A stretch of 43,765 bases of DNA from an uncultured Clostridium sp. (GTDB lineage Bacteria > Bacillota > Clostridia > TANB77 > CAG-508). The translations under genes and the position numbers were made by a program. The notes beneath the pieces are model-generated. The model ran no database searches, was not told the DNA's origin, and saw only the letters and a program-made list of their open reading frames with translations. Positions 1 to 43,765 of this stretch are shown here, piece by piece. Location of the stretch: the NCBI GenBank assembly GCA_948470605.1, contig CAOKPI010000013.1, positions 1 to 43,765 of the forward strand, written 5' to 3'. Numbering within the stretch: position 1 is the stretch's first letter; each line of letters begins with the position of its first letter.

Positions 1-1163
1 TACATAGTAATTTCTCTATCAAATTTCGACATTACACACTTTATTTTACATACCCGCCTTTCAATATTTTTAAAATCTAACATATATCTTGTTAATTTTC
101 TTTGCAATGGCATCTTTTTTGTTCCAAAACTACTATCTAAACTCGCTAAATTAAATACTATTTTTCTAATTAATGCTAAATTATTTATTGAATTTCCTAT
201 CCTATTTCTTGAATGGTCTTCATCTAATATTACATCTAATCTCCAGTGTAAACCACATTCTATATTCCAATGATCTCTTATTACTTCTTCTAATTTATCT
301 ATTTCTATTTTATAGTCTATTATATAATAATTGTCTGTTATACTTGTTTCATCTTCTATTGTCCTTTCAACTCTTACATATGCAATAGCTTTAACGGTTT
401 CCCATTTCTTTTTATTCTTTATTGTTTCTATATCATAGCTTAAGTAATAACTCCTTTTTTCTGTTCTTCCATGATTTTTTTTATCTGTTACTTCTTTCCA
501 TATTATATCTTTATGAGCCTTTAAGTTATTGATTTTATCAAAATATCTTCTTATATCTTTTTGTAATTCTTTTTGATTTTCTTTTGCTTTCAAAACATAA
601 TGACCACCTTGTTCGACTATCTTTTTCGTTATCTTTTCTTGTGTTCCTATTGCATCTATTGTTATATGAGCACCTGATATGTCTAATAAATCCAACAATT
701 CTGGTATTGCTGTTATTTCATTTGATTTTTCATCCACTTTCACTTGACCTATTGATATTCCTACATCTCCTAAAAATGCTGATACGATATATGGAGTGTT
801 TCCTCCATTAATTGTATCTGTAGCAGATTTCACTGCTTTTCCATCAATGCTTATATTTTTGTCTGTCTTCTTTTTTATTATTTCTTTTGTCCAGTCTACA
901 AATATTTCCATGAATTTTTTACTATCTATTGCTGCAAATACATCTGATAAGCAGTCATGTGATGGTGTCCCATTTTCTAATTTTAATAATTTTATGAAAT
1001 ATTCTTCTTTTATTTTCAGGAAATCAGCTATATTTGTGAAATCTGTTAAACCACATAATATTCCATATATTGTCATTATTAATATATCTATTAATTTATA
1101 TTTTTTTCCTCTTATATCTCTTGGATCTTCTAATATTTCAAATTTTTCAAATAATGTTTTCAT
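1..1163 (-). CDS. ISAs1-family transposase, 3' end cut by window edge (387 codons visible)
   Basis: Not in ORF track because it is open at the window edge. Reverse-strand translation MKTLFEKFEILEDPRDIRGKKYKLIDILIMTIYGILCG...NISIDGKAVKSATD...ITIDAIGTQEKITKKIVEQGGHYVLKAKENQ...DHWNIECGLHWRLDVILDEDHSRNRIGNSINNLALIRKI, typical of ISAs1-family DDE transposases. Confidence 0.93.
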   Translation of the reverse strand, partial: MKTLFEKFEILEDPRDIRGKKYKLIDILIMTIYGILCGLTDFTNIADFLKIKEEYFIKLLKLENGTPSHDCLSDVFAAIDSKKFMEIFVDWTKEIIKKKTDKNISIDGKAVKSATDTINGGNTPYIVSAFLGDVGISIGQVKVDEKSNEITAIPELLDLLDISGAHITIDAIGTQEKITKKIVEQGGHYVLKAKENQKELQKDIRRYFDKINNLKAHKDIIWKEVTDKKNHGRTEKRSYYLSYDIETIKNKKKWETVKAIAYVRVERTIEDETSITDNYYIIDYKIEIDKLEEVIRDHWNIECGLHWRLDVILDEDHSRNRIGNSINNLALIRKIVFNLASLDSSFGTKKMPLQRKLTRYMLDFKNIERRVCKIKCVMSKFDREITM

Positions 1164-1234
1164 TTGTTTTACCTCTTGAAAACATTATACTATATTTTCT
1201 CACTTTGTACATAAATTTTTAAGCGATTGCCATA
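1..1234 (-). mobile_element. ISAs1-family insertion sequence (one end visible)
   Basis: Transposase plus putative terminal sequence TATGGCAATCGCTTAAAAATTTATGTACAAAG (minus strand from ~1234); a near-identical end is found on the MITE at 31940..32050. Confidence 0.75.
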
Positions 1235-1341
1235 CAAATACATTTAATTTTTTAATCGAATGAATTTCTTAATCTACTTGCTTGCAACATGGAGCTTATT
1301 AAATCTAATTGCTATTTCTATTTTTATTTAATCAGTCATAG

Positions 1342-3429
1342 TTATTTTTTACATTTGGGACATCTTGGTGAACGAACTTTGTTATAAATAGCTTTTTTAT
1401 ATTCAAAACCACACTTATCGCATTTCCATGATACTACTTTTTTTGATGATGGTAAAATATTATCTGGATTTTGTTCTATATTTTTTTGGTAATCCCATTG
1501 TTTAACTATTGTAGGATATTTAGTTGCTAGGTCATTAAATCCTTTTAAAACAATTCTGTTAGTACAATATGGGCAATTACCTCCTTGTGCTCTAGTAGAT
1601 ATTTTTGTTTTCCATTCATGTCCATATTTACATTTCCACCATATCTCCTTATTAGTAAATTTTGCTACTTGATTTGGTTTCAAATTTCCATTTTTTTCGT
1701 AATTCCATTCTTTTGCTATTTCTGGACATAATGTTTCCAAATCATTATATCCTGGTAAAACTATTTTTCCATCACAAATGGAACATCCTGTATTTCTTCT
1801 AGAAGATATTGTTGCCTTCCACTCATGTCCACATTTTCCTTTCCACCATACCTTTTTTTGACTGCCTGGCAAAACTTGGCTTGGTCTTAAATTTCCATTT
1901 TTTTCGTAATTCCATTCTTTTGCTATTTTTGGATATTTTGTTTCTAAATCATTAAACCCAGACCATACTTTTTGATTCATACAATATGGGCATTTTCTTA
2001 TGTTATTATTATGTATTCTGTCATTTATTGAAACAAACCATTCATGTCCATATTTGCATTTCCACCATACTTTTTTTCCTGAACTTTTGCTTACATGACT
2101 AGGCTTTAAATTCCCATTTTTAGCATAATTCCATTCCATAGCTAATGTTGGATATGTTTCTTGTAATGATTTTTCTTTTTCATTATGACTCATTAAATTA
2201 TTTATTTCTTTTACATCTCTCTTAATATTAGAATTTATAGTTATATTAAGCAAATTTCCAATCCAATCTAGTGCTGGTAATACATGCATGCCACTTGCTT
2301 TTATATTATCCACATAAAAATCTTTTGATTTTCCATTAAGTTTTTTACAGCCTTTTTCTCTTATTCTAATTAGAGTTATCCCATGTTCATTACATATATC
2401 ATTTTTCTTATTATCTTTTTCTATATTTTTATGCCACCTTCTACCATCATATTCTATTCCAATTTTTTTACTTGGAATAAAAATATCTAATTCCATTGGC
2501 TTTAACCATTTTGGTTTGTAATTTTCAATTGCATCTTTAAATTTTTTCCTTATATAAAAGAATATTATTTTCTCTGGTAAAGATGTTTGCATTTCGGTAG
2601 CACATTTTTTACAGCCATTTCCACAATTTCTACTAGCAATAGTAGCAATCCACTCATGCCCTTTATTACATTTCCACCATACTTTTTTTCCAGAACTCTT
2701 TGTTACTTGATCAGGTCCTAAATCTCCATTTTTTTCATAATTCCATTCTTTTGCTAATGAAGAATTTTGACTTGCTAAATCATTAAATCCTTTTAGTACT
2801 CTATGTCCTGCACAATATGGACAATTATCTCCACTAACCCTATCTCTTAGTTTTGCTTCCCATTCATGCCCACATTTTCCAATCCACCATACTTTTCTCG
2901 TTATTGTAGACATCACTTGATTCGGTCTTAAATCAATATTTTTTTCATAATTCCATTCTTTTGCTATTTCCGGATATTTTGTTTCAAAATCATTATATCC
3001 TGGTAAAATTTTTTGATTAGAACAATAAGGACATCCATGTTTGCTTTTTGTTCTTGCATACAATTTAGTTTTCCATTCGCCATTACATTTACTACATAGC
3101 CACCATATTTCTTTAGCACTTCCTCTGGTTACATTTTCTGGTCTTATTGTTGCATTCTTTTTATAATTCCATTCTTTTATTAGTTCGGGATCAGTTGTTG
3201 TTAAGTCATTAAAACCTTGCAATACTTTCCTATTAGAACAATAAGGACATCCATTTCCTTTAAATCTATCACTGACTCTAGCAATCCATATATGTCCATA
3301 TTTACATTTCCACCATGCCTTTTTAGTACTTCCATATGATGTTTTTGTAGGATCTATATCACTATTTTTTTCATAATTCCATTCTTTCATCAAAAAATCA
3401 TTGTCTATTAAAAAATTTTTTTGATTCAA
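1342..3429 (-). CDS. Zinc-ribbon/treble-clef repeat protein (DUF4379-like) with central Vsr/PD-(D/E)XK-like nuclease domain
   Basis: Eight repeats of (K/M)EWNYxKN..(L/I)xP..V......WWKCxxGHEW.........CPYC; between repeats 4 and 5: MELDIFIPSKKIGIEYDGRRWHKN...NEHGITLIRIREKG. Confidence 0.8.
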   Translation of the reverse strand: MNQKNFLIDNDFLMKEWNYEKNSDIDPTKTSYGSTKKAWWKCKYGHIWIARVSDRFKGNGCPYCSNRKVLQGFNDLTTTDPELIKEWNYKKNATIRPENVTRGSAKEIWWLCSKCNGEWKTKLYARTKSKHGCPYCSNQKILPGYNDFETKYPEIAKEWNYEKNIDLRPNQVMSTITRKVWWIGKCGHEWEAKLRDRVSGDNCPYCAGHRVLKGFNDLASQNSSLAKEWNYEKNGDLGPDQVTKSSGKKVWWKCNKGHEWIATIASRNCGNGCKKCATEMQTSLPEKIIFFYIRKKFKDAIENYKPKWLKPMELDIFIPSKKIGIEYDGRRWHKNIEKDNKKNDICNEHGITLIRIREKGCKKLNGKSKDFYVDNIKASGMHVLPALDWIGNLLNITINSNIKRDVKEINNLMSHNEKEKSLQETYPTLAMEWNYAKNGNLKPSHVSKSSGKKVWWKCKYGHEWFVSINDRIHNNNIRKCPYCMNQKVWSGFNDLETKYPKIAKEWNYEKNGNLRPSQVLPGSQKKVWWKGKCGHEWKATISSRRNTGCSICDGKIVLPGYNDLETLCPEIAKEWNYEKNGNLKPNQVAKFTNKEIWWKCKYGHEWKTKISTRAQGGNCPYCTNRIVLKGFNDLATKYPTIVKQWDYQKNIEQNPDNILPSSKKVVSWKCDKCGFEYKKAIYNKVRSPRCPKCKK

Positions 3430-3467
3430 ATATAATCTCTCCTCTTAAAATACTATTTATATTATAA

Positions 3468-3998
3468 TTATATTAATTCTACTAATTCTATCAAATCACT
3501 CATAGTCATTATAACTCCAGTTTTTTCAAGTCTTTTCATTAAATTAATAATAATAACCTTTCGTGCTTTTAAATCCCAATTATTTAATTCATGTTTAATG
3601 CGTTCCATTCCATTGGGCTTACTAATATAATAATCTTCTAATATATTAATAAAATGGTCATATTTATTTTTAGGAAATATATCGATTATATGTGTATCAA
3701 CACCTTCTGTTTTCATTTTTTCAATAATATCTAAAGTATTGACACCTTCAATCTTTATTGTTTTTTCTTTTAGCATCTCTAAATCCATAATTTTCCCTAA
3801 TTCTTCATCCGATACTAAGTCCTCAAGATTGCAGTGAAAAATTTTGCATAAAATAGGAATTTTATTCCATTCTGGATAACTTTCATCACATTCCCATTTT
3901 GAAATACTTTGCCTTGATACTCCAACTTGTTCTGCTAATTCTTCTTGTGATAGATTTTTAGACTTTCGTAGATTTTGTATATTATTACCTAATTTCAT
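3468..3998 (-). CDS. XRE-family HTH transcriptional regulator
   Basis: Start shifted from the ORF track to ATG at 3998 (MKLGNNIQNLRKSKNLSQEELAEQVGVSRQSISKWE), preceded by GGAGGTAAT RBS. Confidence 0.85.
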   Translation of the reverse strand: MKLGNNIQNLRKSKNLSQEELAEQVGVSRQSISKWECDESYPEWNKIPILCKIFHCNLEDLVSDEELGKIMDLEMLKEKTIKIEGVNTLDIIEKMKTEGVDTHIIDIFPKNKYDHFINILEDYYISKPNGMERIKHELNNWDLKARKVIIINLMKRLEKTGVIMTMSDLIELVELI

Positions 3999-4178
3999 TG
4001 TATTACCTCCTTCTTTTATAGCTAAATTATATATTTTAGAATTGATTAAATCTACCAACTTTGAGTTGCATTTTACATGACTATACAAATTATTTGGCAA
4101 TATTTTATCATAAAAAGGATCAAAAAGATAGTTCTTTTGTTTGTCCATTTTCAATAAATAATATAAAAAACTATTCAA

Positions 4179-5102
4179 CTAGCAATAATATTTTCGTTCT
4201 CTATCAATATATTGTTCCAAATCAACCACACAATAGTTAGCATCAGGTAGTTCCTTTTGTAATCTCGTTTCTAGTTTTGAATCACAAATAATATAAGCTC
4301 TTTTAGTAGAACTCTCCCTTATAAAATATTTAAGTCTTGTAATCTTTTCAGTATCTAAAAAATAAAAGGTATTAATAAATTTATCTTTATTGTTTGCATA
4401 TTCACAAAAACTATATTCAGATAAATAAGCTCCTTTATAGCATTTATCTATAATTTCTTTCCATCTTATACTATGTAAATATTTTAATTTTTCTTTATTA
4501 ATAGCATTATCTTCAATTATTAATATTTGATTCAACCCAAAAGCAAAATCATTTAAATTTATTCTGTTTATATCATCTATTAAAATAATAATATTTCTAT
4601 ATTTCATTTCTTTTTGTATATCATAAATTACAGATTGAATGTATTTATTATCATGTTCTTTAAGAATTTGATAAGCTAAGTATTCAAATCCGTTTATATC
4701 AAATATTCCTATAAATCTTCTACCTGTTGTTGTAAATATTCTTTTATCTTTTATTGCAAATGATGGTGTAAAATCAACGGTATTACAGTTATGATAAAAA
4801 GCAGCTATGTTACTTAATTTTAATAATCTTTCTCTATATTTTGCATTTTTATTTGATTTATTATATTCAAAGTTTAATAATTTTACATATTGGATTCCAG
4901 ATTTACCCAATACTAACATCCACTTAATTTTTCTTAAAAAATTTTTATCTATTAAATTTTTAATTCTATTTCTATAATATCTACTACTATTAAAAAAATA
5001 CTTTGCATCACTTACATTTAAGTATTGATATTTTGCAATAAATTTTATCAAAGAAATCTCCTCTTTATTTGTCGGAAAATAACTCACACTTATCACCTCC
5101 AA
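4179..5102 (-). CDS. Winged-helix protein, replication-relaxation-like
   Basis: N-terminal FIAKYQYLNVSDAKYFF..SRYYRNRIKNLIDKNFLRKI..LVLGKSGIQYV; same layout as the 17170..18120 product. Confidence 0.5.
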   Translation of the reverse strand: MEVISVSYFPTNKEEISLIKFIAKYQYLNVSDAKYFFNSSRYYRNRIKNLIDKNFLRKIKWMLVLGKSGIQYVKLLNFEYNKSNKNAKYRERLLKLSNIAAFYHNCNTVDFTPSFAIKDKRIFTTTGRRFIGIFDINGFEYLAYQILKEHDNKYIQSVIYDIQKEMKYRNIIILIDDINRINLNDFAFGLNQILIIEDNAINKEKLKYLHSIRWKEIIDKCYKGAYLSEYSFCEYANNKDKFINTFYFLDTEKITRLKYFIRESSTKRAYIICDSKLETRLQKELPDANYCVVDLEQYIDRERKYYC

Positions 5103-5136
5103 TACTAACTAATAATTTATCAATAAATTGTCCGTT

Positions 5137-5174
5137 GGTAAGATAGTCGATAGCTACGCCATCGACTACTTACC
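5137..5174 (-). promoter_or_regulatory. Leader stem-loop upstream of 4179..5102 gene
   Basis: ggtaag(a)tagtcgat - loop - atcgactacttacc, 14 bp with one bulge. Confidence 0.55.
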
Positions 5175-5304
5175 TCCACTACAAAAACTATATCATTAAC
5201 CTCACAAAATGCTTGAAATATGTGCATTTTCTCGTGATGTGAAATATGCCAAAATTCTTTCTTAAAAAAAGTTAATTTTGCTATACTTTTTGTTACTGTA
5301 AAAT

Positions 5305-6021
5305 TTACATTTTTTTGCAGTTTGTACTACCATTTATGATAGATTTTTTATAATAATTTAATAAGTTATCTGGATTATTATCTTCTGCTAGAAAATATAA
5401 ATTTATTAAATGCTCTCGATTTACATTTTGTAATATAAATTGAAAATTACTATTATACAAATCATATAAAACATATACAATATTTTTTATCATATTAATT
5501 TTATCTTGTTTCATATATTCAAGCATATAAGAATCATAATTAAAATCTAATCTGTCAATGATTTCAAAAAATTCTTTTGGAATTTCGTTACTATTATTTA
5601 TAATTAAATAAAATAAATCATCTATATTATATTTTATATTATTATCTTTAACAATTTTGTTAATACCCTCTTTACTTTTTGGTATATAGGGGTGTTGATT
5701 TTTTTGATAATAGGGTATATCTGCAATATAAATATTTCTTGATACTATTTCTTTATTTTCATTTCTTATAATTTCTGTTTCTATATAGCCAAGTTCTTGT
5801 AAATGTGAAATCCATCTACTAACTGAGACAGCTGTTACGTTATATAAATCTGCAAAATATTTATTTTGAGCATAACAATAACCATTTTTATTGGCTAATG
5901 CTGTAATTTCCCCATATAATAACTTTTCGGCATATTTTAAATTAGTGTCATACCTAACTGTTGCAGGTATGATTGCATAATAATTGGGTTGTTCTTTTTG
6001 ACTCATATTATGCACCTCCAT
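5305..6021 (-). CDS. HTH_36/RepA-like replication initiator-type protein
   Basis: YYAIIPATVRYDTNLKYAEKLLYGEITALANKNGYCYAQNKYFADLYNVTAVSVSRWISHLQELGYIET is typical of HTH_36 replication proteins; likely start MSQKEQ. Confidence 0.75.
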   Translation of the reverse strand: MEVHNMSQKEQPNYYAIIPATVRYDTNLKYAEKLLYGEITALANKNGYCYAQNKYFADLYNVTAVSVSRWISHLQELGYIETEIIRNENKEIVSRNIYIADIPYYQKNQHPYIPKSKEGINKIVKDNNIKYNIDDLFYLIINNSNEIPKEFFEIIDRLDFNYDSYMLEYMKQDKINMIKNIVYVLYDLYNSNFQFILQNVNREHLINLYFLAEDNNPDNLLNYYKKSIINGSTNCKKM

Positions 6022-6275
6022 ATCTTTAAATTTTGCTGAAGGGCAAATTTATAAAGTATGAAAGTGTTTATAAACGAAAAAACGAATTTGAGAATTTCTA
6101 AGTGGTGGTAACCACAAAGAAATTCTAGAAATTCCCATATTTATCTTGTACGGAAATTCCTCCCACTGGGAGAACTTTCCTACAATATAAAAAAAGAGAC
6201 CTTACTTTTATAGTAAAATCTCTGTATTAAAAATTACATTTAAAGGGACATCCCTTTAGGTAAAAACTTCCGAAT

Positions 6276-6320
6276 TGGTTGCGGGAGAAGGACTCGAACC
6301 TTCGACCTTCGGGTTATGAG
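6276..6320 (-). other. att site 1: duplicated tRNA-fMet 3' fragment
   Basis: tggttgcgggagaaggactcgaaccttcgaccttcgggttatgag; minus strand CTCATAACCCGAAGGTCGAAGGTTCGAGTCCTTCTCCCGCAACCA. Confidence 0.92.
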
Positions 6321-6484
6321 TAATTTTTGCAAACGATTGGTAGACAAGGCTTTTGGATGTATTTATTGGTATATTTGGTGTGCCCAATTTTTGTACTTTG
6401 TAAATTTATGTGATTTTGGGTTCGTTTTTGGGAATTGTGTGCCCAAATTGAGCCCAACAAAATAAATTTATGGAGGTTTTGATT

Positions 6485-6811
6485 ATGAATAAAAAATGTT
6501 TTTATTGTTTTGAAAGTATAAATAATAATTTTGATAGTGAGAATGACCTGATGACAGATTGGCTGGATTTTAGGTCTGAAGAATTGGAAACTAATTTGAG
6601 TGAGGAAGATAAAAGGCATTTGCTTAAGTTCGATGTGTTTGCTGATAGGATTTTAGATGCTACTTTGGATTCTAAAAAGGATTATGTTTCTGATGTTTTA
6701 GATGATTTGCATGATGATTTTTTACAACATTGTATTTATTGGAATGAGAAGTATTATAGGACTGGGTTTAGTGATGCTGTTAAGTTGCTGAATAATGCTT
6801 TAAATTCTTAG
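6485..6811 (+). CDS. Hypothetical small acidic protein
   Basis: ATG at 6485 preceded by GGAGG; MNKKCFYCFESINNNF...HCIYWNEKYYRTGFSDAVKLLNNALNS. Confidence 0.7.
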   Translation: MNKKCFYCFESINNNFDSENDLMTDWLDFRSEELETNLSEEDKRHLLKFDVFADRILDATLDSKKDYVSDVLDDLHDDFLQHCIYWNEKYYRTGFSDAVKLLNNALNS

Positions 6812-6828
6812 GTTTATGCCTAAAATTG

Positions 6829-6876
6829 AAGGTGGGTAAAAAGAAATTTTTAAAAACTTCTCTTTGCCCACCTTTT
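6829..6876. terminator. Bidirectional terminator between convergent genes
   Basis: Inverted repeat gaaggtgggtaaaaagaaatttttaaaaacttctctttgcccaccttt with flanking A/T runs. Confidence 0.8.
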
Positions 6877-6882
6877 ATATTT

Positions 6883-8217
6883 TTATTTTTCTTTTAGATA
6901 TCTTTTCAAAAGAAATGTTAAGAAATAGGGGAAAGTATAAAATTTACCGTTAAATCCTATATTTCTATTACATAATTTTATTCCATATTTGATATCTTTG
7001 TATAAATTGTTACTGATCAAATTATTAAGTGAAATTGTCGCATTATCATTTGCTTTTACTTCAATAGGAATTAAAGAATTTGTATCTCTAACCATAAAAT
7101 CCATTTCAAGTTTTTTACTATCGTCTCTATAAAAATATAAATCATATCCTGCTTTTACTAACATATCTCCTACTATATTTTCATATAAAGCACCTTTATA
7201 AGTATTCATATTTTCATTATTTCTTAAGTCATCTTGAACTTCTTCATCTAATGACCCAATTAATAATCCAGTATCTGCAAAGTATAATCTATAATTATCA
7301 GGATTGTAATTTCCTTTTAATGGTAGACTTGCTTGTTCCATTGCGTAACAAATATTTACTATTCCAGCATTTGCAAGCCATTCAACCACACCAACATATT
7401 CTCTATTTCTGGCTCCATCTGCTATTTTAGATATTTGAAACTTCTTATTTTCATTGCCTAAAAATACTGGTATTTTTCGATAACAGTTTAATATTTTTGT
7501 TTTATCTAGTCCTCCTGCATATTTTGTTATATCTTCTTCATAATCTAATAAAATTTGTTGTTGCATTTTTAAGATACCACTAAAATTTTTATTGGTAACA
7601 AATTGATTTACGATTGCAGGCATTCCTCCTACTATCATGTATTCTTTAAAATTAGACATCATTACATTGTATTGTATATCACTTAATGGTTTTAATTCTA
7701 TCATACATTTATATAAATCATTAATCTGTTCATCCGTATATCCTTTAGCCCATAAAAATTCTTCAAAATCCAAAGAATTCATGATATAATCTTCTTTATT
7801 GCCAACACTATTTGATTCAATTTCTTTATAATTTATTCCCATTAAGGAGCCTGAACATATAACGTCATATCTACCATCTTCTCTAAATGCTTTTAATGAA
7901 GTTGCTGTGTTTACACAGTCTTGCATTTCATCAAAAAATATTAAGGTATTATATTCATTTAGCTTTAATTCTGGCATTTTTAATGTTATATTTTTTATTA
8001 TATTATCAACTTCAAATCCATCGTTAAATATTGTTTTAAATTGTGGCTGAAGTGCAAAGTTTATTTCTACAAAGGTTTTATAATTGTTCTCTCCAAAATT
8101 TCTTATGGCATTTGTTTTTCCAATCTGTCTTGCACCCTTTATTATTAAGGGTAATTTATTACTATTATTTTTCCATTTAATAAGGTAATTATCAATTTTT
8201 CTTTTTAATCGTTCCAT
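6883..8217 (-). CDS. AAA_14/DUF4143 ATP-binding protein
   Basis: LPLIIKGARQIGKTNAIRNFG Walker A; FFDEMQDC Walker B; C-terminal DUF4143-like MDFMVRDTNSLIPIEVKA. Confidence 0.9.
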   Translation of the reverse strand: MERLKRKIDNYLIKWKNNSNKLPLIIKGARQIGKTNAIRNFGENNYKTFVEINFALQPQFKTIFNDGFEVDNIIKNITLKMPELKLNEYNTLIFFDEMQDCVNTATSLKAFREDGRYDVICSGSLMGINYKEIESNSVGNKEDYIMNSLDFEEFLWAKGYTDEQINDLYKCMIELKPLSDIQYNVMMSNFKEYMIVGGMPAIVNQFVTNKNFSGILKMQQQILLDYEEDITKYAGGLDKTKILNCYRKIPVFLGNENKKFQISKIADGARNREYVGVVEWLANAGIVNICYAMEQASLPLKGNYNPDNYRLYFADTGLLIGSLDEEVQDDLRNNENMNTYKGALYENIVGDMLVKAGYDLYFYRDDSKKLEMDFMVRDTNSLIPIEVKANDNATISLNNLISNNLYKDIKYGIKLCNRNIGFNGKFYTFPYFLTFLLKRYLKEK

Positions 8218-8328
8218 AAATTTTTTACCTCCTCTTATAATAGTATATCACATTTTTAGAAAAATTTCAATGCTATTAAATCACATTTTTATATGATATT
8301 TCGACATATTTTTCACATTTTTAGAATT

Positions 8329-8793
8329 TTATTTCAATTTTGTTTTATCACTTGTCTTATAGAACTTTGTCCCAGAACTATTAACTAAAGTATTTTCATC
8401 TTCAATCCTTAATTCCTCAGGCTGTTTTACAAAATTCATTGGAGAATCATCAACTGGAGAATGCGTTACTGAATAAGTGATTCTAATATTATTGCCGTCT
8501 ATTTCATAAGTACCATCATTATAAGCATCAGATGCATATATTACAGAATTCTCTGAAAATATATAAGTAAATGCTTCTGTTCCATATGGTCTTTCGGCAT
8601 TATATGTACCTAATATTTTGTATTTAATATTTTGTTCTATATTATTTTCAACAATATTATTTACAACTTCATTCTCAATTATATTCATTTCAATTTCATT
8701 TTTTTTGCCAGAATTATTGTTTATGAAAAATAAACTAGCAATTAATAATAATACAAAAATTATAATTATATATATCATATATTTTCTATTCAT
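8329..8793 (-). CDS. Membrane-anchored hypothetical protein
   Basis: N-terminal TM helix YMIYIIIIFVLLLIASLFF followed by soluble domain. Confidence 0.65.
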   Translation of the reverse strand: MNRKYMIYIIIIFVLLLIASLFFINNNSGKKNEIEMNIIENEVVNNIVENNIEQNIKYKILGTYNAERPYGTEAFTYIFSENSVIYASDAYNDGTYEIDGNNIRITYSVTHSPVDDSPMNFVKQPEELRIEDENTLVNSSGTKFYKTSDKTKLK

Positions 8794-8891
8794 TTTACCT
8801 CTCCAACAAAATTATGGAATAACATTATAAAAAACCTAATAGTAAACTAAACTTATTTAATATCTTTTATCACAAAATCCCATTTTATAAT

Positions 8892-9824
8892 TTAAGCCTT
8901 TAAAAAATACTCTATACTATTAATATATTGATCCTGTGCATTTAAACATGTATCAATTAAATAACCTTTTTCTTTATTACTTTGATATTGATTTAATCCT
9001 CTATAATAGAATAATTTGTCTTTATCTAAAATAATAAATGGTATTATATTATTTTTTAAACATTCCTTAAACATTATAATTCTTCCGACTCTACCGTTCC
9101 CATCTTGAAATGGATGTATCTTCTCAAATTTCGAATGAAATTCAATTATTTCTTTTATAGTAACTTTTCCCAATGAATTATACCATTCTATTAGTTTGCT
9201 CATATCTCTTTCAACATTTTTTGGCTCAGTTGTTTTCATATTCCCAGCTTCATTGGGTAATTTTTTATATTTACCAACATTAAACCACTCTTTTCTACTA
9301 TCTGATGTCCCTTCTTTTAATACCTTATGAAATTCTTTTATCATATTTTCAGTTAGTTTTTTATCTGCTATGTCTAACATATAATCTACTAATTTGAAAT
9401 GATTAGCTGTTTCTAAAACATCATCTATATCAGTAATAGAATCTTTTTCAGCTATCAAAGTATTTGTTTCATAAATATATCTTGTTTGAGCTTCTGTAAG
9501 TTTACTTCCTTCTATATGGTTTGTATTGTACGCAAAAGTAACTTGAGTGTTATGATATAAATTACCTTTTAATTTCATATTTTTTTGTTCTCTTAATACC
9601 TCTAAAATGTTTATCTTCGAAATATCAAAATGATCTTCTTTTAACAAATCATCAATTGAAATATCAAATATTTCTGATAACTTTTTTAAGGATTCAATAT
9701 TAGGTTCTAAAGCTCCAGACTCATATTTAGAAACCGTAGCTGGTTTAACTCCTAATGCTTCAGCAATTTCTACTTGTGTCATCTTCTTGCTTTCTCTATA
9801 TAGTTTTATTTTTTCTCCTAACAT
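8892..9824 (-). CDS. XRE HTH + Fic domain protein
   Basis: N-terminal HTH (MTQVEIAEALGVKPATVSKYESG); Fic motif HPFQDGNGRVGR; putative inhibitory motif TNHIEG. Confidence 0.92.
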   Translation of the reverse strand: MLGEKIKLYRESKKMTQVEIAEALGVKPATVSKYESGALEPNIESLKKLSEIFDISIDDLLKEDHFDISKINILEVLREQKNMKLKGNLYHNTQVTFAYNTNHIEGSKLTEAQTRYIYETNTLIAEKDSITDIDDVLETANHFKLVDYMLDIADKKLTENMIKEFHKVLKEGTSDSRKEWFNVGKYKKLPNEAGNMKTTEPKNVERDMSKLIEWYNSLGKVTIKEIIEFHSKFEKIHPFQDGNGRVGRIIMFKECLKNNIIPFIILDKDKLFYYRGLNQYQSNKEKGYLIDTCLNAQDQYINSIEYFLKA

Positions 9825-9939
9825 AATAAAAACTCTCCTTTTTTACTTCGATAATATTATATCATATTATTTCCAAAAAAGAAAGTTTTTATCATTTATT
9901 CTTACATTGTTTCCATAACAGATTTTTATTAATTGTCTT

Positions 9940-12900
9940 TTATTTTCGTTCCAGTTTATACTCTTCACCATCTTCAGCAACTTTAAGTTCTGCTTCTTTA
10001 GTTTTTATTTCATCATCATATTCATTTTTCATTAGTCTGTAAATAACATTTCCTAAAGAATTCATAATTGCATCATAGAATTCTTTATTTTCAAACAACT
10101 TCTTATATGAAGTTGCACTTTCTTTATAACATTTTGCTGTTTTCTCACTAAATACTTTAGGAAATACTGATTTTGTAAACATATCTTCATTATTATTTTT
10201 AGCTAAATTTTTAATTGTTTTATCTTCCATAATAGTATTCATAAGATTTTCTACTATACGGTTATCTCCATCTGTAAATTGTCCAGAATATAATTCATTT
10301 ACTTTCTGAATTACTTCATCAAGTAATCTCTTTTCTGGTAGTACTACTATTTGTACTTTTGCTCCTTGTGGTTTTATCATTCCAGGAGTTTCTTCTGTTT
10401 TTCTTAAAGATACACTTCCATCAAAAGTTTGCTTTAAATTATAATATGTAAGTTTAACTGTTCCTTCCAAATCTATTACATCTATTTTATTCTTTGGTAA
10501 CAATTTTTCTACATATCTTAAATACATATAAATTTTGTGTAACTCTTCATCTCCCATATAGGCAATTTGTGTTATATATGAATAGAATCTATTAAAACTT
10601 CTTACTTCTCTTCTAAAGCTTTCTCTTTGTTCTATATCTAATTTATTGTACAAATCAACTGTTTCTTTGACACAACTCGTTAATTTTCCAAAATCATTTT
10701 CATTTTGTTTTCCATTTTTTAGATACATTTTACAAAATTTTTCTACATTATCATCATACCATAATTTATAGCTTCTTAATATATTTAACTTATCATATAT
10801 AACATTAGGATCTGTTTCTTTTTCTAAAACTGAAACATCATAAAATGGTTTAAAAGCTTCTTGCATATCTTCTGCCTTATTTACAAAATCAATTACTAAT
10901 GTATCATCTTTTCCTTTACACATTCTATTTAATCTTGATAATGTTTGTACAGCTTTTATTCCTGATAACTTTTTGTCAACAAACATTGTATGCAATAATG
11001 GTTCATCAAATCCTGTTTGATATTTTTCAGCAACTACTAATACATTAAATTCATCTCCATGAAAGTATTCTTTTGTCTGGGATTCTTTTATCTTCTTACC
11101 ATCTCTAGTTTTATTCATACCACTTTCTGTAAAGGCTTCTCCACCATCCTTAACTTCTCCTGAAAATGCTACTAAAACATCTAAATCATCGTAGCCCTTT
11201 TCTTGTATATATCTTTTCATTTCAAAGAAATATCTTACTGCATGTAATCTTGATGCTGTAACAAGCATTGCTTTTCCTTTACCACCAATTTTATTTTTAG
11301 TCACTTTTCTAAATTGTTCAACTATTATTTGTGTTTTTTGTGTTATATTTATCTCATGTAAACTTTCAAATTTTTTAATATATTTTGTAGCATAATTTTC
11401 TGGTACTTCTGGATTATCTGGTATTTTCTTTGCAATTTTATATATAGATTCATAAGTCATATAATTGGCTAATACATCTAATATAAATTCCTCTTCTATA
11501 GCTTGTCTCATACTATAAATATGAAATGGTCTAAAAGTTCCATCATCTTGTTTAGTTCCAAATAGTTCTAGCGTTTTTCCCTTAGGCGTTGCTGTAAATG
11601 CAAAGAATGATAGATTATCTTGCTTTCCATGTGTAGCTAATTCTTCTACTATTTTATCTTCATAATCTTTTTCATTTTCTTCTGCTATTGCTTCTAACTC
11701 TGCATATTTCTTTAATGCTTCATCTCTATCTGCTAATGCTATTTTCAATTTCTTTGCAGAGTTTCCTGTTTGGCTTGAATGTGCTTCATCAACTATTACA
11801 GCAAATTTCTTTCCTGCAGTATCTGATACATCTTTGTATATTACTGGAAACTTTTGAAGTGTTGTTATTATTATTCTTTTTCCATCATTTATAGCATCTT
11901 TTAAGTCTTTTGATGTTTTATCATCATCTATTTTTACAACTACACCTTGTTGGTGTTCAAATTGATAAATTGTATCTTGTAATTGTTTATCTAATACAGT
12001 TCTATCTGTTACAACTATAATAGAATTGAATATTGCATTATTATTTTTATCATGTAATCCTGAAAGTCTATGCGCAAGCCATGCTATAGAATTAGATTTT
12101 CCAGAACCTGCACTATGTTGAATTAAGTAGTTTTGTCCAACTCCACAATCTCTAACATTCCATATTAATTTTCTTACAACATCTAATTGATGATATCTTG
12201 GAAATATTATATTTTTCTTTTCAATCTTTTTTTCTTTACCATTTTTATGTTCTATTTCTTCTTTGACTTCTAGGTGTACAAATTTTTGAATTATTTCCAT
12301 TAAGGAATCTTTCATTAATACATTTTTCCATAAATAATCCGTAGTGTAGCCATTTGGATTAGTTGGATTTCCTGCTCCACCAACATTTCCTGCTCCATTT
12401 GATCCTTGATTAAATGGTAAATATCTTGTATTTGCCCCTGCCAATTTTGTAGTCATTTTTACATCATAATGGTCAACAGCGAAATACACTATTATTCTTG
12501 AATTAAATTTAAATATCAATTCTCTAGGATCTCTGTCATACATAAATTGTTTTTGTGCATTTTCTGAACTTTGTCCTGTTATTTGATTCTTTAATTCTAA
12601 AGCAACTAATGGAATACCATTTAATAGTAAAACAATATCAATTGAGTTTTCATTTTGAGTAGAATATTTTAACTGTCTTGTTTCGTTTAAAATGTTCATC
12701 TCATATAATCTTCTATCTTCTGAATTTAAATTTGTTTCTGGTTGAAAATATGCTAATTTAAACTTGTGGCCACGATCTGTTATTCCATTTCTAACAACAT
12801 CTACAATTCCTCTTTGAGACACTTCTTCATTAAATCTTTTTATGAGTCTATTTTCATAGTCATCTGGAAAAGCTTTTTTATATCTTTCCCATTCATTATT

Positions 12901-13050
12901 TTGAGAATTCTCTATAAATGTAAATAAATCTTTTCTATTTAATGCACATTCTCTATCAAAATCTTGTGGATTTCCTTTTACATAGCCTCCATCTTCCGAT
13001 AATAAATAACTTTCTATATCTTGTTCAAATCTTCTTTCATTTTCTTCCAT
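9940..13050 (-). CDS. hsdR: Type I restriction endonuclease subunit R
   Basis: IDIVLLLNGIPLVALELKN nuclease motif, QHSAGSGKSNSIAWLA Walker A, VDEAHSSQ, helicase motifs; start placed at MEENERRFEQDIESYL. Confidence 0.95.
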   Translation of the reverse strand: MEENERRFEQDIESYLLSEDGGYVKGNPQDFDRECALNRKDLFTFIENSQNNEWERYKKAFPDDYENRLIKRFNEEVSQRGIVDVVRNGITDRGHKFKLAYFQPETNLNSEDRRLYEMNILNETRQLKYSTQNENSIDIVLLLNGIPLVALELKNQITGQSSENAQKQFMYDRDPRELIFKFNSRIIVYFAVDHYDVKMTTKLAGANTRYLPFNQGSNGAGNVGGAGNPTNPNGYTTDYLWKNVLMKDSLMEIIQKFVHLEVKEEIEHKNGKEKKIEKKNIIFPRYHQLDVVRKLIWNVRDCGVGQNYLIQHSAGSGKSNSIAWLAHRLSGLHDKNNNAIFNSIIVVTDRTVLDKQLQDTIYQFEHQQGVVVKIDDDKTSKDLKDAINDGKRIIITTLQKFPVIYKDVSDTAGKKFAVIVDEAHSSQTGNSAKKLKIALADRDEALKKYAELEAIAEENEKDYEDKIVEELATHGKQDNLSFFAFTATPKGKTLELFGTKQDDGTFRPFHIYSMRQAIEEEFILDVLANYMTYESIYKIAKKIPDNPEVPENYATKYIKKFESLHEINITQKTQIIVEQFRKVTKNKIGGKGKAMLVTASRLHAVRYFFEMKRYIQEKGYDDLDVLVAFSGEVKDGGEAFTESGMNKTRDGKKIKESQTKEYFHGDEFNVLVVAEKYQTGFDEPLLHTMFVDKKLSGIKAVQTLSRLNRMCKGKDDTLVIDFVNKAEDMQEAFKPFYDVSVLEKETDPNVIYDKLNILRSYKLWYDDNVEKFCKMYLKNGKQNENDFGKLTSCVKETVDLYNKLDIEQRESFRREVRSFNRFYSYITQIAYMGDEELHKIYMYLRYVEKLLPKNKIDVIDLEGTVKLTYYNLKQTFDGSVSLRKTEETPGMIKPQGAKVQIVVLPEKRLLDEVIQKVNELYSGQFTDGDNRIVENLMNTIMEDKTIKNLAKNNNEDMFTKSVFPKVFSEKTAKCYKESATSYKKLFENKEFYDAIMNSLGNVIYRLMKNEYDDEIKTKEAELKVAEDGEEYKLERK

Positions 13051-14959
13051 AATTATTGCTCCTTTGAATTGTTTTCTTTCCATATCCATTTGGTATCAGA
13101 TTATTTTTTCTCATATATGAAAGACAACTTTTTACTTTTTTTATATTTATTTTTGTTTTCCTTTTACTCCAGGCATAAAATTCTTCTATTATTTGTTCGT
13201 CTGTCGGATTTATTCCATCAATTAAAAAATCATTCCAACAGTAAAACAATGTAGCAATTATTTCACTTTGCTGTGTATCTTTATTCTTAAATAATTTAAT
13301 TATTCTAGTTATTTCATTATCATTTTCTTCGAAATGCTCTTGATATCTTTTAATTCCTTCTTTATAATTTTTATCCAATGTATAAATATCTCTCATATTG
13401 TCTTTTGATATTTTTACCCACTTTTCTTTTTCAAAAGTATCATATACATCATTCATCATTTCTTTACTATATGGTCCTGCAACATATTTTTCATAATCTG
13501 GTTCTTTTTCATATTTAATAATTTTTAATATTACACTCTGTATTTTATTTAACTTTATCTTACACATAGAATAATTATTTGGAAGTTGTTCTATTATTCT
13601 TAATGACAATTCTGCCATTTCTGTATTATTATAATTTGTTTTTACCTCTTTTTTTCCTGTTACATATTCATATATAAGTGATTTTTTATAGTTTTCTAAT
13701 TCTTCTATTATTTTTTCTTTATTATTAATTAATTTGTCTATTTCTTCGCATTTCTCTGATATATATTTTTCAATTTGATTTTGTTCTTTTAGTGGTGGCA
13801 AAGCTATTAATATATTACCAATTTCTGCACCTGATATATGAACAACTTTCAATTTAGACTTTCCATAACTTTTTTGTGTTTGTCCATAATGACTATTTAA
13901 AGCATAACTTAAAAATACTGGATTTTCAGAATGCTTTACAATTATAATATCTCCTCCAGCTAAACAATTTTCATTTCCTAAATATACTATATTTTTTCCT
14001 ATTTCTTCTACTAATTCTCCTGTACCAGCAAATAATAAATCACCATAAGTGAAATATTGATTTGAATTTATCTTTTCTTTATTAGTTCTAGTTTCACATT
14101 CATAAAACTTATAGTTATATTTTGAATATATTTCACCATATCTCACACAAGGTGTATCTCCATCAGTTACAATGTCTTCTTTAGTAATTCCATTACCTTT
14201 GCCAATAGAATTTACAATATATTTTAATTTTATAAGTTTCCAATGCCTTGGAATCATTCCAATCGCTTCAATACCACTATCTTTCATTTTGATATTTTCA
14301 TTTAACCCTTTTGTAACAACTCTAGTTATAATTGATTGCTCATATAACTTGTAATCTTCTATTGTTTGCTTCGTTTTTCTTATTGCATTATCTATTTCAT
14401 CTACTTTTTTATTTAAATGATTGGCTATTCTTTCTTGTTCATCCTTAGTAGGTATAGGCATTATTATATTATTTAATTTTTCCATTGGAATTCTCATTCT
14501 TATTGTATTTAATTTTCCATTATCCGATTCTTTAGCAACAATACCATTGCCTAAACCCCATAAGCTTTTTTGAAATGCATTTGATTGAAATATATAATTA
14601 TAATAATCTATATTATAATTATTATTTCTAACAAATAATGTATAGTATACTGGACTAACACATCCAAAATAATTAGATTTTCCAACCGATCCAACCACTA
14701 CATTCATACTATTTAATACAATATCATTTGGATAAGCTAACTTATAATCTTCAAATTTTTCTTTTGCCTTATTTCCCCCTCCTGTTTTTTCTGAATATGG
14801 AAAAACTCCTCTATCTATTGACAAAGACAAAATGTCTTTACTTTTTATTGGATCATTTTTTTCTTTTCTCTCTTCTAACACATGTTTTAATCGTTTTATT
14901 GTCCAATCTTCTGGTATATTTCCAATCCATTCTATTCCAGAATCTTTCATTTTTCTCAT
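13037..14959 (-). CDS. hsdS: Type I restriction specificity subunit S with ~190-aa C-terminal extension
   Basis: Two TRD modules starting MKDSGIEWIGNIPEDW and MKDSGIEAIGMIPRHW; conserved ..PLKEQNQIEKYISEKCEEIDKLI; then extension from MAELSLRIIEQLPNN. Confidence 0.93.
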   Translation of the reverse strand: MRKMKDSGIEWIGNIPEDWTIKRLKHVLEERKEKNDPIKSKDILSLSIDRGVFPYSEKTGGGNKAKEKFEDYKLAYPNDIVLNSMNVVVGSVGKSNYFGCVSPVYYTLFVRNNNYNIDYYNYIFQSNAFQKSLWGLGNGIVAKESDNGKLNTIRMRIPMEKLNNIIMPIPTKDEQERIANHLNKKVDEIDNAIRKTKQTIEDYKLYEQSIITRVVTKGLNENIKMKDSGIEAIGMIPRHWKLIKLKYIVNSIGKGNGITKEDIVTDGDTPCVRYGEIYSKYNYKFYECETRTNKEKINSNQYFTYGDLLFAGTGELVEEIGKNIVYLGNENCLAGGDIIIVKHSENPVFLSYALNSHYGQTQKSYGKSKLKVVHISGAEIGNILIALPPLKEQNQIEKYISEKCEEIDKLINNKEKIIEELENYKKSLIYEYVTGKKEVKTNYNNTEMAELSLRIIEQLPNNYSMCKIKLNKIQSVILKIIKYEKEPDYEKYVAGPYSKEMMNDVYDTFEKEKWVKISKDNMRDIYTLDKNYKEGIKRYQEHFEENDNEITRIIKLFKNKDTQQSEIIATLFYCWNDFLIDGINPTDEQIIEEFYAWSKRKTKINIKKVKSCLSYMRKNNLIPNGYGKKTIQRSNNYGRK

Positions 14960-14960
14960 G

Positions 14961-16706
14961 TTACTTGTCCTCCTTAAATAATTTTTCAAGAGAACTCATA
15001 ATATCTTTCTCATTTTTTCTAATTCTTTCTTCTATAACATCAGAATCTTCTGGCTCAACATATTTATAAAAGTATCTTGTAAAAGGAATTTCATAACCTA
15101 CAACAGTTTTCCTTTCATCAATCCAAGCTTTTTCATTATAAGGTAAAACTTCTCTTTTAAAATACTGTTTTATATCCTCTAATAAAGGAATATTCTCATA
15201 ATCTCTTTTACGAGAATCTGCTTTTTTAATTTTCTTTTTATCTTTTATTATGTTTCCATCCTCATCCTCTAACGGAGATTCAATTGTAATTCTATTAAAT
15301 CCAAAATCGAAATTATTAAAAATCTTACTTTCTACTGATTTCCCATTTTCACTATATTCTGTATTCTGAAAATCATCATAAGCCTTTAATATTAAGTTTT
15401 TACATTCTTCACTGATATCTTTTCTCTTATTACCTATGTTTTTTCTTCTATTTTCATAACAATTTGAAGCATCTATTAATTGTACTTTTCCTTCTCTCAT
15501 AACATTCTTATGTTTGTTTATTAACCAAATATATGTAGATATTCCTGTGTTATAGAATAAATCTGTTGGCAATTGAATTATAGCTTCTAGCCAATCATTT
15601 TCGATAATATATTTTCTTATTTCAGATTCTCCTGAACCTGCTTGTCCACTAAACAATGGTGAACCATTTTGAATAATTGCCATTCTTCCATTATCTTTCA
15701 ATTTTGCTATACCATTTAAAGTAAATAACATTTGTCCATCGCTAATCTTAGGTGTACCAACTGGAAATCTTCCTTTATCTCCTTTTGATACTTCATTTTC
15801 TATCGCTTTCTTTTGTTTCTTCCAATCGATTCCAAATGGTGGGTTTGAAATAATATAATCAAATTCATAACCTTTAAATTTATCATCATCTAAAGTATCT
15901 CCTTGTTTGAAATTCTCAGCATCTCCACCTTTTATTAGCATATCTGCTTTTGCTATAGCATAAGTTTCAGGATTTAATTCTTGCCCATAACAATCAACAA
16001 TAGCATCTTTATTTAGTTGTTTCAGCCTATCTGTCATGCATGCTAACATTTGAGAAGTTCCCATTGCCATATCATAAATTGTTTTCACTTTGTTTTCATT
16101 TATTAAAACGTCTCTTTCTTCAGCAATCAATAAATCTGTCATTAAATAGATAATATCTCTAGCTGTAAAATGTGCTCCTGCTTCTTCATCATAACTTTCT
16201 GAAAACTTTCTAACTAGTTCTTCAAAAATATATCCCATATCTTCTGTTTTTACTTCATCTAATCCCATATATGCTTTTTTACTATTAAATTCTTCTAAAA
16301 CAACATATAGTAATCTATTTTCAGCCATTGTTTTTACTTCATTTTCAAATTTAAAATTATTAAGTATATCAATTACATTGTCTGAAAATCCATTCAAATA
16401 ATTTTTAAAATTGCTCTCTATATTATCTGGATCTGCAAGTAATTTTTCAAAATCATATTTACTAGTATTATAAAAATTATATCCAGATGCTTCTATTAAG
16501 AAATGTTCCTTAACTTCAAATTTTTTATATTCTTCATATGCTTCTAATACTTTTTCTTTAGTTGGTTGCAATATATCATCAAATCTTTTTAATACTGTCA
16601 TTGGCAATATTACTTTTCCATATTCATGTGGTTTATAGACTCCTACTAATTTTGTTGCTACTTCCCATATTAAATTTGCTTTATCATTTATTGTATTTTT
16701 CATCAT
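14961..16706 (-). CDS. hsdM: Type I restriction modification subunit M (N6-adenine MTase)
   Basis: GAHFTARDIIYLMTDL; YDMAMGTSQML; ISNPPFGIDW motif IV. Confidence 0.96.
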   Translation of the reverse strand: MMKNTINDKANLIWEVATKLVGVYKPHEYGKVILPMTVLKRFDDILQPTKEKVLEAYEEYKKFEVKEHFLIEASGYNFYNTSKYDFEKLLADPDNIESNFKNYLNGFSDNVIDILNNFKFENEVKTMAENRLLYVVLEEFNSKKAYMGLDEVKTEDMGYIFEELVRKFSESYDEEAGAHFTARDIIYLMTDLLIAEERDVLINENKVKTIYDMAMGTSQMLACMTDRLKQLNKDAIVDCYGQELNPETYAIAKADMLIKGGDAENFKQGDTLDDDKFKGYEFDYIISNPPFGIDWKKQKKAIENEVSKGDKGRFPVGTPKISDGQMLFTLNGIAKLKDNGRMAIIQNGSPLFSGQAGSGESEIRKYIIENDWLEAIIQLPTDLFYNTGISTYIWLINKHKNVMREGKVQLIDASNCYENRRKNIGNKRKDISEECKNLILKAYDDFQNTEYSENGKSVESKIFNNFDFGFNRITIESPLEDEDGNIIKDKKKIKKADSRKRDYENIPLLEDIKQYFKREVLPYNEKAWIDERKTVVGYEIPFTRYFYKYVEPEDSDVIEERIRKNEKDIMSSLEKLFKEDK

Positions 16707-16720
16707 TTTTTGCTCCTCTT

Positions 16721-16975
16721 TTATTTATATTTCTTCCATTCCAAATTACATCCAACGATATCTGCAATTTCTTTTACTTCTGTGTATTTTATTGTTTCTC
16801 TTCTTATTTTATTTAAAATGTTCGATTCAGTGGTTGGCTTTCTATTTTCTAATTTTCTCCTTCTATTCATTTCATTTATAACTTCTTTAAATTTCCAACC
16901 GTTTAATGCTAAATATCCCTTTATTTCATTATGAGTATTATTATTTTTTTGCAAGATATCACCTCCTAAATTCAA
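16721..16975 (-). CDS. Small HTH-like regulator upstream of hsdM
   Basis: NEIKGYLALNGWKFKEVINEMN...IKYTEVKEIADIVGCNLEWKKYK, resembles XRE-like small regulators next to R-M genes. Confidence 0.6.
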   Translation of the reverse strand: MNLGGDILQKNNNTHNEIKGYLALNGWKFKEVINEMNRRRKLENRKPTTESNILNKIRRETIKYTEVKEIADIVGCNLEWKKYK

Positions 16976-17169
16976 AACAGCTATATTGCAATATAATTTG
17001 TATTATAGTTATTTTATAATATATTAAAATTAATTTATTTTTGTTATATTAAATCATAAATTAAATTCAAATTGTTAATTGTAACATATTCTTTTTTAAA
17101 ATGTAATATTATTGTAATATTAACTTTATTGAATTTTATTACTAATACATTCTATATATTTAATTATTA

Positions 17170-18120
17170 TTACTCTATTCCAATACAAGTAACCTCCACT
17201 GCTTCATCCAAATACTTCCTAACAAACTCAACACAATTATCCAAACAAACTACTTTAGCCCTAGTGCCTTCCATCAAACTACTAGTTGCCTGAAAATTAA
17301 TATAATCCATAAGAAAAAAATTGGCAAAAGGCATATAAAAAATATAAGTATATACATCATTTTCCTTAATATAATAATCATCAAAAAAGCTTTTAGCTTT
17401 CAAAGATACCAATTCATTTCCAAAAATCTCTTTCACCTTATTTCTCATAAACTCTTCATCTTTAATCATTCTAAAAATTGCCCAAACATCATTATTATAA
17501 GGAATCATATAAGATTCTTGATATCTAATATCCTGAAATTTAGGTTTATACAAATATTTATCATCTTCTGTAAAAACAATTAACCCATTAAATTTGCTTT
17601 TATTTCGATTAATTTCTCTATCAATATATTTCAGTTCTCTTTGTGTAATATCTTTGTGCAAAAAATACACAATATAAGACCTTTTATAAAAATCTTCAAA
17701 CTCTTCATTCCATCGTTTTTCTTCTCTTGACATGATGCCCACATATCGATTACCTCTTTTGGTATAAGTATTTACATCACATTTCCAACTAGGTTCAAAA
17801 TACCAACCACAAGATTTTACTTTGCAGGCTATATCGCTAATTCGTTCCATTCTCTTTTTATAAGTTTCATCTCTATTAATATTTCGGTATCCTAATCCTA
17901 CCTCATTTAAATAACGTTTTCCTTTTCTACTCAATACAACTTTTCCATATAATCGTTCAATCATATCACCTTTGGCTAAACTTGCTAATCTATTTTTGTA
18001 GTAATATTCTGACTGGTATAATAGTTTTACATTTTCATTTGTGATAATCCCATACTCAGCTAAAAACAAAATCAATTCTATATCTCTACTTCTTAAACAA
18101 ACTCGCTTTTCTTTTTCCAC
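17170..18120 (-). CDS. Winged-helix protein, replication-relaxation-like
   Basis: FLAEYGIITNENVKLLYQSEYYYKNRLASLAKGDMIERLYGKVVLSRKGKRYL; GTG start with RBS ggaggtgatt. Confidence 0.5.
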   Translation of the reverse strand: MEKEKRVCLRSRDIELILFLAEYGIITNENVKLLYQSEYYYKNRLASLAKGDMIERLYGKVVLSRKGKRYLNEVGLGYRNINRDETYKKRMERISDIACKVKSCGWYFEPSWKCDVNTYTKRGNRYVGIMSREEKRWNEEFEDFYKRSYIVYFLHKDITQRELKYIDREINRNKSKFNGLIVFTEDDKYLYKPKFQDIRYQESYMIPYNNDVWAIFRMIKDEEFMRNKVKEIFGNELVSLKAKSFFDDYYIKENDVYTYIFYMPFANFFLMDYINFQATSSLMEGTRAKVVCLDNCVEFVRKYLDEAVEVTCIGIE

Positions 18121-18175
18121 TTAAATCACCTCCTTGCTTTTTATCATTTCTACCTATCTTCCAACTTATCTCTAT

Positions 18176-18217
18176 GCGACTGAAGACACAAGATTATCAT
18201 CTTGTGCCTCCAGTCGC
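18176..18217 (-). promoter_or_regulatory. Leader stem-loop upstream of 17170..18120 gene
   Basis: gcgactgaagacacaagat-tatc-atcttgtgcctccagtcgc; the two mismatches on + become G-U pairs in the minus-strand RNA. Confidence 0.6.
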
Positions 18218-18393
18218 CCTTACATTTATTATCCTGTACGTTCTGTACCATACTCCTTACCTATGTACGACTTAAATTTCAAAAAAACATTAATTTTTCC
18301 TTATTTATTGCCGTTTATATCTAGGTATTAAAGTGTGATTTTTCAGAAGTCCAAAAAGTATGATTGATGGCATATATTTTAAATTCTAAATAA

Positions 18394-19017
18394 TCACACT
18401 TTTTCAAAATATTTTTCTGGATTTAGACTACTTACTTTTTGAATATTTCTTTTTTCTGAAATAAAAATTTTAATGTAATTTTCTTTTCCATTTATACCTT
18501 CTAGCATATAACTGACAAAATTTATATTATCATCCGAAATTAATCCACCATATACAAATCCATTCAATATATACCTTAAATCTCTATTATCAATATCCCA
18601 ATTATCTCTAGGAATACTTACTTGAACTCGCACAATAACTTCTTTATTCACAAATAAACCATTATATTTTTCTCCAATTAATTGACAAGTTCTTTCCAAT
18701 CTCTTGTTATTATATGGTGTTCTAACTGGTGGTAATAATTCATAAATTTTCAATTTCAAAATTTCATCTGAATATTCATCTTCGTAATCACTAATGCCTT
18801 TTTCTGTTCCTGGTAGGGGATAGTCTGGTAGCATTGGCTTTTTTAATTTAATACATTTATAGATTGAATTTCTAAAAAGTTCCGTTCTGTATAACACTTG
18901 ATAAATATTGTTTTCATTCAAATCATCTTGCTTAAATTCCTTTATAGCATCTTCAAATTCAATTAATCTTTTTCTAAAGTTTTGTCTATCACATGTTGCA
19001 ATTCTTTTTTCTAACAT
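18394..19017 (-). CDS. RusA-like Holliday junction resolvase candidate
   Basis: RVQVSIPRDNWDIDNRDLRYILNGFVYGGLISDDNINFV resembles the RusA core (D-x-DN....LNGL..GLI.DD); lies in a replication module. Confidence 0.45.
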   Translation of the reverse strand: MLEKRIATCDRQNFRKRLIEFEDAIKEFKQDDLNENNIYQVLYRTELFRNSIYKCIKLKKPMLPDYPLPGTEKGISDYEDEYSDEILKLKIYELLPPVRTPYNNKRLERTCQLIGEKYNGLFVNKEVIVRVQVSIPRDNWDIDNRDLRYILNGFVYGGLISDDNINFVSYMLEGINGKENYIKIFISEKRNIQKVSSLNPEKYFEKV

Positions 19018-19101
19018 TGTAATTCCTCCTTTCGAGCTATTTTCTTATTTTCCATTCCTTATTTATCTCCATCACTATAAATAGCTACATTGTTTTCAAA
19101 A

Positions 19102-19986
19102 TTAATTCATTCTATAATCATTTCCTTTGCATTCTACTCTATAGCACATTTGATATAATCTTGATATTATAGAATTAGTTGTTTCACATACTTTATTAGG
19201 TATGCTAAGTCTTTGTTTTAATTGATCCAATTCATAATTAGTTGTAATAATAATTGGCAATTCATTTTTCATTCTTTCATTTACAATTACAAATAATTTA
19301 GACAACATCCAATCATTCATAGTTTCAATACCCAAATCATCTATAATTAATAAATCCACTTTTGTATATAGTTTTGTTAATTCTAATTCTGTATGTTCTT
19401 TATAACTTTTGCTGTATTTTTCTACTAAATCTGTTAATGTTCCAAATATAATTGGTATTTTGTGTTTTCTTAATTCATTGGCAATTGCTGTTGCTATATG
19501 CGTTTTTCCTGTACCATTTTTGCCAACAAATATAATTCCAGTTTTTACATTTGTAAATCCTTGTATAAACCTTTGTGCTACATATTTCATATTTTTATTT
19601 GTTTCATTTATAATAAAACTATCTAAAGTTTGTCTTTTAAATTGTTCTGTTATAAAGCCTGTTCCATAATATTGTTTGATTTTTTTATTAAATTCTTCTT
19701 TTCGATACTTTTCAAAGTCTTTCATTAATTGTTTTTCTTTTTCTGCTTCTAATTTCTTTTGTTCTTCTATTGCTTTACTACAATTACATTTTTCATTTTG
19801 TAGAAAAATATGAATACTTTGATCTAATGGATTTAAAATTCCTTTTGGTTTTAATACTTTATTACAATAGGGACATTTTCTTTCTTTTGGAATAGATGTT
19901 GCTATTCTATATCCTTTTTGAAATATTTCTTCTAAACTATATAAAATTTTTAAATTGTCTTGGACTTTCACTTGTATTTTTCTCAC
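19102..19986 (-). CDS. DnaC/IstB-like helicase loader ATPase
   Basis: TGIIFVGKNGTGKTHIATAIANEL Walker A; DLLIIDDLGIETMNDW Walker B; N-terminal Zn-binding CPYCNKVLKPKG; GTG start with RBS. Confidence 0.92.
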   Translation of the reverse strand: MRKIQVKVQDNLKILYSLEEIFQKGYRIATSIPKERKCPYCNKVLKPKGILNPLDQSIHIFLQNEKCNCSKAIEEQKKLEAEKEKQLMKDFEKYRKEEFNKKIKQYYGTGFITEQFKRQTLDSFIINETNKNMKYVAQRFIQGFTNVKTGIIFVGKNGTGKTHIATAIANELRKHKIPIIFGTLTDLVEKYSKSYKEHTELELTKLYTKVDLLIIDDLGIETMNDWMLSKLFVIVNERMKNELPIIITTNYELDQLKQRLSIPNKVCETTNSIISRLYQMCYRVECKGNDYRMN

Positions 19987-20419
19987 CTCCTGTTTCTTTT
20001 TTTATTTCTTCTTTTAATTCTTTTTCTCTTTCTGTTTCCACATTTTTAGTATCTTTTGTGGATTGTTTAGATGGCTTAACACCTTTCTCTTGTAAGTTTT
20101 GATACTTATTCCAATTTTTAATTTTATAGCCATATTCATCTTGAATTATCATGCTATATTCCTGAAAAATATCGAGTGCTATTCTGATACTTTCCTGATT
20201 TCTACTCATATGATGCGCTAGTGTTTCTATGGTAAAAAACTTATTTTCACTAATTTTTAAATAGCCTCCAGATTCACAATTTGCTGCTATGGCTAAACAA
20301 TGAATAAAAATTACAATAAGTCTATCGCCATCTTTTCTTCTTTTAATTTGTTTGATTTTTTCATTGTCAAAAAAGTTGTTGTAAAACTTAAACCAATATC
20401 TTCTACCTCCTTTCGCCAA
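19937..20419 (-). CDS. Phage replisome organizer N-terminal domain protein
   Basis: RYWFKFYNNFFDNEKIKQIKRRKDGDRLIVIFIHCLAIAANCESGGYLKISE is a hallmark of the family. Confidence 0.92.
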   Translation of the reverse strand: MAKGGRRYWFKFYNNFFDNEKIKQIKRRKDGDRLIVIFIHCLAIAANCESGGYLKISENKFFTIETLAHHMSRNQESIRIALDIFQEYSMIIQDEYGYKIKNWNKYQNLQEKGVKPSKQSTKDTKNVETEREKELKEEIKKETGGEKNTSESPRQFKNFI

Positions 20420-20446
20420 ATCAAATCACTCCTTTTCTGCTTTTTT

Positions 20447-20701
20447 CTAAAAGTTTGACCAATCATATTTGATCTTTTCTTTTTTTGGTTCTTCTAGACT
20501 GTCTTGTATATACTTGTCTAGAATTTCTTTTGTAAATAATGTTTTAGATTCGATTTTGTAATAGGGTATTTTCTTTTCTCTTACTAGCTTTCTAATTAAC
20601 CAATATGAAATACCTAAATATTGTGCTGCTTCTGTAGAATCTAAAACTCTTTTGGCACCTGCTTTTTCTTCAGGTAGATTTTCTAAATTCTCATTTTTCA
20701 T
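20447..20701 (-). CDS. Excisionase-family DNA-binding protein (HTH_17)
   Basis: RVLDSTEAAQYLGISYWLIRKLVREKKIPYYKIESKTLFTKEILDKYI. Confidence 0.9.
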   Translation of the reverse strand: MKNENLENLPEEKAGAKRVLDSTEAAQYLGISYWLIRKLVREKKIPYYKIESKTLFTKEILDKYIQDSLEEPKKEKIKYDWSNF

Positions 20702-20878
20702 ACAATTTCACCTCCTATTAATTGTTTAAAATAAAAACATTGCTGTTTTATTTTAAAACATTTTATTTGTATTTTTGTTTTTTGTCAATACATTTTTAAA
20801 ATATTTTTGTTTTTATTGTTTACAAATTAAATTTATTGTTTTATAATGTATTTATCAAAATATAATGGAGAGTTTACA

Positions 20879-21883
20879 ATGAATATTAGTTTTAGTGAAA
20901 AATTAAAGCAATTAAGAAAAAATAAAGGTGTTACACAACAAGCATTAGCCAATGCAATTAATGAAAAAAGATCTAGTATTGCTAATTATGAGTCCAATAA
21001 TGCTATGCCAGGATTTGAAATATTAAATAAACTATCTAACTATTTTAATGTTCCTGTTGGTTATTTAACTGGAAAAACAAATTCTTTAGTTAGTGAATAT
21101 GACTTTAAAAGTTTAGAAGATTATATTAATATAATCCCATATCAAAAGCCTTTATGGATTAGAATTAAAAATCCTATTGGATATAAATCTTTTGATGGAT
21201 ATGAGGTTTATGCTCCAAATGAGAAATCTAAAATAGAATTTTTTAATCCTTTAGAACAAAAGAAAAAAAATAAAAGTTCTAGAATATATTTAGAATTTTT
21301 GTCAGCTAATTCTAATTATGCAGAAGGTAGGAATGATTTATATAAATCTTTTTACAATTTTGCATGTAATTATGGATTTTTAGGTGAAATATTTAGTAAT
21401 ACAGATTCTAGGCTAAATGAAAACTTTACAATGTTTAAACCATTTGAAATAGGTATTATTGAATCAGATTTTTATAATGCTGCATTATTCCAATATGACC
21501 TACTTTATAAAAATATTGAATATCCTTATAAAGAAAAATATAAATCTATATTAGAGAACTATAATATTACTGGATATTTTGAACCAATTAACAGTTATTT
21601 AGAATTATTTAATGAAATGAGTAGATTTATAATAACTTTATCTGAAGATAATACATTACTTGACTCTATACTAGAACAAATATCTTATAGAACTGGCGGT
21701 ATAAGAAAAAGATTTGTAAAAACTGATTCAGGCGAAATAGTAGAAAGCATTGGCTATAAATCCTTAGTATCATTAATGTATTATGAATTATTTTTGGACA
21801 TTAAAAATGGCAATATCCCTAAATATTGTTCTGAATGTCATAAATTTTACTTGCCAGATAGTAAACATATCTGTAAAAAATGA
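20879..21883 (+). CDS. XRE-family repressor of element B
   Basis: Start at internal ATG 20879 (MNISFSEKLKQLRKNKGVTQQALANAINEKRSSIANYESNNAMPG); divergent from xis. Confidence 0.88.
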   Translation: MNISFSEKLKQLRKNKGVTQQALANAINEKRSSIANYESNNAMPGFEILNKLSNYFNVPVGYLTGKTNSLVSEYDFKSLEDYINIIPYQKPLWIRIKNPIGYKSFDGYEVYAPNEKSKIEFFNPLEQKKKNKSSRIYLEFLSANSNYAEGRNDLYKSFYNFACNYGFLGEIFSNTDSRLNENFTMFKPFEIGIIESDFYNAALFQYDLLYKNIEYPYKEKYKSILENYNITGYFEPINSYLELFNEMSRFIITLSEDNTLLDSILEQISYRTGGIRKRFVKTDSGEIVESIGYKSLVSLMYYELFLDIKNGNIPKYCSECHKFYLPDSKHICKK

Positions 21884-21897
21884 AAGAAGGTTATTTT

Positions 21898-22248
21898 ATG
21901 CAGTATTCAATGAAGCTATTAGATGAAATCATTACTGTAAAAATAGATAGGCCAATGGGAAGTAGACATCCGAATTATGGATTTATATATCCTATTAACT
22001 ATGGATATATACCAAATACAATAAGTGGTGATGGTGAAGAATTGGATTGTTACATTTTAGGTGTATTTGAGCCTTTGGAAACTTTTACTGGCAAATGTAT
22101 AGCAATTATTCATCGTATAAATGATGACGATGACAAACTAATTATAGTACCAGAAAATAAATCTTTTTCTGATATTGAAATAAGAGTTTTGACAGATTTT
22201 CAAGAACAATATTTTGAAAGTATTATTATAAGATCTGATAATACATAA
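21898..22248 (+). CDS. Inorganic pyrophosphatase-like small protein
   Basis: RPMGSRHPNYGFIYPINYGYIPNTISGDGEELDCYILGVFEPL matches family I PPase-like core; short (~116 aa). Confidence 0.75.
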   Translation: MQYSMKLLDEIITVKIDRPMGSRHPNYGFIYPINYGYIPNTISGDGEELDCYILGVFEPLETFTGKCIAIIHRINDDDDKLIIVPENKSFSDIEIRVLTDFQEQYFESIIIRSDNT

Positions 22249-22346
22249 ATTGAAACAAAAATATTTCAGAATTATTTGTAATTAATTATTTTAAAATTTT
22301 ATTGGCTCTAAGTTTCCTACCAAATATGAAAGGAGGTGATGCACGT

Positions 22347-23534
22347 GTGGTAGGAAACATCGAAAAAAGAGGAGAGAATTCATACAGGCTAAGAGTATCT
22401 GGAGGCTACACTGGAGAAGGCAAAAGAATCATTTACAAAAAGACAGTCCAAGCCAAAAACAAAACAGAAGCCGAAAAAGAACTAGCACTCTTTATATCAG
22501 AAATAGAAACAGGACAAGCCCTATCAGCAAAGAAAATGCGTTTTAGAGATTATGCTGACTTTTGGATTAACAATTATGCCATTCCAAATTTATCTCCAAA
22601 AACGTACGAACGATATAAAAGTATGCTAAAAGCTAGAATTCTCCCTTATCTCGGCAATATGTATCTAGACAAAATTCAACCAATGCAATTAATGTACCTA
22701 TATCAAGAGCTAACAGAATCAACCTACACTAGAAAAAACATAACCCATAAACTATCTTCTAAAACAGTATTAGAACACCATAGAGTATTACATTCTATGT
22801 TACAGCAAGCAGTTTATTGGCAAATGATACCTTATAATCCAGCATCTAGAGTACGACCACCTAAGGCTAAAAAACCTAATATTAACTTTTATGATGATGC
22901 TCAAACGATTGCATTAATTAAGGCATTGGAAGGCGAAGAATTGAAATTTCGAGTTATCATTCTTCTAACAATTTTTACTGGATTAAGGCGTGGAGAAGTG
23001 TTAGGACTAGAATGGCAAGACATTGATTTCAAAAATTCTTCTCTAGCAGTTAGGCAAGCAAGCCAATATGTTTCTGCTATTGGGATTTATACCAAAGATC
23101 CGAAAACAGAAACATCAAACAGGATGATTAGTATTCCTGAATCAATTATTAAATTACTAAAAGAGTACAAAAGAAAACAACTAGAAGCTAGACTTCGTTT
23201 GGGAGACAAATGGATTGAAACAAATCGTTTATTTGTTCAATGGAATGGTAGTCCAATGCACCCAGACACAATTACCAAATGGTTTAGGCAGTTCCTAGAA
23301 GATAAAAACTTGCCACATATTACATTTCATGGCTTACGCCATACACATGCAACTTTGTTAATTTCACAAGGTTTGGATGTTCGAACGGTTAGTAATCGAT
23401 TAGGACATGCACAAACATCTACAACTTTAAATATCTATGCCCATGCTTTTGCGAAAATGGACAGAGAGGCATCAGATAAACTTGATAATCTTCTTTATCG
23501 AGAAGATACAAAAAAATATTTTAAAGCCAATTAG
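22347..23534 (+). CDS. Tyrosine integrase of element B
   Basis: TGLRRGEVLGLEWQDI, HGLRHTHATLLISQG, LGHAQTSTTLNIYAHA; GTG start preceded by AAAGGAGGTGAT. Confidence 0.96.
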   Translation: MVGNIEKRGENSYRLRVSGGYTGEGKRIIYKKTVQAKNKTEAEKELALFISEIETGQALSAKKMRFRDYADFWINNYAIPNLSPKTYERYKSMLKARILPYLGNMYLDKIQPMQLMYLYQELTESTYTRKNITHKLSSKTVLEHHRVLHSMLQQAVYWQMIPYNPASRVRPPKAKKPNINFYDDAQTIALIKALEGEELKFRVIILLTIFTGLRRGEVLGLEWQDIDFKNSSLAVRQASQYVSAIGIYTKDPKTETSNRMISIPESIIKLLKEYKRKQLEARLRLGDKWIETNRLFVQWNGSPMHPDTITKWFRQFLEDKNLPHITFHGLRHTHATLLISQGLDVRTVSNRLGHAQTSTTLNIYAHAFAKMDREASDKLDNLLYREDTKKYFKAN

Positions 23535-23622
23535 AGGCTTATCATATAAATTTACAAATAGAAATGAAAGGATAAAATTCAATGAATAAAATACGATACA
23601 AAAAAGAAGAAATCAAGACAGC

Positions 23623-23669
23623 ATAGTTTCTGCTTAGCTAGGCATTAAATTATCATAAGCAGAAACTAT
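23623..23669 (+). terminator. Stem-loop after integrase B
   Basis: atagtttctgctta - 19-nt loop - taagcagaaactat, perfect 14-bp stem. Confidence 0.6.
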
Positions 23670-23840
23670 TTGTATATTTTAGAATTTTAATCAAATATAT
23701 TTTAATATCGAAAATTCAAAGTTTACCAAAAAACTTTTTTACATAGATTTGTGCCCATAACGTGCCCAATATTTTTTATGTAACTTGTTATAGGCAAAAA
23801 TAAAAGAGTCTGCAATCTCTTGCGACTCTAGTAAAATTCT

Positions 23841-23885
23841 TGGTTGCGGGAGATGGACTCGAACCATCGACCTTCGGGTTATGAG
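23841..23885 (-). other. att site 2: duplicated tRNA-fMet 3' fragment
   Basis: tggttgcgggagatggactcgaaccatcgaccttcgggttatgag. Confidence 0.93.
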
Positions 23886-24090
23886 TGCATTTTAACACTT
23901 ATTTTAAAATATCATAAAGTATTTTAAAGTATTGTAATATCAACCTTTCGTGGCTTTTTGTTGTTTTGAAATATCTTGCGATATTTTAACTTTTTTTAAC
24001 TTTCATCACTTTTTCGTCACCAACCCGTCACTAGGTTTTTATTTAAAATTAAGCACTAAATAGATATTTTCAAGAATACTTTTTTTAAAT

Positions 24091-24194
24091 TTGACATATA
24101 ATAAAAATGTATGCTATAATAGTTATAGCTTAAGCATTAGTAAGATTAGGAACAAAACATTAAAACCCTCGTAGGTGGAACTACGAGGGGTTTT
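24091..24194 (+). ncRNA. Putative antisense RNA (RNAII-like antitoxin) of type I TA, with promoter
   Basis: TTGACA (24091) - 18 bp - TATAAT (24115), ~70-nt transcript ending at hairpin 24162..24194; contains TTAGTAAGATT/TAGGAACA repeats copied from the toxin start region. Confidence 0.65.
24162..24194. terminator. Shared bidirectional terminator hairpin of toxin and antisense RNA
   Basis: aaaaccctcgtag-gtggaa-ctacgaggggtttt. Confidence 0.8.
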
Positions 24195-24195
24195 G

Positions 24196-24288
24196 CTATT
24201 TATGTAAGTTTTCGATTATTTCTATTACTAGAATAACCACATCAATTACAATAGCAAATATCTTTAGTAAGATTTTTGCTAGGAACAT
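24196..24288 (-). CDS. Putative type I toxin, 30-aa hydrophobic peptide MFLAKILLKIFAIVIDVVILVIEIIENLHK
   Basis: GGAGG RBS at 24298..24302, ATG at 24288; promoter TTTACA-17-TATAAT on minus strand (24365..24337); not in ORF track (<60 aa). Confidence 0.65.
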   Translation of the reverse strand: MFLAKILLKIFAIVIDVVILVIEIIENLHK

Positions 24289-24384
24289 TATGTTTTGCCT
24301 CCTTTCTTCAAGATTTCCTTGAATAAGGATAGGCTTATTATATATTAATTCATTTTACTTGTAAAGAAATATTTTTGTCATGTA

Positions 24385-24633
24385 TTATTTATTATCTTTT
24401 TCATCTATAACATTTACAAATACTGGCGAATTAAAAAAGTCTCTTAATTCAATATCAAATGCTTCACATACATGTAACAATGTAGAAATTCTTGGATCGT
24501 GTGTCTCTTTATTCATAAATGATAACAATGTTGTATGTGTCAATCCTGCTAATGTAGAAACCTTGTTTATTGTTATATTATTTTTATCTGCTAACTCATT
24601 TATTCTTATTCTAATAGCATTTTCTAATTTCAT
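24385..24633 (-). CDS. Small XRE-family regulator (copy 1)
   Basis: KLENAIRIRINELADKNNITINKVSTLAGLTHTTLLSFMNKETHDPRISTLLHVCEAFDIELRDFF. Confidence 0.88.
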   Translation of the reverse strand: MKLENAIRIRINELADKNNITINKVSTLAGLTHTTLLSFMNKETHDPRISTLLHVCEAFDIELRDFFNSPVFVNVIDEKDNK

Positions 24634-24643
24634 TTTGCACCTC

Positions 24644-24886
24644 TTATTCCGATTTTACTTCATTAAAAAGATTATCTTTGAAAAATTCGTTTAACGATAT
24701 ATCAAAAGCCTCACATATATGTAATAATGTTGAGATTCTTGGAACATGTGTTTCTTCGTTCATAAACGACAATAATGTTGTATGTGGTAATCCAGATAAT
24801 GTTGATACTTTATTAATTGTTATATTTCTTTCCTCTGCTAGATTTATAATTCTCTTTCTAATTGCTTTTTCCAGTGTTAACATCAC
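24644..24886 (-). CDS. Small XRE-family regulator (copy 2, tandem paralog)
   Basis: TLEKAIRKRIINLAEERNITINKVSTLSGLPHTTLLSFMNEETHVPRISTLLHICEAFDISLNEFF. Confidence 0.88.
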   Translation of the reverse strand: MMLTLEKAIRKRIINLAEERNITINKVSTLSGLPHTTLLSFMNEETHVPRISTLLHICEAFDISLNEFFKDNLFNEVKSE

Positions 24887-24955
24887 TTATCCCCCTTTTT
24901 AGTTAGTGTAGCAAAAGTGAAAGAATAATGACGTCGGTATTTTTACGTAAAACTA

Positions 24956-24985
24956 TTGACAATTAGAATTTTAACATTGTATAAT
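24956..24985 (+). promoter_or_regulatory. Sigma-A type promoter flanked by direct repeats GAATAATGACGT
   Basis: TTGACA-18-TATAAT; repeats at 24923..24934 and 25000..25011. Confidence 0.7.
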
Positions 24986-25044
24986 AGATATTGAAGTCGG
25001 AATAATGACGTTGTAAAATAATAAAATTACAAGGAGGGAAAGAA

Positions 25045-25197
25045 ATGTTTTCTAATAATGTAATGCAATTTATTCTTTTTCTTAATAATTTGCCAACAGA
25101 AATTCATCAACAAATAATAGTATTCTTACAATTATTCGTTATTCTTGCTGAAATATTATCATTTTTCTATATTAGGCATATAACTAAAGATTATTAG
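25045..25197 (+). CDS. 50-aa putative small membrane protein
   Basis: AAGGAGG RBS; MFSNNVMQFILFLNNLPTEIHQQIIVFLQLFVILAEILSFFYIRHITKDY; below ORF-track length cutoff. Confidence 0.65.
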   Translation: MFSNNVMQFILFLNNLPTEIHQQIIVFLQLFVILAEILSFFYIRHITKDY

Positions 25198-25210
25198 AAA
25201 ACCAAAAGTT

Positions 25211-25855
25211 ATGGAAGAATTTTTTAAACAACCAATACTAGAAAGGTTATATGATTCTTTAAGTGTAGAATTTGAAGAAATCCTATTAAATGATACAAAT
25301 GAAAATAAAAAATATCATGACATTACAAGGGAAGAAGAAAAATTATATAATATGCTTAAACAAATAGTAGGAAATGATAAAGATAAATTAAGTAACTTAA
25401 TGAATGTCATAACCGAAATAGAAGATTATTGCTGTAAAGAAACTGAATATTGGAATAAAAAATATTTCAAATTAGGCTTTACTTATATGGTATCATTAGG
25501 AAATCACAAAAATTTTACAAAATCAGAAAAAGATAAATTTTCTTTACAAGTTCATAATTTCTTAGATAATATTAGAATTAAAGAAATTGATAAAAACAAA
25601 AAAGCATTAATTGCAGATTTTATCAAAGGTTTAGAAAACGGAACAGAAAAACAAAAAAGAAGATTTCTAATGTACTATAACTTAATGCCTAATAGTAACA
25701 ATAATAATTTGAATTATTCCGATATTGCTAAAATGGAAAGCTGTAGTATTAGTGCAATAAAAACATCTATTATTAGCATGATTTCACATTTAGTTAGGCT
25801 TGAAGATAGTCAAAAATCACTTTTTCTTGCCATTATGAATAAAATTGATATATAA
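25211..25855 (+). CDS. Hypothetical protein with C-terminal HTH-like segment
   Basis: NYSDIAKMESCSISAIKTSIISMISHLVRL resembles sigma region-4-type HTH; N-terminal part has CKETEYWNKKYFKLGF. Confidence 0.65.
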   Translation: MEEFFKQPILERLYDSLSVEFEEILLNDTNENKKYHDITREEEKLYNMLKQIVGNDKDKLSNLMNVITEIEDYCCKETEYWNKKYFKLGFTYMVSLGNHKNFTKSEKDKFSLQVHNFLDNIRIKEIDKNKKALIADFIKGLENGTEKQKRRFLMYYNLMPNSNNNNLNYSDIAKMESCSISAIKTSIISMISHLVRLEDSQKSLFLAIMNKIDI

Positions 25856-26027
25856 ATATAGTTTATCTGTATTTTTAATGATTAAATCTTTTTAGTCAAT
25901 AACTTACATTACTTTAATGTAAAACTTTTTAATTATCGTGCTTTTAGATATTTTTAAGATAAGAAAATTGATTTTATACAACTTCAATGACAAAAAATAT
26001 TTAATTTATAAAATTATTCTAAAATCA

Positions 26028-26057
26028 TTGACATTTTTATACCTTTTAAGGTATAAT
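26028..26057 (+). promoter_or_regulatory. higBA promoter with embedded palindrome
   Basis: TTGACA-18-TATAAT with ATACCTT-tt-AAGGTAT between the elements. Confidence 0.75.
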
Positions 26058-26089
26058 ATAAGTATAATAATAAAGGAGCTATAAAATTA

Positions 26090-26449
26090 ATGTTTGATAT
26101 TGAATTTTATGAAGATAGAAACGGAAAAAGTGATATCTATGAATATATACAACAATTAAATAAAAATAAAAGCAAGGAAAATAGGCAAAAGTTAAAAAAG
26201 ATAAATATGTATATCGATTTATTATCTGAATGTGGTTTAACACTTACCGAGCCATATATTAAAAAACTAGACAAAGAAATATGGGAACTAAGACCTTTAA
26301 GAGATAGAATATTATTTGCTAGTTGGTGCAATAATAAATTTGTATTATTGAGTGTTTTTATGAAGCAAACACAAAAAACACCAAAAAGTGAAATTGATAA
26401 AGCTAAAAGATTGTTAGAAGATTATAAAAAAAGGAGGGATGAGAAATGA
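26090..26449 (+). CDS. higB: HigB/RelE-like toxin (Gp49-like)
   Basis: IEFYEDRNGKSDIYEYIQQL...KKLDKEIWELRPLRDRILFASWCNNKFVLLSVFMKQTQKTPKSEIDKAK. Confidence 0.9.
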   Translation: MFDIEFYEDRNGKSDIYEYIQQLNKNKSKENRQKLKKINMYIDLLSECGLTLTEPYIKKLDKEIWELRPLRDRILFASWCNNKFVLLSVFMKQTQKTPKSEIDKAKRLLEDYKKRRDEK

Positions 26450-26748
26450 GTAAATTTAAAAACTGGAACGATGTAAAAAAAGAACTAGATTTTACACCTG
26501 AAGAAATAGAAGAAATGGAATTAGAAAAACAAATTATAAAAGCAACTATTGAAGCAAGAAAGAAAGCTAATCTAACTCAAAAAGAGTTAAGTGAAAAAAG
26601 TGGTATAATTCAACCTTCTATTGCAAAAATTGAAAGTTTTGTACGTACCCCTCAATATACAACGTTAATGAAACTACTTTATCCTATGGGCTATACTTTA
26701 AAAGTTGTTCCTTTAAACGAAAACAAAGAAACAGTAGAACAAAAATAA
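26446..26748 (+). CDS. higA: HigA-like XRE antitoxin
   Basis: ATGA overlap with toxin; ARKKANLTQKELSEKSGIIQPSIAKIESFVRTPQYTTLMKLLYPMGYTLKV. Confidence 0.9.
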   Translation: MSKFKNWNDVKKELDFTPEEIEEMELEKQIIKATIEARKKANLTQKELSEKSGIIQPSIAKIESFVRTPQYTTLMKLLYPMGYTLKVVPLNENKETVEQK

Positions 26749-26765
26749 TATATGAATCAATTATC

Positions 26766-26790
26766 GAACTAGCAACAGCTAGTTCCTTTT
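26766..26790 (+). terminator. Terminator after higBA
   Basis: gaactagc-aaca-gctagttc followed by cttttta. Confidence 0.8.
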
Positions 26791-26886
26791 TATAGTATGC
26801 AAAAAATACTTTTTATGGATTTCTCAAAATTCATATCGTTTTTAAGAAATTAACAAGAAAATATTCATTCAATAGAACTTGGCAAT

Positions 26887-26915
26887 GACATAGTCTTTCA
26901 AACTATGTCTTTTTC
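26887..26915 (+). terminator. Rho-independent-type hairpin in intergenic region
   Basis: gacatagt-ctttcaa-actatgtc followed by ttttt. Confidence 0.7.
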
Positions 26916-27227
26916 TCCACTCACAAAACTATGAAATATCTAATTTTGAAATCCTTGATATACAAGTGTTACAGTGCTATTTCATTAGTACGCAAAAGTA
27001 TGGAATTTACTTCTCTATTTTTAGTGTAAAATTTCATACTTTTTGGTACAGATTTTTTATCAATATATAATGTATTTGAAATTCAATTTTGTAAATTTTT
27101 CTAGCTTCACTCTAGGTTCAATTATATTTTTATATAACAAAATAAATTAAGGGAATTTCTTTGCAATAAACATTCTACTCCATTGTCTTAAAATTTTTTA
27201 AAGACTTTTTATAATCCCCATACTTGT

Positions 27228-27667
27228 TTTTATAGTGTCAGAAAATTAAAAATATTCTTCGTCATTATCGTGTCAGAAAACTATCTACTTTTATCTTTTC
27301 TCTCGCATTCTACTCAAGTTAAATTCTATCTATCTTCATACAAATACATATTTGTTTTGTTAGGACAAACATACATATAGAAAAAATCAAGTTTTAAAAA
27401 CGATATTAATATAATCTTTTTAAGGAGTCAGAAAAGTCCGAATGTTTTTTTAGATTCGGAAAACTTGGCATACTTCTTCAATGTTTTTGCCTCTTTTTTA
27501 TCGTGTTAAAAAACTATTAAATTTAATACTGTTTTTCTACCTTTTTAATAACTTTTTAATCTCGAAATATTGACCCCTTTTTTAACTCTTTTGTAACCTT
27601 TTTTAATATCAGAATATTGCCTATTTATTGCCCTTTTATTGCTTTTTTATAGTGGGAAAAAATTAAC
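27228..27667. repeat. Degenerate iteron-like repeats (about five copies)
   Basis: ttttatagtgtcagaaaattaa (27228), attatcgtgtcagaaaactatc (27264), aaggagtcagaaaagtc (27422), tttatcgtgttaaaaaactatt (27497), ttttatagtgggaaaaaattaa (27645). Confidence 0.5.
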
Positions 27668-27972
27668 TACACCCCTCACGTATATACCTTATGTATTTTA
27701 TGAATGTTATTACACCGTTCTTTTTCGTTAATATATTTTTAGATATTATGGGGGGCTCGGCTTCCTCACGAATTTATTTTATTTGTATTGAATAAAGAAG
27801 CGGTTTTTTTCCGCTTCTTCAATTAAATTATATTTAATTGATTTCTATCTTACTTGATAGCCTTTATATGTATTTTTAAGCCCTTAACATTTCAAGTAAT
27901 GAAATGTTACATCTTATCAATTTCCTTATCTTAAAAATATCGTTTAATGACTATTTTACTATGCTATTTCTA

Positions 27973-28227
27973 TTATTTCATATTTCCTATTAATGTTGGT
28001 CTCGATAGTATAGAAGTAATGCTTTTTCTATTTTCAAATGGAATAACCCAATTAGCACCACTTATCTTTTTATCTGTATAATATTTCTTTGTTGGTTCTC
28101 CTATCTTTTTAACGATTCTTTCATGTACTGCTTTTCTACTTGTATACAATGATATTTCCTTTTTGTAGTAATCTATATTGATAATTGTTTCTTGTTCGTC
28201 ATAATCTGTATTATAAAATTTATTCAT
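27973..28227 (-). CDS. Hypothetical protein
   Basis: MNKFYNTDYDEQETIINIDYYKKEISLYTSRKAVHERIVKKIGEPTKKYYTDKKISGANWVIPFENRK. Confidence 0.65.
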   Translation of the reverse strand: MNKFYNTDYDEQETIINIDYYKKEISLYTSRKAVHERIVKKIGEPTKKYYTDKKISGANWVIPFENRKSITSILSRPTLIGNMK

Positions 28228-28456
28228 ATTTCTTTATCTCCTTTTTCCTTTCATTTCTAAAAATAAAATTTTTGTTAATATTACTGGGACAACTTGTCCT
28301 AGTATAAAAATCTATATATGTATTGAAAAATTAATTTTTTTCTGTTTTTTGTGCTATGTTTTTTATCATTTTTTTACTAAGACAAATTGTCCCACACTAT
28401 ATATTTAACCAAAAATATAAGATATATTATTTATATCGGTATTATTAGTAGTAAAA

Positions 28457-28852
28457 TTATAATTCTCTCCATCTTGTACTAAATTTATATCTATTGGATT
28501 GTTTAGTATTTTTTCCGCCACCCTTAGATATAAATGTTTGTTCTATAAATCCATATTTTACTAAATTGACTAATGCTCTTCGTATGGTCTTTTCTGAATT
28601 ATTTGATAAGCCTAAAACTTTAACACCCATTGACTTTGAAAATGCAAAATCATCATTTCTTCTTTCTTCTTCATGAAATTTTAGCTTCATACAATCAAAA
28701 AGTCTTATTTCATTTCCACTTAATTTTCTATAAGCATTACTATAAATCATACTTCTAGTTCTTCTAATATGTTGTTCATTTAATTGCTTGTTTCTGTCTA
28801 TAATGTTTTTTGTTTCAGTGGGTAAAAATGGCGTAAATTTAATTTTTGGCAT
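28457..28852 (-). CDS. Winged-helix/Rep-like protein of element A
   Basis: Start at internal ATG 28852 with RBS AGGGGG; MPKIKFTPFLPTETKN...IRLFDCMKLKFHEEERRNDDFAFSKSMGVKVLGLSNNSEKTIRRALVNLVKYGFIEQT. Confidence 0.65.
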   Translation of the reverse strand: MPKIKFTPFLPTETKNIIDRNKQLNEQHIRRTRSMIYSNAYRKLSGNEIRLFDCMKLKFHEEERRNDDFAFSKSMGVKVLGLSNNSEKTIRRALVNLVKYGFIEQTFISKGGGKNTKQSNRYKFSTRWREL

Positions 28853-28923
28853 TAATCTATACCCCCTATTGTAAAAGACTAGAAATATAGTAAAATAATA
28901 TAAATAGCTAAAATAAGTTATTG

Positions 28924-28976
28924 GAAGAAGTAAGATTTTATTATTGTTTGAACGGCATATAAAATCTTGCTTCTTT
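28924..28976 (-). promoter_or_regulatory. 17-bp stem-loop between xis and rep-like gene
   Basis: gaagaagtaagatttta - 19 nt - taaaatcttgcttcttt. Confidence 0.6.
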
Positions 28977-29007
28977 CTATTTTTTATTTCCATTTAAACC
29001 ACCTCCT

Positions 29008-29217
29008 CTAAAGACTTTTTATTTTTGTCGTATATTCTTCCTGTTGCATATTTTGTATTTCCTGGTTATGTACCCAATTATCAACCGCTTCTTTATTAAA
29101 ATTTAGCTTACTACCTATTCTAAAGAGTGGTATTTCTTTGTTTCTTACTAATGACCTTATACTTGAAACTGAACAATTCAAGTAATTTGCTACTTCTTTT
29201 ACATTAAATACTTGCAT
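29008..29217 (-). CDS. Excisionase-family DNA-binding protein (HTH_17)
   Basis: MQVFNVKEVANYLNCSVSSIRSLVRNKEIPLFRIGSKLNFNKEAVDNWV. Confidence 0.9.
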   Translation of the reverse strand: MQVFNVKEVANYLNCSVSSIRSLVRNKEIPLFRIGSKLNFNKEAVDNWVHNQEIQNMQQEEYTTKIKSL

Positions 29218-29220
29218 TTT

Positions 29221-29367
29221 CTAATCCTCCTTTTTTTCTAATTCTTTTTTGGCTTTGTTAATCCAATACCTTCTGTTGATTTCTTTTACTTTTTCTTTAT
29301 TCTTATCCCTCCATTCTTTTGCTTTTTGATTTCTCATTTTTCTTGCCATTTCTTCAATATTATCCAT
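29221..29367 (-). CDS. Small charged hypothetical protein
   Basis: MDNIEEMARKMRNQKAKEWRDKNKEKVKEINRRYWINKAKKELEKKED; RBS gaaggtg. Confidence 0.6.
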   Translation of the reverse strand: MDNIEEMARKMRNQKAKEWRDKNKEKVKEINRRYWINKAKKELEKKED

Positions 29368-29550
29368 TTTTTCACCTTCTTTCAAAATTATTATTGACAT
29401 CTTAATCATAATCGTGTATAATTCATTTATATAAACACAATGATGTTGATATAAATATATATATAACACATTCGTGTTTATATTTCAACATATATACACA
29501 AATATGTATTTAATCTTTAATTATCAAACAAATATTTATGGAGGTGCTTT

Positions 29551-30447
29551 ATGACATTTTCAGAAAAAATGAAAGAATTAAGAAAAAAAACTGGAAAAAG
29601 TCAAGAACAAGTTAGTCAAGAAATTGGAATCGCTATTTCTACATTAAGATACTATGAAAATGGAAGATTACCAGATACATTCCAGTTAAAAAAAATTAAG
29701 AACTATTACAATGTACCTTATGAATATTTACTAGATGATAATTGTAATAATATAAGTAAAACTACTCTTAATATTGGTCAAGAATTAAAACTTTCAGATA
29801 ATGCAATTGAAAAAATTAAAAATTTGCAATACTTAGTTGATGATATAAAAAAATGCAAATCTCAAGAAATTTTTGATAATAGTATTAGTCCGAAATATTT
29901 CAATTTTTTCATAGAAAATTTTAATATTCGAGCTTTATCATATGAAATACATTCATTTTTAGATATGATAGAAATATTTAAAAATACCAACTTATTTATT
30001 AGTTTTAGAGAATTTTATGATTATATGGTTGTTTGTATAAAAAAACAAAATACGAAAGATTTAGAACCTTTCTTTGATTTTTTTGAAAAAAAAATGGCTG
30101 AAACACATTCTTTAATTATTGACACAGATATAACTTCATTTTTAATAGATGATTTGATAGAGCAGTTTGATACAATAAAAAAAATTATTTCAAATAAAAA
30201 AATTACAGATTTACAAAATGAAATGGATACTTTTCTTGAAATAAGTATAGAAATATATTCTATGGCATATAGACAAATTAAATATTTTAGATATTCAATT
30301 TCAGATCTCACAAACGATTTTACTTCAAAAATACTTGAACCTTTAGAATTTGATTCTGACAATATAATTATATTTAAATTTAAAGATTTAAAAAAATATT
30401 ATAAGTACGTTAAAAATCAAAAATATTTAGGAAAGGATTTTATATAA
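29551..30447 (+). CDS. XRE-family repressor of element A
   Basis: MTFSEKMKELRKKTGKSQEQVSQEIGIAISTLRYYENGRLPDTFQLKKI; GGAGGTG RBS. Confidence 0.88.
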   Translation: MTFSEKMKELRKKTGKSQEQVSQEIGIAISTLRYYENGRLPDTFQLKKIKNYYNVPYEYLLDDNCNNISKTTLNIGQELKLSDNAIEKIKNLQYLVDDIKKCKSQEIFDNSISPKYFNFFIENFNIRALSYEIHSFLDMIEIFKNTNLFISFREFYDYMVVCIKKQNTKDLEPFFDFFEKKMAETHSLIIDTDITSFLIDDLIEQFDTIKKIISNKKITDLQNEMDTFLEISIEIYSMAYRQIKYFRYSISDLTNDFTSKILEPLEFDSDNIIIFKFKDLKKYYKYVKNQKYLGKDFI

Positions 30448-30448
30448 A

Positions 30449-31576
30449 ATGGCAGTACAAGAAATCATAAAAAATAAAAAGTACAAAATAGACATACCAA
30501 TAGGTTACAACGGAAACAAAAGAATACGACATATAGAAACCTTTTACGGTGGTAAAAAAGAAGCGGTATTACGTGAAAGCGAACTAAAATTGAGCATAAA
30601 AACCAATACTTATATAAATAAAAGCAAAATAACGATGAAAGAATTATTAGAAGAATGGCTAGAATATTCAAAAAACGTATGGTCACCCAAAACATATACT
30701 GCTAATAAGCATTGGTGCGATAATATAATTAAATCTATCGGACATATTCACATACAAGATTTGAATGTTAAACTTTTAGAAGATTTTTATAATGAGTTAA
30801 GAAATAATACAAACTATTCTGATAAAACGATTCAACATCATTATACTATCATTTCTACTGCGTTAAATAAAGCTGTAATTTGGGGATATATATTAAATAA
30901 TCCTAATGTTAGAATAGAGAAACCCAAAGTAAGAAAAAAGGAAATAGAATGTTATTCTCCAGAAGAAGTCAATCAATTAATAAAAGCATTACAAGACGAA
31001 CCTCTAAAATATCAAGCTATTATAATGCTAGCTTTAGATAGTGGAGCAAGAAGGGGAGAAATAACAGGTTTAACATGGCAAGATATTGATACAAAAAAAT
31101 CTACAATGCTTATCAATAAAAGTACACAATATACCAAAGAATTAGGCATATTTGAAAAAGATACTAAAACACCTACAAGCAATAGAACAATTTACTTATC
31201 TAAAACTACAATAAATATTTTAAAGAAATATCAAAAAGAACAATTAGAAAAGAAAATGAAATTAGGCAATAAATGGAAAAATAGTAAAAGAATATTTACA
31301 ACAGAATATGGAGCAGATATGCACCCAGATACACCATCACAAATTTTAGATAAGATTATAAAAAGACATCAATTAAAAAGAATTAGATTTCATGGACTAA
31401 GACATACTTGTGTTTCCTTGCAAATATCAAGTGGAATACAAGCACAAATAATAAGCAAAAGAGCAGGTCATTCAAATGTTACAGTAACACATAATACATA
31501 TAGTCATTTCTTTGATAATGAATTTAAAGAAGTTGCTAATACAATGGATAATTTTTTACAAATACAATCGATATAA
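30449..31576 (+). CDS. Tyrosine integrase of element A
   Basis: LDSGARRGEITGLTWQDI, HGLRHTCVSLQISSG, RAGHSNVTVTHNTYSHF. Confidence 0.96.
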   Translation: MAVQEIIKNKKYKIDIPIGYNGNKRIRHIETFYGGKKEAVLRESELKLSIKTNTYINKSKITMKELLEEWLEYSKNVWSPKTYTANKHWCDNIIKSIGHIHIQDLNVKLLEDFYNELRNNTNYSDKTIQHHYTIISTALNKAVIWGYILNNPNVRIEKPKVRKKEIECYSPEEVNQLIKALQDEPLKYQAIIMLALDSGARRGEITGLTWQDIDTKKSTMLINKSTQYTKELGIFEKDTKTPTSNRTIYLSKTTINILKKYQKEQLEKKMKLGNKWKNSKRIFTTEYGADMHPDTPSQILDKIIKRHQLKRIRFHGLRHTCVSLQISSGIQAQIISKRAGHSNVTVTHNTYSHFFDNEFKEVANTMDNFLQIQSI

Positions 31577-31727
31577 AAAACAAATTGCTAACTAATGCTA
31601 ACTTTTAAGAAGCGGTTAAAATCCGCTTTTTTTTAATCTTAATTTTACGTATAAAAAAATCTGTCACTTTTTCGTCACTTTTTAATTAACAAAAAAAATA
31701 AGCAAGTTCTGAAAAACTTGCAATAAT

Positions 31728-31803
31728 TGGTTGCGGAGGGTAGACTCGAACTACCGACCTTTGGGTTATGAGCCCAACGAGCTGCCAACTGCTCCACTCC
31801 GCG
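31728..31803 (-). tRNA. Initiator tRNA-Met (CAT)
   Basis: CGCGGAGTGGAGCAGTTGGCAGCTCGTTGGGCTCATAACCCAAAGGTCGGTAGTTCGAGTCTACCCTCCGCAACCA; C1-A72 mismatch and GGG/CCC anticodon stem mark an initiator tRNA. Confidence 0.97.
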
Positions 31804-31939
31804 ATATTTGAACAATATTTATTATACAACCTCGAAGCACATTTTGTCAATAGATTTTAAAAATTTAGCAAAAAAACAGGGGCAAAAAGCATTATCTCTT
31901 ATCTATTATATACCAAATCAGGCAAAATATAACCACAAA

Positions 31940-32050
31940 TATAGCAATCGCTAAAAAAATTTCTACACATTGAAAATACTCAATCTTATTTTTAATAAAA
32001 ATAAAAAACCTGATTTTTCTAAGACAAAAAATTTTTAAGCAATTGCCATA
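31940..32050. mobile_element. 111-bp MITE with ISAs1-like terminal inverted repeats
   Basis: tatagcaatcgctaaaaaaattt ... aaaaaatttttaagcaattgccata; flanked by 9-bp direct repeat aaccacaaa (31931..31939 / 32051..32059). Confidence 0.82.
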
Positions 32051-32222
32051 AACCACAAAATCAGCAAATATATTACATTCTTAATTAAGCAAAACAAAAA
32101 AATCAGAAAAAATATTACAAAAATATTACATTTTATAAAAATACGAAAAAAATATATACAAACGCGAAGTTTTGTTATATAAATAAGAAGTATTAATTAC
32201 GAAACAAAAAAAGGAGGATAAC

Positions 32223-32432
32223 ATGATTACTTATGAGCCATTCAGAGCCTATGTTGCCACAAAAAACATAAAGAAAAAAGACATCATGAAAAACACAGGA
32301 ATCTCGCCAGCAACAATGAGTAAACTAAAACATGACAAACCCGTATCAGTAGAAATAATTGGACGTTTATGTTCTTTCTTAAACTGTCCGATAACAGAAA
32401 TCATAAAATATAAAGAGGAGAGAATATCATGA
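32223..32432 (+). CDS. XRE/Cro-type regulator (R-M controller-like)
   Basis: MITYEPFRAYVATKNIKKKDIMKNTGISPATMSKLKHDKPVSVEIIGRLCSFLNCPITEIIKY; ATGA overlap with MTase. Confidence 0.85.
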   Translation: MITYEPFRAYVATKNIKKKDIMKNTGISPATMSKLKHDKPVSVEIIGRLCSFLNCPITEIIKYKEERIS

Positions 32433-34852
32433 ATAGGAAGACATATATTAGTTTATTTAGTAGTGCAGGAGTTGGATGTTACGGATTCAAAATGGAAAAC
32501 TTTGAATGTATAGCAACCAATGAACTATTAGAAAATAGATTAGAAATCCAAAAAAACAACAACAAATGCAAATATGAATCAGGATATATATCAGGAGATA
32601 TAACAAAAGACGAAACCAAAGAAAAAATATTCCATGAAATCAAACGATGGAAAACAAAAGAAAAAGTAAAAGATATCGACTTAGTAGTTGCCACACCTCC
32701 CTGTCAAGGAATGTCAACTGCCAACTACAAAAAAAATAACGAGCAAAAAAGAAATTCATTAGTAGTAGAAGCCATAAAACTAATAGAATCCATAAAACCC
32801 AAAATTTTTGTGATGGAAAACGTCAGAGCCTTTATGAATACAATCTGTACAGACATTGATGGACAAGACAAAAAAATCTCTGAAAGTATCTATCATAACT
32901 TAGGAAACGACTACAATATCCACCACAAAATAATAAACTTTAAAGACTATGGCGTTCCTTCCAGTAGACCCAGAACAATTGTAATTGGAACTAGAAAAGA
33001 CTTATTAAACATTTCCCCCTTAAATTTATTTCCTACAAAACAAAAAGAAATTACACTTAGACAAGCAATTGGTAATTTAAAAAGTCTAAGATATGGAGAA
33101 ATTGATGAAAATGATATTTACCACTTTGCCAGAAAATATCCAGAATATATGGAAGAATGGATTAATGATTTAAAAGAAGGAGAAACAGCCTTTAACAATG
33201 AAGAAGGCAAAAAACCATATAAAATCATAAAAGGAGAACGTGTAACCTTAAAATCAGCACATTTAGGAAATAAATTCAGAAGATTATTTTGGGACAAATG
33301 TTGTGCCTGTGTAGCGACAAGAAATGACTTATTAGCCAGTCAAGACACCATACATCCATCTGATAATCGAGTACTAAGCATTAGAGAATTAATGAAAGTA
33401 ATGACCATTCCTGATACTTTTAAATGGGTACCAGAAAATATAAACGAAATTGAAGAAAAAGAACTGTTTCTAAAAAAATACGAACTAAATATCAGAAGAT
33501 GCATCGGTGAGGCTGTTCCTACCAATATAATGAACGCCATCGCCAAAAATATAGACATTATGCTAGCCTTCGAATATTTTGTTCAATCCTACAAGAAGAA
33601 AGATTTACAACAACATATACAAAATAAAAATTCTTACCAAAATAATTTTTACATACAATCCTTTTTATACGAAGAAATGCTAAATGATAAGAAAAAAACA
33701 GGTTCTTTTTATACGCCACAAAGTGTAGTATTTAACTCTATAAAATATTATGAAACCAATGTAAAAGAAATAAAAATATTAGAGCCGTCCGTTGGACTAG
33801 GAGCTTTTTTGCCACAAGTTATTTCTATTTTAGATAAATGCGAGAAAATAGAACTAGATGTAGTGGATACAGACGAAAATGCCTTAAAAGAATTAAAAAC
33901 CATACTTCCCCTATTAAACTTTGGCGATAGAGTAACAATAAATTACATTTGTGACGATTTCCTAAAACATGAATTTAATAAAACCTACGATTTAGTAGTA
34001 GCAAATCCACCTTATTGTAAGCCAGAAAAAAAAGAATTGCAAGAATACAGAAAAAAATTTGAAGAAGCAAATGTTGCTAACATATATGTGTTTTTTATGA
34101 AAAAGCTAAAAGACCTATCTAAAGAAATCATTATTATCATTCCAAAAACCTTTTTAATGGCAGCAGAATACTCTAATTTAAGAAAACTATATGAAAAAAC
34201 ACCAATTGTTGCAATTCATGATTTCGGTGTAAAATACTTTAAAAATGTCTTTGTTGAAATCATTTCTATTCATTTCAAAGAAGGCTACAAAAAAGATACC
34301 ATCATAGATGACAAAGTCAATGGAATCTGTTTGCAACAAAAACAATTTTATATCATTCATGATAAATGCTGGCTATTATATAGAAACAAATGGTTTGATA
34401 ACTACATAAAAAAAATAAAACTAAATGTTTTTGACTTTTTCAGAGATAGACAAATAACAAATAAATTTCTAAAAGAAACTGGTAAATATAGAATTTTAAA
34501 ATCCAAAAACATATTGGATAATGGTGAAATTGTAAACATTGAAGGTTATGATAAATATATCAATGATATAAAAACCTTTCATGCTAGCAAATATCTAAAT
34601 ACAAATTCTATTATTATGCCAAATTTTACATATAATACACGAGCTACCTTTTTACCAAAAAACACCATTCCCAATGGTTCGATTGCCATTTTATTACCCA
34701 AAGATAATGAAATTTTAGAAAATATTGATTTAAGCTTGTACTCTACACAAGATTTTAGGGATTATTATGGCATTGTAAAAAACAAATCTAAATTCACAAT
34801 CAATATAGACTCAAGTTCAATTTATTATATAGGAGTAAAAAATAATGGATAA
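32429..34852 (+). CDS. Bifunctional DNA methyltransferase: m5C domain fused to m6A domain
   Basis: m5C: ISLFSSAGVGCYGF, VVATPPCQGMS, VMENVRAF; m6A: TGSFYTPQSVV, ILEPSVGLGAFLPQ, LVVANPPYCKP. Confidence 0.93.
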   Translation: MNRKTYISLFSSAGVGCYGFKMENFECIATNELLENRLEIQKNNNKCKYESGYISGDITKDETKEKIFHEIKRWKTKEKVKDIDLVVATPPCQGMSTANYKKNNEQKRNSLVVEAIKLIESIKPKIFVMENVRAFMNTICTDIDGQDKKISESIYHNLGNDYNIHHKIINFKDYGVPSSRPRTIVIGTRKDLLNISPLNLFPTKQKEITLRQAIGNLKSLRYGEIDENDIYHFARKYPEYMEEWINDLKEGETAFNNEEGKKPYKIIKGERVTLKSAHLGNKFRRLFWDKCCACVATRNDLLASQDTIHPSDNRVLSIRELMKVMTIPDTFKWVPENINEIEEKELFLKKYELNIRRCIGEAVPTNIMNAIAKNIDIMLAFEYFVQSYKKKDLQQHIQNKNSYQNNFYIQSFLYEEMLNDKKKTGSFYTPQSVVFNSIKYYETNVKEIKILEPSVGLGAFLPQVISILDKCEKIELDVVDTDENALKELKTILPLLNFGDRVTINYICDDFLKHEFNKTYDLVVANPPYCKPEKKELQEYRKKFEEANVANIYVFFMKKLKDLSKEIIIIIPKTFLMAAEYSNLRKLYEKTPIVAIHDFGVKYFKNVFVEIISIHFKEGYKKDTIIDDKVNGICLQQKQFYIIHDKCWLLYRNKWFDNYIKKIKLNVFDFFRDRQITNKFLKETGKYRILKSKNILDNGEIVNIEGYDKYINDIKTFHASKYLNTNSIIMPNFTYNTRATFLPKNTIPNGSIAILLPKDNEILENIDLSLYSTQDFRDYYGIVKNKSKFTINIDSSSIYYIGVKNNG

Positions 34853-36164
34853 AATAAATAAAAAAATAGTAAAAGAAATGGTTGCTTATTTTGATTCCTT
34901 ATCACTTTCAAAAGAAAAGGGAAGATACTTGTCTGATAAATCCTATGGATATGATACCATATTCTTCATGGCAAAATTTATTCAAAAAAATAAAATTGGA
35001 AATAAATTTAATAAAAAAGAACAAAAACAAAGAGCAATCGAATATACAGAAGATATTTTTAATTTAAGACCAGGAACAAAGGGAGCTGTGAATTACTTTT
35101 TGGAAAGCCTAAATCTACTTGAATTTGCTAATATCATAAAAAAAATAGACCGTGATAATTATACCATATTAAATAGTAAGATATTAAATTATATTTGTGA
35201 ATATCCGGAAAATGCCTATATATTCATCTATTTGGTAACCTATTGTACCATGAAAAACGATAACATCTTACACTTATTTAAAAAGTTGTATGACCCCCAA
35301 AACACAAAGGAAACAAACCGAAATATAGTAAATGAAATCTATAATGAATTCTATAAAAAAAGTATCAGTATTGGAAAAAAAGATTCTAATTGGTCAAAAC
35401 AACTTCTACAATATACCAATAACACATTAGGATTCATCAATCATGGTATCTATTTCGCTAGAACGTTAAATATAAACAAAAAAAAGAAAATCACAATTTA
35501 TACTATCTCTTTAAATGTTGAAGGAACTAGAACACCAATGGATTTAAAAAAGAAAAATGACTATTTAGTTAAATTTTGTAGAGACTATGTACTTTATATG
35601 CTTCATGATTATACCTTCTCTGAAATTTCCTATGACAAAAATAAAATTTACCCAGAAGAAACAGTCGCAAGTGAATTAGCACAACTAAAATTGGAAATTA
35701 TTGATAGTAAAGTTGCACCAAATATAAACAATGATTTCGAGAAAAAGCAATTTGTAGAAGATAAGATGAAAACGAGAAATCAGGCAGTACAACGAGAATT
35801 TAAAAAAGGACTATTAGAAAATAATGAACATGTTTGCCCTATCTGTGGTTTTGCTTTTTCTAAATTTCTAATAGCTAGTCACATCAAACCTTATGCTTTA
35901 TGTGATAATACCTACGATGCTATCAATTCTTACAATGGCTTATTATTATGTCCTAATCATGACAAATTATTTGAAAGTGCAAAATATATGACAATAGATA
36001 GTTATACAGGAGAAATACGTTTAAATGAAGAAGCAAAAAATTCAAAAGATTATGGTATGTTAGAGGGACAAAAAATAGATATTCGATTAATTCAATGTGA
36101 AAGAATACATTATTTAAGATGGCATAATCAGCGTTTTAAAGAAAACAATGAAAAATCATTATAA
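34845..36164 (+). CDS. HNH-type restriction endonuclease
   Basis: C-terminal CPICGFAFSKFLIASHIKPYALCDNTYDAINSYNGLLLCPNHDKLFE; overlaps MTase stop by 8 bp. Confidence 0.88.
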   Translation: MDKINKKIVKEMVAYFDSLSLSKEKGRYLSDKSYGYDTIFFMAKFIQKNKIGNKFNKKEQKQRAIEYTEDIFNLRPGTKGAVNYFLESLNLLEFANIIKKIDRDNYTILNSKILNYICEYPENAYIFIYLVTYCTMKNDNILHLFKKLYDPQNTKETNRNIVNEIYNEFYKKSISIGKKDSNWSKQLLQYTNNTLGFINHGIYFARTLNINKKKKITIYTISLNVEGTRTPMDLKKKNDYLVKFCRDYVLYMLHDYTFSEISYDKNKIYPEETVASELAQLKLEIIDSKVAPNINNDFEKKQFVEDKMKTRNQAVQREFKKGLLENNEHVCPICGFAFSKFLIASHIKPYALCDNTYDAINSYNGLLLCPNHDKLFESAKYMTIDSYTGEIRLNEEAKNSKDYGMLEGQKIDIRLIQCERIHYLRWHNQRFKENNEKSL

Positions 36165-36195
36165 CAGTATCTGTTATAATGATTTTTTCTAATTA

Positions 36196-37126
36196 TTATC
36201 TCAAAAAGCCATTAATAATCTCCTCTTCTGCCTCTTTCTCAGAAAGTCCAAGAGTCATTAGCTTAATCATCTGTTCCCCTGCTATTTTACCGAATGGCTG
36301 CCTCATGTATCAAATTAGCCTCAACACTATTAGCCGTAATCTCTGGAGTAGCAGTCACTTTAGCTTGGTCTTTTATGATGGCATCACACTCACTATGAGC
36401 AAAACATTTATCATTGCCATAAATTTTAGAAATAAAAAATTGCTGTGAATCATCTGTCGCCACTGACCTAGAAACAACATGTGTACTTGCATTTTCTCCA
36501 TTTAAAACAACATCAAAAATCGTTTTAGCAAATTGTTTCCCATGTGTCATAATCTTCTCCGATACTACAAAATTAGTATTACTTTCCAATTCCCCTTTTG
36601 TTTCCCTAATCGTAGAATCGACTCCTTTTATCTGACTACTCTCCATTTCCATGCTACTACCTGATTTCAAATAAACCTCAGTAACTGGATTTAAAATTCT
36701 TTTTCCTTCTCCTTTTCCCTCTCCATAATGCTTCTCAATATATTTTACCTTAGCTCCTTCTTCTAAAAAGAAACGATGAATTCCATCATGTTGAGAATCT
36801 TGGTGATGGTCATTGTGAATACCACAACCTGCCACAATAATCACTTTCGCATTTTTACCAATGTAAAAATCATTATATACTAAATCCTTTAAGCCACTTT
36901 CTGTTATGATAACTGGTATATGAATCAACTCAAACTTGGTATTCTCTTTTACCTTAATATTAATTCCTGGCTTGTCCGTCTTTGTAACAATTTCTACATT
37001 ATCTGTTACCTTTCTTTCTATGCCTTTACCGTTTTTTCTAATATTATAAGCACCTTTTGAGATTCCTTCTAAATCAGAAATTTCCTTCAAAAGGTCTTTA
37101 TCTATTGGTTCCAAATTTTTCTCCAT
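36196..37126 (-). CDS. SufB/SufD-like Fe-S assembly protein, reading frame interrupted by 1-nt indel near 36290
   Basis: ORF ends ...ANLIHEAAIR*, but the +1 frame continues GKIAGEQMIKLMTLGLSEKEAEEEIINGFLR*. Confidence 0.85.
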
Positions 37127-37154
37127 GTCTTCTCCCTTCTTAATCCTTTCCTTT

Positions 37155-37880
37155 TTATTTCTTCATCTTATAACATTCTGTTTTCGCAAATGTTTTACTT
37201 AGTATCTCTTTACTGTGTCCAATCTCCTCTATCTGACCATTTTTCATCAAAATTACCTCATCTGCTATATTTAGTATTCTTTCTTGATGCGAAATAATAA
37301 GAATCGTTCCTTTCATTAATTCTCCCATTTTTTCGAATACATCAATCAAATTAGTAAAACTCCACAAATCTATTCCTGCCTCTGGTTCATCAAATATCGT
37401 TAACTTAGCTTGTCTTAATGCAACCGTAGCAATTTCGATTCTTTTTAATTCTCCACCTGATAAAGAATCATTTACTTCTCTGTCCACATACTCTTTTGCA
37501 CATAGCCCCACTTTTGATAAAATCTCACAAGCCTCTATTTTTGTCATCTCTTTTTTTGCCGCTATTTTTAACAAATCATATACAGTAATTCCTTTAAATC
37601 TAACAGGCTGTTGAAAAGCAAAACCAATTCCTAAATTGGCTCTCTCATCTATACTTAATTCTGTAATATCCTTTCCTTCTAAGATAACCTTTCCTGAATC
37701 TGGTTTTTCAATTCCCATTATGATTTTTACTAAAGTTGACTTACCAGAACCATTTGGACCTGTAATAGCAATAAATTTTCCTAAATCAATTGCTAGATTA
37801 ATATGGTCTAAAATTTTTCTATTTTCTCTTTCAAAACATATATTTTTTAGTTCTAATAACACTTCTATTCCTCCATTCAC
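37155..37880 (-). CDS. sufC: SufC-like ABC ATPase
   Basis: GPNGSGKSTLVKIIMG; LSGGELKRIEIATVALRQAKLTIFDEPEAGID. Confidence 0.93.
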   Translation of the reverse strand: MNGGIEVLLELKNICFERENRKILDHINLAIDLGKFIAITGPNGSGKSTLVKIIMGIEKPDSGKVILEGKDITELSIDERANLGIGFAFQQPVRFKGITVYDLLKIAAKKEMTKIEACEILSKVGLCAKEYVDREVNDSLSGGELKRIEIATVALRQAKLTIFDEPEAGIDLWSFTNLIDVFEKMGELMKGTILIISHQERILNIADEVILMKNGQIEEIGHSKEILSKTFAKTECYKMKK

Positions 37881-37936
37881 ATGCTATTCTAATACATTTT
37901 ATTGCATATGTCTTGTCCTGTCAAGTTAAATTCTAA

Positions 37937-38196
37937 AGGAAGGCTGATTTTGGGGACGGAGGAAAAAATCATGATAGATTTTTAATATTATAATTTAACT
38001 AGTAATCTATATTATTTTGCAACATCGCGTAAGCGACCAAACGAGCCTTTGGCGAGTGCGATTGGAGCAACCGTCTACACTTTAAATCAGGAAGGTTGCG
38101 ACACACAAGATGTAAAAAATAATATAGATTACTAGTTAAAAAATCCAATATAAACAAATCATGATTTTTTCCTCCATCCCCAAAATCAGCCTTCCT
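37937..38196. repeat. Nested long inverted repeat (39-bp outer stem, 23-bp inner stem)
   Basis: aggaaggctgattttggggacggaggaaaaaatcatgat / atcatgattttttcctccatccccaaaatcagccttcct; taactagtaatctatattatttt / aaaataatatagattactagtta. Confidence 0.93.
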
Positions 38197-38212
38197 CTGT
38201 CTTTATTTGAAA

Positions 38213-38887
38213 TTATTTCACTGTAATATGTTCTTTCATTTTTTCAAACTTAGCCTCTCCTATACCGCTCACCTCTTTAATATCCTCTATCTTTGAAAAC
38301 TTACCTTTTTCCTTCCTATAAGCAAGAATTTTAGTCGCTGTAGAAGGTCCAATTCCTGGCAAAGTCTCTAATTGTGCTTGTGTCGCTGTATTAATATTTA
38401 CTTTAGAACCTTTTGTTTCCTCTGATTTTTCTTGCTTGGTAGAAATGCCACTTGAATTTGACACATAACTCTCTGTCTCATTCTTAGATAAATCAGATAC
38501 CTCTGCCTTATCGTTATTTTCCTTCTCTTGCTTGGTTGGAATATATATCTTCATACCATCTTCCAATTGATAAGCTAAATTAATATCTTTCGTATACGCA
38601 TCCTCTCTTACTCCTCCCGCTTTATCAATTGCCTCTGAAATCCTACTATTTGCTTTCAGTTCCACGACACCCTCTTGATTTACCGCACCAGACACATGAA
38701 CTAAAATAACATCATCACTATATCCCTCTTTTTCCTTTTCTTCCTCTTCTATCTCCAAATTATTATCTAATTCCAATTGTGTTTTACTCTCATCTTCTTT
38801 TGCATATACATAATAACAAATAAAGCCTACTACAATAGCTGTTAACACCCCTAATATAACTTTTTGTTTTTTATTAAAATTATACAT
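38213..38887 (-). CDS. comEA: ComEA-family helix-hairpin-helix DNA-binding protein
   Basis: VHVSGAVNQEGVVEL (SLBB) and VNINTATQAQLETLPGIGPSTATKILAYRKEKGKFSKIEDIKEVSGIGEAKFEKMK. Confidence 0.93.
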   Translation of the reverse strand: MYNFNKKQKVILGVLTAIVVGFICYYVYAKEDESKTQLELDNNLEIEEEEKEKEGYSDDVILVHVSGAVNQEGVVELKANSRISEAIDKAGGVREDAYTKDINLAYQLEDGMKIYIPTKQEKENNDKAEVSDLSKNETESYVSNSSGISTKQEKSEETKGSKVNINTATQAQLETLPGIGPSTATKILAYRKEKGKFSKIEDIKEVSGIGEAKFEKMKEHITVK

Positions 38888-38964
38888 ATAAAACCTCCTT
38901 AATATTATTGAAAATTCTTGAAAAATAGGATATGATAAATATAAATTAATTAGGAGAAATAAAA

Positions 38965-40182
38965 ATGAAATTAAAATTAAAAAAATTAGTCCTATTATTA
39001 TTCATTCTTTTGGCTCATACCTCTTTTGTCTTTGGTTATTCTGAAAAACCAGCTATACAATCGCAAGCTGCTATTCTAATAGATAATAAGACGGGAAAAA
39101 TTTTATATTCTAAAAATGAAAACGAAAAAATGTATCCTGCTAGTACTACTAAAATTGTAACAGCCATTCTTACGCTAGAAAATTGTCATTTAGATGAACT
39201 CGTAACCATTAGTTATGATACTGTAATGTCTATACCAGACGGCTATTCTTCTGCTTCTCTTCAAATTGGTGAGCAATTAACAATAGAGCAACTATTACAA
39301 CTTTTGCTTGTTCATTCCGCCAATGATGCAGCCAACGCATTGGCAGAATATGTTGGTGGTTCTGTCGAAAGCTTTGTCTCCATGATGAATACCAAAATAC
39401 ATGAACTAGGCTTATCTCACACTCATTTCACCAATACTTTTGGCATGCATAACGAAAATCACTATACCACTGCCCAAGATTTAGCTACCATTATGAAATA
39501 TTGTATCAAAAATGAAACTTTTAGAAAACTATCTGGTAGTGCCTCTTGTGCCATTCCAGGTACCAATAAATACGATACCAGAAGATATGCTTCAACAAAT
39601 GAGCTTATTCTACCAAACAATAAAAATTATTATCCCTATTTAACTTGTGGTAAAACTGGCTATACAAGTCAAGCTGGAGATTGCTTAGTTTCTTGCAGTT
39701 ACAAAGATGATTTAGAATTAATATGTGTCATTTTAGGCGGAAAAACAATTGAAAACACATCTACCAGATTTTCTGAAACAAAAGATTTATATCAATATGG
39801 ATACAACAATTATTCGGTTAAAACTTTAGTAAATACAAATGATGTAGTGACACAAATAGAAATTCCTAATGCAACAAAAGATACAAAAAACTTAGATTTA
39901 TTAGCTAGTACTTCCATTTCTGCTTTGTTAGAAAACACGCTATCAAAGGAAGAAATTCCTTTTGAAATAAAGTTAAAAGAAAATATAAAAGCACCAATTG
40001 AACCCTTTGATAACTTGGGAACTATTTCTTACACAGTCGACGGTATACAGTATGAAGCAGATTTAATAGCTTCCCACTCTGTAGAAAAATCTAAATTATT
40101 AAAATATATTTTAGAAATTGGAATTGCATTTTTGATTTTAATTTTGATAATAAAACTAATTCTTGATAAAAGAAAAAAATAG
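38965..40182 (+). CDS. D-alanyl-D-alanine carboxypeptidase
   Basis: YPASTTKIVTAI (SxxK), HSANDAANALAEY (SxN), CGKTGYT (KTG); signal peptide and C-terminal TM. Confidence 0.95.
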   Translation: MKLKLKKLVLLLFILLAHTSFVFGYSEKPAIQSQAAILIDNKTGKILYSKNENEKMYPASTTKIVTAILTLENCHLDELVTISYDTVMSIPDGYSSASLQIGEQLTIEQLLQLLLVHSANDAANALAEYVGGSVESFVSMMNTKIHELGLSHTHFTNTFGMHNENHYTTAQDLATIMKYCIKNETFRKLSGSASCAIPGTNKYDTRRYASTNELILPNNKNYYPYLTCGKTGYTSQAGDCLVSCSYKDDLELICVILGGKTIENTSTRFSETKDLYQYGYNNYSVKTLVNTNDVVTQIEIPNATKDTKNLDLLASTSISALLENTLSKEEIPFEIKLKENIKAPIEPFDNLGTISYTVDGIQYEADLIASHSVEKSKLLKYILEIGIAFLILILIIKLILDKRKK

Positions 40183-40230
40183 ATAGAGATGGTGGCATGA
40201 TTAAAAATTTTAATCATGCCTCTTTTGTTT

Positions 40231-41577
40231 TTAATAATCTTTTCCGATTATTATCGTCACATCCACTTTACTAGAAACAGATTCACTGGCCTCTATTGTA
40301 CCTGTACCAATAACATCTTTCACATTTTTTAGTATCGTTTCTCTCACATCTTTTTTATTAATAATAGTCGTCTTTGCCGTTGTATTTGTATTTCCTGTTC
40401 TGGTAACTTTATAGCCTGCACCTTTTAATTGATTTACTACTTTTTGTAAATTACCGCTATTGCCGCTACCATTCAATACTTCTAATACAATATCTGACTT
40501 GCTAGTAGCAGTAGTCTTTTCTGTATTCATTGTATTTCCGTCCTGTGTGTCTGTTATTTCTCCTGTTTCTTCAATATCCCTGTTATAAAATAATTCTTCT
40601 ATTAATTCTTTTGTTTGCATCTTATCATAAACAAATACACTCACCCCATTTGTCTTTTCCCAATCTGGTGTTGTACCTGGAAGCATATCGGTTAATAGGT
40701 TTTCTGTATTAAATTCTACGATATAAGGAATATAATCTTTTGCCACATTAAAATCTATATTGGTAAATACATTTTCTTTTGCCACATCTAAAATTGCACC
40801 AAGCTTAAATATGTTTCCTGGTTTTGCTGTTTGTCTAACTACTTGCATAATAAACTCTCTTTGTGTCTTCATTCTTCCTAAGTCATTGTCTCCATATTCT
40901 TCTGGATATGAGGTCCCATCATTATTATGCCTGAAACGGACTAACTGTTCTGCTTTATTACCATCAATTTCTTGTTCTCCTGCCTTTAAATGAATATGCA
41001 AATCTTGTGTTGGGTCATCATAATCCATATCAATAGGAACGTCAAAAGTAATACCATCAATAACATCAACTAATTTGATTAATGCCTCTGTCTTTATTAC
41101 TACATAATATTCAATATTTAATCCTGTTATTTCATTTACTGCTTTTAAAGTTTCGTCTGGTCTATGTTTTCTATTATACAAAGCATTTATCTTTTCGTAA
41201 GCTGTGGCTTTTGCTGCATTCTTTCCTGTATACGTATCTCTAGGAATTGATAACAAGGTAGCTTTTTGTGTATTGGGATTATAGGATGCAACCATAATGG
41301 TATCTGTTAAGTCGACATTTTCTTGGTCTGTACTAATACCTAGTAGAAGAACTTTGAATTCTCCTAAACTTTTCTTCGTATTTTCATCATGTCCAATCAT
41401 AGTTGCTAACATTCCTGATACGCCTCCGCCATTTCTGTGCACTTTATAAGCAAATATGCCTCCTGCTATTAATAAAACAAATAAAAATATTAGCAATATT
41501 TTTTTTCCTGTCTTCTTTTTTCTTCTTTTCTTTTTTGTGTTTTTTGTATTTTTATTGTTCATTTGTTTATTTCCCAA
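40231..41577 (-). CDS. LytR-CpsA-Psr (LCP) family protein with LytR_C domain
   Basis: VLLLGISTDQENVDLTDTIMVASYNPNTQKATLLSIPRDTYTG; GLNIEYYVVIKTEALIKLVDVIDG; C-terminal DIVLEVLNGSGNSG. Confidence 0.95.
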   Translation of the reverse strand: MGNKQMNNKNTKNTKKKRRKKKTGKKILLIFLFVLLIAGGIFAYKVHRNGGGVSGMLATMIGHDENTKKSLGEFKVLLLGISTDQENVDLTDTIMVASYNPNTQKATLLSIPRDTYTGKNAAKATAYEKINALYNRKHRPDETLKAVNEITGLNIEYYVVIKTEALIKLVDVIDGITFDVPIDMDYDDPTQDLHIHLKAGEQEIDGNKAEQLVRFRHNNDGTSYPEEYGDNDLGRMKTQREFIMQVVRQTAKPGNIFKLGAILDVAKENVFTNIDFNVAKDYIPYIVEFNTENLLTDMLPGTTPDWEKTNGVSVFVYDKMQTKELIEELFYNRDIEETGEITDTQDGNTMNTEKTTATSKSDIVLEVLNGSGNSGNLQKVVNQLKGAGYKVTRTGNTNTTAKTTIINKKDVRETILKNVKDVIGTGTIEASESVSSKVDVTIIIGKDY

Positions 41578-41672
41578 AATAATTCACTCCTAATTTTTCA
41601 TGTAATTAGTATAGCAAATTTACTCTTAAAAAGCAACTAATCCATACATTTTTCTGTATTTTATATGCTAGC

Positions 41673-41790
41673 AAAAGTTTATCCATTTTTTATGAATAAC
41701 AAATCGGGGGGACCAACAAGATTACAGTCTGTTATGAAATTACAGACTGTTCGTAGTTGGGAGTTATGAATAAAAAATAGATAAACTTTT
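41673..41790. repeat. Nested inverted repeat in LCP/cvpA intergenic region
   Basis: aaaagtttatccattttttatgaataac / gttatgaataaaaaatagataaactttt (25/28 paired) around ccaac..acagtctgt/acagactgt..gttgg. Confidence 0.85.
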
Positions 41791-41800
41791 TAATACTAAT

Positions 41801-42412
41801 CTATTGAATAAAAAATACCTCTAAAATATTATGCTCATACATGGTTTTTCCCAAATAAGATTGATTTATATTTTCATAAATCGTATTATTAGGAGCAATT
41901 TGTGCTGGAATATTGAATAGCATTAATAGCACATATACCATTAAACTACCTCGTAAAAGTCCATATACAACTCCCCCTGCTTTATTAAGTTGGTCAAGAA
42001 TTGGTAATTTGGCAACTGCATTAGCAAAGCTAGTTACAAATCTTAGTGCAATCTTAATAGCAACAAACAGAACAATAATAACGCCTCCTGTTACAATATT
42101 AATTGCTAAATTTCTAGCTGTCTCTGGTAACATTTCATTTTTAGCAGTCTCTATAATATGTTCTGTCAATTCATCTTCACTTTTATTCTCCTGCATCACA
42201 CCATTTGCCTTTTCATAAATTGCATTCTCGATGGTTTCATCAATATTAGTTCCATTAATGATTAAGTTAGCAATTGGCTGATATAGAATAACGGTTATCA
42301 AGACAGACACAATAAAAGCAACTAGCCCAATCGCTAAATTTACCAGACCTTTTTTATACGCCAAAAATGTTGATAATCCGATAATTGCTATTATGATTAA
42401 ATCTACTACCAT
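41801..42412 (-). CDS. CvpA family membrane protein
   Basis: MVVDLIIIAIIGLSTFLAYKKGLVNLAIGLVAFIVSVLITVILYQP... GGVVYGLLRGSLMVYVLLML. Confidence 0.88.
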   Translation of the reverse strand: MVVDLIIIAIIGLSTFLAYKKGLVNLAIGLVAFIVSVLITVILYQPIANLIINGTNIDETIENAIYEKANGVMQENKSEDELTEHIIETAKNEMLPETARNLAINIVTGGVIIVLFVAIKIALRFVTSFANAVAKLPILDQLNKAGGVVYGLLRGSLMVYVLLMLFNIPAQIAPNNTIYENINQSYLGKTMYEHNILEVFFIQ

Positions 42413-42427
42413 TTTACTTTTATCCTC

Positions 42428-43606
42428 CTATAAATCTATAATCTCAATTTTATCCCTATAAATAACTCCTGCTATATTATTAGATACTACAATATTTGTA
42501 ATCTCTTGATTAGCAATATATCGCTTCACTAACCATCCATCTGTATTAATAAATTCTACTTCTGTGCCTAAATTCAAAGCAATCATATTACTATAGGTAT
42601 AAATTTCCTTTGTAACTGCATTTACTGTATAGTCTTTTTGTGTTCTATTTTCTGTATTAACAATATGAATAACAGAATCTGCCGTAAATAACCCTGAAGA
42701 CTTTTCTTCTATCTGTATGGCATGGTTAACTAATTCTACTGATTGAAAAATCATTTTTTTATTTTGATTCTCCATCAGCGTAATATCTTGATTATTTTCT
42801 ATCATATGAATATCATCTGTATACATACAAATTAATCTATCTTTATCTTGATATTCGATATTGGTTATTAATTTATCTGGCTCTCCCTTATAGGTATTTT
42901 CTAAAGAATTTGTTGGGTCAGACTTTGCTTTGTCAATTGAAATTATTTTTATATTAGACTGTATAATGGTACCTGATGTGTCTACTTCTGCAATGGCTAA
43001 ATGTTTATTATCATTGGAAATAGTTACATCTGCTGTTCTAGTAGAAGATAGATATGTTTTAAACATTTCTTTTCCATTTGGGTTATACATAATAATAACT
43101 GTTTTGTAGCTTGTATCCTCTATGACTACTGCTACATACCCATTTTTATTAACATGTATTTGCGAAATATTCCCCTCTACATTTGCTTCCCAAGTTATAT
43201 CTTTTTCTGTTATTAAATATAATTTCTTTCCCTTCTTTTCAGCCATAGCTAAAAATCTGCTAGCAGAATCAAAAATAGGAGTAGAAACCTCAACCTCTAA
43301 GCTTTTTTCTTCATTTCCTATATTCCCATAAATCGTAAATTTATTTTTGTTCAAAACCCCTATGTATTTATTAAATGCACATATATTGGAATTGTGGTTC
43401 TCTGTCAGCTCTATTGTACTGACATTATCTTGTATTACTTCTTTTCTGAATATGTTCTTGTCAATCCATTCCCTGATTGTTTTATTATTGCAATAAATAA
43501 CCATTGTTAAAAGGATAACTATTATTATCATAGCGATTATCGTTATCATCATAATTTTCTTTTTATTTAGTTTCTTTTCTGTGGTTTCTTTCCAATAATC
43601 TTTCAT
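42428..43606 (-). CDS. DUF5711-like membrane-anchored beta-propeller-type protein
   Basis: N-terminal TM, then repeated beta motifs (GYVAVVIEDTSYKTVIIMYNPNGKEMFKTYLSST; CMYTDDIHMIENNQ). Confidence 0.75.
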   Translation of the reverse strand: MKDYWKETTEKKLNKKKIMMITIIAMIIIVILLTMVIYCNNKTIREWIDKNIFRKEVIQDNVSTIELTENHNSNICAFNKYIGVLNKNKFTIYGNIGNEEKSLEVEVSTPIFDSASRFLAMAEKKGKKLYLITEKDITWEANVEGNISQIHVNKNGYVAVVIEDTSYKTVIIMYNPNGKEMFKTYLSSTRTADVTISNDNKHLAIAEVDTSGTIIQSNIKIISIDKAKSDPTNSLENTYKGEPDKLITNIEYQDKDRLICMYTDDIHMIENNQDITLMENQNKKMIFQSVELVNHAIQIEEKSSGLFTADSVIHIVNTENRTQKDYTVNAVTKEIYTYSNMIALNLGTEVEFINTDGWLVKRYIANQEITNIVVSNNIAGVIYRDKIEIIDL

Positions 43607-43765
43607 GGCTATTCTCCTTGTCTTTGGTTATTTTATTCTACTATAATTAAAATAAAAAAACAAGCAAATATAATAATATTTTCATTTCTGAAAAATTATT
43701 TGACTTTTCTTAAAAATCTGTGTATAATATAGATAGAAAATGAGAAACCATAGTTGAATATGGTT

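What the first reader, a model, noticed from the sequence alone, without database searches (positions are those of the whole stretch)
31931..32059. 111-bp MITE with ISAs1-like ends and a 9-bp target duplication beside the tRNA
Element 31940..32050 has ends tatagcaatcgct-aaaaaaattt and tatggcaattgcttaaaaatttt (right end, reverse complement). The IS end at ~1234 reads tatggcaatcgcttaaaaattt. The flanks are the perfect 9-bp direct repeat aaccacaaa. ISAs1-family elements are known to make 8-10 bp duplications, so this is probably a non-autonomous element moved by the transposase seen at the left edge.
Basis: partly seen in the sequence, partly recalled or inferred. Interest (0 to 1): 0.65.

Follow-up and report, generated by a model that had tools for sequence, protein, structure and literature searches.

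The report
MITE that inserts at promoter -35 boxes
The 111-bp repeat is a real, once-mobile short transposon of the ISAs1 family, and comparison of about a hundred end junctions of its kind shows that these elements insert at one exact position in gene promoters, copying the first half of the -35 box so that the promoter stays intact.

Summary
In detail: 31940-32050 is a 111-bp element with imperfect terminal inverted repeats and a perfect 9-bp duplication. It is a MITE. Relatives occur in other genomes of the genus (three 100% identical copies in one genome), the uninterrupted site exists in two relatives, and its ends match those of an ISAs1-family insertion sequence (IS), both the fragment at the window's left edge and a complete 1252-bp copy in a relative.

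The unexpected result is where these elements land. Of 103 unique flanks of IS/MITE ends, 48 have TTG at flank positions 7-9, the last three bases of the 9-bp duplication. In 39 of those 48 a TATAAT-like box follows exactly 17 bp after the -35 hexamer; TTGs elsewhere do so in 3-5%. The target is therefore a sigma-A-type promoter, cut inside its -35 box, and the duplication rebuilds the -35 beside the element. Empty sites show the promoters were there first. The window copy fits the same register (GTTATA-17-TATAAT facing tRNA-Met). Other ISAs1-family elements show a weaker peak 18 bp upstream of the -35. Promoter targeting is published for Mutator-superfamily transposases; I found no report for ISAs1. 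How the promoter is recognised remains open.

The parts
31940..32050 (.). 111-bp MITE (non-autonomous ISAs1-family element)
   Evidence: 86-90% identical to copies in G107, G003 and G235; no ORF of 80 aa or more inside; homologous to the IS only in its terminal 19-22 bp.
31940..31961 (+). Left terminal inverted repeat, tatagcaatcgctaaaaaaatt
32029..32050 (-). Right terminal inverted repeat (read on the minus strand: tatggcaattgcttaaaaattt)
   Evidence: 22/22 identical to one end of the G088 IS.
31931..31939 (.). Left copy of the 9-bp target duplication aaccacaaa
   Evidence: single copy in empty sites L330 and L335.
32051..32059 (.). Right copy of the 9-bp target duplication aaccacaaa
31928..31933 (-). 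Weak -35-like hexamer GTTATA in the standard register (flank positions 7-12, first three bases inside the TSD)
   Evidence: same register as 48 other junctions.
31905..31910 (-). -10 box TATAAT, exactly 17 bp from the hexamer above, pointing to tRNA-Met
   Evidence: also present in the empty sites.
31845..31850 (-). -35 TTGACA of the nearer tRNA-Met promoter
   Evidence: TTGACA-18-TATAAT.
31821..31826 (-). -10 TATAAT of the nearer tRNA-Met promoter
31728..31803 (-). tRNA-Met (CAT)
   Evidence: ARAGORN.
1..1234 (-). ISAs1-family IS, cut off by the contig edge; its terminal inverted repeat is 1213-1234
3..1163 (-). ISAs1-family DDE transposase (387 aa visible)
   Evidence: NF033564 328 bits; PF13808 and PF01609; AlphaFold model pLDDT 87, best solved match Tn5 transposase.
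1235..1243 (.). Flank of the IS, CAAATACAT: starts with CAA, as expected for the side away from the promoter
   Evidence: the other flank is off the contig.

Best explanation
The feature is a MITE mobilised in trans by a cut-and-paste ISAs1-family DDE transposase. SHOWN: the transposase family, matching ends, 9-bp duplications, multiple and partly identical copies, and empty sites. SHOWN STATISTICALLY: this IS/MITE group inserts at one exact position of sigma-A-type promoters. The staggered cut leaves a 9-bp duplication that ends with the first three bases (TTG) of the -35 hexamer. The promoter-side flank therefore again reads TTGnnn-N17-TATAAT directly beside the element, while the far flank keeps only the TTG (read as CAA). 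The core promoter survives and only the DNA upstream of about -41 is replaced by the element's end. INFERRED: this lets the element enter gene-dense DNA with little damage to the host. INFERRED: the asymmetric target is recognised as a promoter, through RNA polymerase holoenzyme or by direct reading of promoter DNA, rather than through the symmetric target preference usual for a transposase dimer. The window copy is an older, diverged member with a weak -35 but an exact -10 position, 17 bp away, facing tRNA-Met.
For: MITE and IS. Empty sites for the window copy (G111, G024) and for three other copies, with the promoter already present in the uninterrupted sequence. Register: 48 of 103 unique flanks have TTG at 7-9, and 39 of those have TATAAT (at least 5/6) exactly at 30-35, against 3.2% of TTGs (561/17281) and 5.0% of strong -35 hexamers (194/3909). 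Across all 103 flanks the count of TATAAT-like boxes is 47 at position 30 and mostly 0-7, at most 13, elsewhere. In a set chosen only by the element's inner sequence (75 ends), 32 fit the full register, 7 have the -10 without the TTG and 25 are far sides starting CAA; shifted registers give at most 1. Genes: 35 of 43 promoter-side flanks have a ribosome-binding site and ORF start within 300 nt, against 6 of 27 far-side flanks. Asymmetry: only 2 of 48 promoter-side flanks also have CAA at positions 1-3. Wider family: 127 flanks show 17 TTGACA-like hexamers at position 19 against 0-3 at any other position.
Against: No promoter or transposition was measured. Genomes are mostly draft metagenome assemblies that break in multi-copy IS, so many insertions show only one flank. 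Eight of 75 ends fit neither side of the pattern, and some MITEs lack a clean TSD. The window copy itself has a poor -35 (GTTATA, 3/6). The 18-bp register in the wider family covers only about a third of insertions, is rare among the plasmid copies examined, and includes TTGACA hits without an obvious -10.
Confidence: 0.86

Rival explanations
1. Ordinary ISAs1-type MITE with no special targeting: insertions are random in AT-rich intergenic DNA and only those beside promoters survive selection.
For: Insertions upstream of a promoter are probably tolerated, and such promoters are common in intergenic DNA; ISAs1-family copies on plasmids mostly show no promoter register.
Against: Selection cannot give single-base precision: TATAAT-like boxes pile up at exactly one position (47 against mostly 0-7, at most 13, elsewhere), and shifted registers give at most 1 of 75. 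Three identical, hence recent, G235 copies lie beside promoter-like sequences; the C2, C42 and C100 copies each have a flank with TTG at 7-9 and a -10 at 30-35.
Confidence: 0.04
2. The transposase reads only a short sequence around TTG (a -35 half-site) and has no relation to promoters as such.
For: TTG is the most constant part; a few wider-family insertions have TTGACA at position 19 with no -10, one apparently inside an ATP synthase beta gene (gene identity from reading the translation by eye).
Against: 81% of the TTG targets have a consensus -10 exactly 17 bp on, against 3-5% of TTG or TTGACA-like sites generally. Seven ends have the -10 without the TTG, including the window copy.
Confidence: 0.2
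3. Targeting goes through RNA polymerase holoenzyme: the transposase touches promoter-bound polymerase, as proposed for TnGBS transposases and shown for yeast Ty3 with its polymerase III factors.
For: Asymmetric target covering both -35 and -10; published analogy and proposal in PMC3942029.
Against: In the window-type group the cut falls inside the -35 hexamer that sigma region 4 would cover; no interaction was tested; the structure search gave transposase folds only and points to no polymerase-binding domain.
Confidence: 0.5
4. The repeat is a chance inverted repeat with a chance 9-bp direct repeat.
For: The DNA is AT-rich, where short repeats are frequent.
Against: Homologous full-length copies, empty sites and the end-pattern control.
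Confidence: 0.01

Closest known systems
ISAs1-family insertion sequences (NCBIfam NF033564; Pfam PF13808 + PF01609)
   Same: Transposase family, GGCAATCGC core of the terminal repeats, 1.2-1.35 kb autonomous element, 8-10 bp duplications.
   Different: Window group ends start TATGGC instead of CAGGGC, and insertion is fixed to the -35 box of promoters; the wider family shows a weaker register 18 bp upstream. I found no report of promoter targeting for this family.
TnGBS / ISLre2 / ISKra4 elements (prokaryotic Mutator-like transposases, PMC3942029)
   Same: Insertion at a fixed distance upstream of sigma-A promoters; either orientation when the two ends are alike.
   Different: Unrelated transposase family; their distance is 15-17 bp upstream of the -35. 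Here the duplication overlaps the -35 itself (window group), or the distance is 18 bp (other ISAs1 elements).
Tn5 / IS50 transposase
   Same: Closest solved fold (Foldseek E 5.6e-9, TM 0.58); also makes 9-bp duplications (general knowledge).
   Different: No detectable sequence relation to solved chains; Tn5 has a loose, symmetric target preference (general knowledge).
MITEs derived from bacterial IS
   Same: Short, non-coding, shares only ends with the autonomous element, multi-copy, with TSDs.
   Different: Placement in exact promoter register; I found no earlier description of this MITE family.

Membership tests
MITE (non-autonomous DNA transposon) | Short element with terminal inverted repeats and no transposase | tested here: met
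   111 bp, repeats of about 22 bp, no ORF.
MITE (non-autonomous DNA transposon) | Target duplication and an empty site in a relative | tested here: met
   9-bp aaccacaaa; uninterrupted orthologous site in G111 and G024.
MITE (non-autonomous DNA transposon) | Multiple copies sharing the interior | tested here: met
   Copies in G000 (2), G003, G107 and G235 (3, 100% identical).
MITE (non-autonomous DNA transposon) | Ends match a co-resident autonomous element | tested here: met
   21/22 identical to the window IS end; 22/22 and 20/22 to the G088 IS ends.
ISAs1 family | ISAs1-family transposase with DDE residues | tested here: met
   NF033564 328 bits, cut-off 70; D107, D170, E302. Applies to the presumed partner IS.
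ISAs1 family | Related terminal repeats and an 8-10 bp duplication | tested here: met
   GGCAATCGC core shared with other family members; 9-bp TSDs.
ISAs1 family | Transposition of the MITE by this transposase | not testable with these tools
   Needs a mating-out or plasmid assay.
Promoter-targeting prokaryotic Mutator-like elements (TnGBS, ISLre2, ISKra4) | Mutator-superfamily transposase | tested here: not met
   The transposase is ISAs1 family; no Mutator match in Pfam or NCBIfam.
Promoter-targeting prokaryotic Mutator-like elements (TnGBS, ISLre2, ISKra4) | Insertion 15-17 bp upstream of the -35 | tested here: not met
   Window group: -35 begins 6 bp from the element end; other ISAs1 elements: 18 bp. 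It works like them but is not one of them.

The most novel reading that the evidence does not exclude
ISAs1-family transposases as a whole are promoter-guided, probably through RNA polymerase holoenzyme: the wider family integrates 18 bp upstream of the -35, and the TATGGC-ended branch has shifted by 12 bp so that its 9-bp duplication rebuilds the -35 box itself. This would be a second, independent origin of promoter targeting outside the Mutator superfamily, and one that leaves the host promoter intact.
Probability: 0.4. Interest if true: 0.78.

Novelty: new variant of a known kind. Interest (0 to 1): 0.62.

Why it matters
Transposons that aim at promoters without breaking them are known for a few Mutator-type elements and, in yeast, for Ty3. 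An unrelated IS family doing so, with single-base precision and with the duplication restoring the -35 box, suggests that promoter targeting evolved more than once. Two registers in one family give a natural comparison for finding the residues that set the position. Practically, such elements mark promoters: each insertion points to a -35/-10 pair, which helps map promoters in uncultured bacteria. A site-selective small transposase could also become a tool for promoter tagging.

Tried and rejected
Chance repeat: rejected by copies, controls and empty sites. Random insertion plus selection: rejected by the single-base register. Inverted-repeat hits in coding DNA or with no repeated interior (for example L096, L099, L101, L107) were set aside as false ends. 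Searching Bacteroidota genomes, whose promoters differ, to separate polymerase guidance from TTGACA reading was not possible: the centre must be a genome handle. Plasmid copies of named ISAs1-family elements (ISAs1, ISOan1, ISPa60 and others) gave little: ends of several could not be fixed and few show the register. No solved relative by sequence. Literature searches for ISAs1 with promoter targets or TTGACA found nothing on target choice; the library holds open-licence papers only, so an earlier report cannot be excluded. Labelled tree of the wider family: the window branch sits with L234 and L204, which have promoters at about position 19, so the shift to position 7 looks like a change within that branch; only one register-7 transposase is long enough to use, so this is weak.

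Full report
OBSERVATION. The element is present as described. It spans 31940-32050 (111 bp), is flanked by the perfect 9-bp repeat aaccacaaa at 31931-31939 and 32051-32059, and has ends tatagcaatcgct... and tatggcaattgctt.... The end of the IS at the left edge of the window, read from the tip inward, is tatggcaatcgcttaaaaattt. In the 1.93-Mb genome of the window the 19-base end pattern occurs without mismatch only at the two MITE ends, the IS end and one further place, C10:11497-11515, which is the intact end of a second, degraded MITE copy; the reversed control pattern gives none.

COPIES AND EMPTY SITES. The 111 bp find a full-length copy in G107 (114 bp, 87%) and a shorter one in G003 (82 bp). 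Their flanks carry 9-bp duplications TGGTATTTG and GAATATTTG. G235 has three 114-bp copies that are 100% identical to each other, two of them with exact 9-bp duplications. The window copy is 86-90% identical to the copies outside its genome, so it is an older insertion. Joined flanks searched in the genus show the uninterrupted site of the window copy in G111 and G024 with one aaccacaaa, and uninterrupted sites for the L129, L062 and L139 copies.

THE PARTNER IS. The left-edge ORF is an ISAs1-family transposase (NF033564, 328 bits; PF13808 and PF01609) with D107, D170 and E302 invariant or nearly so among relatives. The AlphaFold model (mean pLDDT 87) has the Tn5 transposase as its best solved match. 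The copy is cut by the contig edge. The first 55 or so bases of contig C12 are identical to those of C13, so the assembly forks inside the IS. A complete but frameshifted copy in G088 (1252 bp) has the same ends on both sides and a 9-bp duplication, CAAATTTAA. MITE and IS share only the terminal 19-22 bp.

WHERE THEY INSERT. Reading outward from 103 unique ends with the core sequence, 48 flanks have TTG at positions 7-9, the last three bases of the duplication; other positions have 0-6. In 39 of these 48 a hexamer matching TATAAT in at least five positions stands at 30-35, exactly 17 bp after the -35 hexamer. Among all TTGs in the fetched DNA 3.2% do (561/17281); among TTG hexamers matching TTGACA in at least five positions, 5.0% (194/3909, an upper estimate because it includes the targets). 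Taking the 75 ends whose interior recurs elsewhere, a choice blind to the flanks, gives 32 with TTG and -10 in register, 7 with the -10 only, 25 that start with CAA (the far side of the duplication), 3 with TTG only and 8 with neither; registers shifted by 1-20 give 0 or 1. Both ends of the IS can face the promoter, as can both MITE ends. Promoter-side flanks lead into a ribosome-binding site and ORF in 35 of 43 cases, far-side flanks in 6 of 27. The empty sites show that the promoters existed before the insertion.

THE WINDOW COPY. Read from its left end toward tRNA-Met, the flank is TTTGTG GTTATA TTTTGCCTGATTTGGTA TATAAT: weak at -35, perfect at -10, spacing 17, in the same register. The tRNA has a second, perfect promoter nearer to it, TTGACA-18-TATAAT (tRNA). 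The IS at the left edge is flanked by CAAATACAT, the far-side signature.

WIDER FAMILY. For other ISAs1-family elements from the genus and from many phyla, 127 flanks of 64 insertions show 17 TTGACA-like hexamers at position 19 and 0-3 at any other position; TTG alone is at position 19 in 23 flanks and at most 5 elsewhere. Hosts include Methylobacter, a cyanobacterium and a Kiritimatiellales bacterium with TTGACA-17-TAGAAT. A minority lack a visible -10. Eighteen plasmid copies show the register only once or twice. I treat the 18-bp register as a real but partial property needing more data.

MECHANISM. Shown: DDE transposase family, duplications, copies, empty sites, statistical register. Inferred: the staggered cut falls 6 bp upstream of the -35 on one strand and inside the -35 (TTG|nnn) on the other; gap filling duplicates nnnnnnTTG, so the promoter beside the element is complete again. 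The target is asymmetric (only 2 of 48 also have CAA at the other end of the duplication), unlike the symmetric preferences of a transposase dimer. This suggests recognition of a promoter, either as DNA or through polymerase. The data do not decide between these.

COMPARISON. Promoter targeting is published for TnGBS, ISLre2 and ISKra4 elements, Mutator-superfamily transposases that insert 15-17 bp upstream of sigma-A promoters, where contact with the polymerase initiation complex was proposed by analogy with Ty3 (PMC3942029). That paper does not mention ISAs1. The present elements work similarly but have an unrelated transposase and a different register. Searches for ISAs1 together with target or promoter terms gave no such report, within an open-licence library.

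VERDICT. The promoter register is the notable result: a new variant of promoter-targeted insertion in the ISAs1 family, well supported statistically, untested experimentally.

Noticed in passing
Wider ISAs1 family: L204, L208, L215, L221, L222, L224, L228, L235, L240, L253, L317 and others: -35-like hexamers stand exactly 18 bp from the IS end in about a third of insertions, a second promoter register within the same transposase family.
   Followed up: partly
G030, G265 and G268 (loci L164-L193): Other MITE families with the same 16-bp ends but different interiors (about 185-250 bp with long internal hairpins, and 62-115 bp) also sit in promoter register; some in G265 have promoters on both sides and no clean duplication.
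   Followed up: partly
L056 (G000:C9, about 46111-46129): A degraded end (TATAGTAATCACTTAAAAA) lies beside TTGACA-17-TATTAT, directly upstream of tRNA-Gly and tRNA-Cys: probably a remnant of the same element kind.
   Followed up: partly
window 1-55 and G000:C12:1-55: Both contigs begin with the same 55 or so bases of the transposase gene and then diverge: an assembly fork, so the genome probably holds at least one further, partial IS copy.
   Followed up: partly
window 32429-34852: One 807-aa ORF joins a C5-cytosine methylase to an N6-adenine methylase domain, followed by an HNH endonuclease ORF (34845-36164): an unusual fused restriction-modification set.
   Followed up: no
window 1342-3429: 695-aa protein with eight treble-clef DUF4379 zinc-finger repeats, next to the IS.
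   Followed up: no
window 8892-9824: ORF with an N-terminal HTH regulator-like stretch followed by what reads like a Fic domain, beside a type I restriction-modification operon (9940-16706).
   Followed up: no
window 22302-23534 and 30449-31576: Two tyrosine recombinases, the second ending about 150 bp from tRNA-Met: the window probably holds tandem integrated elements using that tRNA.
   Followed up: no
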